From a virus, in IMG/VR virus record IMGVR_UViG_3300024259_000009, positions 1 to 38,308 of that record: a stretch of DNA of 38,308 nt. One strand, 5' to 3'. The position numbers were made by a program, and so were the translations under genes. Positions 1 to 38,308 of the stretch are shown here, one piece after another; the stretch's first letter is position 1, and the number at the start of each line of letters is the position of its first letter. The notes beneath the pieces are model-generated. The model ran no database searches. It was given only the letters and a program-made list of their open reading frames with translations, and had not been told where the DNA came from.

Positions 1-127
1 GAATTAGTGCCTAATGTTACAGCATCAATCGCTCCACCATTAATATCAACAGTTGTAATTACTGCATTTGTTATCGCTGAATTAGTGCCTAATGTTACAG
101 CATCAATCGCTCCACCATTAATATCAA
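1..127. repeat. Left copy of the 127-bp terminal direct repeat (78-bp tandem unit)
   Basis: Bases 1-127 equal bases 38182-38308 exactly. They consist of one full 78-bp unit (1-78) plus 49 bases of a second (79-127). At base 128 the sequence leaves the repeat. An overlap of exactly 127 bases that ends where the repeat exits is what a de Bruijn assembler with k=127 gives when it stops at a branch node. The overlap therefore supports circular joining but leaves the true number of 78-bp units open. Confidence 0.85.
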
Positions 128-329
128 AAGCTGTTCCTGAAATTGTTTGTGCTCCACCTACTAACGCACCTGTTAAAGTGAATCCCTTTGCTACATAAAC
201 CGCCATTTCTAATGGTGTGAAATACTTATCTGTATCTGAATCACTATGATCTGTTACTGGAATATAGTCGTCTGCTGCTAATGCAACAATATCATTATTA
301 TCTGGCGGCATCCATCTTTTGTTTCCCAT
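1..329 (-). CDS. Tail-fibre-like structural protein, N-terminal part (gene continues at 38308)
   Basis: This is the 5' part of a gene that crosses the contig junction. The start ATG at 327-329 has a strong AGGAGG site six bases upstream. The N-terminus MGNKRWMPPDNNDIVAL is followed by a short domain and then by repeats of 26 residues of the type DINGGAIDAVTLGTNSAITN, encoded by the 78-bp tandem DNA repeat. Codon phase is kept when base 1 is laid on base 38182, and the reading frame then runs on to a stop at 37578, giving about 310 residues with the copy number shown. Repetitive, beta-rich, Gly/Ala/Thr-rich proteins of this kind are common virion fibre or collar components. It lies directly downstream of the tail tip gene 342-866. 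The exact role is inferred from position. Confidence 0.75.
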   Translation of the reverse strand, partial: MGNKRWMPPDNNDIVALAADDYIPVTDHSDSDTDKYFTPLEMAVYVAKGFTLTGALVGGAQTISGTAFDINGGAIDAVTLGTNSAITNAVITTVDINGGAIDAVTLGTN

Positions 330-341
330 TTTATCCTCCTT

Positions 342-866
342 TTATCCTAAACCATTTTTATAATTATCAGTTCCATCCCAATATTCATCAGCTCCATCCC
401 AATAGATACTTTCTGTTGTATTTGAAACCGTTGTTGGAATAGTGTCTTGCATTGCTATACAACTAAAACTTAAATTCAAAACTTGTCCTGTTTTTATCCT
501 GCAAATATCATCAGGACTAAATGCACTTGTTAAAATACATTCATAAGTTAGATCGTTTGTAATTGTCGTATCGTATCTTGGATATATTGTAACCGTTCTT
601 TGCAAAGTTGAATTTACTAAACTACTTAATATTCGTGCCAAATGTTGATATTGTTCATAATCATCAGAATCTATATTATATAAATCAGAAGTGTTTATTG
701 TAACCCTGTAGCCCAATAATCTACTTATAATATTATGATTTACATTTTCTTTTATGATTTGAATTGGTGTGTATGTAATCGTTCCATTCCCACCTTCAAA
801 AGTCGCTGTGTCAGTTCCTGCCGAAAATTTAACCCCACCAAACCCAAATAATATTTTAGCTGCCAT
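342..866 (-). CDS. Tail tip or baseplate-associated structural protein (hypothetical)
   Basis: A 174-residue protein whose ATG follows the stop of gene 867-2360 directly (TAA then ATG), with GGAG in the end of that gene as ribosome site. The sequence starts MAAKILFGFGGVKFSAG and ends in a Trp/Tyr/Gly-rich stretch (YWDGADEYWDGTDNYKNG), a composition usual at receptor-facing ends of virion proteins. No catalytic motif is visible. Its place between the putative distal tail protein and the fibre gene suggests a tail tip component; this rests on gene order only. Confidence 0.6.
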   Translation of the reverse strand: MAAKILFGFGGVKFSAGTDTATFEGGNGTITYTPIQIIKENVNHNIISRLLGYRVTINTSDLYNIDSDDYEQYQHLARILSSLVNSTLQRTVTIYPRYDTTITNDLTYECILTSAFSPDDICRIKTGQVLNLSFSCIAMQDTIPTTVSNTTESIYWDGADEYWDGTDNYKNGLG

Positions 867-2360
867 TTATGTACTCCACGCTTTAATTTTATATGAAAAA
901 TCGTCTAAATCTTTATCAATTTCAACGATTATCATTTGCTTACCATAAACAGTGATTTCATCATTCAAATTCAAATCATAATTATTAACTATTTCCACCG
1001 AATATTCAAAGTCTGGGATAAAGTCATCGTAATAGCTTTGAAGTGCTGTTGTAATTATATTCACATTATCTGCTAATGGTGATAAAACACTCGAATAATC
1101 TGGGCTTTTACGCAAAACTCTCGATTGTGTAAATTCCAAAACATCAGCATCTGCAATTATATAATCAGAAATTGAATAATCTTTGTTAATTATTACAATA
1201 TTACCGAGATTATCAACTTTCAAAGCGAGATTATTTATCATTAATAACATTTTTATTCTTGCATTGAACGAATATTCGCCAACATTAAATATTATTTCTG
1301 TAAATCCGATTAATCCATCAAATTTAATAGTAATCGGATTTTCTTCATATTCACCAAAATAGATAGTATTTTCACCATCAATATCTAAACTTAAAGCATT
1401 GATTGTTGGATGACCAGCATTGACATAATCATTATTATATAAAAGTTCAGCACCATAATTTATTGTTTGCTGACTTGGATTATCACTTGTTGTTGTTGTT
1501 GTTGTTGTATCTGCATAAAAATCATAAGGAATCATATTGCTATCAAATTTACAAGTTGCCAAAGATAATTTTTCTTTAATATGATGAGAACCCTGATAGG
1601 GGTTATATTTACACTTAAAATATCGCATTAATGTCAATATAGGAATGCCGTCTTCTAATCTTAAATTTAGGATATTATGTGGATTTGAATGTAGAAAATG
1701 GGGAGCATACCAAATACCATATCCCCAAAAAGTATTTATTTCTGCTCCAAAATAGTCATCCCAATTATTATAATCCATTCCCCAATCTTCATTAGTCATT
1801 GTTAATTCTAATCCATTATAAGAAATTCCAGTTTGAAAATCGTAATTATTGATAACGTTAAGCCCGTATTCGTCAATTCCAAATTCACTATATTGAGGGT
1901 TAAAACTATTCCAAATTAAAGATCTTAACAAATCTCTAAATTGATGAGTTATCCCCCCCAACTGTGTTGAATACTCACCATTTGCCAACATCACACTCAA
2001 AATATCACTGGCTGTTAATTCGATAATATCTGTTTTTTTGTTATATTTTATTGATGTTATCTTGACCCAACCGGTAAATTTTATTTCATCATTTAATTTT
2101 ATTCTAACTGCGTGATCCCAAAATATTTTTGAATAACCAAAAATATTATTACTAATATCATTAATAATATTATTTTGAAAAAAATCACTATTATCATTTA
2201 ATATTGTTATTTTGGCATTTCTGCTTTCTTGCGAATGATAATCAATACCTGTTATTTTATCAGCGTCAATTTTAAGATCAATAATATTATCAGAAATAGT
2301 ATGAAAAGACTCTCCGCCATTACTACCACTCCAAGTTATAAATTCTATTGTCCAACTCAT
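867..2360 (-). CDS. Putative distal tail / tail tip protein
   Basis: A 497-residue protein following the tape measure gene, with an ATGA overlap of its start and the tape-measure stop (2357-2360). In siphophages the gene after the tape measure usually codes for the distal tail protein or the tail hub. The protein is rich in Asn, Asp, Tyr and Trp and looks beta-structured. A run of seven Thr (about residues 288-294) forms a low-complexity linker in the middle. The C-terminal part (NLNDEITVYGKQMIIVEID) resembles the carbohydrate- or hub-type beta domains of tail proteins, but no diagnostic motif is present. Function is inferred from synteny. Confidence 0.6.
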   Translation of the reverse strand: MSWTIEFITWSGSNGGESFHTISDNIIDLKIDADKITGIDYHSQESRNAKITILNDNSDFFQNNIINDISNNIFGYSKIFWDHAVRIKLNDEIKFTGWVKITSIKYNKKTDIIELTASDILSVMLANGEYSTQLGGITHQFRDLLRSLIWNSFNPQYSEFGIDEYGLNVINNYDFQTGISYNGLELTMTNEDWGMDYNNWDDYFGAEINTFWGYGIWYAPHFLHSNPHNILNLRLEDGIPILTLMRYFKCKYNPYQGSHHIKEKLSLATCKFDSNMIPYDFYADTTTTTTTSDNPSQQTINYGAELLYNNDYVNAGHPTINALSLDIDGENTIYFGEYEENPITIKFDGLIGFTEIIFNVGEYSFNARIKMLLMINNLALKVDNLGNIVIINKDYSISDYIIADADVLEFTQSRVLRKSPDYSSVLSPLADNVNIITTALQSYYDDFIPDFEYSVEIVNNYDLNLNDEITVYGKQMIIVEIDKDLDDFSYKIKAWST

Positions 2361-5056
2361 ATTACTGACCTTTTCAGCCCACCACGCTCTACATATCGGC
2401 TCATTCCAATATCATCAAAAACAACTGTATTTGCAACAGGTTTCTTATTTATAACTTCAATTAATATCTCTAATAGTTCATCTGTTCTATTTGCACCGCC
2501 TGATGGTGTTACTTTTACGTGTTCTCCTGATTGAACTAACATTGGGTAACTATCATTTGGGTATCCTTGCGGAACAGTAAACTCACCACCATCTGCAAAA
2601 CTTGCAATAGTGCCTAACATTGCTGACCAAGCAGCTGCAAAAGACGCTGCCCCTACTGTTGCAGCACCTCCCGACGTTGCTGTTGTTGCAACTATAGCAG
2701 CTGGAGTAAGTGCCGTTGTTATTGCCGCTCCCAACACTACCGCTTTACCAGCTTCTGCAACTTTTGCTGTATCACCTATTAATGTCATTATTATTTGTTT
2801 TTTAATATATTCTTTTAATATATCACCCATAATACCAATAAATGAAGACTTCATAGAATCCCAGATCTCATCTTTCTTTTCTTTATAGGTCATATCACTA
2901 TTAAGCATATTATTGATCATTGTATCATATCCAGAAAACATTGAATCTAAAACGCCATTAAATATTTCGTGTTCTTCTTGCCATTTATCAATTTTGTAAT
3001 CCAACATTTCATCGGCTAAACGCTTTTCTAATTCGAGATATTCAGTTTGAAGTAGGTACTTTTTATCAACATATTCACGAGCTTTTTCAAGTTTTGCATC
3101 TATACCAGATTGAGTTATTCCGATCTCATCGGCAATATTCTTATTATAGAAATTCAACCAATTATCAGCTGCTTTCTTTTTAATTTTATCTACAGCTTCG
3201 GTTTCTTCCTCTGTGATTTTAAGCAGTTCAGCTGTTCTCTGTTCCTTGATTTTATTTTCAGCCAACCCAGCATCAATTAATTTTGTTTTATTATCATCAT
3301 AATATTTATTTACTTCTGCTCGGCGTTTATCATAATCATCTTTAGCTGTTTTTAACGCCCTTGAATGGAATTTCTTTAATAGTTTTTCCTGTTCTTTAGT
3401 TGATTCTTCCAATCCTTCAATTTTAATACCTAAAGCAAATTCAACAGCTTTGAGTTTTTCTTTTGTTTTTTTTAGATCATCTTCACTTAAAACTAAAGAT
3501 TCATATTGCACAAGGATGGATTCGCTTTTTATATTCTCCAAAATTTCCTGAGCTTTCTCAAGTCCGAGAGTATCAATATCAATACCCATTTCCATTAAGA
3601 AACCTGCACCAATACCAGATTGTTTTGATATTATACTGTCAATTTCAGTGCTTAACGCTGAATATTGGATTATTTGGGATTGGAGAGATACTGTTGCATC
3701 GTCAGTTACAACAACAAATTGTCTTGCCCATTTCTCATACGCTTCCCATCTTCCACCAGTATTCCATAATGCCATAGATAGTGTGTTTAATTCAGTTTGT
3801 AGTATCTTTACTTTTTCTTCATCTACCGATAAAAAATCCATTACTGTTTCTAAATCATTAATGAAATTAAGCCAAATATCACCAGTAAGTCCACTTGTTA
3901 ATTCATCAATTGCTGTTCCTGCATAAGTTATTGAATCAATAAGAGAGTCTGATGCTAATTTAAATGGGTTCATTATGAAATCATATAATAATATAAGTTG
4001 ATTTTTCCAACTCGTTAATACGCCGGGTGTTCTTTCTGCTTCTAATGCTTCTTTAATTTCGGTTATTTCATTTTTGAGAGCTGTCATTTTTTCTTTTGTT
4101 TGATTATCACCGAGTTGTAAAAACTCATCTCTTAATAAAAGTGTTCCTTCTTCTGTTAGCTTAATTTCATATGTTAGGGCGTTGAAGAACGAAACCATAT
4201 CGCCCGTAACTTTAAGTGCAACGGGTAACAGTTTGTCACCAAGTATTTTACTAATTTCCTTAAATTGTTCTGCAAGGATTCTCTCTTGATTTGCCAATTG
4301 ATGTTGTGTCCTTGTAAAGTCTCCAACTGATTTAAATGATTGGTTATATGCTTCATCTAATACAGCTAATGCTACCGCTTGCTTTTTATCATAACCAAGT
4401 TTTTTTTCATAGCGTTTGATTAATCCTTTTAGCGTTGTGTCTTCTAATCTGAGAACTACGCCAAGAGATCGAATTGCTCTCATATTACCGCTCATAGCTG
4501 AAATCATTAAAGAACTAACTTCGGTAGCTTCCATTTGGATATTCTTAAATGATCGTAAATCTAAAGCTAACTTACCAATTCTATGTGATAAAGATAATGC
4601 TTTTTGTTCGGTAAAGCCAAATCCTACCAATAGATCACCCGTGTTACCTAAAAGCTCTTGCGATGTTGCAGAAGCAAGTTTAAATTCTGATTGCAATGCA
4701 CTTGACATAATATGTGCTTCGACTACGACCGAAGAAAATACCTGTTCAAATTTATCCTTTGTTTCAACTGCATCACGAGCAACGTTTTTAAGCTGAACCG
4801 ATACATCAAACGCCTTTTTCATGGCAACTATAGCGGCTGTTACGGAAGCGGTCGCAATAGCGACACTTTTAAATGCCATCTTCGCTTTTTTCATCGACCG
4901 AGATGTTTTATCGGTTTCTCTACCAGCTTTTTTCATTCCAGTAGAAGTTTGTTTTATTTCTTCACCAAGTCTATCTATTGCTCTTGTAAACTCGTTGACT
5001 TCCCTTTTGGCTTTGCTATTATCTACTACTATTCTTGTTCTGAAATCTCTTGGCAT
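2357..5056 (-). CDS. Tape measure protein
   Basis: The longest gene of the window (899 residues), placed right after the tail assembly chaperone pair, as expected for a tape measure. The N-terminus is a charged coiled coil with a Lys/Arg-rich stretch followed by a hydrophobic segment at about residues 62-85. Long helical, Glu/Lys-rich regions follow (about 320-760). Near the C-terminus there is a second Ala/Thr/Gly-rich hydrophobic block (about 785-850), typical of the membrane-active part of tape measure proteins. The start ATG at 5056 lies inside the T-extension reading frame and has AAGGAC upstream. By the usual rule of about 0.15 nm per residue the tail would be roughly 135 nm long. Confidence 0.88.
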   Translation of the reverse strand: MPRDFRTRIVVDNSKAKREVNEFTRAIDRLGEEIKQTSTGMKKAGRETDKTSRSMKKAKMAFKSVAIATASVTAAIVAMKKAFDVSVQLKNVARDAVETKDKFEQVFSSVVVEAHIMSSALQSEFKLASATSQELLGNTGDLLVGFGFTEQKALSLSHRIGKLALDLRSFKNIQMEATEVSSLMISAMSGNMRAIRSLGVVLRLEDTTLKGLIKRYEKKLGYDKKQAVALAVLDEAYNQSFKSVGDFTRTQHQLANQERILAEQFKEISKILGDKLLPVALKVTGDMVSFFNALTYEIKLTEEGTLLLRDEFLQLGDNQTKEKMTALKNEITEIKEALEAERTPGVLTSWKNQLILLYDFIMNPFKLASDSLIDSITYAGTAIDELTSGLTGDIWLNFINDLETVMDFLSVDEEKVKILQTELNTLSMALWNTGGRWEAYEKWARQFVVVTDDATVSLQSQIIQYSALSTEIDSIISKQSGIGAGFLMEMGIDIDTLGLEKAQEILENIKSESILVQYESLVLSEDDLKKTKEKLKAVEFALGIKIEGLEESTKEQEKLLKKFHSRALKTAKDDYDKRRAEVNKYYDDNKTKLIDAGLAENKIKEQRTAELLKITEEETEAVDKIKKKAADNWLNFYNKNIADEIGITQSGIDAKLEKAREYVDKKYLLQTEYLELEKRLADEMLDYKIDKWQEEHEIFNGVLDSMFSGYDTMINNMLNSDMTYKEKKDEIWDSMKSSFIGIMGDILKEYIKKQIIMTLIGDTAKVAEAGKAVVLGAAITTALTPAAIVATTATSGGAATVGAASFAAAWSAMLGTIASFADGGEFTVPQGYPNDSYPMLVQSGEHVKVTPSGGANRTDELLEILIEVINKKPVANTVVFDDIGMSRYVERGGLKRSVI

Positions 5057-5321
5057 TATCTGTCCTTATCTCGGCTATGATACCTTGACATTGTTTTAGT
5101 AAAGTGAACCACCACGCAGGCTGCTGTGTTAGATTGCCTTCCCAAACGTACATTGTGAATCCTGTTGCTATCTCGTTGGCAAATTCGATTATATCTGTAT
5201 TGCATTGGAATACTCGTCTACCTTTCCTATCGCAACGGTCATAATCGGGACATTGCCTACAAAATCTATCTTCACCTGCGTTACCTCTTATCAGCTCTCC
5301 CCCTTGACCTTTGTTATTCAT
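5019..5321 (-). CDS. Tail assembly chaperone, T-extension reached by -1 frameshift
   Basis: A reading frame of 100 residues from an internal ATG at 5321. It has no Shine-Dalgarno sequence in front of that ATG but is continuous, in the -1 frame, with the end of gene 5342-5680. Eight extra residues link the slippery site to this ATG, so the full fusion would have about 220 residues. It holds a Cys cluster (CRQCPDYDRC, then a fourth Cys in VFQC) and a Trp-rich end (QPAWWFTLL), features seen in C-terminal extensions of siphophage chaperones. In lambda the equivalent product gpGT recruits the major tail protein to the tape measure. The frame overlaps the tape measure start by 38 bases. Confidence 0.8.
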   Translation of the reverse strand: MNNKGQGGELIRGNAGEDRFCRQCPDYDRCDRKGRRVFQCNTDIIEFANEIATGFTMYVWEGNLTQQPAWWFTLLKQCQGIIAEIRTDNAKRFQNKNSSR

Positions 5322-5341
5322 CAGAAAAAGGAGAGCCGTTT

Positions 5342-5680
5342 TTAGTTTTTTACTATTTCTTCCGTGATTTCATTTTGTTTTTCAAAGTTATTTACAGCTT
5401 CTGCAAATGCATTGAAAAAGTCTTTTGATAATACATTCAAATTTTCATAATTAAGTTCTCTATCGAGTTCCCAACCGCAACCGTGTCCTGTTAATGATTG
5501 GATTATTGACCACATCGAAAACTCAACTTGGTTAGTGAATCCATCGCTTTTTGTGAAAATTTCTGAGTAATCAAATTTAGTTAAAGCGTGAATTGTGCCT
5601 ATGACAGTGCCATCTTTTAACTTAACTTTTTTCTTAAATGTTGGCTGTTTATCGAGCCATTCGCATTTTATTTTCCCCAT
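5342..5680 (-). CDS. Tail assembly chaperone (lambda gpG-like)
   Basis: A 112-residue protein between the major tail protein and the tape measure gene, the position of the lambda G gene. It starts MGKIKCEWLDKQPTFKKKVK with a good AGGAGG site in the gap to the upstream gene. It ends in VKN directly at a slippery A-AAA-AAC heptamer followed by TAA. Most ribosomes would stop here; a fraction slipping by -1 would continue into frame 5019-5321. No sequence identity to a named family was computed; the call rests on gene order, size and the frameshift signal. Confidence 0.82.
   Translation of the reverse strand: MGKIKCEWLDKQPTFKKKVKLKDGTVIGTIHALTKFDYSEIFTKSDGFTNQVEFSMWSIIQSLTGHGCGWELDRELNYENLNVLSKDFFNAFAEAVNNFEKQNEITEEIVKN
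5345..5351 (-). other. Programmed -1 ribosomal frameshift site (A AAA AAC)
   Basis: On the minus strand the last codons of gene 5342-5680 read GTA AAA AAC TAA. The heptamer A AAA AAC is a classical X XXY YYZ slippery sequence in the correct phase. After a -1 slip the frame reads CTA AAA ACG and stays open for 303 more bases into the Cys-rich extension. The position at the end of the chaperone gene matches the conserved G/GT frameshift of siphophages. Confidence 0.85.
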
Positions 5681-5692
5681 AATATCCTCCTA

Positions 5693-6640
5693 TTATGATA
5701 CTGCTATTGATAACGCTGTATTACTTGCATCACCGAGTAATTGCTTGGTAAAGCTACCTGTGAATAAACAAGACTCTTTGTCCGGCTTAGAATATTCCTG
5801 ATATTGTCCTTCAGTTGTAAACGTCCAAGTTTTATTAGCATTAATAATACTCACTACATCTGTCTGGGTAGTTTGTTTGAATAAATTATCATATACTGTT
5901 GCATCACTTACTGTATCATATATCCATTCGGCTGTAAGTTGTCCGCCACTTGAACAAATATAGTCTCTCCCTTTTGTTTGTGAATTTTGGAATGCAGGAT
6001 CATCATCCATAAATGTATTTGTTAGGCTTAATCCAAATGTATTCATACTTGTTAATGCAACAGTATCCAATAATGAACAAGTTACATTTTGCCACAAGAA
6101 CGATATTAATTCAGGATATGATGTGTCTGTAATTCCTGTTAATGTATAAGTTGAAAAGTCAACCATATCATCAATGGTTTTAGCTCTGAACGTAGCTGTG
6201 TAGCCGATATAATCACCATTTCTATTGATTTCAAAAGACTCTAATCTACATCCTGTCGCTTGGACTCCATCGCCCAAATCATCACTTGCTGCTGGTATTG
6301 CTTGGCAGATTGTATATGAATGTCCTGCCGCATCAGCTGCTACGTCAGAAGTTCCCCATACATAAGGACTTGCCGTGTCTCCGAAAAATGCAACCAGAAA
6401 TTCTTCATGCTCGTCTGTTAAAATTCCTGACAATGTAACTGTTGGTGATTTTCGTCCTTCTTGACTTGTCTTGATTTTAGGTTCAAGTGTCTGTGTTTTT
6501 TGCGGAACGTCAATACCTGCAACGCCGAAAGTATATTCCATCATATCTGGTATTTTGACTGTCGGTGTAGTGAACGCTGTTCCGTAGGTTGTTTCTCGAC
6601 CTATTACTATAATCGTTTTATTTGCTTCTAATGCTGACAT
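5693..6640 (-). CDS. Major tail protein
   Basis: A 315-residue protein directly upstream of the chaperone gene. Size, position and a Thr/Gly-rich beta-type sequence fit a major tail tube protein. The N-terminus (ANKTIIVIGRETTYGTAF) is followed by a stretch with PDMMEY and a QKTQTLEP region, similar in style to tail-tube proteins of the Gram-negative siphophage type. The start ATG at 6640 has AGAGGAG upstream, located inside the 3' end of gene 6618-6797. The role is inferred from synteny and composition. Confidence 0.8.
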   Translation of the reverse strand: MSALEANKTIIVIGRETTYGTAFTTPTVKIPDMMEYTFGVAGIDVPQKTQTLEPKIKTSQEGRKSPTVTLSGILTDEHEEFLVAFFGDTASPYVWGTSDVAADAAGHSYTICQAIPAASDDLGDGVQATGCRLESFEINRNGDYIGYTATFRAKTIDDMVDFSTYTLTGITDTSYPELISFLWQNVTCSLLDTVALTSMNTFGLSLTNTFMDDDPAFQNSQTKGRDYICSSGGQLTAEWIYDTVSDATVYDNLFKQTTQTDVVSIINANKTWTFTTEGQYQEYSKPDKESCLFTGSFTKQLLGDASNTALSIAVS

Positions 6641-6797
6641 CTTTCTTCTCCTCTTTTACTTTTACTATCCCGTAATCTCCTTTGACTGCATATTTGAAAA
6701 CTTCATCAGGTAATTCATCAAGGTCAGCTAAGACGTACTTAACACTTTTATAAATTACCGACATTTTGGGATGCCCGTCTTTGATTTTAAATTTCAT
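6618..6797 (-). CDS. Small conserved-position protein between tail terminator and major tail protein
   Basis: A 59-residue gene starting MKFKIKDGHPKMSVIYKSVK and ending KDVSIRSK. It fills the otherwise empty gap between the tail terminator (stop at 6801) and the major tail protein, and overlaps the latter's start by 23 bases, carrying its ribosome site. The tight packing in both directions argues that it is real. No domain is recognised; it is charged (Lys, Asp, Glu) and soluble. Confidence 0.6.
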   Translation of the reverse strand: MKFKIKDGHPKMSVIYKSVKYVLADLDELPDEVFKYAVKGDYGIVKVKEEKKDVSIRSK

Positions 6798-6800
6798 TCT

Positions 6801-7238
6801 TTACCTCACTTGATCTATTTTTGCCACAAAATTCAACTTTCTACAAGTTTTATTACCATGATAACCTACAGTATGACCGTCAAACACACTTAGCTCATCA
6901 CCCTTCTCTATTGAAATGATGTTTATACACCTAACGGTACTATCGAGGCTTACATCGTCTAATATTAAATCCTCGATATCTTTCTGTAAACCTAAAACAT
7001 AGTCTATTGTTTGCTTTTTGTTATTGGAATATAGCCAAATTGTGATGTTCCACTCTTTATTTACTGCTTTATTCTGTTGTGGTTCATATAGTAGTTCATC
7101 GCCATCTTGAACTAAAGCGACTGCATTCCAATCGCCTAAAGCGTATTTATCAACATCAAATGGATATTCACCGACTTTGAAATCTGATCTTAAAATAGTT
7201 TTTATATAATGTAAAGCAGGAGATTGTTTATTATCCAT
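6801..7238 (-). CDS. Putative tail terminator / tail completion protein
   Basis: A 145-residue protein overlapping the upstream neck protein by eight bases and preceding the major tail protein, the usual place of the tail terminator (lambda gpU-like). The middle contains a beta strand rich in Trp, Asn and Ile (EWNITIWLYSNNKK) followed by a helix (VLGLQKDIEDLIL), the alpha/beta layout of terminators and minor tail proteins. No sequence motif is decisive; the call is positional. Confidence 0.6.
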   Translation of the reverse strand: MDNKQSPALHYIKTILRSDFKVGEYPFDVDKYALGDWNAVALVQDGDELLYEPQQNKAVNKEWNITIWLYSNNKKQTIDYVLGLQKDIEDLILDDVSLDSTVRCINIISIEKGDELSVFDGHTVGYHGNKTCRKLNFVAKIDQVR

Positions 7239-7680
7239 TATTCCACCTTGTTATTTTATTGTTAATCTTATTTTGGATATATTTATTTAAAACAGATTCA
7301 TTTGACTTGGAAATTCCGAACCATTCACGCTTTTTGTTTCCTCTTGCTGTTCCTGTTTGATGATATTCGCCTATATTGCGATGTAGAGAAGTTTCAATGT
7401 CAACGGTATCGTTACTGATAGCATTGACTCTAATACCATTGTTTAAAGTTCCTGAATCCATCATATCAACAATAGAAGGATTTTTACCAAGTTTCTTTTT
7501 ATATTTGGCATATCCATCTGAATATTTCTTGAATTTAGAATCATTAATATCCTTACCTTTTGCGACCCTATCTCGCATAAGTTTACGTGCTTTCAGTCCA
7601 ATATCTCGCATATCTCTACGAGTGAAACTGATTGACTCTTCCATTCCTTGAAAGTTAGCATGAAACAATATAATCATCAT
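7231..7680 (-). CDS. Neck / virion morphogenesis protein (HK97 gp10-like)
   Basis: A 149-residue basic protein starting in an ATGA overlap with gene 7677-8483. The C-terminal half contains the pattern NIGEYHQTGTARG, which matches the 'Y..fhQ.G' signature of phage virion morphogenesis and HK97 gp10-type neck proteins. The central part is Lys-rich (YAKYKKKLGK). These proteins act at the head-tail junction. An alternative start is the second Met. Confidence is moderate because the family is very divergent. Confidence 0.7.
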   Translation of the reverse strand: MMIILFHANFQGMEESISFTRRDMRDIGLKARKLMRDRVAKGKDINDSKFKKYSDGYAKYKKKLGKNPSIVDMMDSGTLNNGIRVNAISNDTVDIETSLHRNIGEYHQTGTARGNKKREWFGISKSNESVLNKYIQNKINNKITRWNNG

Positions 7681-8483
7681 ACAACTAACTTAGGTGTCCA
7701 ATCCTCGGGAGTGTCTTTATCTGCTGTTCCATCTTGGTCTGAATCAAGGATAATTCGTCTCACAGCTTCGTTAAACTCTTCTTCAAAGTCTGCTTTATAT
7801 TCCTGCGATTTAATGTAGTAAATATGGTCATCACCTTTACCAGTTGCTAAATCTCGGAAAATATAATGTAGTGTTAATAAATCAGAAGCCATTGCAAATT
7901 CACTGGGATTACTGATCAAATCAATTAGAACTTCGTCATTATCATAATCAGGATAGTCTTTATAACCTCTACCAAATAGCCAAGTATTGAGTTTATTTTT
8001 TATCTTAGTTTTTGCAAAAGTGATTTTGTCTGCCCATTTAGATTGAGTGTAAATATCAATAGTTCCTAAATTAGTTGCATCAGAAATTACTACACATCTA
8101 ACATAATCTTCGATATTGGTTGGTACTACCCACCTAAATAACTCTGTTCCAATAGCGATTGTTTCGTCACCACTTGCAGTTTTAGTGTATAAAATCCCGC
8201 CTGTATAGATATTTGCAAATGTTATATCGTCAGCAGAATCTTGAATAGTTAGTGTTAATGATTTAGTGTCTTTAATCGTAATCTCAGATGAAACTTTGCA
8301 GATTATTTCTATCACACCACCTGTTACGTCTACAGATCTTGAATGATCACTCGCAGTTGATATATCATAACCATCGCCAAGATAATCAATTCCACTCGAT
8401 TCTATTAGATTATTTATCTCACGTTCAAGTTTTGCTATTGAAGCTGTTGTTGATAATGTTGTTGTTGCCCAACTCATAGGCAC
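7677..8483 (-). CDS. Head-tail connector protein with an N-terminal beta-sandwich domain
   Basis: A 268-residue protein in the head-tail connector position. Two parts are visible. Residues about 40-150 form a beta-rich domain with the pattern SLTLTIQDSADDITF and ELFRWVVPTNIEDYVRC, which resembles the fold signature of capsid cement proteins (Bbp16 type). Residues about 155-250 are helical and acidic and include FAMASDLLTLHYIFRD, as in head-tail adaptor (gp6-like) proteins. The C-terminus is Asp-rich with a DSDQDGTADKDTPEDW stretch resembling a calcium loop. The two-domain reading is inference. Confidence 0.6.
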   Translation of the reverse strand: MPMSWATTTLSTTASIAKLEREINNLIESSGIDYLGDGYDISTASDHSRSVDVTGGVIEIICKVSSEITIKDTKSLTLTIQDSADDITFANIYTGGILYTKTASGDETIAIGTELFRWVVPTNIEDYVRCVVISDATNLGTIDIYTQSKWADKITFAKTKIKNKLNTWLFGRGYKDYPDYDNDEVLIDLISNPSEFAMASDLLTLHYIFRDLATGKGDDHIYYIKSQEYKADFEEEFNEAVRRIILDSDQDGTADKDTPEDWTPKLVV

Positions 8484-8489
8484 TCCTTA

Positions 8490-8963
8490 TTAATTACCTG
8501 ATTGACTTATTTGTTGCCATTGTGTACCGTCATATACACATCTAACAACCATTAATGTGTCAATATCACCTGCGTCTAATGCTGAAATATCACCGCTTTC
8601 ATATACATTCTTTTCTGCCAATCCGTCTATTGTTAGTGTTACTGCACCTGTATTAGTGTCATAAGCTATCCATGTTACTTCTAACCCTGCTGTTAATACT
8701 GGTACATCAGGTGAATAGTTTAAGTTGACTGAATCGGCTGTACCAGTAACTGTCGGCATTGTATTAACTATTGCCGAAGGTAGAGTGTCGAGATTTTGTT
8801 CTGCAAATGTTTCTACTGCTTCCCATTTTACTTTATGACTTCCACCATCAGAATCTTTAATAATTAGATAGTCACCTGTTTCTATTGGTCTATTAGAAAA
8901 TGATAAACCCATTAAAATAACAAATGACAATCCTATAAGTATTCCTGTTATTGTTTTTTTCAT
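8490..8963 (-). CDS. Secreted or membrane-anchored protein in the head gene cluster
   Basis: A 157-residue protein with a clear N-terminal signal sequence or anchor (Lys-Lys, then ITGILIGLSFVILMGLSFS). The remainder is a beta-rich domain ending in CVYDGTQWQQIS, a pattern common in phage fibre and decoration domains. The start has an AAGGAG site. A signal peptide is odd for a gene in the middle of the capsid-connector block. It might be a lipoprotein-like surface factor, or a decoration protein that acquired a leader. Confidence 0.65.
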   Translation of the reverse strand: MKKTITGILIGLSFVILMGLSFSNRPIETGDYLIIKDSDGGSHKVKWEAVETFAEQNLDTLPSAIVNTMPTVTGTADSVNLNYSPDVPVLTAGLEVTWIAYDTNTGAVTLTIDGLAEKNVYESGDISALDAGDIDTLMVVRCVYDGTQWQQISQSGN

Positions 8964-8983
8964 TATTTACTCCTTAAAAGAAT

Positions 8984-9016
8984 GGGCAGGGCAGGGGAAA
9001 ATAACCCTACCCACCC
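8984..9016 (-). terminator. GC-rich intercistronic hairpin (possible attenuator)
   Basis: In an AT-rich genome the minus strand here carries GGGTGGGTAGGG and, after a loop of seven bases, CCCCTGCCCTGCCC. They pair over 12 positions with G-U wobbles and one bulge. It lies just after the capsid and cement genes. A weak T-rich stretch (TTCTTTT) follows. It may reduce transcription past the highly expressed capsid genes or protect mRNA ends. Confidence 0.5.
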
Positions 9017-9024
9017 ATGCGATC

Positions 9025-9519
9025 TTATACCTTTGCCCAAATAAATGCGTCTACTGTTTCAGAGCTTTCATCTGCATCAGTTGTATAAACTAATTGAACA
9101 AAATCATAGCTTATCAATCGAAGCATATTATCAGGTAAGGCACATTCCCAAATCAAATCACCAGCAGCAAAATCAAGTTGAGCATCACCACTTGTTTTAT
9201 GTAATATATAGTGATGTGCTTCTGCGTTGACTGTTCCAGTTGCTTGATTAATTCCGCCCAAATTATCCTCAGAATAGAATGAGTCAGCACTTGCGGCTGT
9301 ATCTGCTGTGAATGCTTGTAATTCAATATTGAATGCTTGACCTGTTGCTATACTAATTGCAGTATTAGCAAAGATACTGAGCATTAAATTACCATTAGTC
9401 TGCCCACCTATTTCAACCATTGCAGTCGAATCAGCGGCAGTAGCATTAGGTAATGCTTGGTTATCTGACAACCATCCCACGATATTAGGGCGGTTATGTG
9501 TTTGATATTCATTAGCCAT
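9025..9519 (-). CDS. Capsid cement / decoration protein (Bbp16-like)
   Basis: A 164-residue protein immediately downstream of the major capsid gene, with AGGAGG ribosome site. The sequence is beta-rich, with the order of strands and loops seen in Bbp16-type cement proteins (MVEIGGQTNGNLMLSIFANT, then a FNIELQAFTAD strand, then the VQLVYTTDADE strand near the C-terminus). Cement proteins bind the outer face of the capsid lattice and stabilise it. Position and fold pattern support the call; no alignment was run. Confidence 0.6.
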   Translation of the reverse strand: MANEYQTHNRPNIVGWLSDNQALPNATAADSTAMVEIGGQTNGNLMLSIFANTAISIATGQAFNIELQAFTADTAASADSFYSEDNLGGINQATGTVNAEAHHYILHKTSGDAQLDFAAGDLIWECALPDNMLRLISYDFVQLVYTTDADESSETVDAFIWAKV

Positions 9520-9529
9520 AATATCCTCC

Positions 9530-10501
9530 TTATACTATATTGGTTGTAGATTCGGTATCGACTATGTTTTCATCAACAATTATTGGAATACCATTCCAAT
9601 AATCAATTCTTACGTCATAGTTTTTATCGAATACACCCATTGACAATTTACTGTCTTTCAATTCACGAAGTAATCTTTTAGCAGTTCTATTACAATATAA
9701 GAATGTAGAACCCTCATCTCCGTGTACCATATCAATCAACTTATCCATGTTGGAAGAAGTTGGTTTATCACCTGTGTCATCTTGGATTCGTGTATAAGTG
9801 GCAACATCATGCTTAGATGCTGACAAGAATCCTAAACTTGATTCATAAGATGTGCCGTAAACAAGTTTCTTGCTTCCATCACTTCCACCGTCATTAATAA
9901 CCTCAGGATAGGCACTTCCACCGTGAAGTTTAGTTACATTGAGGAATTTACCTGCTGATGGATTATATAGAATACCGCATGACTTAGGGTCATATTTAAC
10001 TGCGAAAATAGAAGTTGTGCTACCACTTGTGCCTGTTTCTACAATTACATTTCCGTAAGCTGCTGCGATTTGATGTAATCCGATTGTACCAGAAGCATCA
10101 CCCAATCCACTTGTTCCGTAGATAACTTGTTTAGCTGCGGCTTGTCCCCATCCTTCAATAAATGCAAGGAATTGATCTGCAAAGAATTTAGTTGATCCAC
10201 CAGGATAATTATCTAATTCTTTCTTGTATTCTGTTTGAATTGCGTCAATAGATGCAAGTTCTTGTTGGAATAAGTCTTTATTAACTGTAACGTCTGTTAG
10301 ATCTTGATTCATACCACCTACTGTAAATGTAGGTAGAGCTGCTACTTTTTTATATTTATGGTAAATATTGTAGTTAGCAGGAATAGCAAGAGCTGTCTTT
10401 AAGATACCTGATTTTTTAACCAGATGATCCATAACCTCTGCAACGGTAGCTGATTTGCCAGCGTATGCAACGATTAAGTCTCTTAATGTTTGATTAGCCA
10501 T
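9530..10501 (-). CDS. Major capsid protein
   Basis: A 323-residue protein downstream of the scaffold gene with a strong GGAG site. The N-terminus is helical (DLIVAYAGKSATVAEVMDHL). Next comes the segment LPTFTVGGMNQ and a helix with QTEYKKELDNYPGG, as in HK97-fold capsid proteins of phages that pair the capsid with a Bbp16-like cement protein. A C-terminal strand has the pattern YWNGIPIIVDENI, the typical end of the P-domain. Virion assembly would proceed on the scaffold encoded by the gene before it. Confidence 0.85.
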   Translation of the reverse strand: MANQTLRDLIVAYAGKSATVAEVMDHLVKKSGILKTALAIPANYNIYHKYKKVAALPTFTVGGMNQDLTDVTVNKDLFQQELASIDAIQTEYKKELDNYPGGSTKFFADQFLAFIEGWGQAAAKQVIYGTSGLGDASGTIGLHQIAAAYGNVIVETGTSGSTTSIFAVKYDPKSCGILYNPSAGKFLNVTKLHGGSAYPEVINDGGSDGSKKLVYGTSYESSLGFLSASKHDVATYTRIQDDTGDKPTSSNMDKLIDMVHGDEGSTFLYCNRTAKRLLRELKDSKLSMGVFDKNYDVRIDYWNGIPIIVDENIVDTESTTNIV

Positions 10502-10512
10502 TGTTTTCTCCT

Positions 10513-11085
10513 TTAGCTAAGGAAAGTTTCAAATGCTGATTTATCCTTTCCTTTATTGTCGTCACCCCTACCACGAGAATCATCAAGGTCATCTTCGGTA
10601 TTTGTTGGCTTCCCGAAATAACCTATCTTCTCGTAAGGTTTGAGCATTGATATATTCTGAGCAATATCCTGTTCCGTATAATCGTCTATATTATCGTGGA
10701 AAACAAAGTCATCTTTGATAGCTTGGATATTCTCATATAACTTGTCATCTTCATCTACTGCAAAGATTTTAGCTTTATCAATCCAATGTTCACGCTTTTC
10801 CTTGAATGCTTTATGCTTGAACTCAGTCAATTCGGTTTTATACGTTTCTGATTCTGTGACCTTTGTTTCTAAACCTTCAATCTTGACTCCATTCTCTGCA
10901 ATAGTAGCTTCCAATTCAGCGTTATTAGCTCTCAATTCGTTTCTTTCACCAATAACCTCATTAAAACGACTTACGGGTATTCCAGTATTTCCCGACTCTG
11001 CAGTCTTAACAAGCTGCTCTATGCTTGCCATTAATTCAGGGTTTTCGACCCCTGCTGTCGTAAATAAATCTTTTACTTTACTCAT
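10513..11085 (-). CDS. Scaffolding protein
   Basis: A 190-residue, highly charged, helical protein just upstream of the major capsid gene. I chose ATG 11085 (MSKVKDLFTTAGVENPELMA) because AAAGGAG lies nine bases before it; an upstream ATG at 11106 has no ribosome site. The middle is a coiled coil (residues about 40-90). The C-terminal half is acidic and ends in a GRGDDNKGKDKSAFETFL tail. This is the usual design of capsid scaffolds. Confidence 0.8.
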   Translation of the reverse strand: MSKVKDLFTTAGVENPELMASIEQLVKTAESGNTGIPVSRFNEVIGERNELRANNAELEATIAENGVKIEGLETKVTESETYKTELTEFKHKAFKEKREHWIDKAKIFAVDEDDKLYENIQAIKDDFVFHDNIDDYTEQDIAQNISMLKPYEKIGYFGKPTNTEDDLDDSRGRGDDNKGKDKSAFETFLS

Positions 11086-11200
11086 CTTCTTTCTCCTTTT
11101 TTTCATCTTTAGTGATGGATTTTCCCCAATCTATTTTATTATAATTATCTGAATATTTCTTTGAATAACCGCCTGACTTGAATCTGTCTTTATGTTCCAT
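11078..11200 (-). CDS. Small Lys/Glu-rich protein upstream of the scaffold gene
   Basis: A 40-residue gene starting MEHKDRFKSGGYSKKYSDN and ending KKEKEDE. AAGGG stands upstream of its ATG at 11200. Its end overlaps the scaffold start by eight bases and holds the scaffold's ribosome site, a typical coupled arrangement. It is strongly charged; no domain is recognised. Confidence 0.5.
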   Translation of the reverse strand: MEHKDRFKSGGYSKKYSDNYNKIDWGKSITKDEKKEKEDE

Positions 11201-11246
11201 TTATTAACCCTTTAGTTAATTCCAATTGGTTTTGAACTATTAAGTT

Positions 11247-11395
11247 AACAAATGACGGGATACCTAACCATAGGCAACGGAATTGAACCGTCTGATATAC
11301 GTAAACAGCTAAATTATGTACATTCATTAGCTGAGTCTTTAGTATATTGAACACACATTCTTTCGACAGAATCGAACTGCCATCCGTCATTTGTT
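11247..11395 (-). ncRNA. Candidate structured RNA with 12-bp closing stem and tRNA T-arm-like hairpins
   Basis: Bases 11247-11258 and 11384-11395 are perfect inverted repeats (AACAAATGACGG) that close a 149-base element between two late genes. Read on the minus strand, the interior folds into several helices. One is GGCAG-TTCGATT-CTGTC and another is GACGG-TTCAATT-CCGTT; both have the 5-bp stem and 7-base loop of a tRNA T-arm. A third is CAGCTAA paired with TTAGCTG, inside an ATATAC/GTATAT stem. A fourth is a small CCTA-TGGT-TAGG hairpin. No complete tRNA cloverleaf, tmRNA or ribozyme core could be built. It might be a processing signal, a remnant of tRNA genes, or a new RNA. Confidence 0.5.
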
Positions 11396-11472
11396 TTATT
11401 ATTTTATGGTTAATCATTCTATTATTCTATCCACATTTCTTATAATTAATTCTCTCCAATCTTTCTTTTTCA

Positions 11473-12210
11473 CTATTCCCCCTTTTTATAATCTTCTTTG
11501 AGAATCTGCATAAATGTATGACGACAATTCCAGCGGAAGCCTTCTGATTCAAATTCTATTCTCTCTTGGTCTGTGAAATATTTTTGGTTTAATCCTTTTA
11601 CACATTGAGGTCTTGTTTTGCCATCGAGAACTCCAATATATTCCCAAAACTTCTCACCTTCGTAATGTGCTGCTGATAAATATTCTGCTTTCTGCATCAA
11701 TACTTGTCTTGATGTTAATACATAAGTTTTAGCGTATCTTTGTAGTTTATCTTCTAATATCCTTGTTAATTCTAAATGGATATTCCTAAAATCTTCACCT
11801 GCTAAGACTGCACTCATAATATTAGTTTGCAGTGTCTTCCCTGCACCTTCTGCTATACCAAACAGTTCTACATAGTCTACCGTCTGCAATGCTCTAAATG
11901 TACCGACATCAACCTTAGTAAAATTAAGTGGGAAATTACTTGTTGCCCGTGCTTTCATCATCTCTTTGATTACATTAGATTGATCCGCATTAAAGTTATT
12001 AATAAATTGTGTGAATCCTGCTTGATTCAGCATTTGATTATAGTTGGTTGTAAATGCTGTTGATAGATTCATATTAACGTCATTGAATACGATATTACCG
12101 TCAACTGTTTGTAACGTAGCAAGCCAACTATTCAACTCAGCTTCTAAATTACGTACTACGATGTCAATTTGACTATCGAATACTTTAACGCTTTTATCTA
12201 TTGGATTCAT
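11473..12210 (-). CDS. Minor head protein (SPP1 gp7 / Mu F-like)
   Basis: A 245-residue protein directly following the portal gene. The C-terminal region shows the family signature of the Mu F / SPP1 gp7 head morphogenesis proteins: WEYIGVLDGKTRPQC, then NCRH near the C-terminus, with conserved Cys, Asp, Thr and His. These proteins bind the portal and are needed for DNA ejection or head assembly. The N-terminal half is helical. The gene starts at ATG 12210, adjacent to the portal stop. Confidence 0.85.
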   Translation of the reverse strand: MNPIDKSVKVFDSQIDIVVRNLEAELNSWLATLQTVDGNIVFNDVNMNLSTAFTTNYNQMLNQAGFTQFINNFNADQSNVIKEMMKARATSNFPLNFTKVDVGTFRALQTVDYVELFGIAEGAGKTLQTNIMSAVLAGEDFRNIHLELTRILEDKLQRYAKTYVLTSRQVLMQKAEYLSAAHYEGEKFWEYIGVLDGKTRPQCVKGLNQKYFTDQERIEFESEGFRWNCRHTFMQILKEDYKKGE

Positions 12211-13605
12211 TTAGTCCTCAGTTACTATCCCTTCCAATCCCGTGCCTATTTGGAATTGGTTGTTTTCTTCTTTAATTTTATTTGCCAGTTTTTCCGATTC
12301 TTCTTCGGTTAAATCTGGATTCTCTTTTCTTAGTATTCTTGGTATACTTGTTAAGTTATTAGCCAATTTGATTGTATTGATTTGTTGTACTTGCATTGGG
12401 TCTTCGTCAAATACCATCTCACCGTAATCTACTATAATATCCATCTTCTCAGGGAATCTCTTGCTACTGTTCATCGTGTAACATTCCATCATTAGCTGAC
12501 ATAAATCTTTGATAGGTTTTGTGTAATATACTCTATCTGCAATATTCTTCTTAATTACATCGAGTTTACTTAATTTTAACTGATAACCTGAACTATAACT
12601 TGAATTGTCAGAACGGTAACTTGACGCTGAAATACCTAAAGAATTAATAAAATGTATTACTCGCTTGTCTATATAGTCGTAGATTTTACTTAAATCTGTA
12701 TTTGGATGAATATAATATACCTTCCCTTTAGCTTCGCCCATATCGTTAGCGGGTATCTTTAAAGGTCTTTGCACTCCCATTTTAATATCACCATCACCTT
12801 CAAAACCTTCTAATACTAAAGTTGGGAATGATTGTAACGATGAGCCATATCTTAAAGCTGTTAAATCTTGATTAAATATTTCATTTTTATCTACTAATAT
12901 ATTTGTAGAATCAAACCAAAAGCTATCCTCTTCAATATCACTTGTGAACCATACTATCGGGATTCGTTTGTATGGGTTATCTACTTCTTCATATTTCTCT
13001 ATTATTAATCCAGTATCGTTATTAATCTCTATCTTCTGTTGTGATTCGGCTGTCCATCTTAGATATGTGTTAATCTTATCCGCTGTTTGTGCTGTGTTTT
13101 CACTTATCCCGATCTGTACCCATACCGCTTTAGCTTTAGTTGGCAGATCTTCGTCTTGTTCAATGAATACTTTATCCGCTGTGATTATCTCTAAGGTTAC
13201 TATCCCATCGTCAAAATGTGGCATACAACCGACTTTCTTTGTTAGGTTAGTATATTTATTGATCTTCTGCAAAACAGGATTCATCTTAGCATCTTCTAAC
13301 ATCTGTTCAAAGTTAGTCTGTAATACATCTGAATCTTTATCTAACTTAATATCGGCAGGAACTTCAAATAATACCGATAGCTGGTCGGTTACATTCTCCG
13401 TGAGGTTAATGACGTCAATAAATGGGAAGAAATCATGTCCAGTTGTATTGTTCTTTGAATTTGGATAATTTGCTTTAATCTCTGCCTTGAGGTATGTTAG
13501 TTGATTATTGTAATAGTAATCTTTATCCCGTGCTACATTCGCACGTCTTTCCTTATCGTCATTCCACTTGGCTTCTCTCTTCGCTAATATAATCTCATTT
13601 GACAT
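12211..13605 (-). CDS. Portal protein
   Basis: A 464-residue protein in the terminase-portal-minor-head order. I prefer ATG 13605 (MSNEIILAKREAKWNDDKER) because AAAGGAAAGG precedes it; the frame opens at 13626 without a ribosome site. The sequence has the SPP1-type portal look: helical N-terminus, a central acidic beta region with Trp (PIVWFTSDIEEDSFWFDS), a long helix region with NEIFNQDLTALRYGSSLQ, and an acidic C-terminus. It would form the dodecameric DNA entry ring. It is separated from the large terminase by a plus-strand unit at 13.7-14.2 kb. Confidence 0.82.
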   Translation of the reverse strand: MSNEIILAKREAKWNDDKERRANVARDKDYYYNNQLTYLKAEIKANYPNSKNNTTGHDFFPFIDVINLTENVTDQLSVLFEVPADIKLDKDSDVLQTNFEQMLEDAKMNPVLQKINKYTNLTKKVGCMPHFDDGIVTLEIITADKVFIEQDEDLPTKAKAVWVQIGISENTAQTADKINTYLRWTAESQQKIEINNDTGLIIEKYEEVDNPYKRIPIVWFTSDIEEDSFWFDSTNILVDKNEIFNQDLTALRYGSSLQSFPTLVLEGFEGDGDIKMGVQRPLKIPANDMGEAKGKVYYIHPNTDLSKIYDYIDKRVIHFINSLGISASSYRSDNSSYSSGYQLKLSKLDVIKKNIADRVYYTKPIKDLCQLMMECYTMNSSKRFPEKMDIIVDYGEMVFDEDPMQVQQINTIKLANNLTSIPRILRKENPDLTEEESEKLANKIKEENNQFQIGTGLEGIVTED

Positions 13606-13706
13606 CCCTTTCCTTTGTGCTAACATGGCACGTCATGGAATAACATTTTTTAAAGAGTTTAGTCTCTTGGTTTTTTAATATACGCATAATTTATTTACCT
13701 ATTTAT

Positions 13707-13747
13707 AAAAATATATCTTGACTTTAAAATCTATAATAATATGTTTG
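13707..13747 (+). promoter_or_regulatory. Promoter of the 13.7-14.2 kb plus-strand unit
   Basis: The block AAAATATATCTTGACTTT is shared with the site at 28963. In both places TTG is followed after exactly 19 bases by TA-N-N-TTTG (here TATGTTTG at 13740-13747), and then by the shared TTTGGCAACGT. The conserved spacing and the downstream gene with a strong ribosome site make a phage promoter likely. The TAnnTTTG form resembles the Bacteroidota -7 element, but this is not enough to name a host. Confidence 0.6.
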
Positions 13748-13783
13748 GCAACGTAAAGAGTGAAAATTAAAAGGAGGTGCAAG

Positions 13784-14077
13784 ATGGAAGATATGTATGA
13801 CTTTGGCAAATTAGGTAAGTGGAGTTTGTCCACATTGAAAGCAAATATGGAAGAAAAATATGGTTGGCATTCAAAAATTCTTGTTGTTGAATCCATAGAA
13901 GCACTTTACAGAAAACTCTATAAAAAAACTAACCTATTTAATAGAGTTTTCTTTATGAGAATCCATGAATTACGTTTTTTTTTAAACAACATGGATTTCA
14001 ATGATGAATTGCGTAATGATTATACAAAATACAACGGTGTAATGAAAGTTCTCCACGTAGATAATCAGCCTGATTAA
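13784..14077 (+). CDS. Moron gene, hypothetical 97-residue protein
   Basis: A plus-strand gene inserted against the direction of the late operon. The start ATG 13784 has AAGGAGG upstream. The protein (MEDMYDFGKLGKWSLSTLKA and onward) is basic, aromatic and helical, with a run of Phe/Arg around residues 45-60. No family is recognised. With its own promoter at 13707 and terminators at 14187 and 14206 it forms an autonomous unit, the definition of a moron. Such genes often act on the host rather than on virion assembly; that is inference. Confidence 0.65.
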   Translation: MEDMYDFGKLGKWSLSTLKANMEEKYGWHSKILVVESIEALYRKLYKKTNLFNRVFFMRIHELRFFLNNMDFNDELRNDYTKYNGVMKVLHVDNQPD

Positions 14078-14089
14078 TATAAATAACTT

Positions 14090-14192
14090 GGGGCGATGTA
14101 TATGTTGAGAATCCATATTGGGGACACTTATCGAAGCAGGATAGTGACTGTGAGTAGAATAAGGTTAATGACGTTCCCCATTGCCCCTTTTT
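14090..14192 (+). ncRNA. Candidate structured RNA downstream of the moron gene
   Basis: The segment is closed by GGGGCGATG (14090-14098) and CATTGCCCC (14179-14187), nine pairs with one G-U, followed by five T. Inside are the hairpins ATATG/CATAT, CACT(T)ATC/GATAGTG with loop GAAGCA, and a GGGGAC/GTTCCCC helix that extends the base. This gives about 100 bases of branched structure ending as an intrinsic terminator. It could be a small regulatory RNA or a structured 3' UTR. It does not match a tRNA or a known ribozyme core that I can recognise. Confidence 0.55.
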
Positions 14193-14205
14193 AAATAACT
14201 ACACA

Positions 14206-14230
14206 AGCCCTGAGAAATCGGGGCTTTTTT
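14206..14230 (+). terminator. Rho-independent terminator with GAAA tetraloop
   Basis: AGCCCTGA and TCGGGGCT pair over eight positions (one G-U) around a GAAA tetraloop and are followed by TTTTTT. It ends the plus-strand moron unit before the convergent large terminase gene. Beyond it, 14231-14396 holds no gene; I see only AT-rich spacer there. Confidence 0.85.
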
Positions 14231-14396
14231 CACTCTCTTTTTACAACTTATAAAGAACAAATATTCGTAACGAGTGTCACGACTTTAACCTGTACCCATT
14301 TAAACGTACAATCCATATACCCATTGTATGAAGCTCACAGTTTTGGAGACTAACTTACTAATATATAATAACTTAATTTTTTGACCTTTTTTGCAT

Positions 14397-15716
14397 TTAT
14401 GCACTTGTGACATCCCAACTTTTCATTTTTTTAATTGGGAAATTATAAGAAATCAAATAACCAACACTATCTGATAAGTGTACTCTTGGCTTTCCTTCCT
14501 CTTCTTGTGCTTTGTCTAATCGCCCGTCTGCGAGTCTTTGAACGTGTGAATATTCATCTATTGTATTAACGCAGCTCCTGTCTACAAAATACTTTAATGT
14601 TCCTTCTATTGGGTTCATAGCACTATTCATAGCGTTGATACGGTCTTTCTGTAATGGGTTTGTGCTACGTGCTTTAACTCTGAATCCCATCTTACGGAGT
14701 ATTTGTAAATCAGTATATTTAGCGTTTGATTCACGTGCTTTACCTGTTGCATCGGGATATACAGTTGCTGGTAATAGTCCGTCTGTACCACGCTTTAAGT
14801 TATATTTACTTATTAAATGTTCACCCATCTCGTAGGTGTTGGAGTTGATTAAAATAGTCTCTCCGAATTGCTTGAATGCACCGTCTATTATATGACCTTC
14901 ACTTGCTGTCATTGGATTTACGTTGAAATCCATGCCAATATCTATACTGACATTCGGCTGTCTATCTACTTTCTTAATATTCCGATCGCTAAATGCGTAA
15001 TATGCTAATCCCTCTGCATTCTCAAAGCTTGCTTCGTATTCTTGTCTGTACGTACGTGCATCCATTGTGCGTCTTGCTTCGTCCATCTCTGCTTTGGATA
15101 ACACATCGGCACTAAACCACGAATGGTAGCTCCATTGACCGTGTTCTGCATAAGCACCTACACCAGCTTCTATCTTTGGTATTGTACCACCGCAAGCTAT
15201 TAAACATAGATCGTGCCAATGATTCAATCCTTCCGGCACCCCATTCAATATCGCAAACCCGTCATTATCAGATAATATAGGTCTAACGTGAGCTGACCAC
15301 ATATCAGGTTTAGTGTTAGGGAACTCTGTTATTAATATGCCTTTTACAGGTGGATATGTGATGCCTTCGATTCGCTCAGGCTTATCTAGTCCCGTTACCA
15401 TTAACTGACTTCCGTTGATCAGTGTTATTGTAGGTGGAGATGATTCCCTTACTTTAGCTTGGAATAGCTTTGTATCTCGCTTCAATATCTCCCAAAATAT
15501 CGCTTTTGCTTGGTTCTGTACTGGTGCTGCAAATATATATAATGAATCGGGACAGTTGAAAGCACCACGTTCAGGGTCAACTAACATCTTGCGAACACCA
15601 ATTAAGTCTTTCCTTGACCTTCTACCTGCTGGAATACATTGAAACCTGTGTTGATCGTGATAGTATCTTAGATTTGGGTCAGTAAGGTCTATAAGTTCAA
15701 CGGGTAAACTTTTCAT
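14397..15716 (-). CDS. terL: Terminase large subunit
   Basis: A 439-residue DNA-packaging motor with an N-terminal ATPase and C-terminal nuclease. The Walker A region reads AGRRSRKD at residues 30-37, where the family has AGRRSGKT. The Walker B region reads GILITEF (T130, E131) instead of the usual Asp-Glu. The coupling segment FAILNGVPEG lies at about 154-163. The RNase H-like nuclease shows D259/D263 (DIGMDFN), D322 (YPDATG) and D416 (HLSDSV). It overlaps the small subunit by four bases. The altered ATPase residues are unusual and are discussed in the findings; the reading frame is otherwise intact. Confidence 0.9.
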   Translation of the reverse strand: MKSLPVELIDLTDPNLRYYHDQHRFQCIPAGRRSRKDLIGVRKMLVDPERGAFNCPDSLYIFAAPVQNQAKAIFWEILKRDTKLFQAKVRESSPPTITLINGSQLMVTGLDKPERIEGITYPPVKGILITEFPNTKPDMWSAHVRPILSDNDGFAILNGVPEGLNHWHDLCLIACGGTIPKIEAGVGAYAEHGQWSYHSWFSADVLSKAEMDEARRTMDARTYRQEYEASFENAEGLAYYAFSDRNIKKVDRQPNVSIDIGMDFNVNPMTASEGHIIDGAFKQFGETILINSNTYEMGEHLISKYNLKRGTDGLLPATVYPDATGKARESNAKYTDLQILRKMGFRVKARSTNPLQKDRINAMNSAMNPIEGTLKYFVDRSCVNTIDEYSHVQRLADGRLDKAQEEEGKPRVHLSDSVGYLISYNFPIKKMKSWDVTSA

Positions 15717-16081
15717 TCGGTATCCCTGTTCCTTATCGCTTCTGCTATTTGTTTTAGATTGTCTTTATTGTTATCAATAGGTATTGTCTTATCAGGGTCT
15801 TTCTGTCCGAGATAGTTTTTTCCCAGCCAAATAAGTAGTTGTGGATTGCCATTCATAGCATATTTATATTGTGCTACTCTTAGATTTTTGTATACTTGCG
15901 ATTTTCCCTTATTAAATGCTTGTAAAAACTCTTTATTATGTTGCAATGTAGATGCAGAACAACCTATTATCTCGGCAATGCCTTCCTGTGTCTCAAATCT
16001 TTTAGCAAGCCTATACACTAAGTTATAGTCTATTATGATTTTAGGTCTACCTGTTTTCTTTTTTATAGGTTGTTTTGTCAT
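15713..16081 (-). CDS. terS: Terminase small subunit
   Basis: A 122-residue basic protein overlapping the large subunit start. The N-terminus is Lys-rich (KKKTGRPK), followed by a helix-turn-helix of about residues 28-50 (FETQEGIAEIIGCSASTLQ), which would recognise the packaging site. A central helix carries the KYAMNGNPQLLIWLGKNYLG signature common in small terminases of this size. It is the first clearly assigned gene of the late block. Confidence 0.85.
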   Translation of the reverse strand: MTKQPIKKKTGRPKIIIDYNLVYRLAKRFETQEGIAEIIGCSASTLQHNKEFLQAFNKGKSQVYKNLRVAQYKYAMNGNPQLLIWLGKNYLGQKDPDKTIPIDNNKDNLKQIAEAIRNRDTE

Positions 16082-16124
16082 TGTGTTCCTATTTTATACT
16101 TCTATTGAATAATCTTTATCTGCT

Positions 16125-16391
16125 TTATTCATTTTCGCCCATTATTTTAAAACTTTCGTTCAATCTACAGTTATATGTCCGATCAGGATCTTCAACTGTA
16201 TAATTGAATAGCGATTTTGGCTGCGTTGATATTAATCGGTCATTCCAATTATCAACAGCACTTTGAACTTTCAGCCACGCCTTGACCCTTGACCGTATCT
16301 TGCTATAATATGGAAAATGTCTGATCCTGTTAAGCAATATTTGAGCTTTTCGAAGTCCATTGCTGTCGGTAATTTCAATTTTAATTTTCAT
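16125..16391 (-). CDS. Hypothetical protein at the head of the late block
   Basis: An 88-residue basic protein beginning MKIKIEITDSNGLRKAQILL. The start at 16391 has no ribosome site. A TTGACA lies at 16425-16420 with a CATAGT hexamer 16 bases further, which would place the transcript start at or near the ATG (possible leaderless start; inference). The composition (Arg, Lys, Trp) suggests nucleic-acid contact. No family is recognised. Confidence 0.5.
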   Translation of the reverse strand: MKIKIEITDSNGLRKAQILLNRIRHFPYYSKIRSRVKAWLKVQSAVDNWNDRLISTQPKSLFNYTVEDPDRTYNCRLNESFKIMGENE

Positions 16392-16451
16392 AAAAAAACT
16401 ATGACACATATACTATACCTGTCAACATAAAATAGTTTCATAATTAAAAAA

Positions 16452-16484
16452 TCTGCAATTTGCGTTATAACGTTATGTTGCAGA
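16452..16484. promoter_or_regulatory. Nested palindrome in the divergent intergenic region, possible operator
   Basis: TCTGCAA (16452) and TTGCAGA (16478) are inverted repeats around the 10-base palindrome CGTTATAACG (16463-16472). AAAAATCTGCA occurs again at about 16493-16503. The region 16392-16694 separates leftward late genes from rightward accessory genes and holds no gene. Besides this palindrome it carries TTGACA sequences on both strands (minus 16425-16420, plus 16613-16618). A dimeric repressor or activator site is plausible. Confidence 0.45.
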
Positions 16485-16694
16485 ACATTTTAAAAAAATC
16501 TGCACTTTTACTACTTTTCATTTTTTTTAAAATTAATTATAATTATAAACCCACTAATAATCAATGTTTACGGAACTATTTAAAAATAAATCAAAAATAA
16601 TAAAAAGATTACTTGACACGCATACATACATATTGTCTTGTCGACCCAGATAGAGTGAAGCAAAAGAAAAAAACAAAATAACTTGGAGGTTATT

Positions 16695-16931
16695 ATGAAT
16701 ATTCAAAGAATAGTTAGGCATTATGCAGTTAAATTTAGAAAAGAGAACAAAAAGGTTAATCCTCACCGTTATACACCTGTTGCTGACCAAGTTTCCAAAT
16801 CAAAGAAATTCGACAGATGGACAAAAGAACTTATAGAGATCAATGCAATTTATTCTCGTGCTTATAATTACGCTCTTCGAAAAGGAATTGATATGTCTCA
16901 AGATATACATTTAAATCAAATAAACTATTAG
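16695..16931 (+). CDS. Hypothetical early protein, 78 residues
   Basis: ATG 16695 follows TTGGAGG in a leader that is identical, over about two dozen bases, to the leader of gene 29044. The protein starts MNIQRIVRHYAVKFRKENKK and is basic. The leader contains AATAAC and GTTATT, which can pair and leave the GGAG in the loop. No domain is recognised. A TTGACA stands at 16613, about 80 bases upstream. Confidence 0.6.
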   Translation: MNIQRIVRHYAVKFRKENKKVNPHRYTPVADQVSKSKKFDRWTKELIEINAIYSRAYNYALRKGIDMSQDIHLNQINY

Positions 16932-16977
16932 TAGTTAATTATGACAGAATATACAACCGAATATTAAGGAGAGTAAA

Positions 16978-17052
16978 ATGAGAGTTGATGTAGAAAGAGT
17001 AGATTTAATTTACTTGAGTCAATTTTCCATTTCATTAACACCTCTTAATTAG
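16978..17052 (+). CDS. Possible very small protein (24 residues)
   Basis: ATG 16978 stands behind AAGGAGAG at ideal spacing and opens a frame MRVDVERVDLIYLSQFSISL plus four residues. Only the ribosome site supports it. It could be a leader peptide. It lies between two small accessory genes. Confidence 0.3.
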   Translation: MRVDVERVDLIYLSQFSISLTPLN

Positions 17053-17081
17053 GAATTTATTATGAATAAACAAGAAGAACA

Positions 17082-17113
17082 AAAGAAATAAAATAAAGTT
17101 CTTGACACATAAA
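17082..17113 (+). promoter_or_regulatory. Promoter-like motif shared with 30474
   Basis: Bases 17082-17107 are identical to 30474-30499 and end in AAAGTTCTTGACA. The following bases (YATAAA) also match. The 13-base core occurs a third time, on the minus strand at 28920-28908. In all three cases a short gene or operon follows. A TATAAT lies only 11 bases after TTGACA here, so the -10 element is not canonical. Confidence 0.55.
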
Positions 17114-17148
17114 CCGCTTATAATGTAGTCAGAAATTAAGGAGGAAGT

Positions 17149-17280
17149 ATGAAAATATATAAAGCAAATTATGAAGATGGAGAATTTGAATTATTAGATT
17201 CTGATTCCGACTCTGACGCTAAATTCCAAGCGTGGGAAAAAGAAGATGAACACCAGATGCAAACTACAATCTTAAGATAA
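17149..17280 (+). CDS. Small acidic protein, 43 residues
   Basis: ATG 17149 has AAGGAGG at good distance, and the promoter-like block at 17082 lies 40 bases upstream. The sequence is strongly acidic (DSDSDSDAKFQAWEKEDEHQ), which suits a DNA mimic or an adaptor, but nothing more can be said. It is followed by a small hairpin (ACGTG/CACGT, 17281-17296) and the attC-like site at 17316. Confidence 0.55.
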   Translation: MKIYKANYEDGEFELLDSDSDSDAKFQAWEKEDEHQMQTTILR

Positions 17281-17315
17281 ACGTGGGAGATCACGTAATA
17301 ATGGAATTAAATTTC

Positions 17316-17388
17316 GTATAATGTTTTGTCGCTGCCACGATTCTTCTCGCTTTTCTTCTTGCTTATTGTGGAGCGACTTGTTATGGGC
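17316..17388 (+). other. attC-like recombination site 1
   Basis: R''-type box GTATAATG (17316-17323) and R'-type box GTTATGGGC (17380-17388) flank the arms GTCGCTGCCAC (17328-17338) and GTGGAGCGAC (17368-17377). The arms pair over ten bases with one extra G (17334) on the left arm, the extrahelical-base hallmark of integron attC sites. The R' box GTTATGGGCA is complementary over ten bases to TGCCCATAAC at 19817-19826, at the far end of the next gene. Confidence 0.65.
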
Positions 17389-17470
17389 ATACTTCATTAA
17401 TCAATTGACAAAAAACTTAGATGAAATGTTTTGTAAATAAATAAATAATCTAATATGTGGAGAAATTATT

Positions 17471-19807
17471 ATGAATGAAAGAATTACTGAGAATTTAGTA
17501 AGGAATAAATTAAGAAAATTAGGTTATTATAAAGATAAAAATATCATTGTAGAAGAACAGCAAAGTAAAATCCCCAAAATTGACAAATCACTTTCCAGTG
17601 CATCAAAAAAAGGTAATGGGAAAGGTTATCCTGAATTTATAATACATTCAACAATTAATACAAATTTCGTGATTGTAATAGAATGTAAAGCTGACATTAA
17701 AAAACACGAAAGCGAAAATCTAAAGAAATACGCAGAATATGCTGTTGATGGATCATTGCTTTATGCTTCTTATTTATCTAAAAATTATGATGTATTGGCA
17801 ATTGGAATTAGTGGACAGAATAATACGGAATTAAAAATAACACAGCATATTTATCCTAAAGAATCTAATAGATATTATCAAATATACGGAAACAAACTAT
17901 TAACTTTTAATGATTATATTAATGGATATTTAAAAAGTGAAGTTAAGTTCAATCAAGATTATTCAAAATTATTAGATTTTACTAAAGATATGAATGATGT
18001 TTTGTATAGTAAGAAAATAAAAGAAGCACAGAGAAGCTTACTTATTAGTGGAATATTGATTGCTTTGGGAAATGAAGGATTTAAAAAGAATTATAAAACC
18101 TATAAAAAAGCAGAACAATTAGCACAATATTTAATCACGATTATAATTAATGAAATTAGTAATTCTGAAATACCAGAAATAAAAATTAATAAATTAAAAA
18201 TATCATTTTCTTTTATTTTAACAAATGTAACACTAACGACTGATAAGGAGTTTTTTGAAAATTTAATTGAGAGCATAGATAAGAATGTAAATTCTTTTAT
18301 GAAAACTTACAAATATTTTGATACGTTGGGACAGTTTTATATTGAGTTTCTTAGATATGCTAACAACGACAAAGGATTAGGAATAGTATTAACTCCACCA
18401 CATATAACTGAACTTTTCTCAGACATTGTTGGAGTAAATAAAGATAATATTGTTTTTGATAATTGCTGTGGTACAGGTGGCTTTTTAATTTCAGCAATGA
18501 AAAAAATGATAAAAGATGCTAAACACGATAGTGATAAAATAAGAAAAATTAAAAATGAACAATTAATTGGAATAGAATTTCAAGATGATATATATATATT
18601 GGGAATCTCAAATATGATTATTCATAATGACGGTAAAACGAATTATTATTTGGGTGATTGTTTTAAATTATCAAAAAAAATTGGGAAAGACAATAAACCT
18701 AATATTGGTTTTCTTAATCCACCATACAAAACAAAGAAATCTGATATTGAAGAACTATCGTTTGTAATAGATAATCTTAATGCATTAAGCATTGGTGGTA
18801 AATGTGTTGCTATAATACCATTGAGTTGTGCAATATCATTAAAAGGTGGTGTTTTAGAACTTAAGAAAAAAATATTAAAAGAACATACTTTGGAAGCAGT
18901 AATGTCAATGCCTGAAGATTTATTTCACAACTCAAAAGTTAGTGTTGTAACTTGCGTAATGGTCATAACTGCACATATACCACACCCAAAAGGGAAAAAA
19001 ACTTGGTTAGGTTATTGGAGAAATGATGGATTTAAGAAAACTAAAAGCAAAGGCAGAATTGATTTGGATAATGTATGGGAAAACAGAAAGAAAAAATGGA
19101 TTAATACATTTATTAATAGAGAAATCGTAAATGATTTAAGCCTTACAAGGGAATTAGTTGCAAAATCAGAATGGTGTATAGAAGCATATATGAAAACTGA
19201 TTATTCAAAAATTACTTTTAATAATTATATAAAATCGGTTAAATTATATATGTCTTTTAGATTGTTGAATGATCTTTTAGATTTTGAAATCGTTAAGCCC
19301 AAAAACAAGAATAATGGATTAGTAGAACTTGTGCCAGTTGATGAAATATTTGATGTTTATAATGGATTGTCTTCTTCAAATGTGAATGTGAAAGAAATAT
19401 ATGAATCAGAGAATGACATACGATATATCAGACCTTCTCAAACTTATGCGGGAAGTATTGCTGGTTATGTTGATGAGATTATGGTTGAAGATAAACATAT
19501 TTATCCTGATAATACAATTTATGCATCAACTGATGGACAGGGAAGTCACTCATATACTTATTTGTCATCTTTTCGGTTTGTACCCAATAGCAATGTTTCA
19601 GTGTTAATACCAAAGGAAAAAATGACAATTCAAGAAAAGATTTATTACACAATTTGCATTACTATAAATAGATACAGATTTTCTTATGGTAGAAAACCTA
19701 AAGGAAACAGGTTAAGGAAATTATTAATACCAAGTTTTCCTCCAGATTTTGTTTATACTGACGTATTTGCAAATATATTCAATGAGTGGAAAAAAACAGT
19801 AAAATAA
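17471..19807 (+). CDS. Fused restriction-methylation-specificity protein (Type IIG / Type I-like)
   Basis: A 778-residue protein. At residues 54-73 the pattern PE-x15-ECK is that of a PD-(D/E)xK nuclease (P54, E55, E71, K73). Residues 300-420 contain an HsdM-like N6-adenine methyltransferase: TPPHITELFSDIV, motif I FDNCCGTGGF (329-338), and catalytic NPPY (416-419). The C-terminal part from about 590 resembles a target recognition domain (IRPSQTYAG, then YASTDGQGSHSY). It would both methylate and cut DNA at a specific site. It is flanked by attC-like sites 1 and 2 with complementary ends, so it looks like cassette cargo. A phage could use it against competing phages or to mark its own DNA. 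The nuclease assignment is based on the motif alone. Confidence 0.82.
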   Translation: MNERITENLVRNKLRKLGYYKDKNIIVEEQQSKIPKIDKSLSSASKKGNGKGYPEFIIHSTINTNFVIVIECKADIKKHESENLKKYAEYAVDGSLLYASYLSKNYDVLAIGISGQNNTELKITQHIYPKESNRYYQIYGNKLLTFNDYINGYLKSEVKFNQDYSKLLDFTKDMNDVLYSKKIKEAQRSLLISGILIALGNEGFKKNYKTYKKAEQLAQYLITIIINEISNSEIPEIKINKLKISFSFILTNVTLTTDKEFFENLIESIDKNVNSFMKTYKYFDTLGQFYIEFLRYANNDKGLGIVLTPPHITELFSDIVGVNKDNIVFDNCCGTGGFLISAMKKMIKDAKHDSDKIRKIKNEQLIGIEFQDDIYILGISNMIIHNDGKTNYYLGDCFKLSKKIGKDNKPNIGFLNPPYKTKKSDIEELSFVIDNLNALSIGGKCVAIIPLSCAISLKGGVLELKKKILKEHTLEAVMSMPEDLFHNSKVSVVTCVMVITAHIPHPKGKKTWLGYWRNDGFKKTKSKGRIDLDNVWENRKKKWINTFINREIVNDLSLTRELVAKSEWCIEAYMKTDYSKITFNNYIKSVKLYMSFRLLNDLLDFEIVKPKNKNNGLVELVPVDEIFDVYNGLSSSNVNVKEIYESENDIRYIRPSQTYAGSIAGYVDEIMVEDKHIYPDNTIYASTDGQGSHSYTYLSSFRFVPNSNVSVLIPKEKMTIQEKIYYTICITINRYRFSYGRKPKGNRLRKLLIPSFPPDFVYTDVFANIFNEWKKTVK

Positions 19808-19817
19808 ATTATAGGTT

Positions 19818-19866
19818 GCCCATAACGAGTGGGAGCTGACACGGTTCGTGTAGCGGGTTGTTACAC
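19818..19866 (+). other. attC-like recombination site 2
   Basis: R'' box GCCCATAAC (19818-19826), left arm GCTGACACG (19835-19843), loop GTT, right arm CGTGTAGC (19847-19854) and R' box GTTACAC (19860-19866). The arms pair with an extrahelical G at 19838. The two boxes of this site match each other only in the TAAC/GTTA core. R'' instead matches the box at 17380 (10 of 10), and R' matches the box at 20234 (8 of 8). This is the pattern of two different cassettes joined. Confidence 0.75.
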
Positions 19867-19902
19867 GATCTTAATAGTCCAATATGGGCGAAGGAATGAA
19901 AA

Positions 19903-20208
19903 ATGGAGATTAGAGTACAAAACAAAATAAAAAAGATAGAAGGCGATATTTATGTTGGTAAGGATGATGCGGGAATAAAATTTTATGTAAATGATATTAT
20001 TGAGATACACAATCCAAATTTGGATGTACCTAAATACGGTATTGTGTATTATTATGAAGAGCATCAGGCTTATTCATTGCAAATATGTTACATTGACGAA
20101 AACGGAAATTTGTGTAAGACATTAACATTCTACGATTTCTGTCATTTGCGTGATAAATACTTTTTATTTAGTAATATATACAAAATAAAGATTTTATGGA
20201 ACGGATAA
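19903..20208 (+). CDS. Hypothetical protein, possibly YopX-like
   Basis: A 101-residue protein with GAAGGA upstream of the ATG. The middle part (VNDIIEIHNP, then KYGIVYYYEEHQAYSLQI) has the beta-rich 'property' pattern of YopX-type phage proteins, but key residues are not strict, so the family is only suggested. It sits between attC-like site 2 and the partial site at 20232, whose boxes are complementary over TTACACGA. It would be the last cassette of this array, convergent with the NinB-like gene. Confidence 0.6.
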   Translation: MEIRVQNKIKKIEGDIYVGKDDAGIKFYVNDIIEIHNPNLDVPKYGIVYYYEEHQAYSLQICYIDENGNLCKTLTFYDFCHLRDKYFLFSNIYKIKILWNG

Positions 20209-20231
20209 ATTTAGCTCAAATTGGGCTTTAA

Positions 20232-20257
20232 TTTCGTGTAATGAGAAAGCGTGCCAT
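20232..20257 (+). other. Partial attC-like site (R'' half)
   Basis: TTTCGTGTAATG (20232-20243) is complementary to the 5' cassette box TTACACGA at 19861-19868. It is followed by GAGAAAGCG, but a right arm and an R' box are missing before the end of the minus-strand operon at 20297. It looks like a truncated site at the array edge. A weak hairpin AGCTC/GGGCT with trailing T lies just upstream, at about 20217-20230. Confidence 0.4.
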
Positions 20258-20296
20258 CGGATAATCCATTTTATTAATTCCTCCATTTTATCTGTT

Positions 20297-20686
20297 TCAA
20301 AATTCACTCTCATTTGGCAATAAAATAACGATATTCAATTCCATACTTGCAAACCTTCGGATTTTTTCAAGATACACTTCCATTTCAGCTGTATTAAGTT
20401 TTGTAGTGCTTTGTGTTATTTCATAAATTTCATCATTGAAAACGCATTTTTCTATTAGCAGAAATTTCTGTTTCATAATCTCGTGCATTTCATCGACCGT
20501 ATTTCCTGTTTCATCTGATAATTGTCTTAATACGATTCCAAAATAATATCTGTTCTGGTTACTACTTCTCGGATTACGCTTTTTAGATACGGAAATAGTG
20601 ATCCCGAATTTAGCCGTATTGAGAAGCCTTTTCGCATAACTCATCGGTTTTTTAATGTCTTCAAATATTTTTATCGGAAATATCAT
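20297..20686 (-). CDS. NinB-like recombination protein
   Basis: A 129-residue protein at the end of the recombination operon. The motif NPRSSNQNRYYFGIVLRQLS is close to the 'R-S-x-x-Q-N-R' core of lambda NinB-type proteins and their relatives, which bind single-stranded DNA and assist Orf/RecA-independent recombination. The C-terminal half has KLNTAEMEVYLEKIRRFAS, also usual in this group. A GGAG site precedes ATG 20686. The operon context with a Sak-like annealing protein supports the role. Confidence 0.7.
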   Translation of the reverse strand: MIFPIKIFEDIKKPMSYAKRLLNTAKFGITISVSKKRNPRSSNQNRYYFGIVLRQLSDETGNTVDEMHEIMKQKFLLIEKCVFNDEIYEITQSTTKLNTAEMEVYLEKIRRFASMELNIVILLPNESEF

Positions 20687-20783
20687 TTTCTTCTCCTTTC
20701 GGGTATAATACCAGTTTAAAATGAAGCATTAGCTCATCTTTGTGCATTATACTAAACCAGTCAATACACTTTTTGGGACATGA

Positions 20784-21104
20784 TTATCCCAATTTGTTCT
20801 CACGCTGGAAAGATGTGTGCAATTTTATTAAAATTTCATCAAAATCCACTTTATACTTTTTTTGAAATGTCTTGACTCCCAAAGTATGAATTTCGTAATG
20901 TAATTCGTAAGTGATCGGCATTTCAAATATATCCGGTGGCTTCATTCCAATTCCGCAATAACCAGCTAATCGTATATGATGCGGTTTTGCAATACTCATA
21001 CTGCCAGATATTGCACAAGGCTGTTTACATACCCATTCGTGATATTGTCTTGCAAGATAATTCTTGTCAACCGAAGTATAATATTCATTAATTAAATCAG
21101 TCAT
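20784..21104 (-). CDS. HNH-like nuclease domain protein (DUF968-like)
   Basis: A 106-residue protein from ATG 21104 (MTDLINEYYTSVDKNYLARQ). The conserved block CKQPCAISGSMSIAKPHHIR, then GIGMKPPD and LHYEIHTLG, gives the Cys/His pattern of DUF968/HNH-type phage nucleases. These are often next to recombination genes and may process DNA branches. The frame opens further upstream, but those codons overlap gene 21106-21351 and lack a ribosome site. The spacer 20687-20783 downstream holds TATAAT-like sequence and no convincing gene. Confidence 0.65.
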   Translation of the reverse strand: MTDLINEYYTSVDKNYLARQYHEWVCKQPCAISGSMSIAKPHHIRLAGYCGIGMKPPDIFEMPITYELHYEIHTLGVKTFQKKYKVDFDEILIKLHTSFQRENKLG

Positions 21105-21105
21105 A

Positions 21106-21351
21106 TTAAAATGGAACACCATTATCAATGACTGGTTCTGGTATATTTTGCTCGGTTTTCGGCTTATATTCGTCAACTGCAAAATAGAATTTTCCCACTT
21201 TACTTTCCATTAAATCAAAATTAATCCAATCACCATCCTGTTGCTGTAACCATTCAACTAACTTTGGCTTCAACATACTACATTTTGCAATCACAAAACT
21301 TGGTGCTTGCTCCACCGGTTTCTTTACACTCAATCCATCAATAAATTTCAT
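21106..21351 (-). CDS. Small protein with SSB-like C-terminal tip
   Basis: An 81-residue protein. The core (WINFDLMESKVGKFYFAVD) is a short beta-rich region. The C-terminus PVIDNGVPF ends in an acidic-then-VPF tip, similar to the D-D-x-P-F tip by which SSB proteins recruit repair partners. It lies in the recombination operon. It may bind single-stranded DNA or compete for SSB partners; this is inference. Confidence 0.55.
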   Translation of the reverse strand: MKFIDGLSVKKPVEQAPSFVIAKCSMLKPKLVEWLQQQDGDWINFDLMESKVGKFYFAVDEYKPKTEQNIPEPVIDNGVPF

Positions 21352-21352
21352 T

Positions 21353-21556
21353 TTAATTTCCTGTTCTTATGAATCTTACTACTGCCATTCTTACTAATTC
21401 GCTCATCGGTTTGAATCCACCGAGTTGTAATATAAAATAACCGTATGCAATGTCCTTTCTTAGGTAATTCAGCCAAAACCACCTTAAATTATTCAGTTTT
21501 TTAATTTCATTTCTCTGTTCCGCGATTCTAAATATCAACTTTTCTTTTGGTATCAT
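21353..21556 (-). CDS. Hypothetical protein, 67 residues
   Basis: A small basic protein (MIPKEKLIFRIAEQRNEIKK) with AAGGAG upstream, closely packed between the Gp157-like gene and gene 21106-21351. The C-terminal half is hydrophobic and aromatic (YGYFILQLGGFKP). No family is recognised. Confidence 0.55.
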   Translation of the reverse strand: MIPKEKLIFRIAEQRNEIKKLNNLRWFWLNYLRKDIAYGYFILQLGGFKPMSELVRMAVVRFIRTGN

Positions 21557-21567
21557 CTTATTACTCC

Positions 21568-22071
21568 TTATTTATTTGCTATATGAATTTTAATAAATTC
21601 ATTTGATTCATCAATAACAACACCTTTAATTCCAAGCCCAGTAGCTTTATAGTCATCAAGGATTGACTTTTTATCAACAGTAACGCTTGTCTTCGTGCGG
21701 AAATATTTATCAGGTATTTCCATTTCACTATCAATAACGACAACTGCCCCTGTTTTAACTCTTGTTACATTCACAAAAGGTGTTTCAATTTTCTTTTTAT
21801 CCATTCTTTGCATATTTTCAAGCACATACTGTTTCAACTTCTTTTTTTTGTTTTCGAGATTTTTTTGCCTCAGCTTTATTTTGTTATTATGCTCTTTTAG
21901 TGTGTCAATGTTTGCATCTATTGACTCTATTAAAAGCCCAATATTGCCGATTTTAGTAATCGCATTATCTGTTATTGATTCAAGTAGTTGTGTGATTTTT
22001 TCTGGTGGTAATTCGCTACTTATCACTTGACTATACGCTTCTGATATATCATATAATGTTAAATTTTCCAT
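21568..22071 (-). CDS. Siphovirus Gp157-like protein
   Basis: A 167-residue protein whose ATG shares one base with the stop of the annealing protein gene. The N-terminal half is helical with a Lys-rich coiled coil (about residues 55-90). The C-terminal half has the beta pattern of Gp157 proteins: VVIDSEMEIPDKYFRTKTS and VDKKSILDDYKATG. These proteins regularly accompany phage single-strand annealing proteins. The biochemical role is not known to me. Confidence 0.78.
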   Translation of the reverse strand: MENLTLYDISEAYSQVISSELPPEKITQLLESITDNAITKIGNIGLLIESIDANIDTLKEHNNKIKLRQKNLENKKKKLKQYVLENMQRMDKKKIETPFVNVTRVKTGAVVVIDSEMEIPDKYFRTKTSVTVDKKSILDDYKATGLGIKGVVIDESNEFIKIHIANK

Positions 22072-22898
22072 TAGTTAGCTCCTTTTTCTTTAAATACACT
22101 AAGTAAATAATCATAATATGCTTGTAATTTTACCATTTCGTGACACTTAGAGACCTTATCGACACCTAAATGCTTCTTTATTGACCTCTCTCTATATTGA
22201 CCTTCATCTTTATAAAGTAAGTCAAGCCCTTTTGCTATCTTATTCTGTAAAATAGCAACTCCCATATCAACCTTATTAAGGTTTGGCTCTTCATTAGACC
22301 CTGTAGTTCTTTTATACTTCTCTATTTTTTGATTTGGGTTTCCAAGATTTGAAGCATTATTTATATTGGTTTTTTTAGGTTTTTCCCCTTCTGGTAACGC
22401 CCATATAGGCATATCAGGAGACAACCAATAACCTTTAATGTTTTTTTTCTTATCATTTATGAAGTGTACATAGTCAGCACCTGCCCCTTTTGGTTTTTGG
22501 GGAGTAATGTTTACCCAATTTTCAGATAATTTATATAAATATCGACCTATACCTAACTTGACAGCAGCACGCTTTAAACTATCTGATATACCCCCTTTAA
22601 ATGCTTCAAAATTGGTTTGGTCTGCCCCATCCTGTTTAATTATCCATTGTTTTTGGGCATCATCCCATATTTTAATTTTACAAACAGTATGATTGTCAAT
22701 AAATTCATACTCATCTTGCCACCCAAACACACCAAAAACCTCATCAAGTCTATTCATAACAGCTCTTGACGTGATATAAGCAAAAACAATACCCATAGCT
22801 CCAGTTTTAGTTGTCATTACCCTGTCAATACGCCACTCAATATCATCATATTTAAACGGTAAACTTAATTTTTTTTGAATTTCACTCATTGTTTCCAT
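22071..22898 (-). CDS. Rad52/Sak-like single-strand annealing protein
   Basis: A 275-residue protein. Residues 10-150 match the Rad52/22 core. They include IEWRIDRV, a FGWQDEYEF strand, and the highly typical FKGGISDSLKRAAVKLGIGR helix, then YLYKL. The C-terminal region is a flexible Asn-rich linker with a short charged end. Rad52/Sak proteins form rings that anneal homologous single strands during phage recombination. The start has AGGAGG upstream, and the gene leads the recombination operon. Confidence 0.88.
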   Translation of the reverse strand: METMSEIQKKLSLPFKYDDIEWRIDRVMTTKTGAMGIVFAYITSRAVMNRLDEVFGVFGWQDEYEFIDNHTVCKIKIWDDAQKQWIIKQDGADQTNFEAFKGGISDSLKRAAVKLGIGRYLYKLSENWVNITPQKPKGAGADYVHFINDKKKNIKGYWLSPDMPIWALPEGEKPKKTNINNASNLGNPNQKIEKYKRTTGSNEEPNLNKVDMGVAILQNKIAKGLDLLYKDEGQYRERSIKKHLGVDKVSKCHEMVKLQAYYDYLLSVFKEKGAN

Positions 22899-22925
22899 TT
22901 TTAACCTCCTATTTTTATATTACCA

Positions 22926-24110
22926 TTAATCATCAAACTCTATTAATCCAATATTATAATCTCTGATTAAATGTGTTTGATTTGCTAATTTAATTAATGA
23001 TTTCATTTTAAATAATTTTTTGATAAGTGGGTTATCGCCAATATAATTTAATTTTAGCAAATGGAAGAGTAGTTGAAAAATAAATTTATCTCCAACTTTT
23101 ACTCCAAACGCTCCGCACCATAACGGGAAGCAGGAAAAGTCCAGATTAGCCCCACTCAGATCAACACCGATCAGATCAACACCACTCAGATTAGCACGTC
23201 TCAGATTAGCATCTCTCAGATTAGCACCGCTCAGATTAGCACCACTCAGATTAGCATCTCTCAGATCAACACCACTCAGATTAGCACCACTCAGATTAGC
23301 ATCTCTCAGATCAACACCACTCAGATTAGCCCAGCTCAGATTAGCACCGCTCAGATTAGCACCGCTCAGATTAGCACCACTCAGATTAGCATCTCTCAGA
23401 TCAGCATCTCTCAGATTAGCCCAGCTCAGATTAGCACCGCTCAGATTAGCACCGCTCAGATTAGCACCACTCAGATTAGCATCTCTCAGATCAACACCAC
23501 TCAGATTAGCCCCACTCAGATCAACACCGATCAGATCAACACCACTCAGATTAGCATCTCTCAGATCAGCATCTCTCAGATTAGCACCACTCAGATCAAC
23601 ACCACTCAGATTAGCCCAGCTCAGATTAGCACCGCTCAGATTAGCACCGCTCAGATTAGCACCACTCAGATTAGCATCTCTCAGATCAGCATCTCTCAGA
23701 TTAGCCCAGCTCAGATTAGCACCGCTCAGATTAGCACCGCTCAGATTAGCACCACTCAGATTAGCATCTCTCAGATTAGCCCAGCTCAGATTAGCACCAC
23801 TCAGATCAACACCGATCAGATCAACACCACTCAGATTAGCATCTCTCAGATCAGCATCTCTCAGATTAGCACCACTCAGATTAGCATCTCTCAGATTAGC
23901 ATCTCTCAGATCAACACCACTCAGATTAGCCCCACTCAGATCAACACCGATCAGATCAACACCACTCAGATTAGCATCTCTCAGATTAGCCCAGCTCAGA
24001 TCAGCATCTCTCAGATTAGCACCACTCAAGTCAGCACGTCTCCCATCTTTTTCATCATTAATCCATCTTAAATGTATTTCTAATATGGTTTTCAATTCTT
24101 TAATTTCCAT
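22926..24110 (-). CDS. Pentapeptide-repeat protein (60 units)
   Basis: A 394-residue protein. Residues 26-325 are 60 uninterrupted pentapeptides of the type A(N/D)LSG, A(N/D)LRD, VDLIG and ANLSW, which would fold into a right-handed quadrilateral beta-helix of about 15 coils. An N-terminal helix of 25 residues precedes them. A 69-residue C-terminal domain follows, starting SCFPLWCGAFGVKVGDKF. Pentapeptide proteins of the Qnr/MfpA type mimic DNA and bind gyrase; others have unknown roles. The unit order at DNA level is strongly repetitive, so unequal recombination could change length. AGGAGG precedes the ATG. Confidence 0.9.
   Translation of the reverse strand: MEIKELKTILEIHLRWINDEKDGRRADLSGANLRDADLSWANLRDANLSGVDLIGVDLSGANLSGVDLRDANLRDANLSGANLRDADLRDANLSGVDLIGVDLSGANLSWANLRDANLSGANLSGANLSGANLSWANLRDADLRDANLSGANLSGANLSGANLSWANLSGVDLSGANLRDADLRDANLSGVDLIGVDLSGANLSGVDLRDANLSGANLSGANLSGANLSWANLRDADLRDANLSGANLSGANLSGANLSWANLSGVDLRDANLSGANLSGVDLRDANLSGANLSGANLRDANLRRANLSGVDLIGVDLSGANLDFSCFPLWCGAFGVKVGDKFIFQLLFHLLKLNYIGDNPLIKKLFKMKSLIKLANQTHLIRDYNIGLIEFDD
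23136..24035 (-). repeat. 15-bp tandem repeat array coding for pentapeptides
   Basis: Sixty tandem 15-base units with very few variants (plus-strand forms TTAGCACCACTCAGA, TTAGCATCTCTCAGA, TCAACACCACTCAGA, TTAGCCCAGCTCAGA). Higher-order blocks of several units recur, for example around 23341, 23413 and 23629. This indicates recent expansion by slippage or recombination. It is coding and spacer-free, so it is not a CRISPR. Confidence 0.95.
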
Positions 24111-24252
24111 AATTCCTCCTATTTTTCAAAAGTTCCTTCTCATATTTCAAACAACTAATCTCTCTATCTAATTTAGCACGATTTCCGCCACCGAATACAA
24201 CTCCGATAACGAAACCTACCAATAAACTACAGCCGATTTCTAATATAACCAT
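24100..24252 (-). CDS. Truncated copy of the 30868 membrane protein gene
   Basis: A 50-residue frame with N-terminus MVILEIGCSLLVGFVIGVVF (a membrane segment). It is the same as the protein at 30868 apart from one substitution (Ile to Ser) and then diverges after LLK, ending NRRNYGN. The DNA identity ends at 24122, and the stop overlaps the pentapeptide gene start. GGAGGG precedes the ATG. It is probably a gene fragment left by the duplication, perhaps still expressed as a leader of the pentapeptide gene. Confidence 0.5.
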   Translation of the reverse strand: MVILEIGCSLLVGFVIGVVFGGGNRAKLDREISCLKYEKELLKNRRNYGN

Positions 24253-24309
24253 TTGATACTCCCTCCATAACATCGCAACCTTTTCTTGCAGAAAAGCGTT
24301 TTGACGTTA
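24122..24309 (-). repeat. 188-bp inverted duplication, copy A
   Basis: The minus strand from 24309 down to 24122 is identical to plus-strand 30811-30998, except for one base in the coding part. It covers most of the attC-like site and the first 43 codons of the small membrane protein. The two copies face each other across about 6.5 kb that holds the replication genes. Confidence 0.93.
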
Positions 24310-24315
24310 CGTGAA
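24265..24315 (-). other. attC-like recombination site 3 (copy A)
   Basis: In gene direction: R'' box TTCACGTAAC (24315-24306), inner hairpin CTTTTC-TGCAA-GAAAAG, R' box GTTATGG (24271-24265). The stop codon of the methyltransferase gene (ACG TAA) lies inside R''. R'' is complementary over ten bases to the box at 25010-25001 on the 5' side of the same gene, while the R' box belongs to the next cassette. Confidence 0.7.
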
Positions 24316-24987
24316 ATCCAAATACTCTTGCACATTGTTTTTCAACCGATTTACTGCATTGTCAAAATATTCTTGATCTATTTCACAGCCGTCAAAATCA
24401 AATCCCATATCTAAGCAAGCACACGCAGATGAAAACGATCCACCATGTGAATCAAATATTTTGTCACCTTCTTTTGCATAGTTGGCCAAAATCCATTTAT
24501 ATAATTCCGTTGGTTTCTGTGTGGGGTGGATACGAGATTTACCACCTTTCAAATTCACAAATTGAGAACACTCAAAATATTTTGACTGAACACCTTTTGA
24601 TGAAAAAGCAAATTCACCATCAGAAAAACAATTATTTAATCCATTCAATTTGTTCCAAAATATCCAACCTTTTCCAGGTGGTAGAAATTCACATAAATAA
24701 TTAGCACCCCACACGATTTGATTTATTGATATTCTAAACAACTCATCAAAAAACATTTTATTTGGACTATTTGCATCCCAATTTGTTTTATGGTATCTAA
24801 AATCTGGATAATCTGTGTAACTGTTTGGCCTATCTGGTTTTGTTCTTTTATTTGAATTATCCATTCCAATCCCATACGGGGGGTCGACAACAGCCAGATT
24901 ATAGTAGTTATCTGGTATCTGTTTCATAAATTCCATGTTATCACAGCAGTATAGTTTGACGTTCTTAATTTGATAATCTGGCTTCAT
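24307..24987 (-). CDS. DNA amino-methyltransferase (N6-adenine or N4-cytosine, beta class)
   Basis: A 226-residue enzyme. The catalytic motif IV DPPYGIG is at residues 35-41, HPTQKP at 154-159, and the AdoMet site FDSHGGSFSSACAC at 178-191, followed by GFDFDGCEID. The order IV before I is that of beta-class methyltransferases. The usual motif I form is D-P-F-x-G-S-G; here it is D-S-H-G-G-S, a variant that still keeps Gly and Ser. It would methylate exocyclic amines and may protect phage DNA. It is bordered by attC-like sites with complementary outer boxes (10 of 10), so it is cassette cargo. AGGAGG precedes the ATG. Confidence 0.88.
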   Translation of the reverse strand: MKPDYQIKNVKLYCCDNMEFMKQIPDNYYNLAVVDPPYGIGMDNSNKRTKPDRPNSYTDYPDFRYHKTNWDANSPNKMFFDELFRISINQIVWGANYLCEFLPPGKGWIFWNKLNGLNNCFSDGEFAFSSKGVQSKYFECSQFVNLKGGKSRIHPTQKPTELYKWILANYAKEGDKIFDSHGGSFSSACACLDMGFDFDGCEIDQEYFDNAVNRLKNNVQEYLDFT

Positions 24988-25000
24988 TTATCCTCCTGAC

Positions 25001-25058
25001 TTCACGTAACAAACGCACCCACTCCAGAATCGGCGTGGCTTGCATCACCGTTATGTTC
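25001..25058 (-). other. attC-like recombination site 4
   Basis: In gene direction: R'' box GAACATAAC (25058-25050), arm GCAAGCCAC, loop, arm GTGGGTGC, R' box GTTACGTGAA (25010-25001). The arms pair as GCA/TGC and CCAC/GTGG with an unpaired base. The two boxes of this site match each other only in the TAAC core. R'' is complementary to the box at 25408-25401 (8 of 8), and R' to the box at 24315-24306 (10 of 10). Confidence 0.75.
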
Positions 25059-25085
25059 AATAAATTTGCCATAGCCGAACTTGTG

Positions 25086-25349
25086 TTATCTTTTTTGTGA
25101 TGAACCAAAGTAAGAAGCACCACCCGTAGTTGTTTTCTTTTTCTTTGGCAATATTTTAACTAAGTCAAGTTGTGGTTCATCAACGTGATATAATTCTGGT
25201 ACAATCGGAGCTTTACCTTTTTCAACTATTACTGATGCTTGGATTCCAATTCGATCACATCCTTGTAAATAAGATATTCTTGAATATGCAATTCCTTCAA
25301 ATCCTGTAATTGGGTCTCTAACTTTGTCTCCTAATTTAATCTTTTTCAT
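25086..25349 (-). CDS. Conserved phage-type hypothetical protein, 87 residues
   Basis: The N-terminal half MKKIKLGDKVRDPITGFEGI with AYSRISYLQGCDRIGIQ is a short beta-barrel-like segment found in many small phage proteins ('KVKDxxTGFEG' type), with Gly, Phe and a Cys conserved. The C-terminus is basic and Ser/Thr-rich. Function is unknown. It is a cassette gene between attC-like sites 4 and 5, with AAGGGAA before the start. Confidence 0.65.
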   Translation of the reverse strand: MKKIKLGDKVRDPITGFEGIAYSRISYLQGCDRIGIQASVIVEKGKAPIVPELYHVDEPQLDLVKILPKKKKTTTGGASYFGSSQKR

Positions 25350-25400
25350 TTCCCTTACCTTTCTTTTTTATTTGTCGTCCAGCTATGACGAAATTTTTTA

Positions 25401-25473
25401 AACATAACATTTATATCCACGAAAACTGAAAGAGTTTGGGAAAGAATCGTGGCATAATTTCCCATTATGTGCT
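25401..25473 (-). other. attC-like recombination site 5
   Basis: In gene direction: R'' box AGCACATAAT (25473-25464), arm GCCACGA, long loop, arm TCGTGG, R' box GTTATGTT (25408-25401). CCACGA and TCGTGG pair perfectly. The stop codon ACA TAA of gene 25465-25785 lies in R''. R'' is complementary to the box at 25805-25796 on that gene's 5' side (9 of 10). Confidence 0.7.
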
Positions 25474-25785
25474 TTGTTTTATCCAGCTTTTAAAGTTCAT
25501 AACTGATGATTTTAAAAATTTCTCTGTTACATAATCTTTGTATTGTTTTTTTTCTGGTTTTTTGAAATGTTCTTTAACTGTCCATTCCTGATAATCATAG
25601 TATTTTTCAACACTAATGTTGTTATCTACACAATATCTAATATCATCGAAACTCATATAGACATCAAAATCTATTGCAGCAACTCCACCAATAACATCTG
25701 CTACCCAGAAATCAAGTTTGTAGTCAGTTCCTTCTAATAGTTTATCAACATATTTTGCAACCAGCTTCTCAAATTCTTTTCTCAT
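25465..25785 (-). CDS. Hypothetical cassette protein, 106 residues
   Basis: An unrecognised protein with an acidic, aromatic centre (DFWVADVIGGVAAIDFDVYM) and a basic C-terminus (FKSWIKQST). AGGA precedes the ATG. The gene is enclosed by attC-like sites 5 and 6, and its stop codon is part of site 5. It has no membrane segment or Cys motif. Confidence 0.6.
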   Translation of the reverse strand: MRKEFEKLVAKYVDKLLEGTDYKLDFWVADVIGGVAAIDFDVYMSFDDIRYCVDNNISVEKYYDYQEWTVKEHFKKPEKKQYKDYVTEKFLKSSVMNFKSWIKQST

Positions 25786-25795
25786 TTAATCCTCC

Positions 25796-25889
25796 AGCAC
25801 ATAACATCAGCGTCAGTGCGTTAGTTTTCTTTGCAGGCACGGCTTGACATCTTCGATGTCGCACCGCACGCTCACACATTATGTGCAAC
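25796..25889 (-). other. attC-like recombination site 6
   Basis: In gene direction: R'' box GTTGCACATAAT (25889-25878), arm AGCGTGCGGTGC, inner hairpin GACATC-GAA-GATGTC, arm GCACTGACGCT, R' box GTTATGTGCT (25805-25796). AGCGT/ACGCT and GTGC/GCAC pair with unequal bulges. It follows gene 25890-26093. With about 94 bases it is the longest of the sites. Confidence 0.72.
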
Positions 25890-26093
25890 TTATTTTTTCT
25901 TTTTTATTTCCCATTGAGATAACCATTTTATTGGTTTTATTGCCCACCAAAATATAATTCTCACAATTTCCTTCGTTGATATTCTTTTCCTTTCTTGGGT
26001 TTTATCCCAGTCAAACCATGCTTTCGTTACAGCATAGTCACATCTACCATCTTTGTGCTTTTTAGTTACATAATACTTTTCTGGTTCTTTCAT
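25890..26093 (-). CDS. Small basic protein, first cassette-like gene of the minus array
   Basis: A 67-residue protein from ATG 26093 (MKEPEKYYVTKKHKDGRCDY), preceded by TTGGAGG. The C-terminal half has an amphipathic Trp-rich helix (IIFWWAIKPIKWLSQW) and ends in four Lys, so membrane or nucleic-acid contact is possible. Its 3' end carries the R'' box of site 6. No matching R' box is found on its 5' side. Confidence 0.6.
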   Translation of the reverse strand: MKEPEKYYVTKKHKDGRCDYAVTKAWFDWDKTQERKRISTKEIVRIIFWWAIKPIKWLSQWEIKKKK

Positions 26094-26129
26094 TTTTTCC
26101 TCCAAGTCTTTTATTATTCAATTACCCTT

Positions 26130-26477
26130 CTAATCTTCTTTGTATATTTTACCATCTTCCGATTGCCATATAACCTCAACTTTATCCTTCAAAACTTTCC
26201 AAAACGCAGGGAATCGCTTTTTGAGTTGTTTATGATCCTTAATTAATGTTTTGTTATTATTAAAGAACTTATTATCATCTTCACTATCAGCGGTTCTACA
26301 CAAGAATATCTTGCGAAGATAACCGTCTTTATAAGGTATTCGCCCTTTAATCAAAGCTAACTTACAACCCTTGCCCAGTAAGTATTCGGCAATAGCTTCG
26401 ATAATAGGTAAGTCGATATTGTAATTCTCAACGGGTGTTTCTGTGATCGGTATATAATATTTTTGAATTTCTTTCAT
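26130..26477 (-). CDS. Hypothetical protein, 115 residues
   Basis: An unrecognised soluble protein (MKEIQKYYIPITETPVENYN) with a strong GAGGAAGAG upstream. A promoter-like TTGACA-N15-TAATAA lies at 26524-26498. It stands between the helicase and the cassette array and may be the first gene of the transcript that runs through the cassettes. No motif is visible. Confidence 0.55.
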   Translation of the reverse strand: MKEIQKYYIPITETPVENYNIDLPIIEAIAEYLLGKGCKLALIKGRIPYKDGYLRKIFLCRTADSEDDNKFFNNNKTLIKDHKQLKKRFPAFWKVLKDKVEVIWQSEDGKIYKED

Positions 26478-26497
26478 CTCTTCCTCTTTATTTCTAT

Positions 26498-26524
26498 TTA
26501 TTATTTACTGCTACAGTGTGTCAA
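26498..26524 (-). promoter_or_regulatory. Possible promoter in front of the minus-strand cassette array
   Basis: TTGACA (26524-26519) and TAATAA (26503-26498) at 15 bases spacing lie between the helicase stop and gene 26130-26477. If active it would drive that gene and the cassettes downstream, a role like that of the Pc promoter in integrons. This is inference. Confidence 0.4.
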
Positions 26525-27885
26525 GTAATATTTTTTGAATAACCTAAATTTTCGTTTTGCCAATCAATGAATCTACCGTTGGTTTTGTTATAGTTTACAG
26601 GTGATTTGTACAAACCACCGTATCTATTTTTCAATATTTCAACTGATGTTAAGTTGTATAAATCTTCTTGTGTGTATTCTTTACCTACCATTTTAATACC
26701 TTTCTCAAGTTCTTCAATGTAGTTTGAGAAAGTACATAATCCAATTACTCCATCTGCATCTTGTTCAATAGCACCTGATTCACGTAAATCCGATAGTTTT
26801 GGTCGTTTATCGTGTCGCATTTCTAAGCCTCTGTTAAGCTGTGATATTGCGATTACACAAACACTAATATCCCCTGTAAGTATTTTAAGCTGTCTTGAAT
26901 TTTCTGTCATTCTATCAATCATTTTGGGATATTGCGGATTAGATGTGAGTTGTAAATGGTCAACGTAGATATTATCAAGTCCTCCAAGTTTTGCTTTCGC
27001 CTGTAATGCAATAGCTTTTATTTCTACCGGCGTTACGCCTCGTTTCGTGCTAATAAATATTGGTAAATCGTTTAATGTTTCTCCTGCCTGTGCAAGTTCT
27101 TTTTGTTCAAGTGCAGATAGATCATGTGGATATTCTATGCGTCTACTATCTATTCCCGATACAAAAGCCAGCATTTTAACTATCAGATCCGTCTCTTCCA
27201 TTTCCTGTGAAATTATACAGCTTTTCTTATCGTGATATGCAGAAGTAATAGCTGATTGTAGCATTAAAGTCGTTTTCCCATGTGCAGGTCTTGACGCTAA
27301 AATAATTAATCTACCCTTTTTCGGGATTAAGTTATTATCTATACTCGTAATTCCAAACCATGCAGTTCTATCCTCTTCTTTATTCTTATCTTTGATTTCC
27401 TGTATTTGTTTTAATGTGATCCTTAATGCGTTTTGGATAGAGAATAAATGTTTGATAGTAGATTTTGAAGTTATCCTTGTGAATAGCTCATTTTGAATAT
27501 CCTGTGGTGTTTTCTCACCTGATTCTGCTGTCCTTACAATCCACTTGCCAGCTTCGATTATTGATCGTAGTTCCTTTTTCTTTGTGATAATATCAATGTG
27601 ATGTTGTAAATTAGCACTACTCAGAACTACATCAGAAAGTTCATTTATGAACGCTTCACTACCAACCACTTCTAATTTAGTTTCAGTTTTTAGATTATCA
27701 ATTAATGTTAGAATATCAATTTCGGTATTGTCATTGAACATTCGTTCCATTGTGTTGAAAAGGATTTTATGCGGATTCATAGTGAAATATGACTCGTCTA
27801 TAAGTTCTACGGCTACTGCTACCGATTGCGTGTCTATCATCATTGCGGATAGGACTGCAGCTTCTGCATTAATATCGTGTATCAT
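26521..27885 (-). CDS. Replicative DNA helicase (DnaB-like)
   Basis: A 454-residue helicase. The N-terminal domain (about residues 1-100) shows the DnaB pattern with EAAVLSAMMID and FINELSD. The RecA-like C-terminal domain carries Walker A ASRPAHGKTTL (about 197-207), the SQEMEETDL segment, Walker B region NIYVDHLQL, the QLNRGLE motif and RPKLSDLRESGAIEQDADGV. I chose ATG 27885, which overlaps the stop of the upstream small gene as ATGA; the frame opens 12 bases earlier with GTG. It would unwind the fork together with the initiator-like protein at 28075. No polymerase or primase gene was found, so host enzymes must serve. Confidence 0.95.
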   Translation of the reverse strand: MIHDINAEAAVLSAMMIDTQSVAVAVELIDESYFTMNPHKILFNTMERMFNDNTEIDILTLIDNLKTETKLEVVGSEAFINELSDVVLSSANLQHHIDIITKKKELRSIIEAGKWIVRTAESGEKTPQDIQNELFTRITSKSTIKHLFSIQNALRITLKQIQEIKDKNKEEDRTAWFGITSIDNNLIPKKGRLIILASRPAHGKTTLMLQSAITSAYHDKKSCIISQEMEETDLIVKMLAFVSGIDSRRIEYPHDLSALEQKELAQAGETLNDLPIFISTKRGVTPVEIKAIALQAKAKLGGLDNIYVDHLQLTSNPQYPKMIDRMTENSRQLKILTGDISVCVIAISQLNRGLEMRHDKRPKLSDLRESGAIEQDADGVIGLCTFSNYIEELEKGIKMVGKEYTQEDLYNLTSVEILKNRYGGLYKSPVNYNKTNGRFIDWQNENLGYSKNIT

Positions 27886-28028
27886 TTGTGTTGCCACATT
27901 TTAGTAAGTTCTTTTTTAATTTTCTTTTCATTTTCAACAGCCTTTGCATATTCCTTTTGTTTAGATTCAATTGAATTAAACATTGGAACTGAATTATCAA
28001 ACATACTCATTGGATTGTAGTTTTTCAT
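27882..28028 (-). CDS. Small helical protein upstream of the helicase
   Basis: A 48-residue frame starting MKNYNPMSMFDNSVPMFNSI and ending LTKMWQHK, with a Lys/Glu-rich helix in the middle. It fills the space between initiator and helicase genes and overlaps the helicase start in ATGA. GGGGG lies seven bases before the ATG. It might assist helicase loading; that is a guess from position. Confidence 0.5.
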   Translation of the reverse strand: MKNYNPMSMFDNSVPMFNSIESKQKEYAKAVENEKKIKKELTKMWQHK

Positions 28029-28074
28029 AATTCCCCCTATTTATAATTTGGTATATCATCTTTTTCTATCCAAT

Positions 28075-28740
28075 CTAATTTAAAATCAGTTTTTCGTTTG
28101 GTTTGACTTTATAATCAATCAGTTTTGAACGCTTGTTTAATATCCATTGTCCACAATCATTCTTCCAGTTCTTTACTTTTTTACCATTAGCTTTTATCCA
28201 TTCGGTTTCTTCTCTAACAGAAAAGTATAATTTGGCTTCTGTTTTTACTGCTTCAATATTAATGTTAGTATATTCCTTTTCTGCTCTTCCTGTGAAGTAT
28301 TTTAATAATGTGTCGAAATCTGGGTACATATCTTTACTTTTATCCTTATCTTTATCCTTATCTTTATCCCCTTGCAAGGGGCGTGTAAGGGTCTTAAATA
28401 GTTTCCTTTCCTTTAAGATTTTAATAACAGAATTATGAACCCTATTGTTTTCTTGTAGTTCTCCATATTGATATTTAATAAACGGAATAATAAACCATTC
28501 TTTACCATTATTAATTTCCATTATGCGAATTTTATCCTTGTTAAAATAATCTATTGCATCAACTTTATTAATTGGCATATCATTACCAATATAAATTTGT
28601 GCAATAATAAAATCAACAATCCAAATACCCGCATGATTACAATCGTGATAGAGATAATCCCAGAATAATTTATAAGCCCCTTTCAAACCTCTAAAGAAAG
28701 GTTTTTTGTATTTATCAGTTGAGGTCATTCTTTTAGCCAT
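28075..28740 (-). CDS. Replication initiator / replisome organiser-like protein
   Basis: A 221-residue protein beginning MAKRMTSTDKYKKPFFRGLK; AAGGAAGG supports ATG 28740 over the upstream frame start. The N-terminal half has the winged-helix pattern of phage replisome organisers (AYKLFWDYLYHDCNHAGIW, then FIIPFIKYQYGEL). A linker of alternating Asp-Lys (about residues 124-133) separates it from a C-terminal domain with Trp residues (WKNDCGQWILNK). It precedes the helicase, as expected for a DnaD-like or loader function. Confidence 0.72.
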   Translation of the reverse strand: MAKRMTSTDKYKKPFFRGLKGAYKLFWDYLYHDCNHAGIWIVDFIIAQIYIGNDMPINKVDAIDYFNKDKIRIMEINNGKEWFIIPFIKYQYGELQENNRVHNSVIKILKERKLFKTLTRPLQGDKDKDKDKDKSKDMYPDFDTLLKYFTGRAEKEYTNINIEAVKTEAKLYFSVREETEWIKANGKKVKNWKNDCGQWILNKRSKLIDYKVKPNEKLILN

Positions 28741-28741
28741 C

Positions 28742-28861
28742 TTATACCTTCCTTTTTTCAGTATTCTCAAAGCGTTTACAGTATTTAATATCGTTGTTTA
28801 ATTTAGTAGCTTCTTTATACTGTTCACAGGTTTTCTTTAACTCACATTTCTTGCAGATTAT
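28742..28861 (-). CDS. Possible Cys-rich small protein with non-ATG start
   Basis: An open frame containing CKKCELKKTCEQYKEATKL and a further Cys, ending directly before the initiator gene, whose ribosome site it carries. There is no ATG, GTG or TTG in frame. AGGGAG stands upstream of an ATA codon at 28861. The Cys spacing continues upstream of that codon (FCGKC), so the gene may be decayed or start at a rare codon. Confidence 0.3.
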   Translation of the reverse strand: MICKKCELKKTCEQYKEATKLNNDIKYCKRFENTEKRKV

Positions 28862-28886
28862 AATTTTCTCCCTTCGACATTTCCCA

Positions 28887-28920
28887 CAAAATTATTAATC
28901 GGATCGTTGTCAAGAACTTT
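28887..28920 (-). promoter_or_regulatory. Promoter-like sequence of the replication operon
   Basis: On the minus strand AAAGTTCTTGACA (28920-28908), the same 13 bases as at 17095 and 30487, is followed by TAATTTTG (28894-28887). It lies in the divergent region 28741-29043 before the leftward replication genes. This 303-base region otherwise holds the Cys-rich frame at 28742 and the rightward promoter at 28963. Confidence 0.5.
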
Positions 28921-28962
28921 ATCAAATATTTTAATCGGTCAAAATAAAAATGACCTGATAGA

Positions 28963-29003
28963 AAAAATATATCTTGACTTTTTTTAATCGAAAATTAGCT
29001 TTG
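28963..29003 (+). promoter_or_regulatory. Promoter of the 29.0 kb accessory genes, twin of 13707
   Basis: AAAATATATCTTGACTTT, then TAGCTTTG at 28996-29003, 19 bases after TTG, then GGCAACGT. The same elements with the same spacing occur at 13707-13754. It faces the genes 29044 and onward. Confidence 0.6.
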
Positions 29004-29043
29004 GCAACGTGAGTTAAAAAGGAAAAATAACTTGGAGGTTATT

Positions 29044-29325
29044 ATGAAAGAAGTAATATTGATTTTTGGTTTAGGTCTCGCAGTTCTGCTATTATTATTT
29101 GGTGCATACATGCTTACCAGTGATAATAATATTACAACAGTTCAAATTCCACAAGAGGTTATTTTCAGAATGGCATTGGAATATCACGGTATTGAAGAAG
29201 CGTATATCAACACCGATATTAACTGCTTCTATTTTGAGAGAGATGGACAGCATTGTAAACTATTCACAACCGAATTTGAAAGATGGGTACTATCACAGCC
29301 CATTGTTGATAGTTATTATAGGTAG
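29044..29325 (+). CDS. Membrane-anchored hypothetical protein, 93 residues
   Basis: ATG 29044 follows TTGGAGG in a leader shared with gene 16695. The N-terminus is a single membrane helix (VILIFGLGLAVLLLLFGAYM), followed by a soluble acidic domain with Tyr, Cys and His. It is probably anchored in the inner membrane with the C-terminal domain outside or inside depending on orientation. Function is unknown. Confidence 0.62.
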   Translation: MKEVILIFGLGLAVLLLLFGAYMLTSDNNITTVQIPQEVIFRMALEYHGIEEAYINTDINCFYFERDGQHCKLFTTEFERWVLSQPIVDSYYR

Positions 29326-29337
29326 GGGTGGTAAGAA

Positions 29338-29685
29338 ATGGAAAAGACACTATTTGAGATATTAAATCCTGATGCAGTTATTAAAAGCATTGAAAAAAAT
29401 CAGGAAATAATTGATAGTTTGAAGATGCCAGAATTGGAAACCGAACCAGAACTAAATGAATGTGAGATGTGCGGTCAAAAAACAATGTCAGACCTTGTTT
29501 GCTACGTTGACAAGGGTCTTGATGTTTGCGAAGATTGTGATACTAAATTAAGCAATGACGGAATAAGCACCTGCGAAAGTTGTGGTAGCTTATCCGATAC
29601 TATCGACAACGAGTGTATTTGTGATAATTGCAGGGGCGAAACGGCTCATATAATACAACTACATAAAGACGTAGAAAAGTTATAG
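29338..29685 (+). CDS. Zinc-ribbon-like protein
   Basis: A 115-residue acidic protein with three CxxC-type knuckles after residue 40: CEMCGQ, then CEDCD, CESCGS and CICDNC. This gives two likely zinc sites. Zinc ribbons of this kind often mediate protein or DNA contacts. GGGGTGG stands upstream of the ATG. The N-terminal 35 residues are helical and acidic. Confidence 0.62.
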   Translation: MEKTLFEILNPDAVIKSIEKNQEIIDSLKMPELETEPELNECEMCGQKTMSDLVCYVDKGLDVCEDCDTKLSNDGISTCESCGSLSDTIDNECICDNCRGETAHIIQLHKDVEKL

Positions 29686-29757
29686 CAAACTCTATACAAA
29701 TGATAAACTTTTTAAAAGTGAAGAAAGTAAAAAAGTGGAAACCGTGTGGATATAGGT

Positions 29758-29770
29758 GTTATGTATAGGT
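29758..29770 (+). other. 5' cassette boundary box (R'-like) before the cytosine methyltransferase
   Basis: GTTATGTATAGGT. Bases 29759-29770 are complementary to 30395-30406 (ACCTGTACATAA) in 11 of 12 positions, at the 3' end of the same gene. The preceding 29686-29757 contains no clean R'' box or paired arms, so this is either the array edge or a degenerate attC site. Confidence 0.55.
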
Positions 29771-29777
29771 TGAACGA

Positions 29778-30329
29778 ATGAAAATATTAGAATTGTTTGC
29801 AGGTAGTAGATCGATTGGAAAAGTTGCAGAAGCAAGAGGACATCAAGTTTGTTCTGTGGATATTAATGACTTTGATGGAATTGATATTATAAAAGATATT
29901 GAATTTTTGACAGTTAAAGACTTGCCTTTTATCCCAGATGTAATTTGGGCTTCTCCACCTTGCACAACTTTTTCCATAGCAGCAATATCTCATCATAGAA
30001 ATGGACAGATTCCTAAAACTGATTTTGCAAAGAAAAGTGATAGATTAATATTGAATGTACTTAAACTTATTAAGGAATGTGACTGCTTATATTATATCGA
30101 AAATCCGAGAGGAATGTTACGGAAAATGGATTATATGAAAGGATTAAACAGAACAACAGTAACATATTGCCAGTATGGTGATAACAGAATGAAACCAACT
30201 GACATTTGGAGTAATAATATATATTCAATATTTAATCAAAATGGGTGGAGTCCGAAACCTATGTGTAAAACGGAGATTCTTGTCACGAACCAGCACCGAG
30301 AGGGAGTAGAACTAGGACACAGGGATTGA
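29778..30329 (+). CDS. C5-cytosine DNA methyltransferase, C-terminus lost by frameshift
   Basis: The frame gives 183 residues. Motif I LELFAGSRSIG is at residues 4-14, motif IV with the catalytic Cys (SPPCTTFS, C62) at 59-66, the ENPRG form of motif VI at 108-112, and CQYG at 131-134 with KPTDIW. This is the compact phage type of cytosine methyltransferase with a very small recognition region. At the A-run 30267-30270 one base is missing. In the other frame the family-typical end (NGDSCHEPAPRGS, then TQGLKG, then RSKIPEKLC) continues to a stop at 30406. The listed frame ends instead in about 18 unrelated residues. It is cassette cargo with complementary ends. Confidence 0.82.
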   Translation: MKILELFAGSRSIGKVAEARGHQVCSVDINDFDGIDIIKDIEFLTVKDLPFIPDVIWASPPCTTFSIAAISHHRNGQIPKTDFAKKSDRLILNVLKLIKECDCLYYIENPRGMLRKMDYMKGLNRTTVTYCQYGDNRMKPTDIWSNNIYSIFNQNGWSPKPMCKTEILVTNQHREGVELGHRD

Positions 30330-30406
30330 AGGGAAATTATGATAGATCTAAAATACCAGAGAAATTATGTTTAGAAATAATACAGGCAAGTGAAACCTGT
30401 ACATAA
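30271..30406 (+). pseudogene. Displaced C-terminal coding segment of the cytosine methyltransferase
   Basis: In the frame that starts 30284 mod 3 the sequence reads HEPAPRGSRTRTQGLKG and then RSKIPEKLCLEII, the usual conserved end of small phage cytosine methyltransferases. It ends ACA TAA (30401-30406) within the R'' box, as other cassette genes here do. Adding one base in the preceding A-run restores a 209-residue protein. It is either a true mutation or a sequencing error. Confidence 0.78.
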
Positions 30407-30468
30407 TGGGTTAGTGTGCGGTGACTTCTTGCTGATCTGTCACCTATCACTGACACTTTTGTTATGCG
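30396..30468 (+). other. attC-like recombination site 7
   Basis: R'' box CCTGTACATAATG (30396-30408), arms AGTGT/ACACT and GGTGAC/GTCACC around a loop, R' box GTTATGCG (30461-30468). The outer and inner arms are separated by unequal internal loops. R'' matches the 5' box of the same cassette at 29759 in 11 of 12 positions. Confidence 0.72.
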
Positions 30469-30473
30469 TCTCG

Positions 30474-30505
30474 AAAGAAATAAAATAAAGTTCTTGACAT
30501 ATAAA
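30474..30505 (+). promoter_or_regulatory. Promoter-like motif shared with 17082
   Basis: Bases 30474-30499 are identical to 17082-17107, followed again by YATAAA. It lies inside the cassette, between its 5' box and gene 30548, and so gives the cassette its own promoter. Confidence 0.55.
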
Positions 30506-30547
30506 TAGAGTTTTAAATAAAGTGGAATCAGAAATAAAGGAGAAAGC

Positions 30548-30799
30548 ATGAAGTGGATTAGTGTTGATGACAAAATGCCTGATGATGATTTATTGAAAGT
30601 TGTTGCATATTCTGAGTTTTGGAAGGGTAAAATAGGATCACATATTGGAATAACAGTGTCAAGATATTACTTGCCTTCAAACCAAGTAGATAAAAAGTCT
30701 TGGTGTTTTGAATTTGGAAATACACAACATACAAAAATAACTCACTGGTGTTCAATACCAGACACAGGTATTATAAAGAGAACAACAGAAACATTTTAA
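30548..30799 (+). CDS. DUF551-like protein
   Basis: An 83-residue protein. The start MKWISVDDKMPDDDLLKVVA and the end THWCSIPDTG match the layout of DUF551 phage proteins ('W.sv.d.lP' at the start, 'tHW.plP' near the end). The role of this family is unknown; it is common among early phage genes. AAAGGAG precedes the ATG. It lies between attC-like sites 7 and 8. Confidence 0.72.
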   Translation: MKWISVDDKMPDDDLLKVVAYSEFWKGKIGSHIGITVSRYYLPSNQVDKKSWCFEFGNTQHTKITHWCSIPDTGIIKRTTETF

Positions 30800-30807
30800 T
30801 TGATTGA

Positions 30808-30855
30808 CCATAACGTCAAAACGCTTTTCTGCAAGAAAAGGTTGCGATGTTATGG
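30808..30855 (+). other. attC-like recombination site 8 (copy B of site 3)
   Basis: R'' box CCATAAC (30808-30814), hairpin CTTTTC (30824) / GAAAAG (30835) with loop TGCAA, R' box GTTATGG (30849-30855). From 30811 onward it is identical to site 3; only the first bases of R'' differ. Boundary complementarity with the 5' box at 30461 is limited to the core. Confidence 0.65.
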
Positions 30856-30998
30856 AGGGAGTATCAAATGGTTATATTAGAAATCGGCTGTAGTTTATTG
30901 GTAGGTTTCGTTATCGGAGTTGTATTCGGTGGCGGAAATCGTGCTAAATTAGATAGAGAGATTATTTGTTTGAAATATGAGAAGGAACTTTTGAAAAA
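30811..30998 (+). repeat. 188-bp inverted duplication, copy B
   Basis: Identical to the minus strand 24309-24122 but for one base. The copy begins in the R'' box of the attC-like site and ends inside the coding region of the small membrane protein. Confidence 0.93.
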
Positions 30999-31056
30999 GG
31001 ATGCAAATATAATTGCTAATGCTTATGAAGAAACCCAGAAAAGAAAAAAAATGTGA
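30868..31056 (+). CDS. Small membrane protein, 62 residues
   Basis: ATG 30868 follows GGAGGGAG. The N-terminus MVILEIGCSLLVGFVIGVVF is a membrane helix, followed by GGGNRAK and a charged helix (KYEKELLKKDANIIANAYEE), so a short anchored coiled coil is likely. A truncated copy lies at 24100-24252. It overlaps the next gene. Confidence 0.65.
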   Translation: MVILEIGCSLLVGFVIGVVFGGGNRAKLDREIICLKYEKELLKKDANIIANAYEETQKRKKM

Positions 31057-31345
31057 TATTTGTAGGACTAAAATGATACGCAAGAAAGAATTGATTGATG
31101 TATGGACTTGTCCAAAATGTGATGCCAATGAAGACCATATTGATAGTGTGTTGCCTGACGAAGTGTGCAAAGTGTGCAAATGGAAAGAAGTAAGAGATTT
31201 TGAAGAAGATTCTTATTATAGCACTTCTTGTAATAATACAATAATTATGCTTGAAGATACTCCTGAAAAAAATGGATACAAATATTGTCCATTCTGTAGG
31301 AAAAAGATTGTTTGTGAATATATTGAAAAACTAAGTTGCACATAA
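31019..31345 (+). CDS. Zinc-finger-like protein
   Basis: A protein of about 108 residues with three Cys pairs: CDICRTKM, CPKCDANE and CKVCKW, then CPFCRKK near the C-terminus. The CPFC-RKK form is similar to small Lar-like restriction-alleviation and zinc-ribbon proteins of phages, which is suggestive only. Start choice is uncertain (ATG 31019 or 31025; neither has a ribosome site). The stop ACA TAA is inside the R'' box of attC-like site 9. Confidence 0.62.
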   Translation: MLMKKPRKEKKCDICRTKMIRKKELIDVWTCPKCDANEDHIDSVLPDEVCKVCKWKEVRDFEEDSYYSTSCNNTIIMLEDTPEKNGYKYCPFCRKKIVCEYIEKLSCT

Positions 31346-31390
31346 TGAGAGGAACTGCCATTGCGAAGCGAAGGAGTGACTCGTTATGCG
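31335..31390 (+). other. attC-like recombination site 9
   Basis: R'' box GTTGCACATAATG (31335-31347), arms GAG/CTC, ACT/AGT and a CC..TTGCG/CGAAGG stem with extra bases, R' box CGTTATGCG (31382-31390). The R'' box together with the bases before it equals that of site 6 (TAAGTTGCACATAATG). It ends the plus-strand array, directly before the convergent lysozyme gene. Confidence 0.68.
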
Positions 31391-31393
31391 TGA

Positions 31394-31819
31394 TTATTTA
31401 GGGTCAAGAAATTTTCCTATTCTCATTTGGTTTGATAGTTCCGTTGCCCTTATACCCACCTGTTTGCTCCACATACTATCCAGCATTTCAACTGATGCTG
31501 TAGTAAAATCTTCCAATTCACAAGCTCTTAAAAACTTCTTAAATTTTTTTAGTCCATAAATCCCCAAATTAAAACACATATTTATTAAAACATTTTGTCG
31601 AACATCATTAAGCTTATCAAAACAAAATAGTTTTGCAACCTGTTCTATACATTTATGAATATCGTTTACTAACAACATATTAGCTTCGGCTTTACTTATC
31701 CCAACATCTTCTAAATTCCTTCCATAGCCAATAGATAATTTCCCTGCGGAACATCTATAAGGTTTTAATACTAATCCTTCATGTCGTTGTAATTGTTTTA
31801 TTAATCGTTCTTTATTCAT
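31394..31819 (-). CDS. Endolysin, T4-type lysozyme (GH24)
   Basis: A 141-residue lysozyme that cuts peptidoglycan glycan strands. The catalytic layout is E14-x8-C23-x5-S29 (HEGLVLKPYRCSAGKLSIGYG). The family form is E-x8-D/C-x5-T, so the Thr is replaced by Ser. Further family parts are NLEDVGISKAEANMLL and NVLINMCFNLG. No signal peptide is present, so a holin is required; the candidate is at 34115. It is the last gene of the late transcript. Confidence 0.92.
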   Translation of the reverse strand: MNKERLIKQLQRHEGLVLKPYRCSAGKLSIGYGRNLEDVGISKAEANMLLVNDIHKCIEQVAKLFCFDKLNDVRQNVLINMCFNLGIYGLKKFKKFLRACELEDFTTASVEMLDSMWSKQVGIRATELSNQMRIGKFLDPK

Positions 31820-31822
31820 TAT

Positions 31823-32632
31823 CTACTCCCCATATTTAACACCTACGTAAGTGAATCCGTTGCCTACGCAGTTTATTAAATCTACATAGTGTCTTTTGCC
31901 AAGTGTATTAACGATTGCAAAGCCATTCCCCCACTTCATTTTCATGCTTAACGGTGCATAATTAAACGCTTCTGATTTAATATCACCTAAGAAACCGCAA
32001 TTATAAGCACAATAATCACCCTCACGATGAATTTGGATTCTATGTGTATGCCAGAACAACATATTTCTTTTCCAAGTATCTAAAGTCTTTTTTGCTACAT
32101 GGATATTCCAAAAATCTCCGTGTGTTATATGAAGTGAACCTATTTTATGTTGATCTTGTTTGTAATTATCATAAACTTTCCACTTACGTTTTTTTAAACC
32201 TAATGCAGAAATTGGATTAATTAAGTCACCGTATTTTGCATTATCAACATCGTTAAGCCAACGCCAATATCTATTTTCATGATTGCCAAACATAAACACC
32301 TTTTCAGCATCTTTTTTTAATCTGCTTTCAAGTTCATCTAAAACAAGATTAGCAACGAAATATTCATCTTCTAATGTAATCCCCATTTTATTAACCTTAC
32401 CTTTATCATAAGTTGATAGAGACCCCATATCAAGATAATCACCACCAAGAACAATACCATCAAATTTATGTGTGTCCATAAGGTCGTAGATACCTTGTAC
32501 AATACGCTTATTATAATGTGGTATATGCATACAACCAAGTAGTAAATAAGATTTAATATCACTATTACCCTTCATCTTTTTAACAACTTTTAATTGCCCT
32601 TTATTGAGTCTCAGTCTATTTTTATTAGTCAT
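31823..32632 (-). CDS. Metallophosphoesterase (calcineurin-like)
   Basis: A 269-residue protein with GGDYLD (G63-D68), GNHE (116-119), H171 in ITHGD, and WHTH (194-197): four of the five metal-binding blocks of calcineurin-like phosphoesterases. The first block, normally D-x-H, reads C34-M-H36, so one metal ligand is changed. It overlaps the upstream Cys-rich gene by eight bases. Phage members are often of unknown substrate; some act on DNA or nucleotides. Confidence 0.85.
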   Translation of the reverse strand: MTNKNRLRLNKGQLKVVKKMKGNSDIKSYLLLGCMHIPHYNKRIVQGIYDLMDTHKFDGIVLGGDYLDMGSLSTYDKGKVNKMGITLEDEYFVANLVLDELESRLKKDAEKVFMFGNHENRYWRWLNDVDNAKYGDLINPISALGLKKRKWKVYDNYKQDQHKIGSLHITHGDFWNIHVAKKTLDTWKRNMLFWHTHRIQIHREGDYCAYNCGFLGDIKSEAFNYAPLSMKMKWGNGFAIVNTLGKRHYVDLINCVGNGFTYVGVKYGE

Positions 32633-32801
32633 TTATTCCCCCCTTATAACAATCAGGTTTATCTACATACACGCAAATTGGTGGGTCTTTCATCCACCTT
32701 TCAGCATCCTTTTGTACTCCTTCTGTCAAAGCTGTTTTACAAGTATTGAATTTAGAACATTTATCAAATGGACAAAAAGTACGGTCTTTATAACAAAACA
32801 T
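32625..32801 (-). CDS. Small Cys-rich protein, 58 residues
   Basis: MFCYKDRTFCPFDKCSKFNT begins the protein; Cys residues are at positions 3, 10, 15, 21, 43 and 51. The ATG shares one base with the upstream stop (TAATG), and AAAGGGG lies before it. A metal-binding knuckle is likely. The Cys pattern resembles other short frames of this phage (5019 extension, 28742). Confidence 0.6.
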   Translation of the reverse strand: MFCYKDRTFCPFDKCSKFNTCKTALTEGVQKDAERWMKDPPICVYVDKPDCYKGGIND

Positions 32802-33160
32802 TATTCCCCTTTAAATGCTTTTTGAAGTTTATGTATTACAGCGTGTTCTTCAATTCTATAATCTTCATCGCAATATGATCTATCAAATGCTTGATGATAG
32901 AGATTTTCTAATAAAACATGGAAAACTTCGTGCTGAGCAATTTCTTTAATATAAAAAGATTTGGTTTTATCTATTGGAATTATTGATTTTGCAAACCTGA
33001 TTAGTATTCTCTTTGCATTTCTAAATGATGTGCAGTCTCCATTAGCATCTATATCTGCATGAACAAATGAATATTCCCAACTATGCAATCCAAGACGATT
33101 AATCCATTTCCAACATTCTTTCTTAAATAGTTCAAAATCTGCTTTAGTTGTGTATGTTAT
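32801..33160 (-). CDS. Metallopeptidase-like protein (HExxH), apparent ATA start
   Basis: The open frame extends to a TTG at 33187, but the only strong ribosome site (GGGAGG) lies five bases before an ATA at 33160, in a leader that resembles the GGAGGTTATTATG leaders of other genes. In numbering from 33187 the motif HEVFH is at residues 86-90, followed by EEH at 113-115 as a possible third ligand. Small HExxH proteins of this size (about 120 residues) occur in phages and resemble SprT or ImmA-like zinc peptidases. Substrate is unknown. Confidence 0.65.
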   Translation of the reverse strand: MTYTTKADFELFKKECWKWINRLGLHSWEYSFVHADIDANGDCTSFRNAKRILIRFAKSIIPIDKTKSFYIKEIAQHEVFHVLLENLYHQAFDRSYCDEDYRIEEHAVIHKLQKAFKGE

Positions 33161-33218
33161 AATAACCTCCCAAAACCAATTATTCAAATCGGCTATTTGT
33201 TGTCAAAAAAAAAAGACA

Positions 33219-33425
33219 CTAAAATAAAAATGACTTAAAAATCATTCCAACTAAGGCTGTTAAGTTCAGGATTAATAATGTCTTAATCCATATTAAATTA
33301 GCTCTAACCTCTGTATGCTCTGCAATAAGTCCCTTCTTGCCATTGCCAAACAATATACCAAATACTTTAGAAATGTTTTTTGTATTTTGATTTGTTCTTT
33401 CGTTAATAATTTCAATTGATTCCAT
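33219..33425 (-). CDS. Tail-anchored small membrane protein
   Basis: A 68-residue protein with an N-terminal helix (IEIINERTNQNTKNISKVFG) and a C-terminal membrane segment (TLLILNLTALVGMIFKSFLF). The layout is similar to XhlA-like lysis accessory proteins. AAGGAA precedes the ATG. It is in the lysis-side part of the late block, so a holin or antiholin role is possible. Confidence 0.6.
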   Translation of the reverse strand: MESIEIINERTNQNTKNISKVFGILFGNGKKGLIAEHTEVRANLIWIKTLLILNLTALVGMIFKSFLF

Positions 33426-33436
33426 TTTTCAATTCC

Positions 33437-34033
33437 TTATAATTTTATTCCGATTCCAAATTTAGTTTTCCAATCTAAAATTCCATAATTCTTTATTATA
33501 CTTTTCCAGTATACGTTTATAAAATAAATATCAAAATCTATCTTACAATTAGTCTCAGTGTCCCACTCCTTAAAATTACCAGTTAAAAAATCCTGTCCAA
33601 ATAAAAAGTTCAATATATATAATCTCGTTTTATATTCAATACCCGATACTATTTTCGTTTCAGGTATATCATTATTCCACTGTTGAGCAATTCCTAAACT
33701 ATATTTAGAATAAACACCCCTGACATCAATTTGTTTTAAATCTATATCTCTCGACTGTATATTTAGCCATTTAGCGTTAGAAGTTAAAAATGACCTACTG
33801 TGGCTCAATTTAAACTCGTGATTATAGTAACAATTATCATTCTCTCTTTCTTTTTCTATTTCAATGTATATCAAGTCTGGTTTTTCAAATTCTATGGCAA
33901 TTTCATAATCGAAATATTCACCAATTTGAGAACTACGTGCCGAGAATGATGTGCCGAAGTTGAAGTTTTGCAAGATCTTCGCCTGTAAACTAATGGCAAA
34001 TAAAATAAAAACGATCAGTATTAATTTTTTCAT
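33437..34033 (-). CDS. Exported beta-rich protein, possible outer-membrane barrel
   Basis: A 198-residue protein with a signal peptide (KKLILIVFILFAISLQAK). The mature part alternates aromatic and polar residues (KYSLGIAQQWNND, YKTRLYILNFLFGQ) and ends FGIGIKL, as short outer-membrane barrels do. If correct, the host has an outer membrane. It might alter the surface against superinfection or help lysis. No family is recognised. Confidence 0.6.
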   Translation of the reverse strand: MKKLILIVFILFAISLQAKILQNFNFGTSFSARSSQIGEYFDYEIAIEFEKPDLIYIEIEKERENDNCYYNHEFKLSHSRSFLTSNAKWLNIQSRDIDLKQIDVRGVYSKYSLGIAQQWNNDIPETKIVSGIEYKTRLYILNFLFGQDFLTGNFKEWDTETNCKIDFDIYFINVYWKSIIKNYGILDWKTKFGIGIKL

Positions 34034-34114
34034 ATTTCCTTTTTTAAATGAGCTATCTCAGGCTGTCTGGTTATAACCCTAAATGGATAAATGCCACTTT
34101 TGATAACTCAATCC

Positions 34115-34441
34115 CTAATTACTTTTGAAACTTTCGTTGTCAGTTTCTAAGCCTTCAATGAAGCCTGCGACCATATTTAGAATTAACATTCTTAGTCCGA
34201 TAACAATGTATGGTTCTAAAATACTGTTCCAGACGCTTTTAACGTAAGGGATTTTACTTAGACCGAGAGTACAAGCTATTCCTAAACCTTTGAAAAATAC
34301 TTTAACCGCATCTCCCCATTTAGTAATATTTACTTCCGTTACGAATTTCTTTAACAAAAAATTTAATATTAAACCGATTACACCAACAATCGCTGCAATA
34401 CTAAATCCGCTGTTAAGGATTAACTGTAAAATTTCATTCAT
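34115..34441 (-). CDS. Putative holin
   Basis: A 108-residue protein with an N-terminal membrane segment (SIAAIVGVIGLILNFLLKKF) and a second hydrophobic part (VIGLRMLILNMVAGFI). It ends in a charged tail. Size, membrane pattern and position some 2.3 kb ahead of the lysozyme in the same transcript fit a holin, which would release the signal-less endolysin. AGGAGG precedes the ATG. Confidence 0.55.
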   Translation of the reverse strand: MNEILQLILNSGFSIAAIVGVIGLILNFLLKKFVTEVNITKWGDAVKVFFKGLGIACTLGLSKIPYVKSVWNSILEPYIVIGLRMLILNMVAGFIEGLETDNESFKSN

Positions 34442-34628
34442 CTTTTCCTCCTATTTTATTTTTAGGTATCTCGAAACCTAATTCCAACACTTTACTATCT
34501 AATTCTTCTTGTGTGTTAAAATCAAGTGCATTATGCTCAGTTTCCGTTTGCGTTGTTAATTCAAATTGACCGTAGAGTATAATCTCATCATTATTCCATA
34601 CCAATCTGTATTCTTTTGTCAGTATCAT
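34434..34628 (-). CDS. Hypothetical protein, 64 residues
   Basis: ATG 34628 (MILTKEYRLVWNNDEIILYG) is preferred over the upstream ATG at 34640 because GGGGTG precedes it. It overlaps the ends of both neighbours. It is acidic with a beta-type N-terminus. No family is recognised. Confidence 0.5.
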   Translation of the reverse strand: MILTKEYRLVWNNDEIILYGQFELTTQTETEHNALDFNTQEELDSKVLELGFEIPKNKIGGKDE

Positions 34629-35022
34629 TCTGCACCCCATCAGTTATTGTCCAACCATCTGCAACTAATGCTGCCCTTGCTATTGTTCCCGCACCACTAT
34701 GTTTTGCATTATTAAAATGGACAGTTACATTATCTTGATGTGGTTGTCCTTCCCAAGCTGTTAATACTGCGTTGTAGTCTGATGTTGATAGTGAGTTGGT
34801 GCAAGCATCGAGCATATTGGTTGCATCTGTTAATACACCTATATCCCAATATTGAACAGCTTTATAATCATTTGTGTCGAGACCGTCAGTATTTCGGAAA
34901 GCAGACGCTAACGTAGTTACTTTTGAGGTATCCCAACCACTCACATTTAAGACTTCTAAACTTGAACAACCACGAACAATATGAGCTATAGTGGTAACAT
35001 TACTTACATCCCAACCACTCAC
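34591..35022 (-). CDS. BspA/DUF285-type surface repeat protein, probably 5'-truncated
   Basis: 143 residues from GTG 35022. The repeats SGWDVSNVTT, VSGWDTSKVTT and YWDIGVLTDATNML are those of the BspA-like leucine-rich family (DUF285), found on bacterial surface and phage tail proteins. Coding similarity continues upstream of the GTG (CTSLITLDV) to a stop at 35061, and no ribosome site or ATG is found. The start of the module therefore seems lost, or is reached from the preceding gene by frame change. It likely ends a tail or fibre protein. Confidence 0.6.
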   Translation of the reverse strand: MSGWDVSNVTTIAHIVRGCSSLEVLNVSGWDTSKVTTLASAFRNTDGLDTNDYKAVQYWDIGVLTDATNMLDACTNSLSTSDYNAVLTAWEGQPHQDNVTVHFNNAKHSGAGTIARAALVADGWTITDGVQNDTDKRIQIGME

Positions 35023-35033
35023 ATCTAAAGTAA

Positions 35034-35258
35034 TTAAAGAGGTGCATAGATTATCATTTCAGTATCGGTTTTAGAATACACTAACGCTCTGAATTTATAA
35101 CCGATAGATTCTATTCCTATTGTGGTTTTATAAGCTGAATATGGAACATCTGTAAAATCACCTGTTAGATTGTAACATAACCCATCTATGTGGTCAATAT
35201 AAGCCGTGATGTTGTGCCTTGTGAAATCACTCTTAGCGTCTGCTACATATAGTTTCAT
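35034..35258 (-). CDS. Small virion-associated protein, 74 residues
   Basis: ATG 35258 (MKLYVADAKSDFTRHNITAY) has AAGGAG upstream and shares one base with the stop of the beta-helix gene (TAATG). It ends in the overlap with the DUF285 frame. The sequence is beta-rich. It lies in the fibre gene cluster; function is unknown. Confidence 0.58.
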   Translation of the reverse strand: MKLYVADAKSDFTRHNITAYIDHIDGLCYNLTGDFTDVPYSAYKTTIGIESIGYKFRALVYSKTDTEMIIYAPL

Positions 35259-37123
35259 TATCTTCTCCTTCTTCTTCCACCACCAGAACTTGCAGAATAA
35301 GCACCCATATTCCATCTTCCACTCTGTTGTTTTAATGCTGGGTCTGGGAATTTAGCATTATACATTAATTGATAATAGTAAGGGCTACTCAGAATTTCTC
35401 CTGAACTCTTACATTTAGAATTGCTTTTTATAGAATAGTTATCATTGAATGATGGGTCTGAATTAATCGAATTAGCCGCTGTTACTTGGGCTTGCCATGT
35501 TGTTAATGATGTATATGTAGAACCATTTGATGCTGATCTGAACCCAGTCCCCTGTGTACTAAAACAATCATTATAATCTATTACATATCCAGCGGCAAAC
35601 TCTTCAACACCCAATAGAATTGCATAAAAGTTACCTGCTGTAATCGTACTATAGATTACATTGTTCTTTACTATACAATCATCAGAATCACCTAAAACTC
35701 CATTCTTTGCTATGCGTATTCCAGTAGTTGATACGTCAACAGTTTGGATAATCGTGTTGTTATATATTGGAACGTCTTGTGTTCCTTTTACATAGATATT
35801 TTCAGTATAGTTGTTTATTATAATATTATTAGATATTCCACCAGAAGCATAAGCATCACCAGACGATTTTACGATTATTCCAATCCCAGTACCATTAACA
35901 TAATTTTCTTTTATAACACCGTCTATATTATATCCTATGATAATTCCGTGTGCAGAAGGGGTTTTAGCGGCATCATAGTATATTGCACCATAAACATCAT
36001 TACCTGAAATAATCGTACCAGTTAAATCATCATCGCCAGCACCTGCTACTTCACTACCAATAAATACATGATAACCTGTCAATGTTTTGCTTTTAAGAGT
36101 GTTATTTTCTACTGTTTGTTGTCCTGTTGTTGACCCCGTAGAATATAAATAAATTTCAGTAGATGCTGCTTCCGATTCTACATTAAATACATTATCGCTA
36201 ATTGTTGTAGTATCTTGGTCACGCAGTTGTATTACTGCTTTATTAAATCCAACGTGTGTATAGTTAAAATCTGAGTCGTGTATATTCCAAGTAAAATGAC
36301 TGAGAAGTGAATATATTCCACCTGTTGACGGATTGGCTGCTATATCAACATCCCAATTATCTATTTCTATGCTACCAGATTTACCACCCGCATCAACTTG
36401 TAGAACACTACCTAACGTTGTTGCCCCACTTACGGTAACATCTTTGAATAAGAACGTACCAGACGCTTCTATTAAAACACCTTGTGCATAACTTGTAGAT
36501 GTAACAGTTAATCCATCCATTGTAAGATTACCACCACTGCCACCATCAAACTTTATTAATGCTCCTGCTGTAGTACTTGAGAAAGTACAGTCATTAAACG
36601 TAATGTCATCACTCCTTGTTTGTATGGCATGACTTGTTAATAATGTACTATTAAACGTGCAATTATCATAGGTTGAATCTTCGCCCAAATCATAAAGGTC
36701 TTTTACCTTGCCATTTATCCAAGTACAATTAGTAAAAACTTCATTACCAGCGGTAGAATGAATATATACTGTTGCTGTGTTTGACTTACCATCATTATCA
36801 AATATAAACCCAGTAAACGTAACTGATTTTGTATTTCCCCTTATGTAGAGTAACGAATATGTTTCGTTTGCTGATGCTTGAAATGTTACAGAACCAACCG
36901 CAATCCAATCAACAATTTTTGCAGCGTTCATATATATGCCGTAAGTAAGCGTTCCTGCCGCTATGCTTGAATCTATTACATACGTTCCAGCATTAACAGA
37001 TATTGTGTCATTATCACTTACCTGACTCCAAGCATAAATCGGAGTTAACCAAGCACCGCCAGCACTATCGGAAGTTCCTAAATTCCCGTCATTACCATCA
37101 GTTCTTACATAATAAGTTGCCAT
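35258..37123 (-). CDS. Right-handed beta-helix tailspike-like protein
   Basis: A 621-residue protein with many parallel beta-helix rungs (for example FNDCTFSSTT, ISDNVFNVES, ISGNDVYGAI, IKENYVNGTG, VKNNVIYST). N-terminal residues YYVRTDGNDGNLGTSDSAGG are a common cap of extracellular beta-helix enzymes. The C-terminus is Gly-rich and ends in five Arg. Such proteins bind or cut surface polysaccharides of the host. No active-site residues can be assigned by eye. AAGGCGG precedes the ATG. Confidence 0.8.
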   Translation of the reverse strand: MATYYVRTDGNDGNLGTSDSAGGAWLTPIYAWSQVSDNDTISVNAGTYVIDSSIAAGTLTYGIYMNAAKIVDWIAVGSVTFQASANETYSLLYIRGNTKSVTFTGFIFDNDGKSNTATVYIHSTAGNEVFTNCTWINGKVKDLYDLGEDSTYDNCTFNSTLLTSHAIQTRSDDITFNDCTFSSTTAGALIKFDGGSGGNLTMDGLTVTSTSYAQGVLIEASGTFLFKDVTVSGATTLGSVLQVDAGGKSGSIEIDNWDVDIAANPSTGGIYSLLSHFTWNIHDSDFNYTHVGFNKAVIQLRDQDTTTISDNVFNVESEAASTEIYLYSTGSTTGQQTVENNTLKSKTLTGYHVFIGSEVAGAGDDDLTGTIISGNDVYGAIYYDAAKTPSAHGIIIGYNIDGVIKENYVNGTGIGIIVKSSGDAYASGGISNNIIINNYTENIYVKGTQDVPIYNNTIIQTVDVSTTGIRIAKNGVLGDSDDCIVKNNVIYSTITAGNFYAILLGVEEFAAGYVIDYNDCFSTQGTGFRSASNGSTYTSLTTWQAQVTAANSINSDPSFNDNYSIKSNSKCKSSGEILSSPYYYQLMYNAKFPDPALKQQSGRWNMGAYSASSGGGRRRRR

Positions 37124-37132
37124 AAGACCGCC

Positions 37133-37564
37133 TTAAATTAAGTTGAGTTTGACTTCTACTGTTGGGTCACCCGTTGGGTCTGCACCATAAGCGTATTTGC
37201 TGTAAAGGAATTTTCCTTTAATATCAGCGGCGGCAATAGTTGTTTTGTAGTAAAGCACATCTGCACCTGCATTAAGAGTAATTTCTTTCTCTTCCCAATA
37301 TCCACTTTCAAATGCTGCGATTGCCTCAGCACCTGTAACCTCGTAATTACTTGTTGCAAAACCGAGTGTAAGTGTTTGTGCGGTTGTTCCTGCACCTGAT
37401 GTTACCTTGATTTCAAATACTAACTCTTTATAGTATTCTATATTTTCAAGTGGATTTGTTGTCAATGCGTGTTCGTTTGTATCTGCATAAGCTATTACCG
37501 CTGAATCGAATACTGCATGTTGAGTTCCGTCTATTGTTGATCTTGCTACTTCATATCTTCCCAT
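37133..37564 (-). CDS. Fibre-region structural protein, 143 residues
   Basis: A soluble beta-type protein (MGRYEVARSTIDGTQHAVFD) between the repeat fibre gene and the beta-helix gene, with AAAGGAG upstream. The pattern GTTAQTLTLGFATSNYEVTG resembles virion decoration or fibre domains. Function is inferred only from neighbours. Confidence 0.6.
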   Translation of the reverse strand: MGRYEVARSTIDGTQHAVFDSAVIAYADTNEHALTTNPLENIEYYKELVFEIKVTSGAGTTAQTLTLGFATSNYEVTGAEAIAAFESGYWEEKEITLNAGADVLYYKTTIAAADIKGKFLYSKYAYGADPTGDPTVEVKLNLI

Positions 37565-37577
37565 TTTCTATCTCCTT

Positions 37578-38308
37578 TTATGGTGTAAATACAGCACCAG
37601 CAGCACCAACGCATCGCCAGAACGTATTTAAATAATCCCAAATTAATGTAGCACCATCATTAACATCTGCAAAAACTAATGTCCATCCAGCTTCGGTTAA
37701 TGTAGCATCACCGCCACCATCCGCAACCATATATAAATATTTAATCTGCCCTTCGACTGTTCCGTTGTCTATTGTTAAAGCAGCAGCACCTGCACCAGTT
37801 GTTATTTGCGTAACTGAGGTTGTTGCATTAACAGCACCTGCACCAGTTAAATTTTGCGAAGTTCCATCAAAACTGAGTGTTTTACTTATTTTAACTGTTG
37901 TAGCATCTATTATACCAGATGAAGTTATATCTGTTGCTGTTAAATCTGTTATTCCTGCTACAACTCCTGAATCAATACTAACTGCACCATCAATCAATAC
38001 ATCATTTCCTACAAGTGGTGTAATATTGAATGTCTGGTCTGCTGTGTTCGATATTGTATTTCCATTGATATTAATGTTGTCAATTTGTGCATTTGTTATC
38101 GCTGAATTAGTGCCTAATGTTACAGCATCAATCGCTCCACCATTAATATCAACAGTTGTAATTACTGCATTTGTTATCGCTGAATTAGTGCCTAATGTTA
38201 CAGCATCAATCGCTCCACCATTAATATCAACAGTTGTAATTACTGCATTTGTTATCGCTGAATTAGTGCCTAATGTTACAGCATCAATCGCTCCACCATT
38301 AATATCAA
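37578..38308 (-). CDS. Tail-fibre-like structural protein, C-terminal part (gene starts at 329)
   Basis: The continuation of the frame that enters from position 1. It first contains the repeat units (26 residues, DINGGAIDAVTLGTNSAITN type), then a region with NITPLVGNDVLIDGAVSI and a Gly/Ala/Thr-rich body. It ends in a small domain (YLYMVADGGGDATLTEAGW, then LNTFWRCVGAAGAVFTP) seen at the ends of many marine and gut phage fibre proteins. The phase is consistent across the junction (codon starts at positions equal to 2 mod 3 on both sides after subtracting 38181). Confidence 0.78.
   Translation of the reverse strand, partial: DINGGAIDAVTLGTNSAITNAVITTVDINGGAIDAVTLGTNSAITNAVITTVDINGGAIDAVTLGTNSAITNAQIDNININGNTISNTADQTFNITPLVGNDVLIDGAVSIDSGVVAGITDLTATDITSSGIIDATTVKISKTLSFDGTSQNLTGAGAVNATTSVTQITTGAGAAALTIDNGTVEGQIKYLYMVADGGGDATLTEAGWTLVFADVNDGATLIWDYLNTFWRCVGAAGAVFTP
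38088..38308. repeat. 78-bp tandem repeat array and right copy of the terminal repeat
   Basis: Units begin at 38104, 38182 and 38260 and are identical. The array starts at about 38088. The last 127 bases equal the first 127 of the window. Each unit encodes 26 residues of the fibre-like protein, so copy number changes keep the reading frame. Confidence 0.95.

Follow-up and report, generated by a model that had tools for sequence, protein, structure and literature searches.

A structured RNA with two T-arm-like hairpins in a phage head operon: a candidate tRNA-mimic leader

YrlA RNAs (RF02553) have the layout of a Y RNA, in which a long terminal stem is combined with a T-loop and a D-like loop, and the tRNA mimic carried on the long stem can tether PNPase and can undergo modification by TruB and DusA (PMC8394870). 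YrlA has also been reported from mycobacteriophages (PMC12282133, PMC8394870). In the yjdF riboswitch, a tRNA-like leader frees the Shine-Dalgarno sequence, and tRNA-like leaders can raise translation (PMC9142559). Located ahead of yjdF genes, the yjdF riboswitch has four helices that meet in a junction, a single T-loop and an azaaromatic pocket. Phage T4 produces a structured RNA of 139 nt, RNA C (species 1 RNA), with a canonical T-arm near its 3' end. To our knowledge, no function of T4 RNA C is known.

The window analyzed here was the IMG/VR virus record IMGVR_UViG_3300024259_000009 (38,308 nucleotides), in which the late genes lie on the minus strand, so that the RNA is read from position 11395 to 11247. 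This segment was predicted to fold into a five-branched RNA of 149 nt closed by a perfect 12-bp stem, P1, with a 5' strand of AACAAATGACGG (11384-11395) and a 3' strand of CCGTCATTTGTT (11247-11258). All 12 pairs of P1 were Watson-Crick pairs, and the window contained no other inverted repeat of 12 Watson-Crick pairs with arms more than 100 nt apart. The minimum free energy of the transcribed strand was -44.4 kcal/mol compared with -29.3 kcal/mol for shuffled sequences (z = -4.0; 0 of 200 shuffles equal). Ranked against every 149-nt segment of this genome, the element had a GC-corrected z-score of -3.4, second only to a repeat gene. The plus strand gave a z-score of -4.1, which inverted repeats would lead one to expect; the genes and the T-loops of the region are on the minus strand. 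The predicted fold also contained a central long hairpin at 11295-11347 (ATATAC..GTATAT and CAGCTAA..TTTAGCTG), which was likewise visible as inverted repeats, and a weakly predicted small hairpin, GAAU-GUGU-GUUC, at 11349-11360. An earlier sequence-only reading of this DNA had proposed an unclassified structured RNA with a perfect 12-bp closing stem and a central stem; both stems were present in the fold, and the Rfam search gave no family match at the gathering threshold and only chance matches at E 10. BLASTN of the element against phages returned low-complexity matches only, and neither a promoter nor a terminator was found at the element.

We defined a strict T-arm as a 5-bp stem with a G53-C61 pair and a TTCRANY loop. 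With both strands counted, the 38 kb contained two such hairpins, GGCAG-TTCGATT-CTGTC at 11381-11365 (T-arm 1) and GACGG-TTCAATT-CCGTT at 11292-11276 (T-arm 2), and both were on the minus strand within the element, whereas shuffled windows contained 0.07 on average and a pair within 150 nt occurred in 0 of 300 shuffled windows. The two T-arm hairpins of the sequence-only reading were thus real, and they were the only strict pair in the window. More than 120 phage contigs contained the exact 17-mer of T-arm 1, almost all of them within real tRNA genes, and its sequence was that of the T-arms of phage tRNA-Thr and tRNA-Val. Directly 3' of T-arm 2 was a further hairpin, GCCTA-TGGT-TAGGT (11262-11275), absent from the sequence-only reading, whose TGGT loop is reminiscent of a D-loop and its pair of G residues and whose loop and spacing were repeated in five phage contigs.

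In contrast to tRNA genes, the element had no acceptor, anticodon arm or CCA. The tRNA models gave no complete cloverleaf; no tRNA was detected by ARAGORN, or by the Rfam tRNA model even at E 10, and no acceptor stem continued either T-arm. These results bear on a processing site, at which the T-arm mimics would bring RNase P, RNase Z or TruB/TrmA to cut or mark the late mRNA. Such a site would agree with the occurrence of the identical T-arm sequence in real tRNAs and with the modification of the YrlA T-loop by TruB (PMC8394870), but the missing acceptor stem and CCA and the unmatched tRNA model argue against it. That these enzymes are recruited, as the sequence-only reading suggested, is hypothetical, and we consider a processing site improbable. 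The data favor translation control of the next gene, or a Y-RNA-like tRNA mimic, at least as strongly as enzyme recruitment.

An open frame at 11190-11417 (minus strand) runs across the RNA. Its stop overlaps the next start, and it might therefore be a real gene for a 75-aa protein. However, its codon score of -0.071 per codon was below those of all 281 gene segments tested in this phage and was exceeded by 14% of non-coding frames, no relatives were found by tblastn or Pfam, and there was no good ribosome-binding site. We judged the frame to be non-coding, in agreement with the sequence-only reading, which had regarded it as a by-product, and a protein gene is scarcely credible. Together with the fold, these results supported the assignment of the element as a non-coding structured RNA with genuine T-arm mimicry.

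The gene upstream of the RNA was a minor head gene (Phage_Mu_F-like, 11473-12210, minus strand), as the sequence-only reading had stated; that reading had put the scaffold gene on the other side, but the gene directly downstream was a 40-aa gene (MEHKDRFKSGGYSKKYSDNYNKIDWGKSITKDEKKEKEDE, 11078-11200, minus strand) with a codon score of +0.495. Its Shine-Dalgarno sequence, AAAGGG, was at 11208-11213, and its stop overlapped the start of the scaffold-like gene (10513-11082, minus strand), which had no PHROG match and was assigned by position and a coiled-coil-like sequence only. The 40-aa protein had no database relatives; a possible relative sharing NYxKIDWxK was encoded directly after the Mu-F-like head gene of another contig (L178), with no RNA between, and since L178 was picked by the motif itself, only its gene position is independent support.

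A protein-guided search for diverged copies of the locus yielded two near-identical contigs and two diverged contigs in which the element or its site was missing. All three copies of the RNA, including that of the window, were identical across the element. Owing to this identity, the copies lend no covariation support to the stems of the window element or to the switch described below. In the nearest diverged phage with equivalent head genes (L007, major capsid protein 82%), the minor head and scaffold genes abutted with no insert. The operon of L007 instead had another kind of structured insert, a pair of strong hairpins (z = -4.3) at positions 301-436, which lay between a 52-aa frame and the minor head gene. 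The empty site in L007 and the perfect terminal repeats would suit a remnant of a MITE-like mobile element with 12-bp terminal inverted repeats, the structure being a by-product. However, there was no second copy in the phage and no visible target duplication, the patterns searched in IMG/VR found no further copies, and a mobile remnant does not predict two T-arms; we regard this origin as very improbable.

Several features of the window lay outside the head operon. A 78-bp tandem repeat array covered both contig ends (1-134 and 38062-38308), which suggests that the genome is circularly complete or terminally repeated. An inverted repeat of 188 bp (24122-24309 and 30811-30998), whose arms were 99.5% identical and separated by 6.5 kb, could allow the intervening DNA to invert, and a pentapeptide-repeat gene at 22926-24110 had internal DNA repeats that were 80-89% identical. 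Two leaders before plus-strand genes (17082-17153 and 30474-30552) were 78% identical, with TTGACA/TATAAT-like boxes and a Shine-Dalgarno sequence, and probably represent a shared early promoter.

The combination of a T-loop and a TGGT hairpin was searched in IMG/VR with the pattern GTTCRANYC, 4-7 nt, CCTNNGGTNAGG, which may miss members with different TGGT stems. Of the 28 contigs matched, mostly in coding sequence, two were those near-identical to the window phage, and three others (L151, L173 and L175) had intergenic T-loop/TGGT hairpins. Two more contigs, L024 and L052, had the module with different TGGT stems; they came from a scan of loci collected for T-arm 1 and not for the module, and the scan that first revealed them demanded a 4-bp stem. 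A stem-free pattern (GTTCRATTC, 8-9 nt, TGGT), run on 99 phage records that were mostly tRNA-rich, matched the five module contigs and one coding sequence, and the reversed control pattern had 0 matches. On a fair reading, the two unselected non-coding sites of the stem-free pattern (L024 and L052) both have a TGGT stem. Comparison of the four different TGGT hairpins showed changes on both sides at every one of the four stem pairs, with 100% pairing, which was equaled in 0 of 500 shuffles. A T-loop followed after 4-5 nt by a TGGT hairpin was thus present in L024, L052, L151, L173 and L175 besides the window. The pattern match in L127/G361 was rejected as apparent coding sequence with no TGGT stem. 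A covariance model of the window RNA recovered itself and, marginally, L175 and L151; a match in mycobacteriophage Adler was rejected since only 22 bases matched, with no T-loop.

The module was inside or beside tRNA clusters in four of the five other contigs, and in L024, L052 and L175 the gene that came next, whether annotated or predicted, was a tRNA, so no open frame followed the module. The longest enclosing stems were 28 bp in L024, 21 bp in both L052 and L173, 12 bp in the window, 10 bp in L151, and 8 or 15 bp in L175. At 451 other T-loops, with GU pairs allowed, 9% reached 12 bp and stems of 8-15 bp were common. None of these controls reached 20 bp, and the stems of L024, L052 and L173 were therefore significant, whereas those of L151 and L175 were not. 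We propose a group of phage T-loop/TGGT RNAs with a TTCRATT hairpin, 4-5 nt from C61 to the next stem, a 4-bp TGGT hairpin and a closing stem, all of which the window element contains. The module and the layout join the window to the five other contigs, and the six are putative homologues.

One member, L024, is the cultured Acinetobacter phage vB_AbaM_Acibel004, in which the element fills an unannotated gap of 164 nt from tRNA-Lys to tRNA-Cys and has the 28-bp closing stem. The related Saclayviruses Liucustia and P1 (the phage) had RNAs of equal length before the same TTTTAGGA flank, and these RNAs had a common GAAATTCTAG core and a T-loop-like hairpin. Between Acibel004 and Liucustia, 26 of 26 pairs of the terminal stem were kept, and 13 of them were changed on both sides. 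Other tRNA gaps of Saclayviruses (L224:770-883, L226:280-425, L222:2778-2873 and L224:3281-3376) held sequences of 96-146 nt that began within a few bases of a tRNA and had terminal stems of 17-23 bp with no T-loops. As several gaps without T-loops have such stems, long terminal stems are a broader habit of these arrays, and the gap sequences may represent a larger group of stable RNAs in tRNA arrays that have escaped annotation.

These relatives bring in the main rival to the leader proposed below, namely that the window element is released from the head transcript as a stable, free-standing small RNA comparable to YrlA or T4 RNA C, a mimic of the tRNA elbow that would bind a host protein acting on tRNAs, with the nearby start codon being incidental. 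The long stem, T-loop and D-like loop are those of the Y RNA layout (PMC8394870), the module relatives fill tRNA gaps with stems of 28, 21 and 21 bp where 0 of 451 controls had at least 20 bp, the terminal stem of the Acinetobacter phages covaries, and T4 RNA C, of similar size, likewise has a T-arm. As in YrlA, which is 90-150 nt long, the ends of the element are paired in a long stem (12 bp here) and a T-arm lies upstream of a D-arm-like hairpin. Unlike YrlA, the window element has two T-arms, and in six of six module members the T and TGGT hairpins are adjacent, with no acceptor-like hairpin between them. By eye, the uninterrupted P1 also differed from the conserved Ro-binding stem (GGCGA..UCGCC) of the true YrlAs L204 and L205, which is interrupted by an internal loop. 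RF02553 did not match the window phage even with the E-value relaxed to 10 and gave only matches below the cut-off in the other module phages, and no TROVE/Ro gene was found in the six phage genomes (the window and the five others), although a host copy is possible. On these grounds we rejected the window element as a canonical YrlA. Listeria phage P100, whose relative CKA15 has been suggested to carry Y RNAs, had no RF02553 match over the cut-off. In one gammaproteobacterial genome, four YrlA-like RNAs (L204, L210, L211 and L212) stood in tandem within 850 bases.

T4 RNA C lies in or beside tRNA genes, as do the elements of L024, L173 and L175, but has no TGGT hairpin after its T-arm and no long perfect terminal stem in its predicted fold. 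It was rejected as a homologue for want of alignable similarity, and the two RNAs are likely of separate origin. A free-standing RNA is further disfavored by the lack of a promoter or terminator at the element, and it leaves the occlusion of the 40-aa start, described next, unexplained. We nevertheless give it appreciable weight, well short of even, and place it close behind the leader.

The 3' strand of P1 was predicted to have a second partner, which the sequence-only reading had not described. A switching strand, CATTTGTTAACTT (11254-11242, minus strand), can form 13 bp with 11212-11198, covering the Shine-Dalgarno sequence and AUG of the 40-aa gene, and this helix is exclusive with P1. For the RNA from 11475 to 11080, the predicted energy was -76.7 kcal/mol with P1 enforced and -77.3 kcal/mol with the start-hiding helix; this difference of less than 1 kcal/mol is inside parameter error, and the two mutually exclusive folds are isoenergetic in the model. 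Binding of the switching strand to its target was better than that of 99.8% of 20-mers, with equally good binders numbering 21 of 10940 among window 20-mers and 2 of 5000 among random 20-mers, and local AT-richness raises the odds of chance complementarity. Among 36 gene starts, none was predicted to be as occluded as that of the 40-aa gene, which had an unpaired probability of 0.12 (next lowest, 0.30). These energies and occlusion values are predictions for one sequence, in which the region is predicted to have what defines an RNA switch in general, namely exclusive folds of which one hides a ribosome-binding site. Because only the P1 state exists before the AUG is transcribed, P1 should form first. 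Competition between the fold of a tRNA-like leader module and a pairing that occludes the Shine-Dalgarno sequence is shared with the yjdF riboswitch (PMC9142559); unlike in that riboswitch, the competing strand here is P1 and not the T-loop, and the yjdF family of Rfam did not match the element.

Our preferred, though tentative, explanation is that the window RNA is a tRNA-mimic leader controlling the translation of the two genes that follow it, the 40-aa gene and the scaffold gene. A tRNA-mimicking non-coding module would have entered the head operon downstream of the minor head gene and ahead of a small gene. In one state, P1 would be formed, the T-loops and the TGGT loop would be displayed as a surface like the tRNA elbow, and the Shine-Dalgarno sequence and AUG of the 40-aa gene, to which the scaffold gene would be coupled, would be free. 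In the other, the 3' strand of P1 would pair with the 40-aa start region instead and hide the start. The balance might be set by a host factor that binds the tRNA elbow or by the order of folding during transcription. The fold statistics, the non-coding frame, the recurrence of the module and the predicted exclusive helix are results of the analysis, whereas the operation of the switch, its direction and its trigger are inferred. Against a leader stand the absence of the insert from L007 and the modules of L024, L052 and L175, which precede a tRNA and not an open frame. A leader and a free-standing RNA are compatible with each other and not exclusive.

A broader and more doubtful proposal is that these RNAs make up an undescribed phage class of T-loop and TGGT elbow mimics with a long terminal stem, usually located between tRNA genes and adapted here as a translational switch for genes of capsid assembly. 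Mimics of tRNA are rare, and each points to some protein that reads the tRNA elbow. If the class is true and includes a cultured Acinetobacter phage, its benefit to the phage would be testable, whether as hijacking of the degradosome, as a decoy against tRNA-targeting defenses or in the timing of capsid assembly. A switch on the scaffold side of the head operon would be an unusual form of RNA control in phage morphogenesis.
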